DNA of 64,000 nt from Maylandia zebra (taxonomy: Eukaryota; Chordata; Actinopteri; Cichliformes; Cichlidae), in NCBI RefSeq assembly GCF_041146795.1, contig NC_135173.1, positions 68,551,251-68,615,250 of the forward strand, written 5' to 3'. Both the position numbers and the translations under genes were made by a program. This document shows positions 1-64,000 of the stretch, piece after piece. The notes below the pieces were generated by a model, which saw only the letters and a list, made by a program, of their open reading frames with translations, was not told the DNA's origin and did not search any database. Positions within the stretch are counted from its first letter, which is position 1. Every line of letters begins with the position of its first letter.

Positions 1-2471
1 GTTCCGGGTAATTACAACACTGAAAAAGGTTTTTCTTATTTTTGTGGCTTTAAACAAACAAATAAAGAAGATGCGTCGTCTTTGCTTCATTTGCTCTTTT
101 TACTAGTTTATAAATATTTATTTTAAACTAATTACGGAAAACTTCAGCTAACGCCATCATCTGATCAGTTCATCCAAACAATAATAATCACCTACAGTAT
201 TAGGAACATTGTTTTAAAAGCTGGAAGCTGAGTATTAAAAAGAAGCATCTAATACACCGAATAATGTATAACATCGTCCATGTGCAAAAGTAACATCCCA
301 GGATCAATAAGACCCAACGTCTGCTAATTAAATGTTATTATGAAGTATAAGATGAGTACGGAGCCCCGCAAGGGACGGTGGAGGAAAAAAGATGAAGATG
401 ACTCATCTTCACCGTAGATGAGTATTTAACTCAGATTGCAACTGCAACTGAGAGCATTAAATAATAATTTGCAATAAAGTAATTTACTAACTCGCTTTGT
501 AATTTAGAAAATATTAGAAAAACACAGAAAAAAGAATTAAATAAAAAAAATTATTTTTTAAAATTTTACTGGTGAAAATAAACATTTAATGAATAGTAAT
601 AAATTTCCCCTCAAATATTCAAATAACATTCTTACACAGATCAGAAAAACATGTCCAAAGATTTATTTATTTTAATTACTAAAAGATAAAGCTGACTGTT
701 ATTGACCAATTATATGACCAAAAATATTAATTCATTCAATTTTATTTGTATTGCACCAAATCACAAGCATTTTATATTCTCAGGTAAAGACCCTACAATA
801 ATAATGAGCCAGCGTTTTGACGACAGTGTGAAGGAAAAACAGGAAGAAACCTCCGGCAGAACCAGAGAGGGGCGGGGTCATCTGCTTAAATCTCAAATTC
901 ATGAATTATCAGAATATGTAATTAAATGTTTTCTGAAAAATTTACGAAAAACATTTTTTAAATGGTGTAAATAATATTGTATGAAAATATGAACAATATT
1001 CATGAAAATATATATCAAATATAATTCTATACAATCAGACCACAAGAGTCGCCCCCTGTTGGCTTCTCTGTAGAACTAACAGCTGCATCCATCTTTTAAC
1101 TACAGTCTGAGAAAAACTACTCAAACTATGGAGGACTGAAGATCAGCTGCTCATATTTATGAAGCAAAATAATTTTTAAAAATGACAAATTTCTCAAAAA
1201 TATGAATTTAAATTCAGACAAATATAAAAAATAAAGTCAGGCTGATCATTCCCATCATGGCATATTTATTTCTGCATTAAACATGAGCAAAAAAACCTTT
1301 ATAATAATTATAAAACACAGGCTTAGGAAGGAGCTGAAAGCAGCAGTCGATCATGCAGCTGTTACAACACCTCTGAAGCTTTGGCCGAAGCTGAACTGCT
1401 CCTGCAGAACATCAGTGGAAAATGGCATCAGGAACATAAAATAGATCATTGGCTGCACTAAAGACTGAACAAATATGGCAAAAGTACAGCGTGGCGTCGC
1501 AGGATAGCACCTTTTTCTTCGCATTCGATCATTTTGGCACAATCATCCAATTCAAGAGAAAAACACTGTCCTTTAAAAACAGGCTCGGCAGCATTTACAG
1601 TATGTACAGTCACCACAGTATAGACCGTGTGCAGCAGGGCATTTCTAATAGAAATATAAAGCCTTTATACATCCTCACACTCCAGCTTTTCATTCCTGTC
1701 AGGCACAACACTGAATAAGCTGCTGGCAGATGAGCTAAAGCAGAGAGCAACGATTGTTCCCGATGTGAAACTGTCTGTTATCGTGGCAACAAGCGCTTCA
1801 TTATCACATGGAACAAGCGCAGCTCGGAGCGGGAGGCTCCCAGCCGAGCACGGACACGTGAAAGCAACACAACGGCACACGCTCAGCTCGTCTTCCGTCG
1901 CTTGTTTTTGTGCTTCTTGTTTCGCCGCCTCCCTGTGGACGTTTGTTTCTTGGTGGTGAGTCTGTGTCTCCGTGGAGGTCGTGGGTCTCTCGGAGCCTTT
2001 TGGACGTCGTTTTGCATCGATTTGGGACGTTTTGAAGCACTTTGCGGTCATTTTTGTTCACTTGGGTCGAGATTAGGTTGCAACCCATTCACACAGAGAC
2101 CAGAATACCATAGCAGTCAGATCAGGCCTTTTACAGAGAGTCTGACTCGGAGTTCGTCTTAGTAAGATTTCCAGTTGAGCTGGTGGATGTTAAAAGGTCA
2201 TGTGACATTTTCTCTGGTCTGCAGAGGCCTTCATCTTCATAACGTGTGTTTCTGTAGCTCCTTTAAATGCAGCTGATGATGAGCTTTCGCACGTTCACAA
2301 GCAGAACGAGCAGACTGCAGGCTGAAGCTCTGTGGAGAAACGCTTCTTCAGTCTATCTCAGTCGCCGTGGGCTCTCGGCTCGACCACCTTCGATTTGTCC
2401 AAAGGTCTCACGATCAAAAGTTTGGACATGTAAAAGGATTGCTGTGAAACTTTAGCTTAATATGTTAAATA
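1..2471. other. AT-rich intergenic DNA, no gene supported
   Basis: The first 1.3 kb is very AT-rich. Several overlapping frames of 60-130 codons between 1.3 and 2.2 kb lie on both strands with no recognisable domain or consistent splice sites. I see no RNA gene. Confidence 0.5.
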
Positions 2472-3177
2472 TTTATTTTCACCCACTATGAGGTCATGTT
2501 TGTCTTGTATCCGACTGCCAATCATGGGAAATGAGCTAGAAATCCCCTTTTCACAAGTCTTAATTGCTTTGCTAAGTTTATTTCTCATATGAAAAGTTTT
2601 ATATCATTATGTCTGTGAAGGTTCTCACCAGGTCACGGTCGTCTAAGGAGCTCGCAAAGAAAAGCGACTGGCCTCCAGGTTTCCAGACGTTTCACCTCTG
2701 AGAGCAAATGTTGGAGAGTCCCACTACTTGTATGTTTAACATTTAACAGTTTTGGAGATACTCATATTCAAACATGGCCTCAGATTTCAAACTGCAAAAA
2801 AAGATAAAAGCTGCTGGAAGTAAGTCTACAGAGCCATTTTTAAAATCCTATATGTTGAAACATTTTTGATATATGAAGCTAAAATTTCACAACAAACATT
2901 TTGGTGGCCGTGCAGAAAGTGTTCCCAGAACCTGATGACTGAACGAGCCAAAGCCCACTGAAGGTCAAGACGTGCTCACATGGCTCGTTTGGGTTTTCTT
3001 GAGTTTTTAGTGGAATTTTTGGGATGTTTGATTTTCTGCCTCTTCACACCGATTGGCTGCTTTTGTTCTTCCAGCTGAATTTGGTGGCAGTAATTGTGAC
3101 GTCACGGCTTTTCTGAATTCAGCGTCTACCCTTGTTTGGCTGCACACCACATCTTTCAGCAGCACAGGATCTGCATG
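2472..3177 (-). other. prdm11: probable prdm11 3' UTR with two poly(A) signals
   Basis: Downstream of the prdm11 stop on the minus strand, AATAAA hexamers occur at 2582-2577 and 2477-2472. They would give a 3' UTR of about 0.6-0.7 kb. The end is not proven without transcript data. Confidence 0.4.
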
Positions 3178-5333
3178 TTACACATCAGGGTAGAATTCTG
3201 CGTTGACGTCAACGCTGTGCAGCACGCATTTCTGATCAGCCGCCGACATCCTGTTCAACACCTCAGCCGAGAGCGAGTAGCTGCTGCCGGACTTTTCCTC
3301 AAACCAGCTGTCCAATGCTCGCTTCCCGTCAAAGTTTGCGATGGGCGGTCCATTAACAGCCACAGTCAGCAGATCGTTCATCTGTTCCAGGGTCAGCCGG
3401 GAGCGGTTGTTCTTGCACATTTTCTGCAGAGACCCTCGGCCCTTATCGCAGCAGGCCGTGGAGCTGGGCAGGACCCTGACGACCTGCACGATGCGGTTCA
3501 GCAGCGGGAAGCGTTGCTTGTACCTGCAGATGTGGCCGATCACCTCTTTAAAACCGTTCATACTGTAGTAGTCCGCTTTCAGATCCTTCCACTCCACCAC
3601 CAGGCTGCCTCTGGCCTCCGTCTGGGAGACCTCCTGGGCTGCGGTGGGAATCGATTCCAGGTGGTTGAATATAATCTTGATTTCCTCGTCCCCGTAGGCT
3701 TGCAGGTCCTCGTGGTTGCTGGGCCAGGTGGACAGGTCCAGCACCTTGCAGGCTTTGGCAAATGAGCAGCTCTGCAGGTCCAACCTCTGAGACAGGATGC
3801 TTTGGCTCCTGTTGCAGATCTTTTCTCTGATGGACTGAAACTTGGACTCTGCAACGCGCAGGTTCTTCAAGGCAACTCCGTTAAAACTTTCTCTGAAATT
3901 TTCCTCAAACTCCTGCAGATATTCTCCGGGGCAGTCCACCAACTGGCCTATCTCCTGAATGGCCTCCTCTATCTTGGCTTCCACCTGCGACACCAGCAGG
4001 TACTCTCCCTGAAAGGTGAAGGCCAATCGTGACAGGATAGCTATGATGTCGAGCAGGAAGTAGATGAGCTTCACTGACTGATAGTCCATGAGGAACTGGA
4101 GGAGGGTGAGCGCGATGGCCGCAGCGTCAGCCCTCTGTGTCTGGCTACTGATCTCCTTAAGGTGTGCAACGACCTCCAGGTAATCCTTGATGAGCGCATT
4201 AAGGACGTTGGGCTCTCCTATGATCCAGCGTATGGCTCTGATGTCTCCTAGGAACTCCGTCTCCTCCGACAGTGTTGGCGCAGTGGATCGCAGTTCGGCC
4301 ATCATGCGAGGGGAGTAGCGGTAAAAACTGAGAAGCTGTTTGAGGTTGTTTTCCAGGTCCTCCAGGCAGGAGAGCTCCTTTCCACTGATGGCATCCAGAA
4401 CTTCCAGATGTGGTCGATGGATCATGATGGGAAGACAGAGGATCCAGGGAAAGGTTTTTTGGACAGCTATATAAAGGTTTGCTCTCATTCCTGAAGAGAT
4501 GTTGGTGCCGTCCACCCCCAAACCGACCACCAGCAAGTCCTGAAACCGGAGGCCTAGGACACCAAAGGCACGATCCATGACCTGGAGATACCCATCCACA
4601 TTGGCCACGGTCAGTCTTTGCAAGGACAGGAACTCTGTGTTTGGGGAGCCCTCGTTGGTAACGAACTGGACGTAGACCGCCACCATGTCGGAGAAAAGGT
4701 CATCGTTTTGGGCGTCCATTATGACGCTCAGGAAGGGAGACAGACGCATCTTCTCTGCAAGATCCTCCTTCACAGCCCGGGCGATGTGGTGGATTAGGAT
4801 CTGACAGTCGCCTTCATTCATATACTGATCTACCACTTTGAGCTCGCACTTCTTCAGGAGCTCTGCCAATGAACGGAGGTCGGAGAAGGGCCGCCCTTCT
4901 AGGGCCAGGTGGTACGCTGCGTTGAAGAGAAGCATCATGTTCTTGCACATTTCCTCGGTCTTTTCCGGATGCATGCGCAGCTTGTACAGCTGCAGACACT
5001 TCTTGTGGAGGTTGCTCTGGCTGTGCAGCTTGATGGTGTGGATCTTGAATTGCTTGGAGCCGATAATGAAAGCTGAGGTGCGGGATGACTGGACGGTGTA
5101 CTGGCGGCACACGTGGCACCACATCTCATTCAGGGTTGGCGAGTAACGGAGGAACCAGAACTTTTTCAGCCACTCCTGCTTGAAGCGTCGAATCCGTCTG
5201 CCTCCTGCGGAGGAAAGCTTTGACGAGTCCTCGGGAGATATCACAAGATCTGCAGCGATGGACTCATCGGCAGAGTCCACGTCCTGCTCGTCTTCGTCCA
5301 GAACCACCTGAGTGGGTGTCAAGGGCTCCATCC
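3178..5333 (-). CDS. prdm11: prdm11 exon 6, hAT-transposase-like terminal exon
   Basis: 2156-nt exon ending in TAA (3180-3178). The acceptor tctctttgcag|GG joins the previous exon so that G|GG forms glycine and the long frame continues. It encodes [16 protein letters not shown] and a CxxC..H..H zinc-finger-like block, then D549 (VIMDAQND), VDGTNISSG (D617), a degenerate IMIHRPHLE where active hAT proteins have a CxxHRL-type motif, RAIRW..L, and a C-terminal [14 protein letters not shown] dimerisation region. It resembles the C17orf113/ZNF862-type domesticated hAT group. No stop or frameshift occurs over 718 codons and no terminal inverted repeats flank it, which points to a host exon and not a live transposon. 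Confidence 0.85.
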
Positions 5334-8300
5334 CTGCAAAGAGAAACTTATTCAACTTCTGAGAGTAACCAGCATTAAAGTCACATCAAATGTCTAATAT
5401 CATGCAGAGTGAATGACTTTATCAAGCAGCTGAGCAGATTTCTGGGGCTGCACAGCTTATCTCAACTGCTCTGCTGTAAACACAGTGGGGAGCATCAACG
5501 TGAGCGCTCCACAACCATTAGACAGGATTCACACGTGCTTAGAGCACTCCTCGCGTTTGGCAGATATCTTTGCTGTCATGATCGTCATAGTAGAACCACT
5601 CCACAGCTCACAGGACAGCCAGCTCCTCAGGACGGCACTCGGCTGTGTGTTCATTCACATTTCTGACAGAAGACAGAGGCGGCGGCCTCGGCACCGACCA
5701 TCAGCTGAGCTAGCGGTCTGTGACGACCAGTGCTGGTCAAGTTACTTGAAAAAAGTAATCAGTAACTAATTACTGATTACTTCCCCAAAAAAGTAATCCC
5801 GTTACTTTACTGATTACTTATTTTCAAAAGTAATTAGTTACTTAGTTACTTTTTAAAAACACGATTTACACCCTGAATAGGTGATAAAGCGATAGATCTT
5901 TCAGCACAATTCTACTTTTTCTACATAATCATCATACAAAATGTGATCAGATGGAAAAGTCTCTTTTTAAAACTTGTTTTATTAGTTTTAATCTTTTAAC
6001 TTTATGCATCAAGCAAACATTTAATTATATGCAACATTCTCTGACTGGAAGAAATTAGTTTAACATTGAAACCTATTTTCTGCACATTCCAGCACATAAA
6101 ATAAAATATTTTTTGTGTTTACACTCAGTCTTTCAAATAGATGCAAGTAAAACACAGCAGAAAATAAATAAAGTCACAGACTCAGCGGTCCTGTTGCTCT
6201 ATTTTCACCTGTAAAGCAGGAGTGGGGCAGGCGGAGGTTTACCCTGGTGCAGGTGTGCCGCGGTCAGTTGAAGAATCCGTGAGTTTCTCTGTGAGTTTCC
6301 CATTACGTTAAACGCTGCACGCTCATACTCTCTCTGCAGTTACAAGGAACGCGTTACTGCCCATCTCTGGTGACGACCACGCAATGTGCTGACAAACTGC
6401 AGCAGCTAGCAGCAGTGCTGGCACGTTTGAATAAACTGTCTGGCATCACAATCTGCATGAAATCACTGAACTGAACCAAGAACCGTCTGGAACAAAGGTC
6501 CCCAACCCTTTCTGCGCCACGGACCGGTTTATGCCCGACAATATTTTCACGGACTGGCCTTTAAGGTGTCGCGGATAAATACAATAAAATAAAAGCAGTA
6601 CCAAAAAAAGATTTATTCATAACCCACGGGAAAGACCCAGGGAAAGCGAGTTAACAATAAAAACGATTAAAAGAAAATAACGATAAAAACCTGAAAACCG
6701 TGAATTTCACACCCGAGCATCAACTCTCGCGGCCTGGTACCAAACGACTCGCGGACCGGTCTAGAAAACTTTCTGTCCCGACAGAGAGCTTTTCCTCCTC
6801 TCAGTGGTGAACTTGGGCGGACTTCAGGGGGGCTCCTGCAGCGACACACATCGCTCATCGGTTGAGTTTTCTCTCATTCACACTCACCAGACACTTTATT
6901 AGGTACACTTAAATGCATTACTGAGGTCAGTGGGCGGGATGTACTGATCTGTATTAGACTGCATTTTACTTGCAAGGTGTTCCTAATAAAGTGGCTGATG
7001 TGTGCAAAAGTCTGCAGGTATTAACTAATGTGACTAATCTTTGTGGGACTGTGGTGGAAACAAACAGCCAAACGAACCTTCAGAGTCTTTTTTGTGTGAA
7101 TGTGGCTTCAGATGGTGATCGAAACAAACACGCCTGCTAGACTCTGCACGTCAAACACAGCCACACTGCAGAGCGGTAACGCCGCTGCGCTGCAGAGAAC
7201 ATCTGCCCTCCTGCTCTCTCACATACCTTGAAAATCCTCGATGGGGCCTTGCTCGGGGTGCGGTGGGGCCTGATCGCGTTGAGTCTGTTCGGACGTCGCC
7301 GGAGCAGCAGCGTCTCCCTGTTCTCCTCGGAGACGGGACAGCTCCTCCTCCAGTTCCAGGATCCTCCTCTTCAGCTTCACACAGTTGGGGCAGAAGGAGG
7401 TGGAGGGTTTCTCTGTGCTCTGGTTCTCCTCCTCCTTCTCTTCCACCTTCAGGTTGGGAACGCCAAAGCCGCTCTCAGAGGAATCAAACCCCGAAACCAG
7501 GGCTGGTACTTTATACTCGCTGGTTTGGCCAGACCGGAACCTGAATTTACCAGAGTCCTCCAAAGAAGCTTCTAGGACGTGTTTGAAGATGAGGTCGATC
7601 TTCTTTCTCTTGGCCGGAGGCTGACCGTCGGACTCTTCGCTCGGCTGTTTGCTCAGTTTGCCCTGCAGAGCTGACTGCAGGCACGGGGACTTGAAGTCTT
7701 TCCCAGGACCTGAAAGAAAACCGTTTTTGAGCTATTTAAAGCCCCTAAAAGTGGGTTCAAAGTGCTCTACAGGTGACAAAGTGATCCACAGAAAGACTCC
7801 AGCACCCAGGAGAGCAACAGCGAAACAGCGCCGCCTGCTGGAGAGCCAAGAGCAGGACATCTGAATAATCCCTGAGGAGTCTATGTGGGTCACAGTCGCT
7901 CCAAGACGACAACAGTAACAGACTGAACTAATTAAATAATGCAACATATTACAAAGTTTACAAAATATAAGAAATGTCTCTAATTACAAATATCCAGAAT
8001 ATTACAGAGGGGACATATAGATGATGCACAAAAAGGAGATTTCATCCAAATTCCAAATTGTATGAAGAGATTTTAAAACTCATGATATATTTTCGGTGAC
8101 TGCGTCTCCTGTTACCTGCTCTAATATTTCACCCGACTGCCTCCTCACCTGTGTCCAGGTTGCGGTCGATGCTCTCCTGAGAAACGCAGTGAAGTCGTCT
8201 GATGTAATCGTCGCTGTACCAGACCCTCAGCTTCTCTCCGGCCGCCAGCGCCCGGCAGACTCTGAAGTAGATGTTTTTACCGTGCTGAAACGCCGTGAGG

Positions 8301-10469
8301 TTCCTGTCGCTCTCCTCCAACGAGGTCCGCACGTACCTGGTCAGAGACAGAAAAGCCGAGGGTCGTTTCTCCAGGACAGACCGTCATGGATCAGTCTGAC
8401 CTCTGAGATGTAACTCAGTAACTCCTGCAAATCAGATTTACTGTGGTATTGTGGTTTTAATGAGGTGATGAATGTGTTGCCAAGCACCCAAATTTAAAAT
8501 GAAATTAAAGAGAAAAAAAGAGATGTATGAAAGGTTGTTGGCTCAGTAGAAGAGAACCCGTCGGTACAACTGAAACAAACGCCGGCGGTGATGGATGACG
8601 TTAACCTCAGACTAAAGTTCACCTCATCCAGTTGGCTTTGGTCTCATCGCTGCCATCGATGGACTGGTAAGTGTTGTGCACATCAACAATCTGAAAACGG
8701 GAAAGCAAACAGATTCAGACGTCCCGGAACAAAAGGAAAGTAGTTGTATACTGGTTGTATACTGGTTGTATACTGGTTGTAAACTGGTTGTACACTGGTG
8801 TCTGTGGCGAGCTTACGATCCATGAAAAGAATCCTGAGGATCTGTCCTTGGACACCAGCTCTCCCTCATACGGCCCAAACAGCGCCCCCTTCGGGTAGAT
8901 CGCGTCCACGCAGCGAACATCTACCTCGTCTCCCTCGCTGAACACCTCTAAACCCGATGGGACCGTGAGCGCCGCCCTGTTGGCCGTCCCCGGGGCTGCG
9001 TGCGTGTCCCGGACGAACAGTGGGGGCCCGTGAGACGGACACTCCTTCTGGAAATAGTCCTGACACTCCTCACAGACTGAAGGACAAACCCAGCAGATAA
9101 AGGTTATCTCCAAATCTTCTTCTTTAATAACAGATTATTACTTTAGGAAGATTTGAGAAGACAATCCTGAGATTCAGATGTTGTTGAACCAGAGTGCAAA
9201 TAATGACATCATCAAATCAGGTGCAGACAAAGGGAAAATCCAACAAACTCAGTGAAGTCCCAGAAAGTTGATTCTGTTCATCTGGACGTAGGTCATGAAA
9301 CCGACCTGACAGCACGCTGTTCGTCAGTGGTGCTGGTGTCAGCTATTATGCACATGTTCTGTTTATAAGGGTGGAGACCTGCAGTCGCCTGATGATGACG
9401 AAACGTTTCTCCCACTGAAAACGTCCAGATGAACAGGATCAGCCTTTTGGGATTTCCTTACCCGGATGACTGAGCGCGCATCGAGACGTCTCAGTGAAGA
9501 TCTAAAAGCAGAACTGTTGGTTTACACGTTTCTCTGAGCCGTTTCTGAACAAGGTTCAAAATCACACAAGTGACTCAGATCTGTCTCCACTGAGGTCTGG
9601 GAGAGACCCAGACTGTCGCCCTCAGATGACAGGAAACTGTTAGGATGTTCAGGAACACCCAGGATCAAGCCTGCTGTGGACTGGAATCTGCTGGAACACC
9701 AGTGTCCCTTCCACAGTGAAGCCAGTCTCACATCTCCATGGACCAAGAAAGAAGCTCCTGCTCCAAAATCAACGAGCTCAACTGAAATCTGCCCACATGG
9801 ACGAGCCAAACGGCGTCTGGAGAAAAGTTTGATGGTCAGACGAGACAAAGATGGAGCTGATTGGAGGAGCAAAGGTGAGGCTTTCAACCCTGAGAACACT
9901 GCAGCTGTGACGCATGGCGGTGGCAGCATCACGCTCTGGGCTGTTTTATCCAGACAGGATTACGTCAGAAGACTGCTGAAGGTGTCTGATCGCAACTTGC
10001 TAAATGACCAAACATTACATAGGGTCTGTATATATATTTGAGCCTATACGTGAACTTTGGACCAGAGAAACTTGTTCTTTAAAGTCTTTAAAGCTGTACA
10101 ATCCAAAGAAACTGTTCAAAGAAATGATTGAAAGCCCAAAATGATCCTGACACTCACGTCCGTCACGAGAGGACAGAAAGTTTTTACCACATCTTTGAGT
10201 GTTTGAGGTAAAACGTTTGTGGCTGGCAGCACAATCAGAGGCTTTTCTAACATGTTCTGATAGAATCAGACCACTGAACAAATACACGTGTGCAGGAAAC
10301 GCACGAGCAGCTCCACGTGTCAGCGTGATAATGACGACATGTTAGGGCTCAGAGCGCGAGCACGGAAACATTCAAATATTCATTATTCAATCAGCCACAT
10401 CAAGCTCTAGGGACAAATCAGGGAGCAGACGTGAAGCTTACACCAGAGGTCCAGCGAGTTCTCGCTCAT
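3178..10469 (-). CDS. prdm11: prdm11, PR domain protein 11 with C-terminal hAT-transposase-like domain (six coding exons)
   Basis: Joined from exons 10469-10442, 9076-8817, 8690-8623, 8336-8149, 7709-7227 and 5333-3178; all junctions are GT..AG and phases match throughout, giving 1060 residues. Residues 9-11 onward ([10 protein letters not shown]) and the PR/SET block (about 35-165, with [29 protein letters not shown]) follow human PRDM11 as I remember it. A basic KRKKIDLIF stretch (about 215-223) and FCPNC (287-291) plus a short coiled coil also match. Residues 344-1060 are an hAT-like domain: a zinc-finger-like start (C415, C418, H446, H452), an RNase-H-like core with degenerate motifs, and a C-terminal dimerisation region (about 951-1023). 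PRDM11 is a nuclear PR-domain protein thought to regulate transcription; this part is family knowledge. The start is ATG 10469 because an in-frame stop lies upstream in the same exon. The N terminus is shorter than in human; an alternative first exon is possible. Confidence 0.88.
5728..6369. mobile_element. hAT-type non-autonomous element in prdm11 intron 5
   Basis: The ends are CAGTGCTGG and CCATCTCTG, flanked by a perfect 8-bp duplication GTGACGAC (5720-5727 and 6370-6377). The inside is rich in the AGTAACTAATTAC-type sequence very common in fish genomes. It has no open frame, so it is a MITE-like copy of 642 bp. The 8-bp duplication is typical of hAT insertions. Confidence 0.85.
6498..6770. 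mobile_element. hAT-like repeat fragment (GGTCCCCAACC end)
   Basis: It begins with GGTCCCCAACC followed by GCGCCACGGACCGGTTT and later has GGCCTGGTACC and CGCGGACCGGT. This is the ending of a widespread vertebrate non-autonomous hAT group. The second terminus is missing, so the copy looks truncated. Confidence 0.6.
6888..6998. repeat. short palindromic MITE (ACTTTATTAGG arms)
   Basis: The arms CACTTTATTAGGTACAC and GTGTTCCTAATAAAGTGG are near inverted repeats around a core of roughly 60 bp. This short element is scattered through fish genomes. Confidence 0.7.
7227..7709 (-). CDS. prdm11: prdm11 exon 5, linker, basic patch and coiled coil
   Basis: 483-nt exon, acceptor ggttttctttcag, donor TTTCAAG|gtatgt. 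It encodes a KRKKIDLIF basic patch, LEASLEDSG, then [20 protein letters not shown], nearly the same as the FCPNC/coiled-coil end of the 511-residue human protein. The human short form soon stops; here the donor leads in frame into the hAT-like exon. Confidence 0.9.
8149..8336 (-). CDS. prdm11: prdm11 exon 4, end of PR/SET domain
   Basis: 188-nt exon, acceptor tctgaccag, donor GACACAG|gtgagg. It encodes [26 protein letters not shown] and [14 protein letters not shown], the end of the PR domain, followed by [13 protein letters not shown] as in PRDM11. Confidence 0.92.
8623..8690 (-). CDS. prdm11: prdm11 exon 3, PR/SET domain middle
   Basis: 68-nt exon, acceptor cgttttcag, donor ATGAG|gtgaac. 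It encodes [20 protein letters not shown] then WM. The SIDGSDE..NWMR pattern is a PR-domain hallmark. The exon is too short to stand out as an open frame. Confidence 0.9.
8744..8798. repeat. 11-bp tandem repeat, five copies
   Basis: Three exact copies of TTGTATACTGG are followed by TTGTAAACTGG and TTGTACACTGG. The array lies in the prdm11 intron between exons 2 and 3, starting 18 bp past the exon 2 donor. Confidence 0.85.
8817..9076 (-). CDS. prdm11: prdm11 exon 2, start of PR/SET domain
   Basis: 260-nt exon, acceptor gtccttcag, donor TGGATC|gtaagc. It encodes [17 protein letters not shown] and the first half of the PR domain, ending in SSGFFSWI. It agrees closely with human PRDM11 in the same order. 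Confidence 0.92.
9266..9444. repeat. palindromic dispersed repeat (CTGTTCATCTGGACGT arms)
   Basis: The left arm GTTCATCTGGACGT (to 9289) and right arm ACGTCCAGATGAAC (from 9421) are inverted repeats. The interior (GATGATGACGAAACGTTTCT) is a common fish repeat. It lies in prdm11 intron 1. A related tail, GGATGACTGA, recurs at about 51.15 kb. Confidence 0.65.
9525..10010 (+). pseudogene. degraded Tc1-like transposon remnant
   Basis: The plus-strand frame 9676-10041 keeps [10 protein letters not shown], close to the KHGGGSIMLWG motif between the catalytic aspartates of Tc1 transposases, preceded by FNPENT. The DNA AAAAGTTTGATGGTCAGACG matches the region just before it. Frames are broken on either side and I could not find inverted termini. 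It sits inside prdm11 intron 1. Confidence 0.7.
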
Positions 10470-10518
10470 GGTGGAACCATGATGGTGAAATCCGGTCCGT
10501 CGTCCACTTCACACCCGT
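10442..10518 (-). CDS. prdm11: prdm11 exon 1 of the coding region (part 5' UTR)
   Basis: The exon runs from an acceptor (ttttccacag, minus strand) to the donor TGGT|gtaagc. Coding begins at ATG 10469 and adds 28 nt (MSENSLDLW plus one base). The split codon T|TC makes the F of the WFCE motif that PRDM11 carries. An in-frame TGA lies between the acceptor and the ATG, so translation cannot enter from further upstream in this frame. Confidence 0.75.
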
Positions 10519-11479
10519 CTGTGGAAAATAAACACAGTCGTTAGAGCGTCACAGGAGGCGCTCGTTGCTCCCGCAGCACGTTCAGTTTATCAGATATTCG
10601 TACTCGTGTTTCTCTTCACAAACTGAAGCTCCGTTTTTCAGAATCGGGGACAGGTGAAGGTCACAGGTATGAGCTCTCAGACTGAAACGTGGTTTAAGCG
10701 TTTCTTTGTATCGTTCACATTTCTCCACACCAGCTACGTGTCATCAAAGTGCTGCGGGAGTCCCACGCGCCGCCGCTCCGTCATCGAGCGCGGGAATCAT
10801 TCTGGATCCAAATGTTCGTTTCATACCAAAACAAAAGCTCATTTCCTGGAATCGTTTTCTAATAATAAGAGAAAAAAGCAGAAACTTAAGCTGGACGAAC
10901 AGCGTGTGCCTCAGACTTGACCTCTGAGGCATCGTCCCGGTGACTGGGGTAAAGCTCAGGGGAAAATGTGCATTTTTGAGAATAAATTTAAAAAAAGAAA
11001 AAACTGGGTGTGCTTGACTTCTCAAGACTAACCTGAAAGACGTTTGCATATGTGGACTGCTGGGAATATTCTCTATGTAACGGTATTGTTCAAACATGGA
11101 ACCCAATAATGATTTTCAGCAAATTTTCCCAACATCTCCAACCCAGCGGCTGATTTATTTTTTAGCCTGAGCGCTGCTGATGCACCTACACATCCCGGTT
11201 ATACTGTCACAAAACAAACAGAAGCTTACAGAAGCTGGCCAATCAGACGAAAGCGTTCTGTCAGAGAATACAGGAGCAGGGCCAGTGTAACATAAAAAGA
11301 AGGATTATTCTGAACAGTGAATCATGCAAAGCTGCAGAGCCTGCAGTAAACACTCTGAAGGGTCCTGCTGCTGCTTCATGCATCCCATAATAACCCTGCT
11401 ACAGCCACACTCTACCTGGAAAGATAACAGTCAATCACCTGCGTGATAAGAACACGGGATTATCTGACTGAAATACAAA

Positions 11480-12170
11480 GCAGCTGTGGGTGTGATCAAG
11501 TATTGACCTACGGCATCGAACAGGGACAGATGCCGGGGATCAGTGTGTGGGTCTCGGACGGATCTGCCCCTCCGTGGCTTCACGAAGCTCCGACAAAGAA
11601 ACTCTGAACGTACGCTGCGAGGTCCATGGACACGTGAACGCCGCAGACTAAAGTTGCCTTTAACTTTGCGCAGGTCTGCGGTAACGAGAGCGCGTTCGGG
11701 CTCGGATCTGCGCCACGCTTTCTCCGCTTCAATCTGCAGGCAGCTGGCAATCTGCCTGCAGTTTTCGGAAGCCATTTTCACTGGCCACAGTGGCCACCGA
11801 CACGGACCCACCTTCGTGCAGACACGCAGCGGGGACTGGGAGCCTCTCCCCGGGATGAACCGCGCTCTCTGCCCCCTCCCCCGTCCGCTGGCTCCGCCGC
11901 TGCCCGCAGATCACAAGTTTGGCGTTAATTTTTGCACCGACTCAGTCGCCTCCCCCGAGCTGTGACCACCATTTTTTATCACAGGAAATGACATGGAAAA
12001 ACGGAAGAAAGCAAGTGCGCAAAAATTAAAGTTCACCGAATGCCTGCGGAGGCTGGAGGCCGGGAGAGGAGGCGGGCAGGCGGCTTTGGGTGCAGCTCAG
12101 TCCGCCTGTCAGCGCTCATCCCCGGCCAGCTGCAGGCTGCAGACCCGCCGAGGATCCCGGGCTCACCGGG
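11480..12170 (-). promoter_or_regulatory. CpG-rich region, candidate prdm11 promoter and 5' exon
   Basis: GC and CpG content rise sharply here, upstream of the first coding exon of prdm11. A minus-strand donor-like site ACCCG|gtgagc lies at 12167/12166, and an unrecognised minus-strand frame starts with ATG 11774 (MASENCRQIASC). The transcription start is not visible, so the link to prdm11 rests on position and strand. Confidence 0.4.
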
Positions 12171-13045
12171 TCACCCCCCCACCACCACACACACACACAC
12201 TTCCCTTTCTTAAGCGAAGGACAAACACATTTTTAAATGCAACTTCACCGCCTCCGTCACTGGGACATTTCTGTCTCGTGGAAGGATCGATACAGCTGAT
12301 CAGCTGTGAGACACACTGATGACAAAACTAATCAGCTTACAGAAACAAGGCCGACTCATGGTTCATCATCTCCATCGGCCCTCCCCATAAGTGACACTTG
12401 GTACGTTCCAGCTGGGATGAAAGATGCTGAGGTTTCCTTCATTTATTTACAGACATTAGAAAAATGTCCATCTCCACCACTGGCCTCCACCCCCTCCTCA
12501 GTCACTCCAACCCTCTGCACGTCCTCCTTCACCACATCCATGAGCCTCCTCCGAGGCCCTCCTCTTCTCCATCTTCATCATCCTTTGTCTAATAAATCCA
12601 GTCTCCCCCTGCACATGCTGACCTCCACCGTCTGCAAACCATTCATGGCTGACACTGGTCTCCACCCTGCCTGCACTCCCTTCTTCACCTGCCTGTGGAT
12701 GGTTGACCTCCACCTTCCAGCTGTCCTTTCTTATGCTTTCTCTGGATCCACAGAGACACAGAGCAGCTCCTCCTGAGCTTCTCTAAGCGTCTGATGGATG
12801 GAGGCTTGTTGGTGTTTTGATGCCCCGGTCAGGCGGGTTGGCTCCTCAGGTCTTCAACACCTCCAGCGGCATTAACCCCCCACCTCCGACAGGGGGCGCC
12901 ACGTCTAATCTTTTAGTGCAGTTACACATTCGGGCGAACATTTGCCGGTTTGTTCAGCCTGATATGGAAAAAGTTCGATCGTGTTTTCAGCAGTTTGTTC
13001 CGCCGCGTCCACGAGGCTCGGGGTAAATGTCTGCGGAGCTCAGTG
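12171..13045. other. intergenic DNA between prdm11 and the tRNA gene
   Basis: It holds a short CA run near 12185 and proline-rich low-complexity frames on both strands. I see no supported gene. Confidence 0.45.
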
Positions 13046-13053
13046 AAAAAAAA
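13046..13053 (-). terminator. Pol III terminator of tRNA-iMet
   Basis: Eight T residues on the minus strand begin 9 nt after the tRNA 3' end, the standard RNA polymerase III stop. Confidence 0.9.
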
Positions 13054-13062
13054 GCAAATCCA

Positions 13063-13134
13063 TAGCAGAGGATGGTTTCGATCCATCGACCTCTGGGTTA
13101 TGGGCCCAGCACGCTTCCGCTGCGCCACTCTGCT
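13063..13134 (-). tRNA. tRNA-Met initiator (anticodon CAT)
   Basis: The 72-nt minus-strand sequence folds as an initiator tRNA-Met and, as I remember it, equals the human gene. It starts AGCAGAGTGGCGCAGCGG, has GGGCCCATAACCC as anticodon arm, and a T arm with GGATCGAAACC. The A1:U72 pair and the three G:C pairs in the anticodon stem are initiator marks. A run of eight T lies 9 nt downstream. It starts translation with methionine on the small ribosomal subunit. No intron; CCA is not encoded, as expected. Confidence 0.97.
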
Positions 13135-13853
13135 GCTCGTGGGAGAGGCCTCGCGGGTCTGTATATAAAGATCACACACCACGACGCTCGTATCTGATTG
13201 GTGCTTCTCTTCTTTGGCGGGTTTCAGATGCGGGAGTTTAGTTTTTAGGGTTTGGCCAGTTCGCCACACGCTTCAGTCCGGGAAGCACACGAGCACGGAG
13301 CCGCGGGACGACTAACCACAGGAAGTCATCGTCGTTGTTTAAAAGCGGACTCGGGATTCAGTCAGAGCTGAACTCTCGTGTTTTTACAGTGTGTGTGACG
13401 AGCACCTTCCTTTGTGTCCGATCTCCAGCGAGAATACCCGAGCAGGCTCCCGATTAGAAACGAGAAAAAGCAAAACATTTTTATCTTTTCTCACATCCAC
13501 AGCGTCTGTGTTTGAGTCTCAGACAGCAGCTCCACATCGGCTAATTTACTTTGACATTTTTCACAGAGACAGGAGAAATAAAGGCTGTACGCCTTCTCTT
13601 CATTTCATCTCACCACTCCGCAAATATCTGGAAGAAAACATACGAAAATCTAATATACATAATTCAAAAGCTACGAAACGAATCAAATTAAAAGGCAAAA
13701 ACGATTTAAAAAAAGGAAAAATATTCTCATTTGTAATACAGGGGCCGGCGGTTTTATTGTTAGGGACTATACAAACATTTGTTCTTAATGAAAGTGGCTT
13801 CTTTCTTAAAACCAAAATAAACAGGCAGGCACCACACGGTCTGCTTTTCACAA

Positions 13854-16800
13854 TTTATTAACAAAATGATAAAATAAATAAATACAAATTGATCAAATGC
13901 TCCTAATATCAACTCCTCCCCATGTTCCCTACAGTATTTCCTAAACACTGCATACAAAGAATTCATCACAGAAGAGGCTCAATACAGAGGTAAGAATCCC
14001 ACCAGACCAGTCACAATGTCAGGCCAACAGAAGACACATCTGGAACAGAAGTCAAAAAAATAAACACATTCCTTTCCAAAATCATTATGAAAAAATACAA
14101 ACAATTATACAAATATTCAGATTGTGTAATTACCAATTTACACATTATTCAGCACACCAGGTGAACTTTTTCTTTATTCATATCGCTACAATGCATCTCA
14201 CCAAATGGAAGATAAAAAAAGACTTTTGTTTTTTCTTTTTTTGAACTTTTCTTTTTTGCACTCAAACACACCCCGATGGAATCAGCTGTGGATGAGGTAA
14301 GAAGCTGCAGGTGTACGTTTGGGTCCAGACAGATGGGCGGGCGGGCACGAGAGATTAATGACGTCATGTACCGACAGAATACTAGAAGGCCACAATCATG
14401 ACTTGATCGTTTTAAAACTGATACAACTTAAAAGTCGGAGCAAACTACCTCGCAGGAACGACCCCCCAGCACAGTCTTTTGTTTTTTTAGAATGCATGAG
14501 CGGTTAATGTGACCACGAGCACGATGCCAACGCAGGAAAACGACATCCGTATGATATGCAGAGACGAAATGTATGCTCTCAGTGTTCTTTGGATAAGTTC
14601 ACCCGGACGGCTCGGCGAAATCGAAACTGAGAAGCAATTTAGAGAGCCTTCCTCCCCGAACCTTCGCAGCTCTGCTGGGATCCCAACAGTCGGCACGCCG
14701 CATCAGCCAAATCAAGACTACAACGAAGAACCTAAACCCATGGATGTATCCAGAGAGCTGATGCAGGGCAGACACTCAGGCCTAACGCATGCCTCCTTTC
14801 CCCCACAGAGCTCCTGCTCTGTAGCCCGGCATCACCTAAACCTCAGCCAAGCCATGAATCAAACAGTCATTGAACAAAGCAGAACCAATCACAGCAGCGA
14901 TTTCTCTCTGTTAACCCAGGAGCCGGACAAAGCTAGGGCTACTTTTTCGATGATCTTCCTCCTGCGTTCCACTGACAAGGTGCTGATGAGGTCAAAGTTG
15001 GGTAACTTCCCAGAAAGAAACTAGCGGCGGGCACAATCCGTCGACTGCGTTCATGTTTGAACCAAGCGCTGGTTGAACTTGGGGTGACGTTACTCCAAAT
15101 CCACAGGCTACTTCTACCAATCACCGGTAAGCGTTCTGCGGTAGGACCGCCCCACAAACGGCAGCGTGTCAGTGGAGAACAGGTGTCCAGTTCTTCTTCA
15201 TACATCCATGGAAAAACCTTCTGATTCTGAAGAAACCCTTTGAACGCAGATGGTCGCTGCAACGTTTAACACCTAAACGGCGCGCTCTGGCATCCGTGTC
15301 TGCCAGAACGCCCAAAGAAAAGAAAGTGACTCGAGTTTCACATGAAAACATAAAAATAAAAGCAGATGCATATCAAAAAAAACGTTTCGACACGTCTATT
15401 ATCAAAGTTTGCATAAAAAGTCATGCACTCCGCTGCCGCCGCTGCACTGACATATGCTCTTAATCGGGTCAAAGTTTGATCATGCCAGACGCCTCATGTG
15501 ACCTGATTTAGCAAACTCGGGCGTTATCTGAAGCCAAAGAAGAACCAGAACAGTGCAGAAGCAACGATGGACCTTTCAAAATAAAACGAACGCGAGTCCA
15601 GCCAGGAAATCCGGGGAACCGGGATTCACACCTGCGCTCTGCGTTGCTGACCGATCCCGGTCCGATAATACTGGTCAAATCAAAAAGTGCATCACAACAC
15701 AGCTCTGAGCGGGTCATCATCATCATCGCCGGGAAAACCCCGACTGCTTCTCACCAGACGACCTCTGACCTTCGCGTCTGCACAGGTGTTTTTTTTTCTC
15801 CGAATGGAAAAGTTAATCACAGAAAAAAACGAAAACAAAACACATTTAAGGCAACTCCTCTATTAAACATCAACAAAACACTATGCGGTCGATTTCAAAC
15901 GGCATCATATATGAAATGTAGATTTAACTTGCATTGACTACTGGCAGCCTGAGGTGGAGGGACCGAGTTTGTGCTCCGGAGTTTGGGGGGAGCTCCTGGG
16001 ATGGGGGACCGGAGGGTCATACGGAGGGGTTAGTAAGGTTCTACAAGTCACAGTGCAAGTCAAGAGACAAATATTATCTGCTGTTTGAAGAAAGGCACTC
16101 GAGGTACCTACTGTACAGAGGGAGAGGTCCAGTCTGACTGGAACACAAGTTCGGGCTCTTTGAAAGAAAACCTTGTTGAGACTCGATGACTACTCTGCTC
16201 TACCCATGAGTGAACACAGCCGACGAACAACGAAACACACAACGAATGATACTCAGAGGGACCCGGGGACACCTTAGTTGCCTTTTTTCTTTTCTTTTTT
16301 CTGGCTCTTCTTTCCCATCTGTGTTCGAATGGCCGAGCTCGTCAGACCGACGGCATAAAACGCGACACGGCGGCCGAACGCATGGAAACGTTTCTGTGGG
16401 ATCTTCTGAATGAAGGCAGTCTGTATACGAGAACACCGGGTGTCAGATATGCCGACTTGGTCGTAGTGATATGAAGTTAACGGTCACCCGCAGTCGCCCT
16501 GCAGCGTGTTCACCTCTGCGGTCAGCGCCACGTGCACGTCGCTAAACGCCTTCTATCAGCACTCCAGAGACCGTACAGGTGTTAGCAGGAAAGTCCAACT
16601 ACTGATGTTTCATCAGTAAGCAACACAGGCTGAAACACGCGGCCACCTTCACGTGTTCCTCGTCCTCCTCTGCTGCTGGGCCTACCCCACACCTACAGGG
16701 TATCACAGCCACTCACACAGCAGAGCTCTAGTCCCAGCGAACGTGCACGATCACAGAAAACAAACGGCGTCGGCACTCAGGGGTGAAGACGCCGCCGGGC

Positions 16801-19092
16801 GACTGAAACCTGGGCAACGATGCTCCAAAACAGCTCGAAGAAAGAAAGCGACAGAAATTCCAGCACAACCAGAGGCGCCGTCGTTGCCTCGCTCCCAACA
16901 GTGATCGGCTCAGCAGACCCACCTGAACCGACAGCCACAAATGACAGCGTCGTGCTTCGGCCACACCGAAAGAAAAGAGACGCACGTGTCTGACCGCGAG
17001 GGGACGAAGGCGCTTCTCGGGCCGCTCCTCCCAAAAACAGGAACTACGCACGTCAGACAGAGGTTTGTGTGTCCTCCGAGAAAAATATTGGCAATGTGGG
17101 GGATAAGTCACATCACAACAAAGAGATGCATACTCTGTTTAATTCCATATTAACATACAAAAAGCTCTTCAGCACTTCTTTGTAATGCAGCAAGCTTGTG
17201 CTTTAATCTCAGGATTATCGTCCTTTGAGATCCGTCGGAAGGAGCAGCTTCGTACGACAAACCGTTTGAAGGAAAAAAGTTCCTTTAATGTTATTGTTTA
17301 GTAAGCTCTCCTGTCTCAATCTGGGGACTTCCAATTTCTGAAATGGTAGCATCTAAATATCTTACAACGCCGGTGATTTGATCTTTCGATACAGTAAGTG
17401 GACTTGTCCCTGCTGAATTTGGGTATGTCGTTTTGGCAGTTCAGGATTCAACAGAAACGCACACGATGCAAAGACGACCGCTTCAAAAAGAGGACTCCTT
17501 TGTGTGTGGATAATGCCAGTCCAGCAGGTTCAGGAACAGAAAGCACTTATTCTGAAGAAGACTAGGAAGACCTGAATATCTTTTCCTATAAAAAAGAAAC
17601 ACAGCCCAGATATAGTTTGTGTGTGTTGACATTGCAGTATTGCAATTTCACATTTAGTGCTCACAGTTGACACACTTGACTCACGAATGAAAACTCAATC
17701 ACTACACTTGACCGACACCACTGAAAACATCTGTTCGGCTACCGAGCCTGTTCGACCTCGTCCTTTGTACCTGTCGAACGCGCCGCTCGGCGTCTTTGCT
17801 GCCTGAGCTCAGGTGGGAGGAGATGGGGAGAGGATGGGCCGTTTGGTTACCGGGTGACTGCGAGTGGGAATAATGTAGGGATTATGGATCGCTCGGGAAG
17901 TCTTTCCAAAGGCGTCAGTGTGCTTCAAAAGAGCGACGATGCCGAGGCCTTTAAGGTTTCTGCAATAATGTTGTGTATTGTTCTCGGACCTGGGCAGGTG
18001 AGCCCGGGTTTACACCACCAGGTGCACGTGTGGTTTGATGAGCCAACATGCTGCCAATCAGTCTCATCTGGAAAGTCAGACCCGTCACCTTCAAGGCAGC
18101 CGCGTGCTTCAAAGCGCCAACCGCCGTCTTTAAAAAGACGATGTCTGAGGAGGTCTCTGGCTGATATCGAAGGTTATCAGTCTAAGGTATGATTTTCAGA
18201 GCTGTTAGCGGTAATCAGGACGGACTGAAAATCCCATTTTCAGCCTTTTATCTTTCGCTCCCTTCAACAGTTGTTTGTACCCAGCTGTCGGGTACCTGGG
18301 TTAAGGTAAGTTAGGCCGCTCAGCGTGAGCGGTGTTGGCTAACGCATCATTTTCTCTGCAAAGTTCACCGTAATTCACAGACCACTACGTTTGACTTCCA
18401 ATCAAAAACACCCAGATGCGACGTGATCCAGATTTCTAGGACTGTTTGCATCTGCAGCGCCTGTGGTTGGCACCACTCTGTGTTTGAAGCAAACTGAAGC
18501 CTTTTCACAGTGAAGGGGTGAAGGGACGCACGGGTTTCTCTCCACCGAAGAGATCCGGAGGCCGGCCGGGCGAGGATCGGACGATCGGGAAGGTCGGGAC
18601 GGATGGTTAAGGTTCATGGTCGTTCACATTAAGTTCGTTGGGACGAGGGCACGAACAGGTTCATTTATCACAACACTGCTTTAGACCAGTAACCCCTGAC
18701 AGATGTTTGGCTCCACGTTCTCGGCGTTCTTCGTGCCCATGTGAACCGTCTCCCCACCTCGCAGGGAACAGGGGCCACTGTAACAGGCACACACTGGTGT
18801 GATGATGAGTTAAATCTCCCTTTGAGCATTCCCACCATGACGTCTATCACTAATTGGCATGATGACACTGGTGCGCACGCCTTCCTGTACCCCAGCTCAG
18901 TGGGTGGAACGGCCTACGTCTTCCCAGAGTCACGTGACTTGGGCTGTATATCTACCATTGACACAGTCTGACAATACAATGCAAACAAACAACATTTATA
19001 CAGATTGGCAACTTCAGGGCACCACACGGTGCAAGCAAGAGTCTTTTTTTTTAATATATATGTTTGAATTCCCCGACTGAAGAGACGCCGCG
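13854..19092 (-). other. phf21a: probable long phf21a 3' UTR (about 5.2 kb)
   Basis: From the phf21a stop leftwards there is no coding signal and almost no recognisable repeat for 5.2 kb, unlike the flanks. Minus-strand AATAAA signals occur at 14178-14173 and 13859-13854. PHF21A mRNAs of mammals also have long 3' UTRs. The true cleavage site is unproven. Confidence 0.5.
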
Positions 19093-19821
19093 TTACTTTT
19101 TATTGTCCAAACTGCTGACGAGAGCTGGCAAAGAATGCTGGGAGGGTTCTGAGGTTTTGCTGTTGTTGGTGTTGCTGCCATCGCTTCCGGTGATCTCCTC
19201 CTGTTTCTTCTCTGCCGGCGTCTCTGGGGGGTTGACGGCAGCTGTCTTGTTTTCAGAGCCGGTGGCGGCGTTGGCGCCGTGGCCTCCGCCGGGGCTCTGA
19301 TCGGGACGGGCTAGCTCGACTGTGCCGTTGGTGGTGGCAACGGCCGAAGAAGCGGGAACATTAGTTGCCGCGGCTACCTCAGTCTCAGGCTTGGCTACGA
19401 TCTCCGCCTGGAGACCAGTCCCCGTGTTAGCCCCTCCCCCCGGCCCCGCCTTTCCGTCCGCCCCCACGCCGGTGCCGCTATCTGCCGTTAGGACTGTGCT
19501 GTCGGGCTGGCCGGAGGTGTCTCCGCCCGTCTGGTGGCTCCCCGCGGCTCCGTGCTCCTCGGGCTTGCTCCCTTCGGTGATGACGCTGGCCAAGGAGCTC
19601 CCCGCCTTCACCTTCTCCGCCGAGTTGACTTTGGGCGGAGCTTCAGAGCTGACCGCGGCCTCAGCCCTGTCCGGGACTCTCATGTCTTTGCCCTCCGTCT
19701 CTGCCAGAGCCTGGTTGAAGTTGAAGGCTTGGATGAGGCGAATCAGGTGTTTGACTTTGTCCAGGGAGAGCTGCATCTCCTTCTGGCGGGCCAGGATGGT
19801 GTTTTTGGTCTCCATGCATTT
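19093..19821 (-). CDS. phf21a: phf21a coding exon 16 (last)
   Basis: 729-nt exon after acceptor tttttcag, ending in TAA (19095-19093). It starts [16 protein letters not shown] and continues [19 protein letters not shown], as in human, then about 200 residues low in complexity (A, G, T, S, E). Confidence 0.94.
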   Translation of the reverse strand, partial: KCMETKNTILARQKEMQLSLDKVKHLIRLIQAFNFNQALAETEGKDMRVPDRAEAAVSSEAPPKVNSAEKVKAGSSLASVITEGSKPEEHGAAGSHQTGGDTSGQPDSTVLTADSGTGVGADGKAGPGGGANTGTGLQAEIVAKPETEVAAATNVPASSAVATTNGTVELARPDQSPGGGHGANAATGSENKTAAVNPPETPAEKKQEEITGSDGSNTNNSKTSEPSQHSLPALVSSLDNKK

Positions 19822-22735
19822 CTGAAAAAATGAAAACAGGTTTTAGTTTCATCTCCTCAAATAAAGAGAGCAGTGACAATTCACAGAAGCTGAAGTTGGC
19901 GGCAGGCATTTAACTGCAACAACAGTAAAAACCCTGTGACTGTGACGGCCGTGAGGACGAGCGTCTGTCCTGGAGCTGTGCTCGTTTACGGCACACAGTC
20001 CCGCTCGTCGCTGCTGATGCTGGAATTTAACGTGAAGCCGGAGAATAGCTCTAAAACAATACAGTTACAGCACGACGAGCTGTCCTGTCTTCTTTTCATC
20101 GCTTACCAGCCCGACTCCACATCCCTGAGGCAGATCGCTCAGGACCTGACAGGTAATTATACAAACTTTCTCTCACAATGCAGCATCGCGGTGCTTTATC
20201 CAACATCCAAACACAAAAAACATGGCCATCACAGCAGCTGACAGTCTTCCCCCTGCTGAGCCAGCTCACAGCCAAAACTTTTGATAACTTTAGCGCTGCA
20301 CAGATTATGAACGAGGGACTGGAGACTGGACCGAGGCATAAACGTGTGCGCTGAGCTCACTGTTATGGAGTTGCTGAGCTGCTTGACTCTCTGTTCCAGC
20401 TGCTCTCGCTCCAGTTTCAGCTCTGAGCTCCACTTCATCAGCTTCTGCTTCTCCTCTTCTTTAGCTGCAAGACAAAGACGGGAGAGTCGGTCAGAGCTCG
20501 CCGGTCCCGGCAGACGCGACACACGAGAAGAGCAAAAGCTGCCGTCACCTTCTTTGTAAGCGATGTAGGAATGAACGATAGCCAGGGTGCCGGGCCAGGG
20601 AATGGCTTCTTCTTTCTTCAGGATCTGGAGAGAGAAGCTGGGAGTTTTCACAGAGGCGGAAGCTCGGAAAAGAGTTCAGGGAGACAAATTTAGCCACCAC
20701 CCTGCGGTGGGGCCGATACGGGGACGAGCAATGGGGTGGATGGATGTGAGATGCAGATCTTTACACAATGAATGAGACAGAAGCACAAAAGAACAATACT
20801 GCATCACGTTTCTGCTTACAAAGGATCGAACAGTCCTAAAGTTCAGGCCAGCGTGGCAGAAGGCCCGCCGGAAGCACATTGCACAGTCTGGACTGCAGTA
20901 CCCCCTTCCCCCTGACTCAGGATCAGTCTGCTGCGGTTACCTGATCTTGGCATTTTGGACAGATCCACATGCCTTTAGGAATGGTTTTCAGGGGTGGATC
21001 CAGGCAGTCCAGGTGATAAACACGAGAACACGTGTCGCACATGAGCAACTGGCCACTGCGTCTGCACACAGTGCAGAAGTCCTCATGGATGTCTCCCTGT
21101 GAGGAAGAATTGGACCAATCAGTTTCCCCACCAACCATCAGCGCAGAGGCAAGGCGGGGGCGCCGTGATCTGGTTTAGTTTACAGTCTGGGCTTGTTCTA
21201 ATGACATGGTGTGTTGTGTTAATCGACTGAGCCCACACAGGGGAGTTAGAATGTGCTCTGCAGTAGTTATCAATGACGCTACAGGACTCTGTTCACTTTG
21301 TAAGGCTGAGTCAAAGTAAAATCAAGTGATGAGTGCGGATGAGTGTCATGGAGACGACAAACTAATGGAGGAGTGCAAATGGTGACAGAGCTACTGGGCC
21401 AAAAGGACCGTGTGTGACGGGGCGTCCAACCCTCTGAGCTGTCCGTCTCCCCCATCGTTACTTACATCCCCAGAGCTGGGGCTGGGCAGGGGGAGGGGAT
21501 GGACGGGGCTGGAGGGGGAGGTCGGGGTGAGGCTGACCAGGTCCGGGACGCTGCTGTATTTGGGTGGACGACCTGGGTGAAATGAGACAGACGACAAAGA
21601 CGGAAAACAAAGAAAAAAAGAAAGATGGAGAGGGGGGAGAAAACAAAAACAAACAGTCTGTATGACATACCTTGGAAAGGGAGTCTTCGTTGGCTAGCAT
21701 GAGTCAGGGTGAGAGAGGAAGAGGAGGAAGAGGAGGAGTCAGAAGCACAGACAGCAGGGTTAGTGCTCCGAGCGAGCTGACGCCAAGCTCTAGTACAAAG
21801 CTGCCCGTGGACTCGTGTCAGAAGTCAACACCCCGGGTGCCGACCTCGCGTTCCCACCTCGCCTTTTTGTCTTTCGACTTCCGGGCCTCTTCGGCATGAG
21901 CGGCTCAGCCTGTTGCCACTTAAAAGTCATAAAACGGCTTAATACGGGTATGAGATGCATGGACCCGACAGGCACGCCGTGGGTTGGGCGCTCAGTCGGG
22001 CCGACCTGCGAGCCCGTTACTGGCTTAACAAAGACCCGAAGTTAAAAGACAAACAGCAAGAGATGAATAAGAGAGCGGCTGCAGCGAAGTGGAAACCCGA
22101 GGCCAGCGTTTGGAGGGCGAAGGAACAGTCCGACATCAGTGCAGACACTGACACAGACTTCCTCCGCCTCTTTCAGGGCGTGTTAAAATCTGACACCACG
22201 AGTTGCGCGTGAGGTTAGCGTCTAGCGTTACGACGTCTGCAGCTCGACTGTCGGAAAGTGTGATGTTATCGAATCAGAAACACCGTTAGTCGTGTTACCG
22301 GCGGCGTGGCTCCCAGCAAACAAACATCATGGGCGTTAACTGGGAGTCAGGGTGTTCCTACAATTCCCAGAATGCATTTCAGCTCTTCCCAGAGAAAACA
22401 GAGGGTCTAACCGGATTCATCCTCCTTCATCGGAGGCTCCACAGCTCTGATCACCAACCTCGGCATCGTTTCAGAGGGTACATGTCTGCGTTTAGTCTGC
22501 GAATGAAACCTGACATCATCGGCACTAAATGACGTGACACGCGGGCGCGTTTCAGCCCGTTTGAAGCTTCAGAGCCTCGAGGACGAGTGAGCATGAATCC
22601 GGCTTTAGACGGAAACCCGACTGAAGCGACAAAGACAGGAAGCAGAAGCAGGAGAAAAGTTTCACAGCACGTTATTAGCACCGAGCATCAGATCAGACAC
22701 TGATCTACTGTTTCTACTCTTCTTCCACTCAATGA

Positions 22736-22804
<69 letters not shown>

Positions 22805-25800
22805 CTCTCTGCAGCTCTGCCACGACTCTCAGCTGATTATCGTCTCTACTGTAGCTCTGCTTGATTCTATTGTCATGCATCGTTCAGTCTCTACTGGTTT
22901 CTACTGTCATTTCCATCATCTTTGGTCTGTTTTTCATACAGACCTCTCTTCCTGGTCCCCTGGTGCAGAGGGCTGTTCAGGTAACTCACTGCACTCTTTT
23001 TCCTCTGAAACAAAAGAGAAAAACGTCGTTAAGTCGCTCAGCAGGCAAAATACTGGTGAAAACTACTTTAATCAACCCAAACTCGTAAACATGTCATCGC
23101 ACTTTGCTTGACTCTAAATTCACAAACGTAAACGGGAGTCTGGGACGTACCTCGGGTTCAAACACGGCGCCGCTGTACACCGGGTTGGCCGTCGTTCTCC
23201 TCTTACGCTCCTGTCTTTTGCTCTGAATTTCTGCAAATAAAAACACATCAGCGTTTCCTGCAGATGTTTGCTCACGCAGCAGCTTCACGACACCAAGACT
23301 GAAAGCATCGCTCACCTTCCAGGTGGTCGTGTGTTACCAGGCCCAAGGACACCATGAAGGCCAGTTTCTAAAGGAGACACAGCAGGTGAATCATCACGCT
23401 GGCAGGTTTGGTACAACAAAAAAGTTGTGCGGTAGCAAAACGTGCTCCAAGCATCAACGTAAACATCTGCAGGAGAACGTCCTGACACATAAATCCATCT
23501 TTTTAAAATGATACATTTTCAAATGAGATGCAGAATGAAAGTATTTTATATCGATGCAGTAAAGCAGCTCCTCTCATGCCTCTTTTCTCGCTCTCAAACC
23601 CCACCCAGGCACGCAATGAAGCCCCACCCACAGATGGCCCCGCCCCTCCCTGGGCCTGGTTCTGCCAGAGGTTTCTTCCTGTTAAAAGGGAGTTTTTCCT
23701 TCCCACTGTCGCCAAAGAGCTGCTCATAGGGTCATATGATTGTTGGGTTTCTCTGGGTTATTTTAGGGTCTAATAATATAAAACACCTTGAGGCGCCTGC
23801 TGCATAAATAAACGTTTGGTAAACAGCTTTTTCTGGGGTTTTGGATCATTGGGAACATCGTGCGCCTTTATCTCCTTTCATAACATCAGCCTGTGTGAGT
23901 ACGTTTGAACTACAATATACTAACAATATGTTTTAATAACAATAACATTTACTTAAAGATATTAATATCTAGAATTTGCAGGTGAAACGTGTGACGACAG
24001 AGAAACGGTTCAGTGATTTGTGCTAGAAAATACACGACTTGTGTGTCCCTCTGTGGGTCATACCTCTGGGTTCTCCTCTTTCTTGGGGGGCCTGGGAGGA
24101 GGAGACACAGGAGCGGTTGAGGAGGAGGACGGGAGGCTGACGACGGCGTGCTGCTCTGTTCCTCCCGGTTTAACAGTCTGCTGAGAGAAGACGAGACGAA
24201 GACGGCAAGCTTAAGTCACAGAAGAGAACATTCCTTTATATTTTCATTATTTCTATTTTCTGTTTTTCATTGAAGAAAGAAGCAGAGGCCTCCACACGGC
24301 CTCCTTCAATAACACGGACCAATGTGACACAGCGCCATCGTTCAAAGACCCGAGGGTCGAACAGGCGTCCAAACTCCAGTAAGAACCCATCAGCTGCAAA
24401 CACGGGACCTTCAGAGGGTGTGACAGTAAGACACGAGCAGACGACGCCCTGCACGCAGCTCTGCAGCGCTGACTAATCATCAATTCTAACATACTAACGA
24501 TACCCAAACAAGCTGTGAGCGTCCAGCTGCCCGATGCTCCAGCCGGAGAGCAGGTACGTTTCCTCTGATCACCGCTGTCGGGAAAGCAGCGCAGAGATTT
24601 AACCGTCACAGCAGCAGAATTTAAACGTGCGGACCGGATCCACGAGTAAAAGCAGATCATTACTGAGGTTCTCCTCGTCTATACAGACACCAGCTTTATA
24701 AACCACTTCAGTACTTTTAGAGGCAAAAACAGACCCTGCTGAAGTCTGAGAGGCCTGTTCGTTTCAGTGCTGTAGTTACCTGAATCACCACAGGGGGGTG
24801 CTATACTGGCACATAACCCTAACCTGTAAATGAACTAAAACTGATATCCAACCTTTCAGCGCTGGACACAGCCCTTTACAGCGTGTCGGAGGAGCAGCGG
24901 CACACGAGCGCCACCTTTAAATCTTTAAGGTCATCGCCTTATTGTTTAAACATCAGAACTACAAAACTATCCAAAGGTTTCTGAAAGTAAAATCTAAGAC
25001 CACGATTAAAATATTTCAGATCCTGCTGTGCTAAACAGTGCAGTACTAACGCAGGACCTTACCTTGGGCTCAGTGGTCAGGCTGCTGATCTGGATCGGCT
25101 GGACCGGAGTCTGAGTGGGGACGGGGGTGGGCAGGGGCACCTGGGCGGGGCTGGCGAGGCGGGTGGGTGCAGCGGAGACTGGCGTGGTGATGACGATGCC
25201 CGTCAGCGGGGCGGCACCGGTCTTGCTGCAGGGCTGGCCGTTGACGATGCGGACCTGGTGGATGGGCGCCGACGACGACAGCGAGGACGAGAGCTTAGTG
25301 GCCAACATGACGGGCCGCTGCAGCAACTGGGGGGCCGCCATCATGGGTGGGGGAGGGGCCGGTGCAATAGGGACATTGGTGGGCGTGGTCAGCTTTGGCC
25401 GGACCTGATAACGACACACAGCCAATCACAAATCGGCACAGAAATGACCTGATACTGCCAGGTAACGCCACTGTGGAGCTCTACCTCAGCCTGACTGAGC
25501 CTACCTTTACTGCTACTGCTGAAGCAGAGGAATGTTACAAACATTAGCTCATTTATTTTTATGTATTAAATCAAAAAAGACAGATACACCACATCATACA
25601 GCAGTGCCAGCTCTGCTACCACACAAGCCCCGCCTCCAAAGTCCCAGTCTTTAACCACTCCTACAGCTCACTCGCAGGGAATAAGGTGAGATGAGCCCTT
25701 CAGAGTGAGACAGGGGGCGGGGCTTCAGAGGTACAGGCACTGCAAAGCTTTAATGTTTTATAAAGCATTTTGTCATTAAACTCTAACAGTATAAGATACA

Positions 25801-28800
25801 CTGTACACATGTAACGATGTGCTGGCAGGACAGAAAGGACACGAATCGTTTAGACTTATTAAAAATGCAAAAACACATTAGATAAAAAAATCACCAATAA
25901 GGTCAAACGTGATTGGTGGAGGGAAAAAAACAAAACGTAATATTGTTAACAATATTTAATAGTTTTATAAGCCCAACCCTTCAAACTTCATACAGAAGTA
26001 CTCGAGTATTTGTTCTGAGCTAACAGACAAACGCTGCTCCTGGTAGGACGACTTCTGAGGCCTAACTCTGATGTTTGAGCCCGAGCTCCCGGTGGCGTTA
26101 CTCAGCACAAACACCGCCCACGTTCCTCCAGTGGAAGGGTTAAAACACACCGACAGCCAGAAACACAAAAATACCAAGAAGCTGCAGGAAACAAGCTCTG
26201 ACCAAAGAAAGGTAAAAGACACTGGTACACAGGCAGGAAACCTCCAAAAACACCTGCTCACAGGTCAGTCGGAAATTAAAAGAAGCACAACGAGAGGAGA
26301 AGTGATGAGTAAGAGGCAGCACACAGAAAACAATGTTTTAGTGCCACGGAGCAAGGCATGAGCGTTTGCTTCGGCGCGCTCCCGCCCTCTGCTGGAGAGT
26401 GAGCACGCCACGTCGGGTGGGCCACACACACTGATCTGAGGGGGTTAGGGTTCAGAGGCGGGTCTCACAGTGACGCACCTGTGGCTGAAAGGCGGGTCGA
26501 GGCGTCAGTCTAGGAGGCGGGACAAACTGAGGAACTTTGATTGGCTGGGCGGCGGCCTGCACCTGAGACAAAACCACAGCAGATTGTGGATCTGTGCTGC
26601 TGACATCTGACCGACACGTCTGCTGCGCTCGGTTCGGGACGCGTCGCCAAGCGTTGACAGCAGAGCGTGGGAGTAAGTAACTCTGAGAACACGCGGGCTT
26701 TAAAGCAGGTAGATCACACACCTGTGGGCTCTGCCGAGGGAGCAGGATGGAGAACTGGCACAGAGCAGCTGCTTTTGCACCGCAGGAACGAGGAACCCTC
26801 CAGGGACCAAAATCGGTCCGGTGCTGTTCGCCAGTGAAACGCTCATAAACTTCGGGGTTGGTACAAACCCAGATCTACTTTTTAGAGCTCATGGAGTCAT
26901 GCCCCATCCCAGCACCGTACTGTAAACATACATTTACTCTTATTGGCTAAATGTTTCTCAAAAACTATAACAAAGTATCAATGTTCCTCTGGATGTAGCG
27001 ACGTCGCTACATCCAGAGGAACATTGATACTTTGTAACATCCAGGTGTTTGTGTCAGCGAGCTGTCTCCAGTCTTTTCCTTGAAAAGATTCCTGGGAGGA
27101 AAAGTTCAGAGTCCTTCAGATGGAACACTGAACCGTGTGCAGAACACTGTGACCTCTGTCAGTTCCCGCATCCAAAGCAGAGGCCAACACTTGAAGCAAA
27201 CCGGACCCTGCCCTGCTCTGAAACCTGAAACACGAGCCTCACCTCCAAGTTTGAACTCTGTTCACGTCAGCGCTGTTCGACAGCTGCGCTCGTTTCTGTC
27301 TTCTGTGCAGTATTTTAATCACGGTGGTTAGCAGACCTCAGGTGGTCGTGCTGTTACATCCTGTCCACGCTGCTAAAACTAGTGTATGTTTAAAGGTAAG
27401 GCAAAGCTGCAGAAGTGTTTCAGAGAACGACGGCTGCAGAACAATTTAAAAACGACCTGCTGTGTTACGATTCGTCATTTCGATCGCTGCGTTTCTGACT
27501 TTTAAGCTTTTTTCCCTTTGCTCTGCTCTTCTTCACCTGACATGTTTTTAAAGATGGCCCTCGCTGTGATCAGTTTACCCCATCAGCATCGAGGCCCGCC
27601 CAGGAAGTACCTACCCACGCCCAGAGGTGGTACTTTGTTGTGTCTGGAGGCCCAGGAACGGGCACAGAGATGTTCCCGCGGTGGAAAACCACCTGGAAAA
27701 CCCTCAGTCGTGTCGTGACGTGTTCTTTTTGCAATCATGCGCCTCTGTGAGGGGAACTGACCCCCAGAGGGAGATGCTAGAAGCTGCCGCCACAGCCCGC
27801 TCGAGCGCTTTCAGAGAAACAGAGTCGTGTGAGAGCGCACGCAGGCGGGTCAGCGGGCGGCGGTCTGAAGCGTCTCCTGAGCTCGAACAGATCGCACCGA
27901 CAGCACACTTACCACCATGGCGTTCTTGGACACCAGCCGCATGGGCTCCGAGCTCTGATTGGTCAGCTTGCCGGCCACCTGGAGGTTGATGGGGGCGTTC
28001 TGCGAGTCGGGTTTGGTGATAGCTGTGGTTACCATAGCGACGGTGGGCGGGCGCTGCGGCAGGACGGTGCCGGGGGCAGCTTTCAGCACCAGCGTCTTTG
28101 TGGTGAGGACCGGCGTCACTGTCAGCGTCTGTGGAGGGAGAAGTTAACCCACGACACATTTAAAGACAGTCGGATTTTAAGTCATCCTGTAAACGGCGCC
28201 GCGGCTTTCATACCTGCTGCAGCGCTCCAGCTATCTGCTGGCTCTGCAGTGGGTTGGCCGGCTTGATGTCTCCTCCTCCTGGAGGAGTTTGGACCTGCAG
28301 CTGCAGCTTGGCCTCCGGCTCCTGCTTCACCAGCAGCTCCTTCCTCAGCTGCTCCACCACCTTTTTCTGCAGGCGAGAGCACAGGACATTATTCCCGCAG
28401 CAGGCGCCACTTCTCCATTCAAAAAAGCTTTATTGAAACAAAGTATGGAACAAACGATATAATGAAGGGTGTGGAGGCAGAGGGTCGACTCTCAGAGGAA
28501 AAAAGCTTTTTAAACTTTACTTTGGGGCGGACTCATATAAAAAGTGTGTTTTTTAACTGGTGATTGTTCATTCATCATTTAATTTAGAAAAGTTACTGTG
28601 AAAATAAGTACAAATAAGTACAAATAAGTACGAATAAGTACAAATAAGTACGAATAAGTACCCAAGCATCTCTGCATGACTGAGGAGGAGGGGGAGGGGC
28701 AAAAGAGAAATAAGTGAAAGAAGCAAAAAGAATGAAAAGCAGAAGAAGAAAGGGGTGGAGCTCAGGAGGTCACGCACACACTGGCGACTGAATTCTCAGT

Positions 28801-31800
28801 CGGAGGATAAAGCCCATCTGTTGCTTAGCAACAGTCGACTCAGAAGCAGGAACTTAATGGAGTGAAACACAATGAGGACGCCGCGAGAGAGAAAGCAGAG
28901 AAACACAGAGGAGGAGGAAAGTGGCGGCGCTGCTTTCAGAGAACTGTTTGACCTTCTGCCAATAACGTGCAGCACTTCAACTGCTGCCGCCGCCGCACAG
29001 GGACGTTTAATCTCACAGGACTTCTGCTTTCACAGGTCCGATTCTAAAAACACACACTTCCTGTTTAACGCAGTCTTTCTCGGCCTGCGACTCGGGAGGT
29101 TCAGGCGTGATGACGTCAGCGCGTGATGGTGAGGCGCACGCTCTAAAAAAAGGTCAAGGGTCATGCACTTTTTCCCAGCACATCTGAATGAAAGAAAAAG
29201 TGCAATAAAAAAAATCTCGCTCCTTTTCCCCAGAATCAAAGAGGCCATGAGAGCAGCTGCACGGCTGCCAGTTTAATTACAAGAAGAAGAAGCAGGAGCA
29301 GGAAATCACCTACATTTCTTCTTTTGAACTTCCTTCAGACTGTTACTCTGAGCCCACCCCTCACGCTCCGGCTCATATTCCCACTGAGGCAGTTTATCAT
29401 CAGGTGGGAGCCGAGCTCAGCGCGAGACTAATCTGCCGACTCTCTGAAACCGACTTTAGTCATCTGTGGTTACGCAAGATGCCCGCCTGCACAAATACGC
29501 GCACGGCTTTCTGTTTCCCCACAATAATCTGAGCTAATCCCGACTCCGACATCATCTCAGCACACTTCAGTCTGCACAAACTCTTATCCAACAACGTCTT
29601 CTTTAATTCTGCACGATGTCGAAGCAGCGAGCACAAAATGTTTCACACGCAGAACAAACACAGCGAGAAACACGCAGGGAGCAGATAAAAATAGGAGGCA
29701 CAATGAAAGTGTTCAAAAATAACAGAAGACAAAGAGACTACAGACGTGACGTAACACGCTCATCTGATCCATATATCACAGGGACTATTATGAACGCCAG
29801 ACACCAAACAAAGCCATAGAGAAAGACCCCAAACACACAGAGTCAAACAGCCACGAGGAAGAAACGAACGACCACCGAAGCTCATGAAAGAGAGCGACCC
29901 AGTCACACAGTGACAATGATGCAAAACAAGTCAAAGACACAAACGTGCACCGCTGTCTCTGCCACTGCTGGCTGTTCTGTGTCGTTCATTAATAATGTTT
30001 GATATCAGAATGACGTAAGCTCATGAGGTGAGACTGTACCACTGCGCTGAGCTTTGGCCTCGGAGCGTGTCACTCCTACCGCTGTGAAGCTGAAGCGCTC
30101 CGAGCTCACGTTTCTTTGTTTGAAACGACAGCTCGGTGAACTCAGCCTCTAATATCACAGAAGGTCACGCTTTAAACGAGCCCACGGACACGAGCTCGTT
30201 AGCACAAAGCTGAATACCTGCTTCTCGCTGAGCGCTGTGATCTTTGCTTGAAGTTCGTGGAGCTGCTTCTTCAGATCTGCGTTCTAACAAAAAACAAATG
30301 CCATGAAAAAAACGTCTGAAAAGTTTGAAGCTTCAGAGGTGCTGATAAGAAATAAGAGCTTGGACCTTACCTGAGGGTCCTGCTTCATCTGAGCAACCAG
30401 TTTCTGCAGAAAGAAGAGAGAAAACACAGATCACGCTGACACCTGCTGGTCATCACAGGGAACTGCACCCGAAACAGAGCAGCGCTCGCTCTGACGGACG
30501 CGCGTCCTTTGATAAGGATCATATATAAACTAAATAAACAAATGAAAACAGATAAAGAGACCACACCTGACCCTGATTTCTTTTTTCCTGTTTTACCATC
30601 ACACTATGAACATTTTCAGCTTGTTCATCACTTTGTTTAGTACAGCACACATCCACGTTTTCAGGGTGAAAACCAGATTTAGGCTCCATTAAAACACAGC
30701 CCACTGCAGGCCTCACAGTCTGCAGACTGAATGTGGCTTCACCCCTTACTCCCCTACTAGAGTTGCACTTTATTTTACTGGGATTATAATGCACTTATAT
30801 GTACCTCCACATGTCAGCTACACTAGGAGGTAGAGCTGGGCGATATGAGATTTTTTCACATCACGATATGTTTTTTTCATTTCAGGCGATAACGATATCT
30901 ATCACGATATCAGCCAAATAACTATATTTGTAAGATTGAAATGTGCCGTTGCTCACAAGTAAAATGTGAAATAATCAGCAGCTTGTTTTGATTTAAATAT
31001 TTATTTCCCATAATAAGTTCAACAGGGTAGATGTACTTAAGGAACATGAGACTTTTTCAGATAAATAAAGGCAAATATTGCAAACTACACAAAAGGCAGC
31101 CGCTAAAGCGTTTAAGTTTCAAAACAGAACAAACGAAACAGACTAAATTGTCAATTCCACTTAGAAACAAAATATTAATTCTAAAAATAAATCTTAGTTT
31201 GTTTTACAGAAGAACAGACAAAACTGACTAACTTTTGTCAATATCAAATAAACTGAGAACTAAAAGGAAATTCTCAATCTCTCCTTGTTGTATAGCTGAG
31301 CTTTTCAAACAGTTTTAACAGTTACTTTAGTCTGACAAAAGCCGAATGACGAATTAGCGCTTCCAGTCAGAGACTGAGGCTACGTCCACACGTACACGGG
31401 TATTTTTGAAAACTGAGATTTTCCGTTTTCGTTTTAAAAAAGAATCCCGTCCACACATAAAGGCAGAAATGAAGGAAAACGCTGCTATGAACATGCCAAA
31501 GCAGCAGGTGGCGCTAGATTCCTAACCGTGCAGAAATGTTGGCCAATCAGAAGTCTAGAAGCCTCGGTGGGAAAAAGTAAACAAAGCTGGGGCATAGAAG
31601 CAGAACCGAGTCGTATGTGTGGAGGGACAGTAACTGTGTGTATATGTAAGCATTTAAACACTGCAGAGAGTAGAATTAACAGTATTGTAGAAATTCATTT
31701 CACCGAAACAATAACGTGGCGCACAGTGTGACGCATGCACCAGTTTATTGTATTTCCAGACTTGCTTTCGGCACAATTTACAGTGCACGCTACTCTGTTT

Positions 31801-32999
31801 TTTGTCAGACTTGAAATAGCCGAAATACCTTCACACTACGGAACTTCTATGGCTCTTCCGTTCGACAATCTCTCCGGCGTTGGAACCATCATCTGTTTTC
31901 TCTTCGGTCACGCTCGGTTGATTTTTCTAGTCGGCACACTCATTTCCTCCATTACGCACTGGCTCCATTACCCAGGGCAGCTGTGGCTACAACCGTAGCT
32001 TGCCTCCACCAGTGTATGAATGTGAGAGTGAATGAATAGTGGCATTGTAAAGCGCTATATAAATCCAATCCATTATTATTATTATTATTATTATTATTAC
32101 CCACTGCCTGCTTCCCAAACAAACACACGTGCGGCTTGGCACTTGTGCTGTACGTAACAAGTCACGTGACGTGACGCTGCGGCTGTGATTGGTTCGGCTC
32201 TGCGCTACTTAGTTTGGATTGGCTGACCTTTTTTTTTAATTTTTTTTTTTATTTTAAGAGGACAAGAGCGGCGAGGTCTATCGCGATAGCTTAATTTCTC
32301 TATCAAGTAAAAGTTATATCGCGATACATATCGTTATCGTTCTATCGCCCAGCTCTACTAGGAGGTAACAGGTCAGGTTTTCCCAGGAAACAAAGAAATA
32401 ATTAGACTGTAGATGAATTTAAGCGATGCGTAACTTCAGGTAGTTATTACAGTAATATTAGTATATTATTAGTATTGTGTTATTTCTTGTTTATCTTGTG
32501 GAAAAAACAATATTTCTAGCACCTACACTGTAAGCGTGCTACAGTTTTCAGAGTGGTTTACTCCGCCCAAAAAGTGCGACTGTGCTCCGACGTTACGGTG
32601 TCACATTTATGGTGGTAAAGAAAGGACTGACTGAACATCAACATAATGAATATTAAATAACAATGAATCCACTTCATAATCTGCTTACATGAACTAACGA
32701 TGTACCGTGGAAACATTGTTTTTCCTGTGAAACTACTTAAACTCACAGTAGAATTATTCCTCAGGCTGCTGTAAAAACCCCACCTGTTGCCTCCTGATTC
32801 GATCCGCATGTATTTGTAGTAAAGGGAGCAGGCTGTGTTATGCAGCGTTACTCAGTGTCCTGCCTCAGTGCGTTCATGCAGACGCTGAACTTTGAAAAAG
32901 AAGAGCGAGCGGCCAAGACAGGAAACAGCTGAGCCCACAGCGTACCTGATGGATCTGGATCTCCACCTTCAGGGCCTCCTGTAACGTCTGTAATTCCAT
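19093..32999 (-). CDS. phf21a: phf21a (BHC80), PHD finger protein of the LSD1-CoREST complex
   Basis: Sixteen coding exons, all with GT..AG borders and matching phases, give 808 residues. The N terminus ([18 protein letters not shown]) and each following block match human PHF21A as I remember it. In order: N-terminal coiled coil (1-75); Q/P/V-rich middle with [14 protein letters not shown] and VRPKLTT; conserved [22 protein letters not shown]-hook RKRGRPPKY (416-424); PHD finger (462-503, C4HC3 all present); C-terminal coiled coil (507-600). The PHD finger of BHC80 reads histone H3 unmethylated at lysine 4; the recalled contact residues D489 and M502 of human correspond to D460 and M473. It acts in the nucleus with LSD1/CoREST/HDAC to repress genes. 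A second ATG directly upstream (33002) could be the start. The tail from about 605 is rich in A, G, T and S and longer than the human one. Confidence 0.95.
20361..20464 (-). CDS. phf21a: phf21a coding exon 15
   Basis: 104-nt exon between gtcttgcag and gtgagc. It encodes [20 protein letters not shown] and [16 protein letters not shown], the C-terminal coiled coil. Confidence 0.94.
20549..20624 (-). CDS. phf21a: phf21a coding exon 14
   Basis: 76-nt exon between ctctctccag and gtgacg. It encodes [20 protein letters not shown] then IAYKE, almost the same as human. Confidence 0.95.
20941..21096 (-). CDS. phf21a: phf21a coding exon 13, PHD finger
   Basis: 156-nt exon between tcctcacag and gtaacc. 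It holds the whole PHD finger: [34 protein letters not shown] and MWICPKC. All eight zinc ligands are present. This is the H3K4me0 reader. Confidence 0.97.
21466..21572 (-). CDS. phf21a: phf21a coding exon 12, AT-hook end
   Basis: 107-nt exon between tttcacccag and gtaagt. It encodes [20 protein letters not shown] and a P/S-rich linker ending in SSGD. Confidence 0.92.
22738..22802. repeat. (CA)n microsatellite in phf21a intron
   Basis: About 32 uninterrupted CA dinucleotides, 65 bp, between exons 12 and 11. The valine/cysteine frames over it are artefacts. Confidence 0.98.
22944..23004 (-). CDS. phf21a: phf21a coding exon 11, start of AT-hook
   Basis: 61-nt exon [20 protein letters not shown] between gtttcag and gtctgt. 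The split glycine codon G|GT leads into GRPPKY of the AT-hook. Confidence 0.9.
23151..23230 (-). CDS. phf21a: phf21a coding exon 10
   Basis: 80-nt exon between atttgcag and gtacgt. It encodes [20 protein letters not shown] then GAVFEPE, as in human, a strongly basic block before the AT-hook. Confidence 0.95.
23316..23367 (-). CDS. phf21a: phf21a coding exon 9
   Basis: 52-nt exon [17 protein letters not shown] between cctttag and gtgagc. The peptide is the same as human. Confidence 0.94.
23615..23820 (+). repeat. dispersed fish repeat, LINE-like 3' tail
   Basis: It contains CTGGTTCTGCCAGAGG, TTTCTTCCTGTTAAAAGGGA, TTCCCACTGTCGCCAAAG and CACCTTGAGGCGCCTG, a well-known fish interspersed tail. 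I assign it to a LINE group by memory of its ending only. It is in the intron between exons 9 and 8. Confidence 0.65.
24064..24177 (-). CDS. phf21a: phf21a coding exon 8
   Basis: 114-nt exon between tctcagcag and gtatga. It encodes TVKPGG, a serine run and [11 protein letters not shown], equal to human KPKREENPQ. Confidence 0.9.
25063..25404 (-). CDS. phf21a: phf21a coding exon 7
   Basis: 342-nt exon between gttatcag and gtaagg. It encodes [42 protein letters not shown] and [10 protein letters not shown], parallel to human, with a P/T/V-rich end. Confidence 0.93.
26479..26562 (-). CDS. phf21a: phf21a coding exon 6
   Basis: 84-nt exon between ttgtctcag and gtgcgt. It encodes [19 protein letters not shown], one of the best conserved PHF21A peptides. 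Confidence 0.94.
26970..27035. repeat. 66-bp perfect palindrome with no spacer
   Basis: The two 33-nt halves meet at 27002/27003 (GCGAC|GTCGC) and are exact reverse complements. The next outer base pair does not match. It lies in the phf21a intron between coding exons 6 and 5. Confidence 0.95.
27913..28128 (-). CDS. phf21a: phf21a coding exon 5
   Basis: 216-nt exon between ccctccacag and gtaagt. It encodes [32 protein letters not shown] and [12 protein letters not shown], matching the TTKTLPLVLKA..RPTIAMV region of human. Confidence 0.92.
28214..28366 (-). CDS. phf21a: phf21a coding exon 4
   Basis: 153-nt exon between gcctgcag and gtatga. It encodes [20 protein letters not shown] and a Q/P/G-rich end. 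It replaces the longer glutamine/histidine-rich stretch of human. Confidence 0.9.
28605..28662. repeat. 10-bp tandem repeat (AAATAAGTAC/GAATAAGTAC)
   Basis: About six 10-bp units such as ACAAATAAGT, alternating C/A and C/G variants, in the phf21a intron between exons 4 and 3. Confidence 0.85.
30218..30283 (-). CDS. phf21a: phf21a coding exon 3
   Basis: 66-nt exon, [20 protein letters not shown] then KQ, between tttttgttag and gtattc. It completes the N-terminal coiled coil. Confidence 0.93.
30371..30403 (-). CDS. phf21a: phf21a coding exon 2
   Basis: 33-nt exon [11 protein letters not shown] between tttctgcag and gtaagg. It is identical to the human peptide as I remember it. Confidence 0.92.
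30831..32357. mobile_element. hAT-type element, 1.5 kb, in phf21a intron
   Basis: Both termini read TAGAGCTGGGCGATA as inverted repeats, and a perfect 8-bp duplication CTAGGAGG flanks it (30823-30830, 32358-32365). No transposase frame is seen. It carries a second hAT-like piece starting near 31378 (CTACGTCCACACGTACACGG) and a partial tRNA-SINE tail (about 31955-32100). Confidence 0.9.
31955..32100 (+). repeat. partial tRNA-SINE tail with (ATT)n end
   Basis: The sequence CCAGGGCAGCTGTGGCTACA through AGCGCTATATAAATCCAATC and an ATT run matches the 3' part of the fuller copy at 45.84-46.15 kb. The tRNA head is missing. Confidence 0.8.
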
Positions 33000-33035
33000 C
33001 ATGGATCCAGTCAGTCTGCCAGCCGATCGATCAGC
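32946..33035 (-). CDS. phf21a: phf21a coding exon 1
   Basis: Acceptor tgcgcgcag, donor CATCAG|gtacgc. Coding begins at ATG 32999 (or the preceding ATG at 33002) and gives [18 protein letters not shown], the known PHF21A start. The first 33 nt are 5' UTR, so further untranslated exons lie upstream. Confidence 0.93.
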
Positions 33036-34164
33036 CTGCGCGCACACACACAGAAAGGTGAGACGCTGGTGTTTCAGGGCTACACTTACCACACCTGTGT
33101 GTGTGAGCTCTCACCTGAACACTGTCTCCAGTAGGAAAACCATCCAACTGAAGCATTAAAGTGGTGCTGCAGAGGAAACGAGGCACAGACACACGGATGA
33201 CTACAGGGCAGGTGACCTCACCTGAAGCTGTTCATTACACACAAACAGGCTCCGAGCTTCATCGCGCCCAAACATCAAACACTTCATTCACATCAGCATT
33301 AATGAGCCTCACACTCCAGCATAACAGCACTCACCACCTGGCTGTGGGACCGGACTCCACCCCTCTGTGCTGCCCTGCAACACACAGCAAACGCACACGT
33401 TACAGGCCCAGTGTGTTCAGGAGACTTTAAATGAAAGACGTCTTTATTCTAACAGGGATCAGTCCTGAGCCAGCACAACTCAGCAGGCGTGCAGCGGCAC
33501 ACACCTTCAAAATAAAACACACGTTTGTGGACTCGATTTGTACGTCCTCACCTTTCTACCATCTGCTGATGTTTTCTGAAGCTTTCAGTTTGTTTGCTGT
33601 TCACGTTTTAAGAGGATTCTTTTTATTATTTGACAGTTTGGGTTTGTTTTTCTTTGCTCCATAAAACTTTCACATGTGAGCCAAACCTGATCAGGTCACA
33701 CTGCCCACAGTGATTCAGAGGTCATGTGACACACCAAAGAGGAGCATTAAGAACGAGCCCTGTGCAGTACTCGCTCGTGTTTCTCTGCTGGAGAGGAAAC
33801 AAAAGAATAAACCGACACATTTTTCTCAAAAACACAAAGAAAATCATTCAGAGAAGATCATCATCATAATAATGTGTTGCATCACCAGCCTGTTAGCTCA
33901 TCCCTGCCCCTGCAGCGCCCCCTGCTGTGTGGATGCCAACATTTACATGTCTTTGCATCAGTGAGACAAAAAACATTCTTTAAACTAAAAACACCAGAAA
34001 CAGGAACTAACATAAGGGTCAGGGCCCTTCAAAGTGTCGCCAGAAATACACCCAGGGTCCTGAGATGATCTATTATTTATGACGAATCCACGGAAGAAGT
34101 TAAGGAAAAACATCCGCATCATGTCTCTGAATGCTGTTTGGGGTTAACGTGAGCAGCACATCAG
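33036..34164. other. phf21a intron 1, part without recognised elements
   Basis: I see nothing coding or clearly repetitive in this 1.1 kb. Confidence 0.45.
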
Positions 34165-37100
34165 GAAAAAGTACTCAGGAGTGTGACAACGTTCGAGTCT
34201 GACTACTTCACAAGGAGTACAAAGAAATGGAAATACTCGAGTACTTCACACCCCAGCCCGTAACCTGCAGACAAATGAAGTACCGAAGTACTCATAAAAA
34301 CTGTAAAAGCTACAAAATAAAGTGCATAAAACACAAAGACTGCTTCATTTTTACATTTTTGAAGTTTCATTAGAATAAAAAGAAAAGAAAGAAGTGCACA
34401 AGTACTTTCACTGTAAGTACACACAAGTATTATAGGCTCCAGCTTGCACCTCAAAGTACTTTGAGTGATTGTTGGGTATTTTGTAAGCTTAATTAGTACT
34501 ACATAATCCTCTGAAGTAGGGCTGTTCGATATAACGATGTGTGTCGGACGACGATATAAAAACATCTGTTGTTTCATTTTACGCTGTTGTTTGTTTCGTG
34601 GTGTCGCAAAATAAACTGTTTACGGTAATATTTGTTCATGTTTGGATGTCATTGTAGTGGCTGTATTCTTAAAGTTCTCTCTTTCTCTTATATTTAATAT
34701 CACCACACTACGGACGCACAGGCGCCTGTTGATGGTAACACCATCGTGTGTCCGCTTGTTTATGTTCCACATAAACCTTTCACAATAAAGCTCAAGATCC
34801 TGTTGAGACTTCAAAATAAACTGAATCACGTGAAAGAGCAGAGTGTTTACAGATGAGAAGCAAAAAAAGACGCCAGGTGCTAAAAAATAAAGCTTAGACT
34901 CAGACGTTAGAGCAGGCTTCTCCCCGCAGCACGCCGTGTAATAAATACTCACAAAGGAAACGGCGCCGTTACAACTTATGTCTAAAAATGTGTCGTTTCA
35001 TGCATCGGTTAAACACTCGACTCCAGCTACATGATGCACAGCTGGAAACACTTCACGCAGGTCGAGCTGCCCGAGATTCACAGACTTTACAGAAAATGTT
35101 ACATGTTTGTGATTTATATCGTTACCGGGACGACGATGTCTTATATCGGCACAGCCCTAATCTGAAACATAGTATCAAGTAGTGAAAAATAAGTAGTAAA
35201 GTACCTCAAAACTGCAGTGATGCTGTAGTAGTACTACTATGTGAGAAAAACTATTCAAGTACTTCCTGTTTTCAAATCCTCAGATTTATGGTTGAAAGAC
35301 TGAAAGCTGAAACTAGTGCAGTAAAAAGTACTTTTAAAAGAATAAACAAAGTATTTTAGCTTCGTGTACTGAGTTTCAGGCTGTGGCGTGAAGTACTTTT
35401 CCTTAGTAGTACTTTGATTTCCTGTGTTGTACTTTAAAAACTGTAATTACACAAAAACTATGCAGTGAAACAAAAAGTACTTTGACTTTCCTTCAAGTTT
35501 AACCAACTCCATTAATACTACGAAGTACTGCATTAGTACATACTACACGTAAACTCATTCAGAGGGAAAAAGTACCATAACTATAGTACTTAACTATTTT
35601 GAAGTACATATTATTATTAACCTAGAAAAAAATACTACGTCATTACTGTAAAGCACAGACAGACGTGTACATAAACATATAAACTAAATACATGTAGTAC
35701 TGCTGAATCGAGCGTACTGTAAGTGGCTCGCAGTACTCCGGTTTGTTGTTTTTAAAAGTACACGATTTAACCACTAGACCTGTTTTCCAAGTACTTCAAT
35801 ACTACACAAGATGCAGTAGTGCCGTCTTACTAATTTAGTAGAAAGTACTTCGTGTCCAAAACTCAACACCTGAGTCATGAAGTACTGTGATTTTCTGTGC
35901 TGTAGTTTAAAGTATTACTCTGATTTGTGTCTAAAACATTCAGGTGCATGTACTTCCTACTGGAGTAAAATATCTCTATACAGTATTAGTATTCGAGGAA
36001 TCTACTTTTCAAGTACTTGAAAACTAAAAACAGGGGAAAGTACTGCATTATACAACCGTCACTGAAAAGCTTTAGTAGTACTAAGAGAATAAAACTGAAG
36101 TACTTCCAGTTTCTGAGCAGCTCAAACACGTATTTAAGTTCAGTAGTACTCTGTTAAAAGTACTTTAAACACAGCCTGAAACCTGAGACAAAGGGACTCA
36201 AAGTACTTTTGTACTGTGTATTTTGTAAGTACCTGCAGTAACAAAACTCTTGTAGAATACAAGAACAGAGTAACAAAAAATACTAATACTCAGGTACATC
36301 TGCTTTATGAGTACATACAACTATTAAAACTGCAGTATTCAGTAGTAAAAAGTTTCCCTTTGAAATGCAGTCTAGAGCAGTACATGTACAGTACCTCAAA
36401 CCTTAGTTAGAAGTAGTAGTACTGTAGTACTAATTAGTAAAAAAGACTTACTTCCATCTTATAGTTTAAGTACAAGTACACAAGAGGACAAATAAACACC
36501 AAAGTACTCCATGGTCCAGGTCATTCAAAAATGTACTTATACATTGTAGTACTGCATTACAAAGTACTTTAAACTGCAGTCTATAACATGGGACAAGTAC
36601 TTTGGTTTACTCATGAATCCACCACTTAGTACACGCCTAAGGTACCAGAAATGTAAATAGTACTGCAGTTCCATTTTACAAATACCTTAAACTTGATAAA
36701 AACTGTAACAAATGTATTTTAGTACTACAAACTACAGCCTGATCCCACGATAAGTACTCCCAGTTACTCTTTTCTATTCAAAAAGTTTGGTTTGTACAGT
36801 ACATTTACTCTTTAAATCTTGTGGAGTACAAATTTGAAGTACTAGAAAATGTAATCATTAACCTTTATTATCCAAGTACCCAGAAATAGTACTTATACTT
36901 ACTGGTAAAAACAACTTTATACTGCAGCCTGAAACAAAGTACTCTGACTGTTTTTAAAAACCTTCATTACTGCAGTACTTCTCTCTGAAATTTACTTCAG
37001 AATGTAAATAAGGATTTTTGTGTACTTCAACTATCAAAATACTTAAAAACTGTACTTAGTAGTACTTTATTACTAGTTCATAAAAGCTACTTTGTACTAT

Positions 37101-37950
37101 AGTCTGAAATGTGAAACAAAGTATTCTGATTTACTGTAGTACATTGTTAAAAAGCTTCATTAGTACACATTTGAATATTTCTACTATCTACATACTTTAA
37201 AACTGCACTTAGATATAGCAGTACACATGAAAAAGTACTTTAAAGAGCACCGTGTACCACAGGACGAGGGTCTGTGTTGTACACGTTTCATTACTGCAGT
37301 GTGTCCCTCTGAAGTGTAGTACAACAGTTTTCCAAGTCCAAAACTATACTACTGTATTACTAATTATTAAAAAAGTACTTTGAATTAGATCCTACTGAAG
37401 TACTTTGTTTAAAAAAAGCTTCATTACTGCAGTACTTCCGTCTGAACTTTACTAGAGTGAAAATAAAAATGTGTGTATACTTTCACTTTCAAAGTACTTT
37501 AAACTGCACTTTGTAGTGCTGCATAACTAATGAATAAAGTAGTACTTCACCAGTCTGGAATATGAAACAAAGTACTCTGATTTACTGTAGTACATTGTTA
37601 AAAAGGCTTCGTTAGTACACACGGAGTGAAAACAGAAACACTTGAATACTTCTATTAACCGAGTACTTTAAACAGCCCTTACTTACAGCAGTAGTGCATT
37701 ACTTATTAATAAAAAAGTAACTGTTACATCCTGAAACAAAGTACTGTGACTTACTGTTTGGTGTTTTTAGTTAGTACACGTCTAAATTTACTGCAGGACA
37801 GATTTAAAGCAACAGAAAGCAAAAATACTCGAGTACTTCTATCCCACCCCGAGGTACAGTAGTACAGCATAAGCGATGAGTAAAAGTACTTTGTGCTCCA
37901 GCCTGCAGCGCGAGCTGGGGGCCCTGAGTACTGGGACCTGTAGTGTTGGG
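34165..37950. repeat. degenerate GTAC/AGTACT-rich array
   Basis: The stretch is packed with AAGTACTT, AGTAGTACT and similar words. I count 23 GTAC tetramers in 36001-36600, where two or three would be expected by chance. Longer phrases recur imperfectly at irregular spacings, often about 170-180 bp, such as GAAACAAAGTACTCTGA and AAAGCTTCATTA. It is interrupted by an hAT-like element at 34517-35159. It lies in phf21a intron 1. I do not recognise an exact family. Confidence 0.8.
34517..35159. mobile_element. hAT-like MITE inserted in the GTAC array
   Basis: The ends TAGGGCTGTTCGATATAA and TTATATCGGCACAGCCCTA are near inverted repeats. The flanks CTCTGAAG and ATCTGAAA agree at 6 of 8 bases, consistent with an old 8-bp duplication. 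There is no long frame. Confidence 0.75.
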
Positions 37951-38897
37951 GTGGGGGGTCCCGGTCCACCTGAGAAGCGTCCATACGTGCAGCACCTGAG
38001 CGGAGGTGCTCGGCGGCTGTTAGCGGGCTGTGGAGGCCGCCGGTTAATTGGAGTAATTGCTCCCCGGGTGGGACGCCAAGTTGTCGGGATAAACTTCCCC
38101 GAGCAGCCCCGCGTGCCTCCGCAGAGGGCCCAAAAAGGGAAGAAATGAAGCTAAAATGGAGGGTTTCAAGATGAAAGCCGCCAAGTGCTTCTTCTTCTTC
38201 TGCTGCGGGAGTTCAAACACTGAAAAGTGGGTTTTTGTTTCGGGCAGACAAATTAATGTTTTATAACCGTGTTATTAAGCCTCTGCGGCCCTGTGGACGC
38301 TCGGTCCCCCCTCGGAGAGCCCCCCGGCCGCCTGTTTGGGAGAACCGTCGCGGTTTACGGGCTGTTTTTCGGTGTTTCGGTGTGAAAAAAACCGTCCGAC
38401 ATTGCTCCGTCTGAGGCTGAGAACAAGTGGATAACGTTAGCCGTAGCCGCTAATGCTAACCATCCTGTTAGCCGCGCGGAGCTAACGCAGCCAGCAGCCA
38501 CGCTGATAACAACTTCCATCAAAGATTAAAAAAAAACACGGCGGCCGAGGGGCGGCAGGGGCCGGGGGCACGGCTCGAATCGGGCTCCAACAGTCCCGAA
38601 AGACGCCATCTTTTTACAAGAGTCAAGAAAAAAAGCCCTGACAGCGAGCAGGCGTCGGTGGGTCCAAGTTACATCGGCCCCTTGTCCTCCAGAATATCAA
38701 CTCCTAGAATAAGAAACAGAGCAGCTAAACACACAGAAACACACGGGAACACAGCGGACACACACCGGCCGACAGCCCCGCACACCTGCCCGCAAACAGC
38801 CGCAGACAATCGACCACGGGCGGCCGCAGGAGACGCGTAAAGTTTGACAGCAGGGAAAATTAAAGTTATGAAATTAAAAAGCCCAATGTGCACTTAC

Positions 38898-39240
38898 TCA
38901 GCAGCAGTCCTCCTCTGGATTAATTAAATATATATGTGTGTAAGAAGCCGATCCGCGGTGAAACAGAGGCGCACACACAGCCCGGCCGCCTCCTCCCCGC
39001 GGGGCTGGACCCAGCTGTCGTGTTTCGGGGTGACTTTTAGTGGAAATTGTGTAAAAAGAGAGAAACTGAAGCTACAAAACAAGAAGAACTCTTCTTCAAT
39101 CTCATTCAGCTCAGCCTCAGCACATCACAGATCCCTGCGCCGCGGAGCTGGACGAAGGGGCACAAAAACTCCTCGCGGCTCCGGCGGGAGCTCGCTTATC
39201 CGCCGGGGAGCGGTCGATGTCGGTCCTTATGGCCGTTAAA
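38898..39240 (-). promoter_or_regulatory. phf21a: candidate phf21a promoter and 5' UTR exon
   Basis: The region 37.95-39.3 kb is CpG-rich. On the minus strand a strong donor GCTGA|gtaagtgc ends an exon at 38898. It lies upstream of coding exon 1, which opens with an acceptor and so needs an upstream exon. The exon's right end and the transcription start are not visible; 39240 is a rough limit. Confidence 0.5.
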
Positions 39241-39299
39241 GTTCGTTAAATCGGGCCGATGAGCGAGCCGAGGCGCGGGGGGGATGTGTTCGGGAAGCG

Positions 39300-41305
39300 G
39301 ACTACTTTTTGTGTCGGTGCGGCGAATTTATTTCACTTTGCCTAAGGAACGGCGGTGCTGCGACTCCCATTGCCTAGGGAAAAAACCCGGATGTAAACTC
39401 AGTGAAACTCTATGGGGAGAAAGTCACACACACACACACCGTGAAACTCGGCGGCGGAGCGGAGCACTTTGTTGTGTTGTTGTGTTACCGACCAGCTCCG
39501 CGCAGCACGCCGCCCTTCAGCCTCCACGTTCGGCTGCTCGCTGCTGGACCCGCCGGACTGTTGCACTTTGTGGAGGAAAAGGAGGAGGAGGCCCCTTTTC
39601 TCCTGCTTCCAGAGAAACGAATAAATAACTCCGTGGAGGAATGTGACCACAGAATAAACTCACAGAAGCCAAACGGGAAACAAATCTGAGGTGCTTCTTC
39701 ATTTTATGATGTCGTCATGCACAGTTATTGTTCAGGCTTTCATATTTTCCTGCCCTTGGCCTCAGCTGTTAAAGCCCCTTTTTGTAATTACCCCGCAAAT
39801 TGTAATTAAAACTTTCAGCAGCAGGGGGCAGAGTTTCATCAGTGCCTGGGTAATGTCTAAGTAAAATGTTACAGGGGCTCTATGTAACCTTAGAAAGCAC
39901 CCGTAGCTGTTATAGGTCTGTTATAGGTCTTAGCCTGGTAGCAATAAGTTGTTATTACACACAGGAAACTTCCAGCACGGTCTCACACTAGCTCCTGAAA
40001 CAAACACAGCTTATAATCTGTTCGTTCGTGTTCCTCGCTTTTTCTTTCTTTCTCCTTCACGTGTTTGTAGTCTGTGTGAATCTGCAGTTTCCACACAGAG
40101 ATTAACAACAGCTACATCATCTGTCCGGGTTCATGAGGGACACTGACGGTAGGTGACTGCGAGGCAGACGAGGATCTGAGAGGTCAGCAATCCCAGAAAA
40201 GTGGTGGACAGCTGTACCCATGACCGAAAGGAGGGACACAGACACGGGTGGAGACTGCATAGGTGAGGAGGAAAGAAAGAGAGGAAACAGGAAGTGAAAA
40301 AAGGAAACATGAGGGTGATGAATGAAGACGGGGTGACACAAAAAGTGAAACAAGCCTGGCCTCTGCACCGTCAGCCCCGAGTGACCCCAGGAGCCAGGTG
40401 TTGGAGACCCATTTGATCCTGGGGGCGGGACTTGTGGCCTCCACCACCCACAGGAAGTGGTCCATCAACAAAACTGAGGAACCTATTGCATTTCTATATT
40501 TGATGTGTGTTCCTGGTTTGAGACGGGGCCAGTTTGATATTTCTGTTCAGGGTCGTTACAGCCAACTGTAACCTTACTTTAGAGAGATGGCTCGATTAAT
40601 AGACTGATTGATCTATCGATAGACTGATAGAAAAGCAGCTGTCGCCGTCTCACAGCTGGAGGCCGGAGGACTCGGAGTTCTGCTGTTTTCTGTATTCCAA
40701 ACTCGTCTGTTTCAATGTGTTTCTATTGTTTCTACTTTTAGCTCTGTAAGTGGATGCATTGACCAAAAAACAGCCACTAGAGGGGGATGTGACACAGTCA
40801 AACACATCAGACTGTTCCTGACTTCCTGCTCGTCTGCTGGGGTCCAAACACCGACCCGTGGACCAGAAAAGGCCCTCCAGCACAGTATCAGTTTCTATTT
40901 CCCTAGAATATGAAAGTCTTTTTTTCTCTCATGTCTGATGAGCATTATCTCAAGGTTTTAATGAAGTTTTATTACCAGGATGTTTACTCTTTGTTTTGTT
41001 CTGCGCAGTTTATTTCTCTTTAATGTTTGCATCTGTTTCCTGTGAGGATATTATTTCATAATTGTGGTAGAAAGTCATCCATGTTTCTTCAGTCAGGGCT
41101 TTTCACATCATACTCTCTGTGTTTCTCAGTAAACATACTTCCTGGGCGCAGGAACTGGCTGTCTCACATTTTCCTCTGCAGCAGCGGCACAGCAGCCCCA
41201 CCTGCTGGTCACGCAGGGTGAAGCACCTGTGAACTGTTTAGTCTGACTTCCATCACTCATTTTCTTCCATCTATCAAAAACAGACATGTATAGGAAATGA
41301 TTATT

Positions 41306-41363
<58 letters not shown>

Positions 41364-43564
41364 CAGTCAGATTTTTTTATGTAACCTTTATTTATACAGG
41401 AAGGGTTAGACGTGTTTCTGACAAACATATTAAAGTTACAACAATAACAAGACCTAAAAAAATCATAAAAAGCGAAACTGGTCTGTTTTGAAGTTTTCTC
41501 TAAAAGTATTTACACACAGGAGAACAAAACCTCTGTTCATGTTCACGGAGCAGCGCCCTCTAGTGGTGGTTGAAAAAAGTCTATATTTTTAAACACCTTT
41601 ATCACGTGTTGTTTTTTTCTGTAGTGCTGACTAACCTACCTGCTCTGTGTGAAAAAGTCCTTACCCCCCCGTGAAATCACACATTCACTTTGATTAACCT
41701 CTTTTTTTTCTGTTTCAGACCTGCTGATTATAAATCAGTTAAACAGAAGCTGTGTGACAAAGTGAAGCAGGCTGAAGGATGTTAAACAGCAGCACAGCAC
41801 ATCTCGCCACGATTGCACTTCATTTGTGAACAGCAGAGACCAGGCAGCTGCCTTTGCTGCTAAAACCGTGTGCAGGAAAACATGAAACCCGGGAGCAGTC
41901 GGACTGTAAAACATAAAACTGTGACGCTCCGTTTAACACGTGCAGGTATTTTTCTGGAAAACATCATCAGGCCTGCGTGCACAGGTGAGGAAGCAGAGAC
42001 GTAACTCAGGTGTTCTGCACTTTATTTCCTTTTCATATCAAAGAGCAGGTATCCTCACTAACTCTACTTTATTCTGAAGGCTTGGAAACGACTGAGAAGC
42101 TGCTCTTTTGCGTCCTCGCCACCTCTCCAGCCTCAGCCAGATTTAATCCTTCACTCCTTAAAACTGGAAGAATTTCACTTTGCAACACGAGTCCGAATTA
42201 GGACTCACGTTCACTATGCTAAAAGTTTGTATCCTGGATCACGTGTAGTAGAAGGAGGTAGGTAGGATGGAGGTCAGGGTGGATGGGACTGTGACTCGAA
42301 CCTCCAGTAAGACTCCAGAAAACCCCACCGAGCTAAAACCACAAAGAGACTCGAACCTGTCAGGACCAAGGTGAGAACATCGCCGTGATACTCAGACGCA
42401 GACATCCAGGAAGACGTCTGTCCTCCACCGCCGACTGGGCCCGGACCAATCAGATGGCTCGGTGCTGTGACTGACACTAACCCAATCAGAGAGCAGCAGA
42501 TCCATCATCTGCTGGGTAATGACTTCCTGGCCTCATTAGATGCTGCTAACTGCATTATTGTCTCCGCGCTGTGTGTCGATTAGTTTTCCTAAGCGCCTGC
42601 TCTGCTTTGAAAAGCAGCTCTAGCTGTTTCTGCTCTCCTCAGATGAAACTTCAGATCTGAGTGTAAACGTGTTAAAAAAACAATTGGGAGGCCGGGACAC
42701 CAGATCTGGTTTGGATCTCTGTCAGCGTGCACACAGGTCCTCATTGGGATGTTTTCTTGGTTTCAGAGCACTTATCACACAGTTAAAAGTGTGTTCAGAG
42801 TGTGTGCCACCCATTCTTTAATAACTGTAATTATGACTGCTGCAGTAAAGAGCAAAGCAAAGCTATAGCAGAGCAAACTGAGCTTTTACAGAGCGAACAT
42901 CATCTTCTGCTCTTTTCCTGATGACAGCAGGTTTCCATGACTGTGTGGCAGCACAATTATTTAACACTGAATCCCAGTAAATCTGCTCCTGATCAGCATC
43001 CCGTCAGACTGCTGCTTCACACTCAGCGCTGAAACATGGAGTGAATGGTGAGCCTGCAGTTCCTCTGATGTCCACTAGAAGCTGGCTCCAAACCTGAGTC
43101 AGACTTCCATGCTAACGGCTGTGGCTGCTAGCTTTGCTTGAACCGTGCTTGTGCTGTTGGAGCCTTCATGTGACCCAAGACATGTGTGCTGTGAGGTCAC
43201 TGTGCTAACAGACCACCAAAGTGATGAAATTCTAGGATTATATTTGGATACCTGAGGAGCATGTATCTGTGTGTGTGGATGCAGACCGACGACCAAGCTT
43301 TGGCTCACAATCCAAACAGGGTTACCTGAAAATATCCGGGACGCCAGTGGGTGACATTACAGGGCTGTGACGCTCATCTCTGGGTTAGCAAAGACACTGA
43401 TGAACGTTGAGGTGAGCGTTTCAAATGACCACCAATAGAAGGGAAAGAGACACAAAACAAAACAATGACCTCAAAAATGTCAGCAGAGACGTAAAACAAC
43501 CTCAAATAAACACAAAAACAACGCTGGGTTAACATGTGATGGGTGGTAAAAATATTATTCCTTT
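39300..43564. other. intergenic DNA, no gene supported
   Basis: It contains the CA repeat at 41.3 kb, a Tc1-like scrap at about 41.64-41.80 kb (GACAAAGTGAAGCAGGCT) and a degenerate ACACAAAA-type run near 43.45 kb. The open frames here have no domain. Confidence 0.45.
41308..41362. repeat. (CA)n microsatellite
   Basis: About 27 CA dinucleotides without interruption. Confidence 0.98.
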
Positions 43565-43572
43565 ATGTAGAG

Positions 43573-45004
43573 CAGGGGTCGGCAACCTTTCTGATGATGA
43601 GTGCATCTAAAATCTCCTCAGAAGTCAGTGTGCCGTATGACTGCATTAGCAATAAATGTAATAACGCTCTATATGAACAGTTACACACTTAATATAACAA
43701 CTTTATAGGATTACATTTGTTCACAGATGTTGGCAGCGAATAGTTATCAGACACAAAAAAAGACTTTTTATCCATAACAGCAAATGGACTGTACAACAGA
43801 AAATACAAATGCTATTTATGGTCTCCTCACAACCATGAAAACAAATGCTGTTGTGACAGTGATGTACAGTCTTGTTGGTATATTTATGATTTCTATACAT
43901 TTGACATCAGATTAAAACTTTGGTTGTAAGATTCAGATAATTATTTAATAAAAGCGAGACATTTTAAATGATAATAAGAAAGAAAAGTATTTCTTTGTGC
44001 CCCCCTCTCCCTGTTAATGCCCTACATGGCCCCCTGGCAACACTTTGCTAGACCCGCCCCTGCACAGTTACCAGCTGTCAGCTACTTAGAAAAGGATCCT
44101 GGTGTTATTTGTCTCTCAGAAACAGTTCATAACTTCAACTCATTCATGTCACCTAAAAGGTAAACCTGTTTCTCCATCACCTGTTCAGCTCTGATGGTTC
44201 AGTAAGGACATCTCCTGGTTTCATCTTCATGTTTCCCTCTCACCACATATCCAAACCAACATCATGACCAGCAGCTTTACAGCTGTGGCTCCAGCAAACA
44301 TCAGCTGATACTAGAAATTAATATTAAATAAATTCTAACAACAGCTGATCAAGCTTAAACGTGCTGCTGTTGTTTAGCGCGACATCGGCTGGTTTCCTCT
44401 TTCTGGCGCAAAGTGGGCGATAAACAAACAAGAGAGCTGATCAGCTGATCATTGATCAGTTTCATGATTGAAGTAGAAACAGGAGAGGGAGGGGGGAGGA
44501 TGAGAGAAGAAGAGGCAGCTGTGCAGCAAAGACACAGAATAACTGCAGCTTTGTCTTTTTCATTCTAGCTAAAGTCCGGGACAAACTGTTCCTTTTCACC
44601 TCAATAAGAAACGTAATATTTTCTCTGAATGCGGGACGATTACGTTTTTTACAGGACGGTTGGAAACTCTAATAATTAACCTTATAAATAAAGTTCAACA
44701 TCAGTAACATCATAGCACCACCCAGCTGTATAGAAACTCTGTCATGCTAGCTCACGCAGTACGAGTTATTGTAACTGACTGTAAAAAGTCAGAATAACGA
44801 AAATAAACTCCACCTAAACCTGGTTCATATCTGACCCAGATAGACTGCAGGTCATAACTTCTTTCCTGAAGTTCAGTTCACCTGACACTCGGACCGGCGG
44901 CCGCCTCGGGTCTCTGCTCCTTCTGCCCCCCCCGATGGCCAATCCAGCTATGGTCGTGTCATCAGTTAACCCTTGGCACGCGTGCCCAGGGTTGCCGACC
45001 CCTG
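43573..45004. mobile_element. hAT-type element, 1.4 kb
   Basis: Both ends carry CAGGGGTCGGCAACC as inverted repeats, and a perfect 8-bp duplication ATGTAGAG flanks it (43565-43572, 45005-45012). The interior lacks an intact transposase. A motif CTAGACCCGCCCCTG at about 44050 looks like the end of a second, nested element. Confidence 0.92.
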
Positions 45005-45835
45005 ATGTAGAGAGTGGAGCCTGAAATGTCCACTAGAGGCCGGCCAGCCAGGCATGGGAGGGGCTTACTGTTCACAGAAATCAAACTGAACAAACGTCTG
45101 CTGGGAATCAGCTGCTGAGTTTGTAAACCTGAAGCTTTCTCTCACGGTTTGGTTTCTTTTCACACAGAGGAAGCGCCAACGAAAGCCGCTACAAGCTGCA
45201 TGACACCATCCTGTCTGCTGACTGGCCAGATGTGTCTGAGGGCGGGAACAACAACTGCAACATACCCGACCACACCTGGCAAACTAGAGTTTGGACCGAC
45301 ACGCCTCCTCCAGAGCATCCCAGTGCAGTGACCTCGTTCACATCTACACAAACGCACACGAGTCTGACTTCAGTGTGGAAAGCAGCGCAGGTGTGACAGG
45401 TACAACCTAACGATGTGTCTACTCGACCTGAAAGGATACATGAAGAAGTGAAATGCAGGCACGTTGGTGTAGAGCAACAGTGAAGTGCACTCAGATCAGC
45501 CCACAGTGCTGCTGATGCTGCACTGCGACCATCCATGCGGTGAAACCAGCCTATGATGACATAACCGCAGCTCCTCTCTTACTTTTTCAGCCGTGTGGAA
45601 GTGACTCATGACCGGGCTCGTGTGAATCAAAGCAGATTGTTGACTAGCTTTCATAACACTCTTTATGTAAGGGAGGTTCAGCAGCGGTTCGGGGGTGGAC
45701 GTGAAGCCTCTACACCTGCCTCCAGCTCCACTCCACATCTCCTGAACATCCACACACCTTCTCCTCCACCCGTCGGACGCGATTCGGCAACGGCCTCGGG
45801 ATGAGAAGTTCATTTATATCACAGCTACACTCACA

Positions 45836-46150
45836 ACCGTGGCTCAGGAGGTTGGGAAGCGTATCTGTAACCGGAAGGTCGCCGGTTCGATCCCTGGGCT
45901 CTCTGTCCTGGTCGTTGTGTCCTTGGGCAAGACACTTTACCCTACCGCCTACTGGCGTTGGCCAAAGGGGCCGATGGCGTGATATGGCGGCCTCGCTTCT
46001 GTCAATCTGCCCCAGGGCAGCTGTGGCTACAACCGTAGCTGCCTCCACCAGTGTGTGAATGTGAGAGTGAATGAATAGTGGTATTGTAAAGCGCTTTGGG
46101 TGCCTTGAAAAGCGCTATATAAATCCAATCCATTATTATTATTATTATTA
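45836..46150 (+). repeat. tRNA-derived SINE, near full length
   Basis: It starts with an A-box-like GTGGCTCAGGAGGTTGGG, has an exact B box GGTTCGATCCC 40-50 nt on, and ends in TGTAAAGCGCTTTGGG..CGCTATATAAATCC with a TTA/ATT tail, the ending shared with L2-type LINEs. A partial copy of the same family is at about 31.96-32.10 kb. Confidence 0.88.
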
Positions 46151-46299
46151 CTTCCTGTAGTACGCCAGCAGCTTCAGCTCCCAGTGCAAGAAACCTCAGC
46201 TTCTGTCAGGATTCAAACCGACCCAGGACGAGCAAAATACAACAGCAGGAGCTGAGCTTCTAACAGCAAAGGGAGAACTAAACAGTGACAAGAACAGAG

Positions 46300-46670
46300 A
46301 CCAAAATGTCCCCAAGGAAATGCAAAATATTCAAAAAGGATCACAAATGTAAAAAAACTCATAAAACAAAGCAAAGTTTCTGAAAGATGATGAAATGAGA
46401 CAACAAGAAGCTCACAAAGACACGCGACGCGAGCATCAAGCTACACCCCTAAACGATCAGAGACACAAAAATATCACAAAAAAGAAAAAAGAAATGTCCG
46501 AAAAATGGCCACAAATGCCAAAACTCATTTAAAGTGAAGCAATATTTCTCCAAAATGCCAAAGTGGGACAACAAAGTGACCAAGAAGACATGAAAAAATG
46601 TCCAGAATAAACAAGAAGGTGTCACAAAAGGAACCGAAATAAATCCGGAAAGGATCATACAGAGACAGAA
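46300..46670. repeat. degenerate A-rich CACAAAA-type repeat
   Basis: Loose repeats of phrases such as GACACAAAAATATCACAAA, AATGCCAAA and GACAACAAAGTGACC occur. Comparable runs occur near 29.85 and 43.45 kb. There is no exact unit. Confidence 0.5.
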
Positions 46671-47176
46671 AATCTGAAGTTCGTAAAGCTGTCCGCTCTG
46701 TGGTTGTTCTCCAGCAGTTCAAAAGCTGCTGTAACGATGTCCCACTTTGTCCCACAGGCCTCCAACATAAGCTCGTCCCACTTTGCAGTGATAACGTGCC
46801 GGAGTTATTAACAATTTGGTTCCAAACTAAACTGCGAGAAAACAAACTGCCGACTTTGTTGTTTCTCATGGTTCCCACGCCTAAACTCATGTGACAAATG
46901 TTCATATTTTCTTGTATTTTTTTAAACTCTTGTTAAAAATGCTGTAATCTGTTCCTCTTCAGTACTAATGAACATGATTTTCACAGCATACATCCCAACC
47001 CGTTTCCTGCTCCACACCACAGTAATGCCCAGTGTAGTTCCCGGGTCGTTTCACATCAGCGGTTCTTCTATATTTGAGCTGAAGCAGGAACCATTAATGT
47101 TTAACTCCAAGCTGAAGCTGCAGTGGAGTATTTGCTTTACCTGCACGAGATGAAAAAGACGCCGACTCCCTTTTAA

Positions 47177-47458
47177 CCTCCTGAGACCTGAACTCTTCCA
47201 CAGCAGCATTTTTAATTTCTCTTTGATATTTGGGCTGATTGGGGCCCGATGAATGTAAAAACAAAGAATTACCAGATTTTTGCTTTTAAGACAAATGAGA
47301 GCCACATATGAGGATATTTGTTTAACATGTTGATAGAACAGTGGCAGTATAATGTCCTCGTAAGTGGATATCAGGCCCATGTAGAGGAAAACTGAGTATT
47401 TTGGTCTAAATAACCCAAAATGTGATGTCCACATATGTGGATGCCAAGTCCTAGGAGG
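47177..47458. mobile_element. piggyBac-type MITE with TTAA flanks
   Basis: TTAA sits at both borders (47173-47176 and 47459-47462). The ends CCTCCTGAGACCTG and, inverted, CCTCCTAGGACTTG match at 11 of 14 positions. At 282 bp with no transposase it is non-autonomous. Confidence 0.8.
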
Positions 47459-47462
47459 TTAA

Positions 47463-50400
47463 TGAACTCTTTGAAAATGTTTTTCTTGCACGTTTTCAGC
47501 AGCTCGGTCTCTGTAATGACATCAGTGAAGATCTAAGAGTAGCTGGTTATGATGCGTGTTACTGGGAGGAGTAATGAGATTACAGTGACGTCCACCTCGT
47601 GTGTGCGTGCGGGGAGAGTCGCTCCAGGCCGGTGATTATAGCCGCTGAGGCCCAGCAGCCGTCCGAGCAGCGAGGCCATCAGGCCCTCAGCAGCAGGCTG
47701 ATGTGATTACGGAGAGCGAGGCCAGCCTGCGTCCTCCAACACATGTTTACTGTCACAGTCGCCAGGTAGGATTCATTTGTCCATGGAGGACCCATCACTG
47801 TGGACCAACTGTGGAAGCACAAGGTGATCTTTGACGCTGGTCTGCGCGCCTTTGATTTTTAATCAGCATTTTTTATTAACCTTTATTTTCAGAGAGCGTT
47901 TTAAAGCTCTCTGTTTGATTAACAGGAAGTGCTGTTACCGCTGAGTGAAGTGCAACGACATCCTCCAACTCTGGGACCACACAGGTCACCTGGTGAGGGG
48001 CAACCGGCCTCCGACCAGTCGCGGTCCGCCTCTCAGACAGACGGCTAAAGCTTATGGACAAACACGGCCGAATTTGTGAAAGCAGACAGATTGTGGCAAT
48101 GAATCTGAGCCAGCTAGACCTCTCTGAAACATCGTCGCTCAATGCCTGTGTCGCTTTGTGGTTAAGTTGCCGTCGTGCAGAAACTACGTCACTGCTAGTT
48201 TCAGCCTATCCAGCAGCGACTGGAGCCGTTTAATCTGAAGCTGACTGCTGTCCTCAAAGGCGACGAGATCACACGTTTTCTTTTTCATTTTGCGGTTACG
48301 AGCTCTGCACGGTCTTTAAATCTAACGTTTAAAGAGAAACTCCACAAACAGACGTGCTGACCGTGCACACAGCTGACAGCAGTCATTCTTCTATTCGTGT
48401 CTCATCGAGAGGCTGGGCCAGATGTAGCCGTCGACTTTGCTTGCTGTAAAATCTTTTCATGAAAACCTGCACAGGGTTTCGTAAAGGCGAACAGTCCCAC
48501 GACATGTGGTTGTAACGAAGGTCCAAAACTTTTGCACATAACTCCTCCCAGACTATGGAAACACTGAAGCACACAGTGACGGCGAGGTTGTGCAAAGCCT
48601 GCTCGTATTTCTTTCAAACACTTACTTTGTTGTTGTTGTTTTGGATGAATGATGGAAGGTCAGTATGCTTTAAATTTTGTTTTTTAAAATAAAAGCCTGT
48701 GATTTGCAAAATAAGATGTATACAGGAGGAGAACAGGATGGTGTGTGTATACAGGATCATCTGTGCCAAATGCAATTAGTTTACTAAACAACACCATGCA
48801 GTGATGTATGTCTTATAAATGTGTGTTTATTGTTCCAGTATTTATGTTATGAACTGAAAACAGTTTCCACTAATGTGGACACTGAAGTTTTTCTAATTAT
48901 AAAACTTGAAAATCTCACTGTTTTTAAAAGATGCTTTAGCTCTGAGTGAGTGCAGGGTCTTTACCTTACACTATAAAAGCACCTGTGAATCCACATGACA
49001 CCAACCAAACTTAACTGAATTCAGATTCCATCAGTATCGTGCTCACAATGAGACAAGCACGTCCGACAGTGAGCGCTGACGATTTAACACATACAAAGGA
49101 GCGAATCCATCGACCTCCAACAAACCAGTGTTTGCAATGATCCAAGACACTTCCTGCTGAAGGTGGACAGAGCAGACACCATCAAGGATGACCAGGTTAC
49201 ATAGAGCACGCTCAAGTATCCTTGAGAGGGTAAAGATCTGGTTCAGTGTCCCACGACTGGGACGTTCCTCCACATGGATAAAACGTAAATCAGTCACATT
49301 TTTCCAAAAGGTTTCTGGGACTATCAGGGTGCCATTGCATTTTAACATGGGAGTCTATGGAGCCTCTAGAGGACGTTAGAGGAACTGCAGTATTTGGTGT
49401 GTTGATGATTGGTTTGCAGCACCTGTTAATTAATTTATTTGTCTAAAACCTATTAAAGCAGCTTGTAGAAGATCCTGCAGGCTCGACAAACACCCGTTTG
49501 TGGACGATGTCACGAACATGCAACCGTCGTTCCAGTTCTTCTTTTTTCTTTTTTCAAATCCAGATTATTTTTAGCCAAACTTGCCATCGTTTCTCTCTGA
49601 TACTCACATTTAAGAGGGTCGAGGCCGAAGTTCGTTTTTAGCCTGCAGCCCTGTGAACACAGTTTCTCTGAAGAAATAAAAATAATTTCAGGCTCGACGT
49701 TGGCATCGCTAACGTTCACTCGAGCGCTGAGCTGAGAGCGCGGCCTCCACAGTTAGATAAGTGCAGCTCTCAGTGAGAGCTTCGGGCGAGGAAGAGGAGC
49801 AGCCCCGAGGATCACAGCTCCACTCAAACCACAGCGAATGATCCGAAGGTGGATGGTGCTTTCTTAAAAGTTTTGAACTGAAATGACCCAAAACGTCAGC
49901 AGGAATGAGTGAGGGATCACGGGAAACGTCCATCAGGATTTAAAAAAGTTTAACATCTAATAAAAGAGCAAAGCTACAACTCACATCCCAACACGTGGGG
50001 AATGATGAAAAATGATGCAGACAAAACAAAACTGCAAACAAAATAAACTATAGTAGAAATCAGAGTTACGAGATAACGAACGATTCTGAGATATTTGTGA
50101 GGCGTCATTTTACATTCAAATCTTTTCAATATGAGAAAAATTCTCACAATTCATACAAGTCAGAAGTAACAGGAAGTCCTGGCTGTGAAACGGCGAGAGT
50201 CATCGTCAGCGTCTCGTCCTCCATGCAGAGCCGCTCTCGTTAGTCTGACATACTTTATTGACTTCTTTATTTTTAAGTGGTGAAACCAGCTTCTTCCCTG
50301 CGTCTGACCTGCTGCCTCAGCAGCAGTAAAACATGATAACTCAATTACAAAGTACTTCCATTTAAATCCACCCACCTGTTCCAGCAGCAGCATTAGAGGG

Positions 50401-52044
50401 ATGCTGATGTATTAAGGCAGTAATGATAACTCAGTTATCTACAGCACTTGGTCAGATTCATCCTGCAGCCACAGAGCTGATGTTAACATCTGGAGTACAG
50501 GTGAGCACTTCTGCCTCTCAGATGGGTGTCTTTACCCAGGCTGCAGACTCTGTTTTCAAAATTAAAAAAACATATAATAAGAAAGCAGCGTGACATAGAA
50601 ACCCTATCAGTCTGCAGTGTGCACACCTGCCTTGTGGAGCTTCCTGACGCGGGACGGATAAAGTTCTGACCCCAGGTCAGCTGAGGCGTATTTTGAAATT
50701 ACACAGAAATCTGTATAAAACGATTCCTCTGCAGCTTTAATCAGTTTTTAAAATCTCCTGGTGTAAGTGCAGCCGTGGGCGGTGACGCTCCTGAAGCTCA
50801 GGATGTGGATGTTTTCACAGCGAGTGTCCAAACCACACAGCGTGGTGTTAACCTCGAGCTGTGGTTGGATCATCCTTCAGCTGAACTTTGGTGTCGTCTT
50901 CCTGCCGTTATGATGGCGTTCAACATGAGAGCGTCTTTCCTGTGCTCATGTGTTTACGTGTTAGTGTCATCACCACTAACTTCTAGTTCTCATAAACCTC
51001 GTATGTTTTTTATTATGCTTATAAAAACTGGGAGGAAATCTAAATCTAAATTGAGTTTTTAAAACCTCAAATTTGAACACAACACACAGGATGAGAAACT
51101 ATCAAAATAAAACAGGAGGCTAACACTGACACGTTTGACTTACCTGGATGACTGAACATGGATCGAGACACTGAGACAGAGACAAGGACCGCTGAGCTAA
51201 CGGGCCAAAGTAAAGCCAGACAAAACCGACGAAACACGGACACGGGGGACACAGGAGGACACGGGGGACACAGGAGGACAGGAAACACATCACCTGTGTC
51301 CAAACTGAAAACTACAACAGACTCACACTGAAGATATCAAACAGGAAACCCGGGATCGTGACAACCTTAGCATCTAGCTAGCACTACAGAAGAGGAGCTA
51401 GCATAGCGGGAGTAAGGATTTTGTCAGCTCATCTGAAATGCAGCGTTTCTTTCAGCTCGACAAACATCAGCAAACATGCAAACTGTGTGTGTCACAGTGT
51501 GTTGCAGCTAAAGGCCCAGCTGGTGTATCTGATAGGGAGGGAAACACAGACAGCTAAGTTCACTCAGAGATGGAGACAGATAAGAAAGAAGGAGCAGCTC
51601 AGAGTTAAAGGAAGGACGCTCATTTAAAGCTCACATGGAAGTCCTCGTGTTTCTAAATCACACATGTGATCTGATCATGATTGTTTACATAAATTCTTGT
51701 GTTTCATCTTTGGGAAACGTCCTGCTAAACAAGCTAAGCCGTGCTAACTTTGTGTTATTGAAATGCTGCATGAAAACAGCGAGTAGTGCAGGATAAACAG
51801 GTTAGTTTGCAGCTCAGTGTGTGAACGTGGCCGTGGGCTTCGTCATTAAAGACTCAGTCACTGATTTCCACCTTTATATCAGCCGTGTACTGTGCAGTAT
51901 CACTAGTGTAGTGACGTGAAACGTGTCAATCCATAAAGATCAGCTGATCGCAGCCTGTACTGAAGTGTTTTCCCCACGCTGAGCCACTATGGATCCTCCA
52001 CCTGCTGAATCCTCTGTAACCCCCGACCGTGCTCAGGTGTGGAG
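47463..52044. other. intergenic DNA, no gene supported
   Basis: The stretch 47.58-47.76 kb is GC-richer than its surroundings and unexplained. Near 51.24 kb is a short 19-bp repeat (ACACGGGGGACACAGGAGG, about 2.5 copies). I recognise no coding exon. Confidence 0.45.
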
Positions 52045-52479
52045 TAGTGATGTGTAATTCGCGAACGAAATGGCTCTTAGAGCTGGGTCTTTGCTGTGAA
52101 CGACGCGAGCCGGCTCCTTATCGCGAGCCGTGGTTTTTCCTTCTCTCACCCTCTCTCTCCACTTTTTCCCACTTCACTCTGCACGTGAGCCTTGTGCTTT
52201 ACGCTGGGCAGAGGGGGGAGGGCGGTAGTTACACTCAGGAACAGAGCGGGAGGGAGAGAGAGAGAGAGCCAGGGACAACAACGTCACATTAGAAAGGTAT
52301 AGTAATCATCCACAACTATTTTCAGTTGCAGATGATAAAGGATTCAGAAAGTTTATTCATGCAGGTCCATATGACAGAGAATATGCATGTTCTTTTTGTT
52401 TTCATATTTTAATTTATATTTAATTGTGTTGTGGTTTGCAGTGTTTTGTGTTGTTTCACTTTAAATTTGTTTAAAAGAA

Positions 52480-53285
52480 ATATAGCTAGGGGCTGACTCA
52501 AGATGTGATCGATGTGGCCAGAATTCTGCCTCATTGTCACATATGTTTTGGACATGTCCTTATATCGCTACCTACTGGTCTAAAATATTTAAAACTTTGT
52601 CTGATATTTTAAAAAACAGCTCCCCCCAGACCCAGTAATGGCACTATTCGGTGTAGCTACAGTTAAAAACTTAAATAATAAACAAATTCGTGCTCTGAGT
52701 TTTATAACATTGCTTGCAAGACGCCTTATACTTCTAAATTGGAAAAATAAAGCCCCCCCAACTCATTCTGCTTTATTAAGAGACACAATGTATCATTTAC
52801 AGTTGGAGAAATTTAAATTTTCATTAAGAGATAATGTTAAACAGCTTTACCTAATTTGGCAACCCTTTATAGATTACTTTAATAAGTAAAACTGGGAGGT
52901 ATGGCCTCCTCCCATATCTGCCCCAAGATTATATATATGGGTCTACGCAGGTGTTTTTTCTTTTTTTTTTTCTTTCTTTCTTTTTTTTTGGGAGGGGGGG
53001 GGGTTCGTTTGTTTTGGGATTGTTGTTTTTTTCCCCTCTCTCCCTCCTTTGAATATACTTATTTAGGATAATAAATGTGTATGTATAGACATAGATATGA
53101 TTGTTTATATAATGGTAATTATATTTTATGTAAAAAGGATGGGGAGAGGAAGGAAGGGAAGGGGAAAAAGAGGGGAGGGGAAGGGAAAAGGGGAAAAAAG
53201 AAAAAAAACTGTCAATGTAAATGAGATATATATTTTGTTGCCTGATTTGAATAAAGAAAGAAAAAAAAAGAAAAAAAAAGGAAAA
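52480..53285 (+). pseudogene. 5'-truncated L1-type LINE, end of ORF2
   Basis: The frame reads CDRCGQNSASLSHMFWTC, the CxxC..H..C block at the end of L1 ORF2, and then a second frame has LLARRLILLNWKNKAPPTH and LIWQPFIDYFNK, the usual L1 C terminus. The two are out of frame by one base at a C run near 52621. A poly-A-like tail follows at about 53250-53285. Confidence 0.85.
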
Positions 53286-53405
53286 AGCTGAAAATTTAAA
53301 TAGTTAAAAGTTGAAATGTGAATAGTTGGTTTTTGTATTATATGATTTATTTATTACATTTTATGTGGAGTGAATAAATAAAAGTATATTTATGGTGGCC
53401 CCTAC

Positions 53406-53998
53406 AGACAAAGCACATACAAACTCCAAAGCACGTACAAACTCCAAAACACGTAAAAACTCCAAAACACGTACAAACTCCAAAACACGTAGAAACTCCA
53501 AAACACGTAGAAACTCCAAAACACATACAAACTCCAAAACACATAAAAACTCCAAAACACGTAAAAACTCCAAAACACGTACAAACTCCAAAACACGTAA
53601 AAACTCCAAAACACGTACAAACTCCAAAACACATAAAAACTCCAAAACACGTAAAAACTCCAAAACACGTACAAACTCCAAAACACGTAAAAACTCCAAA
53701 ACACGTACAAACTCCAAAACACGTACAAACTCCAAAACACGTACAAACTCCAAATTACGTACAAACGCCAAAACACATAAAAACTCCAAAACACGTACAA
53801 ACGCCAAAACACATAAAAACTCCAAAACACGTACAAACTCCAAAACACATAAAAACTCCAAAACACGTACAAACTCCAAAACACATAAAAACTCCAAAAC
53901 ACGTACAAACTCCAAATTACGTACAAACGCCAAAACACATAAAAACTCCAAAACACGTACAAACTCCAAAACACGTAAAAACTCCAAAACACGTACAG
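53406..53998. repeat. 18-bp minisatellite, about 33 copies
   Basis: The unit is AAACTCCAAAACACGTAC with variants ACGTAA, ACATAA, ACGTAG, and CGCC for CTCC. The unit length is a multiple of three, so five frames stay open, giving repeats such as KTRTNS or VLEFVR; none is a real gene. Confidence 0.97.
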
Positions 53999-54140
53999 AA
54001 CACAACAGCAGTGCTCCAGGATGCTACGCCCAGTGTTGGCTACACAAGCCAGCAAGTACTAACGACCGGATTTGGTGTGTGGTAGTAACAGGTACTTCTT
54101 TTTAAATTATTTGAATATATATATGAGTGCTTGTGTATTT

Positions 54141-54214
54141 ATCACTTAAATTACACAATTGAAAGCATATGTGTATTAATACACATGTGCTTTCAATTGT
54201 GTAATTTAAGTGAT
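54141..54214. repeat. 74-bp near-perfect palindrome
   Basis: Two 37-nt halves meet at 54177/54178 (GTATT|AATAC) and differ at one pair only. It lies in the foldback element. Confidence 0.93.
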
Positions 54215-54462
54215 GTAGGTAGCTCTGTTTTGAAGTTCAGTTAACGCTAGAAATGTGTTTTGGAGTTTGTACATGTTTTGTCTCTAGGGGCCACCGTATA
54301 TATTTATATATAAACATATATAAATAAAACCAGTTTTTTGTTTACCATTAGTAATTCCTTTTGTGCATAATTTTATATTATTGTTAATAATAAATTAATT
54401 AAAGCAACAAAACAACCTGAAGAGCCGGTTCGGAGCCAAAAGAGCCGGAAATCCCAACACTA

Positions 54463-56500
54463 GTGGAGGCAGCGTCCCTCCACCAGGTAGGCAACAGGTT
54501 ATTCTGTAAGGGTCACGTGTCTGACAAGACAGATTCAAGCTGAGTGCATTCATTAGAATTAGAATTTAGATTCAAGTAACATTTGTATTCTTATGTGCTA
54601 TTATTATTGTTATTGTTATTATTGTTATTGCTGTTGTTGTTATTATATTAACACAGCACAAGGTTCAGTTACCTTCTCCAATAACAGGCGGAGTGGTTCA
54701 GCGAGTACATTTCAGGGCCACAACTCTGTTTGAAGAAGTCGACTCAGTACTGAAACTTTTACTTTTGTTTCCCTTCTGCAATTTTAATATTAGATCACCA
54801 GAGTGAACTCAGAGCAAACCTGCCTGCCCTCTGTGCAAAAGTAACTGCCCCTAAACCTGATGACTGGCTGTTCAACCCGCGGTCACGTGTTTGTGATGCC
54901 TTCAGTGGGTCGTTCACGTCACTGTGGAGGAATTTTCAGGAGCGTTTGAATTCGGACGTGCTGAAGGGTTTTCCAGCATGAACGCCTGTTTAAGGTCACA
55001 CTGATTCTGGCCACTCCAAGAATCAGTGTGCGAGCCAATCAGAGGTGGGCGTGCTGCTGTGTTTCTGATCATTGTCCTGCTGCCCGAGTGCTCTTGAGCT
55101 TCAGGGCACGGCCTGATGGGCGGACATCCTCCTTCAGGGTTTTCAGGTCGCGGTTCTGTCAGTTGCAGCGAGTCGTCTGTATGCTGGGATGTTTTTGCTC
55201 CTTGGACTCTCCTATGGAGTCCATTTTGGCCCCGCCTCTTTGTTATTGTTGACCTCTGACCTTTACTGAGCTGAGTGAGGCCTGCAGGTCTTCAGATGCT
55301 GTTCTGCGTTTGTTTAGGATTTGATTTGTGAGTCTCGGATTTTTCCCTGTGTGTTGCTCCTTTGTGTCGGTTCATTCATGTGAAGTACTTTGATGCTCAT
55401 ATTCCGTCTTTCAGCTACATCCACGTTCACTTCCTGTTTTACTTTGGTCAGTGGTTTTCTCTTCTAGTCTCAGTTCTGATTCCTCAATCCTGATTTACGC
55501 TCAACTTCTGTACAGGTGTCTCCTTTTAGTTACTTCCTGCTTTACTCTGTGCGTCCCTGCAAGACATAATCATTCAAATGTACTTTATTAGACGTGAAAC
55601 ATTCAGGAGCTGCTGGATTCATTAGAAACCCTGAACCGTCGTTACGCAGCGTCACCATGAAACTGACGACCGTCATTATCGATATTAATTAAATGAAACG
55701 TTCAAAGCAGTCGCAGGAAACCTGTTTGTGTTTGCCACACTCCTTTTTGTAGTCTTATAATACTTTATAATATAAAATAATGTATTACTATGTATTAATA
55801 TTATTATAGAACATGTTTAACAAAAGTTAAACTTCCAGAGTTTGTTTGGTTTGGAACAAAACTCTTAGACTGACACTAATCGTGTCCACTGTGGGCACCC
55901 TGAGCTTCATACGCCACAGTAAAGGAAATCTGATTACTTCTATGTTAGTATTTCACAGGTTTCTGACGGAGGCTCTTCTGCCGCTGTAGCTCATCTGCTT
56001 CGAGGTTCAGAGATGCTCTTCTGCACTGTCTCTTCTCCTCTGACCTTTGACCCTAACGGGGTATTTTCTGTGAGAGCTGGATTTGTTCAAACCTTCTGTG
56101 TAAACTCAGAGATGGTCCCAGCATATCATCAGTTTCTGAAACACTCAGAACAACAACCGTGCCACGATCACAGTCCTCAGTTTGAACTTCAGCAGGTGGT
56201 CTTCATCACGTCTTCCTCCCTGAACATGGAGAGTTCGCTCTGATCTCTGCAGAGTCTTTGGTTTTCTTTGGATGAACCTGACACGTTTATATGATGGAAT
56301 TTCACAAACGAAGCGAACAGAAGCGGCGACGAGGTTATGTCCGCGTGTTGTTATTGGCAGCTGCGCCTCCTTCAGTGAAGACGGAGACCTGAAAACAACT
56401 TTTAGTGAGCAAAGCTCAAACAGATTTCTGAAAGTGAGGCAGCGTGCAGAGCTGGGGGGATGCTATTTGTCTTCAAGCGTCTGATGAGATCTTTTTTTAC
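54463..56500. other. intergenic DNA upstream of dgkz
   Basis: Apart from a TTATTG-type run at about 54.60-54.65 kb and the Tc1 remnant, I see nothing supported. No bZIP-type exon of creb3l1 was found. Confidence 0.45.
54834..55190 (-). pseudogene. Tc1-like transposon remnant
   Basis: The DNA CAAAAGTAACTGCCCCTAAA, GGGTTTTCCAGCATGAACG, ATCATTGTCCTGCTGC and GGGCGGACATCCTCCTTCAG follows, in order, the antisense strand of a very common fish Tc1-like transposase gene. It is badly mutated. Confidence 0.75.
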
Positions 56501-56519
56501 TCTCGGCAGCCGTCCTCCT

Positions 56520-57558
56520 GGCCGCTGCACCTCCGCTTTAATTGCCTGTCAAAAATAACCCGGCTCATCCTGCAGTTCCACCTCGGAGCGGGAACCCAGG
56601 GGACGAAGCCGCCGCGTGCACGTAGCGAAGATCTGTGCGTGGGCCTCGCCGTGGCCGCGCGACCTCCGCTTCACTGCGGTTCGCTCTCGCTCGCGCCTCT
56701 CCTCTCGGTGTGGGCTGCTTTGCAATCTTTATGTAAAACCTATATGTGGGAGGGCAGCGCTGCCGAGAGCAGCTGCAGACATGTGATCCAAGTGAGAGGC
56801 AGCAAAAGCTGATCGCACCGTGTTGGTGTTGGACTCCTCAGACCTGCCGGCTGCTTCTCGGACCTCTCTCTGTTTCAGCTACAACTGAAGGAGGAGGAGG
56901 AGGAGGAGTGAGCCCGAGCCTCAGCTGCTGCTGCTGGAGAGGAGAAAATGAGTTCATTTCCTCTCTCTCTCTTTTAAACAGCTGTACAGTGGCTGAAGCG
57001 CCAGCAGGTGGCAAAAGCACTCACCTCTCTGCCCTCAGCCAATCAGAGGCAGGCAGCTGGGGAGTGGGTGGGACAAAAGAAAAGGAGAGGGAGAACCACA
57101 GAGCTGAGATAAAAAGTAAAGAGAAGAGAGCAGAGACGCGACTCCGAGGAGAGGAACGGGAGCAGCAGCTGCTCGGCAGAGAGGGAGGAGAAGGAGACAA
57201 GGGAGGAGGAAAGGAGGAGCTCCTTCCACACTGAAGCGTTTGTTTCTCTGTTAAACTTCCTGGAAATGGAGCTGTGCTCAGAGGAGCGCAGACAGGCTTC
57301 CTCTGGCTGAGAGGGTTAGGAGGAGGAAGGAAGCCAGTTTAGAGTGAAGCTGCCCCCACCTCCTCCACCTCCCTCCTCCTGTCACAAAGAGAAGCGTCGA
57401 TCTTTGCTTCCTGCTGCTGAGAGGAGACGCGCGGAGGTCTGCAGCTGAAGCACTTCCTGTGTTTGTGAGGGTGGAAAGTTGCGCGTGGAAAGTTAAGCGG
57501 CTGTGGCGATGGCCGGCGGCAGCTCAGAGCTGATCCCAGAGCAGCACTGAGCACGAGC
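56520..57558 (+). promoter_or_regulatory. dgkz: dgkz promoter and 5' UTR region
   Basis: GC- and CpG-rich DNA with a GGA run (56887-56908) rises just before the dgkz first coding exon. The exact start of transcription is not visible. Confidence 0.5.
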
Positions 57559-57749
57559 ATGGAGGAGCAGCCGCCGCCGCCGCAGGAGGAGGAGGAGGAG
57601 GAGGAGCGTGCTCCGCTACAGGATGGAGGAGAGGAGTCCACCTCCACGTCTTCAGCCTCCAACGCAGAGCTCCCCCGGGCGACCCCGGCCCCCACCTGCC
57701 AGCACAACAGCAGGACCTTCACGGGTCTGAGGATCTTCTGCAGGAGGAG
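57559..57749 (+). CDS. dgkz: dgkz first coding exon (diacylglycerol kinase zeta, partial)
   Basis: 191 nt from ATG 57559 to the donor AGGAG|gtgagt, 63 codons plus two bases. It starts MEEQPPPPQ with an acidic glutamate run, then a S/T-rich part, and ends NSRTFTGLRIFCRR, close to the end of human DGKZ exon 1 (NKRRFPGLRLFGHRK as I remember it). The C1, kinase and ankyrin domains must lie beyond 64000. DGKZ phosphorylates diacylglycerol to phosphatidic acid and so dampens diacylglycerol signalling; this is family knowledge. The match is short, but the position near phf21a, as in human, supports it. Confidence 0.75.
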
Positions 57750-60700
57750 GTGAGTGTCTCCTCCCGCTGCTCCACGCGTACGTCTCCGGGTCAGCAGCAA
57801 GTTTTCTTTTAAACAGTCAAACTTTTTATCGGTGACACACGGGGAGCCAATCAGAGCGCACGGACAGAGTAAACTGATGGTGGTAACGCAGCTTTTTATG
57901 ACCCTGTGTGCGGCTGGGTGTCACGATCGCTCGCAGATCGCGTGTCTAAGCGTTCGACACAAACGCAAAGGTCAATCGGTCAGCAGAAAGCCTGCACTTT
58001 GACCCCGGCGCTTCCACTCATGCCGACTGACGCCGGAGCCGGGATTCTCCGGCTCGTCTTTGCTTTTCAGGTTTCGTCTTTTGCTCCCACGCTGACACAT
58101 CTGATCCAGATCAGCATTTATAACGGAGGAAACCACAGATTAGTCGATTACTCTGCAGCTTCTTCTTAAATCATAAGGTCTCAGTTAGAAATGCTCGTGT
58201 GTGATTAAAGCGAGCGTGTTGGATTAAACGCGGCTGACAACACTTTGTTTTTCTTGTGTTATATAAAACCTTTCAGCACTGATTCAGGACAAACGTCCCT
58301 TCATATCTGAGCAGTTTTCAAAACCGTTCATTGCTGGATGTTTGAGTTCGTTCATCGAGATTCTCAGACGTCTGAAGTTTGAGTGAAGTGCAGTGAACCG
58401 AGGGAAATCTGGAGAACACCTCCCTCAGAGATTTCCACACGTATTCACTTCAGTACTGAAAGCGACGTAGGTGCACGAAAACACGCAAAATCCCATCAGC
58501 GATGTCCACGGCGTGCTGTTTCCCTCAGCTCTCATTCATTCAGAGCTCATCCAGATGTTCTCAGCTGGACAGATGAACTCTGAGCTGAAGGAGCCGCTGT
58601 TCGTATCGGCGAGGCCTCGCTTCCACGGTTTCACGTCTGCAGACTCCCGGCGATGGCCGTGACGCTCACCTGATGTGACAAAGTGGGTTCAAATGACCAA
58701 GAAGAGTCCTTTCAAAATAAAAGCCAGCTCCTGACGCTGGCCTTATTACCAGACTAAATGAAAAACAGTCTTAAATGTCTGGATTTACGGGTTTTAATGG
58801 TTTCTGGTGTGAACGGCGTGCTCTCTGTGGGCTGAACCAAATCAGCCAGAGTCCAAAGTTTTGGGGTTTCGGGCCGTTTGTGGTCACGTTTGATGGAAAT
58901 GTGATGATGCTGGAGGGGGAGGTGTTAAAATAAAAGCAGATCAGTAACAGCTGCAGGCTGTAAATATGGATTTATAAACATAGCATGTAACTCAGATTCT
59001 CGGTGGAAAATAGTGCGAATCGTCTGCAGTCCCACTCCAGAGTCCCTTCGTATTTTCTCTGTTTTTGTGGTTTTCGCCATGGCAGCGGTGGCGGACCGTG
59101 GCGCTCGTCCAGATGTGGCTGCGGGCTTTCAGACGGCGTGATGATTCACAGATTAGAGAAATGAGTGTCGATTCATTAAGAGCTTCTAACCTGCTGCTGT
59201 TCACGCCTCTGCACAGGAAGTGAGGCGTCACGCGGCGGCTCGAAGTAAAGACTCTGCTGCCAGAGTTCCTTCACAATTTGACTGTTTCTTGTGGTTTTCA
59301 ACATGTAAAGCAGCAGCGCCGAGCTCAGAAACGATAGCGAAACTCAGCCGATGCAGTTTCATCGTTTTCTTCTGTCAGTTTTAAATAAACGTGATTGGTA
59401 GAAAAATTCTCCAGCAGAGTTTCAGCAGGTTGGATCAAAATGTTCATTTAATCTCGATGAGGGCTGACGAGTCAAAACCAGCGTCTCTTTGTACTTTTCT
59501 GCTTCACATGCTGTTACAGGTTCGGGTAAAGGTTTGAAGGTTTCCATCCTTGAATGTGTTTTTGCTCGGTGAACCTGTTCTGCTCTCAGAGTCTCCTCCA
59601 CAGTCTGAGAGCAGGTGAAGCGAGGAGGAGCGGCGCAGGAAGCTCGTGTCATTTGTGTGTGCGGCAGCTGACACCTGTGAGCCTTATTAGACAGGAAATA
59701 CTGTTGTCACATGCTTAAAGTGGGCGTTGTCCATTTCCTGTACACACACTACTCTCCGATGTCTGTGATGTCACAGAGAGACCCCTAATATGGTCATCTA
59801 AGTCAAGTAGCCTTTAAAGTGGGAGGATCCAGAGCAGCTGGTTTCAGACAGAGGATGAACTGAGGGTCATACAAAGAAGGCTTATTCTGATCAGCGACTG
59901 ATGTTTGACGTTGGACTCTGACGCCTCGGCATCAGCAGCCGAGTGATTCTGATCCCAGATCAGTTCTGTAATGTTATATTTAAAACATTTTATAGGAGGA
60001 CGAAGCGTACCGACAGGCACGGGTTCATTTCTGTACTTTTGTTCTTATGCTCCGTTGGAGTAGCTCCGCCTTCTTTGAGCCCACTTGCGTCTCATTGGCC
60101 AGCTTTAGGAAGCCTGCCGAGGGGCTTATATATATATGTAAACCAATCAGAGAGCGAGTGAAGTGGTTTGCACAGATTTTTTGTCTTTGCTATGTTTGAA
60201 TGTGATTTAGGTGTCGGACGGTTTTAACAGGAAGTGCTTGCTGCTGTATTTTTAATAACAGTGAATCAGGCTCGTCAGCGACCCCGTGTCGCTGTGCCTC
60301 CCGCGACACATCGAGGACACGCATCACGTGGATGTTTCCAGCCGTCAGACTTCCTCTTCGATGGGCTGAGCTCTGAGTAACGTGGAGCGTGCGTGTTAGT
60401 CAGCCTCGTCTCCGTTTTCACGGAGATGAAGTCGGACAGGACTCGCAGTCACACAGCGAGACGCCAAATAAAGGGAGGGAATTACAGCGTTACAGTATGG
60501 CTCAGGGGCTTTTATTTTGAAGTGAAAGAGCTGGATACGCTCGCCTGTGAATAAAAAGGTAACAAGTGCAGATTTAAGTTCAGTCAGGTGGTCTGTTTAA
60601 TCTCCCAGCGATCTCCCACGGTCCTCTAATTATAGCTGCTATTAATGGATTGGCAGAGAAATTAATTAAAAGAGGTCATTTTTAGGGCCTGGTGGGAGTG

Positions 60701-63700
60701 TTTCACTGCACAGGAGGAGGAGAGGATTCAATCTGCAGCTCTCTGAGGACAGAGCGGAGAGGAGGAAGTGGAGGACTCCTCCTCCTCTCTGGAAGCAGCC
60801 AAGGGCTTTAAAGGACGCCACTGTGATGTTTCTTCTCTTGTTGAAAATGTAAGAAGAGTCTAAAATGCACAAAAGCAAGCAAACAGCCGCAGCGTGGCGC
60901 ATCCACCCGGCCTCCGGCAGCCTCACAGCTCACTATTTAGATGTGTGGAGGTAAATACTCCTCCACCCTCTAAGCTCATCCACCCTGGTGACTGTGGAGC
61001 AGGTCTCCACCTGACACAGAAACCGGTACTCCATCAGCTCGCTGTCCCCTGCTGGGACGTCCGCCTGCTCAGGTTTGAGCAGGAAATGCACCTTCTTCCA
61101 AACCCCCACCTCAGAGGTGGAGCACGCTCTGCAGAGCCTGTGCTGATTGGCTGGACCATGATTGAGCTCTGAGAGCTTCCCTGCAGTTCGCTGGATTCTT
61201 GCTCTTTGTTAGCCGTTACATAACGCTGCAGGTCGCATGCTGACTGAGAGGTTGGCGGTTGGATTCCTGCCGGGCGTCTCGGGGCAGCACGATGAGCCTC
61301 GCAGCGGTACGGCGTGGATCAGTGACGCCAGCAGCGCTTTCCTGTCTTCAGTGTGTGAGCATGTCGACCTTCATGCTTCGCCCACACTGAAATCATGGCA
61401 GGCGTGTTTGGCTGCAGATGCGCCTCAGTCTGGGTGAAAGCAGTAATCCACTCTCAGACTCGGGTTTCCTCCACAGGGTGCAGCCTCGTGTTGTTGTACA
61501 CTTCTTGGACAGGACCTCAGCGCCCTGATTCGCTCACACCAGAGGCACCTTCGTTTTAGCTCATGCTTTCCTGAAGCTGTGGTCATTCAGTCACAGGAGT
61601 GGTGACGGTTCGGCGTGCACACCTGTGTGCAGTTAGAAAACTTAACACACGTGTAGCATCTTCAGGTCCAGCTCCCAGTCTGGACTCTCCTGAGCTGTGT
61701 GTGACAGGATGTCAAAGGTCACGGCACTTTATAGGACGTGATCCGCCGGCGTCAGCAAACCAGGGAAATAAAGGGCTTTAGGAGCGTGTTTGTTCTCCGT
61801 CGCACGTAAAGACGAGCGTGCTACAAAGCAAAGCACGCTGCAGCCGTCACACCTTCGTCTGTGCTTTATTTTGCCTTCAAGGACTTTGATTCGGACTTTT
61901 TATCAAACACACTGACCTCTGGGAAAAAACACGATCACAGTTTGAGCCAAACAACTTCATTCAGATCAGCTCATAACATGTTTATATATAAGCAGCGTCC
62001 TCCAACAACACAGGCTGAATGAGAGGAGCAGCCGCCATCCACAGAGGTGAAGCAGAGAGAGGCAGGTGGAGAAGAGCGGAGGGAAAGGGAAGGTTTAAAG
62101 ATGGCGCTGCTGTGATGGTTGGCGGCGGTGGAGGCCAGCTGAAGGTGCTCGGATGTTCGTGGCTGGTCTGAGCATGTGCAGAGCAGGGAGGGCGGAGCTG
62201 GGACTGACGGCTCCACGTCAGTGTCTAAATATAATCGTTTTTCACTCCACTGTCTGCCGCTGTGAAGCTGTGGACAGCATAACAGGAACACGTCCATGGA
62301 CTTCAGCGTGAGATCGTAAATCTGTGACGATGATGATGATGATGATGCAGTGTGTGCGGTCAGGCTCAGACATGTTTAATAACGCTGACGATCAAGGTCA
62401 GCTGGGTCCTAACTTTAACTTAAGCCTGACCCCAGACGCTGCTGCTGCCGCTTCCCTCTGTGCTTCTCAGGTGCCTCCTATCTGGTTTCACTGAGGCCAC
62501 GCCCCCACCTGTGACATCACCCCTCCTTTCACAACTGACAGATAATGGAAAACACCTGCTGTGATATTACAGAGGAAGGCGGGGCCAAATGGTTGCGTGT
62601 GCTCTCCCACAGCTGAAAGCAGCCACGATGAGTTCAGTCTGCCAGGTTCAGATCGCTGCCTCTGATCTGATTGGACGAGAACAAAAGGGGGTTGGTACTC
62701 TGGAGACAAACCAGTTAGGACGTCTGTCATCTGTCATCATGAGCTGTTTGTGGCCTGAGACAGGTCACTGCCCTGCTGCCATGACGATAATGATGATGAT
62801 GGTGGTTTCATACACAACAGACTAAACACCGTCACTGTGGCGAGCAAAAGCTGATCAGGTGACAGTGATCTCCAGATTATTATCAGTAACTAGACTCCGC
62901 CCCCACAGGTGAAACCTAAGCTCTGGGTCAAAGGTTATTGAACCCAAACTTTACTACAACGTCACAAAGCGGGGATAAAAATAGAACATGAGACTAAAGC
63001 TGAGACGTTCTGCTGTGGGCGGAGAATATGCCAGGAATGCAGAGCAGCCGCCATGACATCACACGCCCTGCAAAGTCAAAGGTTAAAACACGCTGTTCAG
63101 TCAACTTCATTCATACTGCACCAGATCACAGCAGCAGTCAGCTGAAGGCTCCGCCTCCTTTCTACACTTAAATACTGTAGGCCTGCAGTGTGACAGCGAA
63201 GTGCTCTCGCCTGCTGAGGAGCCCTAAAAGTTTACCCACAATGCACTCTGCCACGCTTCCTCCAGTGCATCGTCAGAAACGGATCGAACATCATCGTCAG
63301 GATGATGTCACGCTGAGACTGATCTCTGGTCGGTCACTCGAGCGCACGTCTGGCTCTTCGCGTCCATGCAGTATTTATTGTAAGTCGGCCTCACGCCCTG
63401 CACCTCACGCTGACACCGCGAGCAGCAGCGGACAGACGTCCTGCCGCAGCCACACTCGCCGCTCCATCCGGGTGTCGGGTGTCACGGCCGGGTGGAAAGC
63501 CTCAACGCCTCGGGGTGATGTCGGCCAGGAGACAAATATGTCGCCTGTTCACACCGGCTCAGGTGTGTTTCTGTGGGAGTTTTCTGCTCACGCTCAAAAA
63601 CTTTCCACACATTCGGAAAATATCTGCACGCGTGTGTGAGGATTTTTAGGAATCGCGCTTATCTGGAAAACCAGAAGAACAGGAAGCACGCGACTCGGAT

Positions 63701-64000
63701 CAGGCCGCCGGCCTTATCGTTCCGCTGTCCTCAGACCCAATCAGATAAACTCGACTCACAACAAAGCAGCCAGATTCCTGCCAAAACATTAAGCACAGGC
63801 AAAGACGGGCTGAAGTCAGGTGGCGAAACAGAAGAAAATGTAACCCTCTGCTTCCTCACAGAGCAGTGAAAGTTTCCACTGACATTTCTCATCCGCGGGA
63901 TAATAAAGGTCTGTTCTATCTTCAGGGCTCAGGTCAGATTCTCTGAGATCCTTCGAGGTCAGAGGTCGCACGTGTCTCTGTTCGTGACCAAGTGCGTCGT
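57750..64000 (+). other. dgkz: dgkz intron 1 (open at right edge)
   Basis: No further dgkz exon is recognised, so the first intron is at least 6.2 kb. It holds a GAT run (62329-62346) and a scrap of dispersed repeat near 59.85 kb resembling one at 11.27 kb (AAGGMTTATTCTGA-type). The open frames here have no domain. Confidence 0.55.

What the first reader, a model, noticed from the sequence alone, without database searches (positions are those of the whole stretch)
3178..7709. PRDM11 continues in frame into a complete hAT-transposase-like exon
The splice donor after the known PRDM11 coiled coil (7227) and the acceptor at 5333 keep the frame (G|GG), turning a roughly 340-residue PR-domain protein into one of 1060 residues with a 717-residue hAT-like end. 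The familiar human protein is 511 residues and stops shortly after the FCPNC block. Either vertebrate PRDM11 in general has an overlooked long form made by capture of a transposase, or this is a fish state. I have a vague memory of longer predicted isoforms but cannot confirm them.
Basis: partly seen in the sequence, partly recalled or inferred. Interest (0 to 1): 0.75.

Follow-up and report, generated by a model that had tools for sequence, protein, structure and literature searches.

The report
PRDM11 fused to captured transposase
In this fish genome the gene PRDM11, usually described as lacking a zinc finger, reads on in frame into a large exon that descends from a jumping gene and still carries a zinc finger, so a much longer and probably DNA-binding form of the protein is predicted, though no RNA evidence was available.

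Summary
Six minus-strand exons (10469 down to 3178), all with GT/AG borders, join into one open frame of exactly 1060 codons; the split glycine G|GG and both coordinates are exact. The first 342 residues are PRDM11 (human PRDM11 structure 3ray E 4e-76; PRDM9 4e-41). The last 717 descend from a hAT transposase: the nearest kin in the same genome are 3-kb elements with inverted ends and 5-bp target duplications (hAT5 type), only 28% identical. The exon keeps the zinc-finger ligands, two catalytic aspartates and the RW motif; the catalytic Glu is Asp and the HCxxH cysteine is lost. Third-position GC (0.725) equals that of the PRDM11 exons; nine transposon frames give 0.38-0.50. Best reading: a domesticated host-transposase fusion giving PRDM11 a DNA-binding, multimerising tail; the short form would be intron read-through, with a stop two codons past the donor. 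Not shown: RNA across the junction, orthologs, selection. Fish-only or general to vertebrates stays open; I lean to ancient.

The parts
10442..10469 (-). PRDM11 exon 1 as modelled ([12 protein letters not shown]); further 5' exons not resolved
   Evidence: in-frame stop a short way upstream of this ATG
8817..9076 (-). PRDM11 exon 2: cysteine-rich knuckle and start of PR domain
8623..8690 (-). PRDM11 exon 3: PR domain
8149..8336 (-). PRDM11 exon 4: end of PR domain
7227..7709 (-). PRDM11 exon 5: basic stretch, FCPNC block and coiled-coil-like segment (the last by eye); ends in donor AAG|GTATGT, phase 1
5334..7226 (-). intron 5; read-through stop two codons past the donor; AATAAA at 6900, 6617 and 5983; holds MITE-like inverted repeats
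3178..5333 (-). exon 6: hAT-derived last coding exon (residues 343-1060) with stop TAA
4981..5154 (-). zf-C17orf113 zinc finger (PF25431, E 1.2e-8); putative ligands C415, C418, H446, H452
4714..4716 (-). D549, aligned with the first catalytic Asp of hAT transposases (kept; catalytic roles of the motifs are recalled)
4510..4512 (-). D617, aligned with the second catalytic Asp (kept)
3445..3447 (-). D972, aligned with the catalytic Glu of the CERxFS motif (changed)
3364..3522 (-). Dimer_Tnp_hAT region (PF05699, E 0.017, below the curated cut-off)
2577..2582 (-). first AATAAA downstream of the stop (595 nt past it)

Best explanation
The window holds a host-transposase fusion gene. A hAT transposon of the hAT5 lineage landed downstream of PRDM11 in the same orientation; a splice acceptor just in front of its start codon let PRDM11 exon 5 splice into the transposase frame, and the product was kept. 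The long protein (1060 residues) joins a PR/SET-type domain and a coiled-coil-like segment to a C17orf113-type zinc finger plus a hAT RNase-H-like and dimerisation body that has lost its catalytic Glu. Most likely it works as a DNA-targeted, multimeric chromatin regulator: the captured finger and dimer region supply the DNA binding and assembly that the short PRDM11 lacks. The short form arises when intron 5 is retained or polyadenylated early. Shown: gene model, homology, motif states, codon character. Inferred: use of the junction in RNA, selection, loss of transposition, DNA binding, long/short switch.
For: Exact in-frame model with strong splice sites at the junction. PRDM11 and not PRDM9: 3ray 4.1e-76 versus 3.5e-41. 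hAT descent: 60 matches in the own genome including itself, full-length kin E 8.9e-66; the kin family (L002-L008) has 3.0-kb copies with inverted ends, and 5-bp duplications in the three independent copies whose two ends were printed; 5-bp duplication defines hAT5 (passage of PMC12730594); zf-C17orf113 in exon 6 and in 2 of 4 hAT frames tested; a profile of exon 6 plus five relatives reaches Hermes transposase at E 0.005, perhaps driven by the relatives. Domesticated, not mobile: nothing else like it in the genome search (next full-length match 28%, 62 of 576 candidates scored), CERxFS changed to CDKGRG and HCxxH lost while the zinc ligands stay; the kin element's end is absent from the window. 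Host-like codons: GC3 0.725 in exon 6 and 0.725 upstream versus 0.384-0.498 in 9 transposon frames from 5 families, 0.65-0.78 in blocks along the protein; in 300 simulated neutral drifts from the L002 frame to that GC3 every run had at least 2 stops, and GC at positions 1 and 2 rose to about 0.72-0.75, against 0.558 and 0.348 observed.
Against: No RNA, protein or ortholog evidence. Dimer_Tnp_hAT is below its cut-off, as it also is in the transposon L002. The GC3 argument assumes that the progenitor had GC3 like today's transposons and an equilibrium GC that I chose (0.75, 0.8, 0.9). Of the papers whose PRDM11 passages I read, PMC4009873 gives 511 (human) and 565 (mouse) residues and no fingers, PMC2082429 and PMC13113268 say it lacks (canonical) zinc fingers, one 2026 review table lists 'PR domain + zinc fingers' without comment (PMC13203297), the others are silent on its structure beyond the PR domain. 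Single-sequence structure prediction was useless (pLDDT 35.5).
Confidence: 0.82

Rival explanations
1. Exon 6 is a separate, single-exon domesticated hAT gene with its own promoter in intron 5; the compatible phase to PRDM11 is chance or a minor splice form. The two could also coexist, giving a PR-less product from Met344.
For: Met344 is the first full codon after the acceptor, in a strong start context (GGGATGG); the transposase frames have a Met in the aligned place.
Against: The acceptor lies within the top 0.2% of AG sites and two bases from that ATG; the phase matches; exon 5 has no other coding end than a stop two codons past its donor. No 500-base block of the intron stands out in CpG (o/e 0.61-0.85, highest at 6178-6677 with GC 0.47), a weak argument. 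The bacterial promoter scan says nothing here.
Confidence: 0.1
2. A recent or neutral hAT insertion downstream of PRDM11 that happens to be open; no host function.
For: The genome carries young hAT5 elements with open frames.
Against: No full-length match closer than 28%; catalytic Glu and HCxxH lost; GC3 like host exons and unlike transposon frames; no kin element-end match in the window.
Confidence: 0.04
3. Exon 6 is an ancient part of PRDM11 in jawed vertebrates, and the familiar 511-residue mammalian protein is an intron-retention form of a gene whose full product is long (this refines the best explanation rather than opposing it, so its odds are not exclusive).
For: Divergence from all kin and host-like codons. 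Lead from memory only: the human 511-residue tail as I recall it reads, past the FCPNC block, like translation across a phase-1 GT-AAG donor, the position used here.
Against: Recalled letters, not tested; no vertebrate collection held; two collection scans confirmed no relative.
Confidence: 0.6

Closest known systems
SETMAR (SET domain + Hsmar1 mariner transposase, anthropoid primates)
   Same: A SET-domain gene joined to a transposase from an element that integrated downstream of it; the transposase part lends DNA binding (abstract of PMC6326780)
   Different: mariner, not hAT; began about 50 million years ago, primate (same abstract); a PR domain and coiled-coil-like segment here; targets unknown
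Human PRDM11 short protein (511 residues; PR structure 3ray)
   Same: Knuckle and PR domain (3ray E 4.1e-76); basic stretch and FCPNC block by recall
   Different: Described as lacking zinc fingers; no hAT tail described in the passages read
hAT5 transposons of the same genome (L002 and copies)
   Same: zf-C17orf113 finger, two aligned catalytic Asp, RW motif, C-terminal dimer region
   Different: 28% identity; catalytic Glu and HCxxH present in the transposon; several copies with inverted ends; GC3 0.42 versus 0.725
C17orf113-type domesticated hAT genes (by Pfam name only)
   Same: PF25431 zinc finger at E 1.2e-8
   Different: Known to me as a stand-alone gene (recall); here fused to a PR-domain gene

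Membership tests
PRDM11 (vertebrate PRDM family) | PR domain closer to PRDM11 than to PRDM9 | tested here: met
   3ray 4.1e-76 versus PRDM9 best 3.5e-41
PRDM11 (vertebrate PRDM family) | Conserved gene neighbourhood | tested here: inconclusive
   phf21a-like frames at 19-28 kb recognised by recall of the PHF21A sequence; no vertebrate map held
hAT superfamily (hAT5 lineage) | Full-length homology to a hAT transposase | tested here: met
   residues 42-686 of 718, E 8.9e-66 to L002; Hermes by profile E 0.005
hAT superfamily (hAT5 lineage) | D-D-E catalytic triad | tested here: not met
   D549, D617 kept; the Glu position is D972
hAT superfamily (hAT5 lineage) | Terminal inverted repeats, target duplication, several copies | tested here: not met
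   no match in the window to the kin element's end with up to 2 mismatches; 0 of the 59 other matches above 36% identity, and that on short stretches (counts are lower bounds). Diverged ends of its own family could be missed
Host-transposase fusion gene | Transposase frame joined in frame to host exons by splicing | tested here: inconclusive
   gene model complete, no RNA
Host-transposase fusion gene | Purifying selection on the captured exon | tested here: inconclusive
   indirect only: GC3 and drift simulation; no orthologs for dN/dS
Host-transposase fusion gene | Captured domain binds DNA and regulates genes | not testable with these tools
   zinc ligands in place is the only hint

The most novel reading that the evidence does not exclude
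PRDM11 is in full a transposase-derived DNA-binding protein throughout jawed vertebrates: soon after it split from PRDM9 it replaced PRDM9's finger array with a captured hAT5 zinc finger and dimerisation body, and the 'zinc-finger-less' protein studied in mammals is its truncated, intron-retention form.
Probability: 0.45. Interest if true: 0.85.

Novelty: new member of a known kind. Interest (0 to 1): 0.62.

Why it matters
PRDM11 is the PRDM protein described as having no zinc fingers (passages of PMC2082429 and PMC13113268), yet it is reported at transcription start sites (PMC13203297) and as a lymphoma suppressor acting on FOS and JUN (PMC7177584 and PMC13203297; both cite Fog et al. 2015, which I did not see). 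A captured hAT finger would say how it finds DNA and would mean that work on the short form has studied a truncated protein. It would also stand beside SETMAR as a SET/PR-transposase fusion from another transposon superfamily.

Tried and rejected
Scans for relatives of exon 6: viral contigs 8 pattern matches and genome contigs 28, none confirmed. PDB by exon 6 alone: none up to E 1. AlphaFold2 on exon 6 alone: pLDDT 35.5, discarded, no fold search made. sigma-70 promoter scan of intron 5: 3 sites, 3.1 expected, irrelevant to a vertebrate. Weak Pfam matches DUF7822 and DUF6448 in exon 6, below cut-off, taken as chance. Search for a second prdm11 copy or other PR genes in the own genome: not completed, so paralogs are untested.

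Literature: PRDM11+hAT+transposase gave 4 papers, of which I read passages of two (PMC5519329, PMC2200798), on other matters. PRDM11 alone gave 131 papers, 40 listed. Other searches: (C17orf113: 0). Passages read: PMC5519329, PMC2082429, PMC2200798, PMC4009873, PMC4532500, PMC7177584, PMC13203297, PMC6261651, PMC12249604, PMC7761934, PMC13113268, PMC12730594; outline and abstract: PMC6326780. None of what I saw describes a PRDM11-hAT fusion, but 91 of the 131 were not even listed, supplements were not read, and the main transposase-capture paper (doi 10.1126/science.abc6405, recalled) is not held. Considered and dropped: calling exon 6 an active transposase (catalytic Glu lost); calling it recent (codon character).

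Full report
What was checked. The finding says that PRDM11 continues in frame from a donor at 7227 into a hAT-like exon ending at 3178. On the minus strand six exons with GT/AG borders (10469-10442, 9076-8817, 8690-8623, 8336-8149, 7709-7227, 5333-3178) translate to 1060 residues and a TAA stop; the junction splits glycine 343 as G|GG. By recalled, approximate matrices the junction's donor stands above 99.58% of 4262 GT sites and its acceptor above 99.89% of 4394 AG sites of that strand; the borders of exons 1 and 2 score lower (91.7-93.1%). If intron 5 is not removed, the frame ends two codons on, and the first AATAAA after the long form's stop is 595 nt away. The 5' end is less certain: the model begins at MSENSLDLW, with an in-frame stop a short way upstream; further 5' exons were not resolved.

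What the first part is. Residues 5-183 match the human PRDM11 structure 3ray at E 4.1e-76; PRDM9 matches at 3.5e-41. [quoted passage not shown]

What exon 6 is. Pfam finds a zf-C17orf113 zinc finger (E 1.2e-8, above its cut-off) and a weak hAT dimerisation match (E 0.017, below it; the transposon L002 is also below it). The own genome, 962 Mb in 63 contigs, gives 60 matches (62 of 576 candidates scored); apart from exon 6 itself the best cover residues 42-686 at 27-28% identity, E down to 8.9e-66, and no other match exceeds 36%, that on short stretches. L002 to L008 belong to one young family: L002 and L003-L005 are about 98.8% alike over 3.0 kb, with inverted ends; the flanks of L002, L003 and L006 show 5-bp duplications (my reading of the printed flanks; L007 and L008 could not be judged on the left side). 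L003, L004 and L005 are 99.94-100% alike over all 5 kb, so they count as one insertion. hAT elements with 5-bp duplications are named hAT5 (passage of PMC12730594). A profile of exon 6 with five relatives reaches Hermes transposase at E 0.005; the relatives may drive that. Exon 6 alone found no solved structure.

State of the motifs. Exon 6 keeps the zinc ligands (C415, C418, H446, H452), D549, D617 and the RW pair. It has D972 where the 3 of 5 aligned relatives that reach this far have Glu, and lacks the Cys of HCxxH present in the 3 that cover it. That is what a DNA-binding but non-transposing derivative should look like; activity was not tested, and the roles of these motifs are recalled.

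Is it host coding sequence? GC3 is 0.725 in exon 6 and 0.725 in the 342 upstream codons, 0.65-0.78 in 150-codon blocks along the protein, and 0.384-0.498 in all nine transposon frames measured, which come from five families. Four stretches of a neighbouring gene that I recognise from memory as phf21a give 0.55-0.79; the two lowest are one that runs partly into intron and one of 31 codons. Codon choice in exon 6 correlates with the upstream exons at 0.83, an out-of-frame reading at 0.08. A simulated neutral drift of the L002 frame to GC3 0.725, under equilibrium GC of 0.75, 0.8 or 0.9, left at least 2 stops in each of 300 runs and raised positions 1 and 2 to about 0.72-0.75; observed are 0.558 and 0.348 with no stop. 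This argues for long selection on the protein, if the progenitor resembled present transposons in GC3. Orthologs, the direct test, were not available: viral contigs and genome contigs confirmed none, and the search for other PR genes in this genome did not complete (twelve tries of one request, last).

How it most likely works. A hAT5-lineage element inserted downstream of PRDM11 in the same direction, an acceptor in front of its start codon was used by the PRDM11 donor, and the fused protein was kept. The long form would bring the PR domain to DNA through the captured finger and assemble through the coiled-coil-like segment and hAT body; the short form would come from intron retention or early polyadenylation (AATAAA at 6900, 6617 and 5983 in the intron; the first lies in a MITE-like repeat). 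SETMAR is the closest working analogue: the transposase domain takes a methylase to transposon ends (abstract of PMC6326780). Whether the PR domain here is an active methylase was not tested. An independent start at Met344, giving a PR-less product, is not excluded.

Fish state or general? Undecided. For antiquity: distance from every relative found and the codon character. A lead from memory: the human 511-residue tail as I recall it reads like translation across a phase-1 donor at the same place. Against: the passages that describe the mammalian protein give 511 and 565 residues without fingers (PMC4009873) or say no (canonical) zinc fingers (PMC2082429; PMC13113268); one review table lists zinc fingers without comment (PMC13203297). 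Longer predicted isoforms may exist in annotation databases, which were not available here, so the novelty claim is modest.

Rating. A well-supported new member of a known kind (transposase-capture fusion genes), with a real surprise if it holds across vertebrates: the zinc-finger-less PRDM would have a transposon's zinc finger.

Noticed in passing
window 53409-53997: 18-bp tandem array, 32.7 copies, 90% matches, open in several frames.
   Followed up: no
window 13063-13134 (-): tRNA gene by Rfam, 58 bits, between prdm11 exon 1 and the phf21a-like frames.
   Followed up: no
window 19093-28000 (-): Frames recognised by recall as phf21a (BHC80), upstream of prdm11 on the same strand.
   Followed up: partly
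window 6881-7004 and 5746-5857: MITE-like inverted repeats inside intron 5 of prdm11; the first contains the AATAAA at 6900.
   Followed up: no
L008 250-2829 (-): A hAT5 copy whose frame runs into a reverse-transcriptase-like frame (by eye), 859 codons open across the join.
   Followed up: no
L003, L004, L005 (contig C22): Three 5-kb stretches 99.94-100% identical including flanks: a recent local duplication, or an assembly duplication, carrying the same hAT5 copy.
   Followed up: no
window 5212-5331 (-): Residues 344-383 are acidic, with two stretches (VVLDEDE, LVISPED) that look like SUMO-interaction motifs by recall.
   Followed up: no
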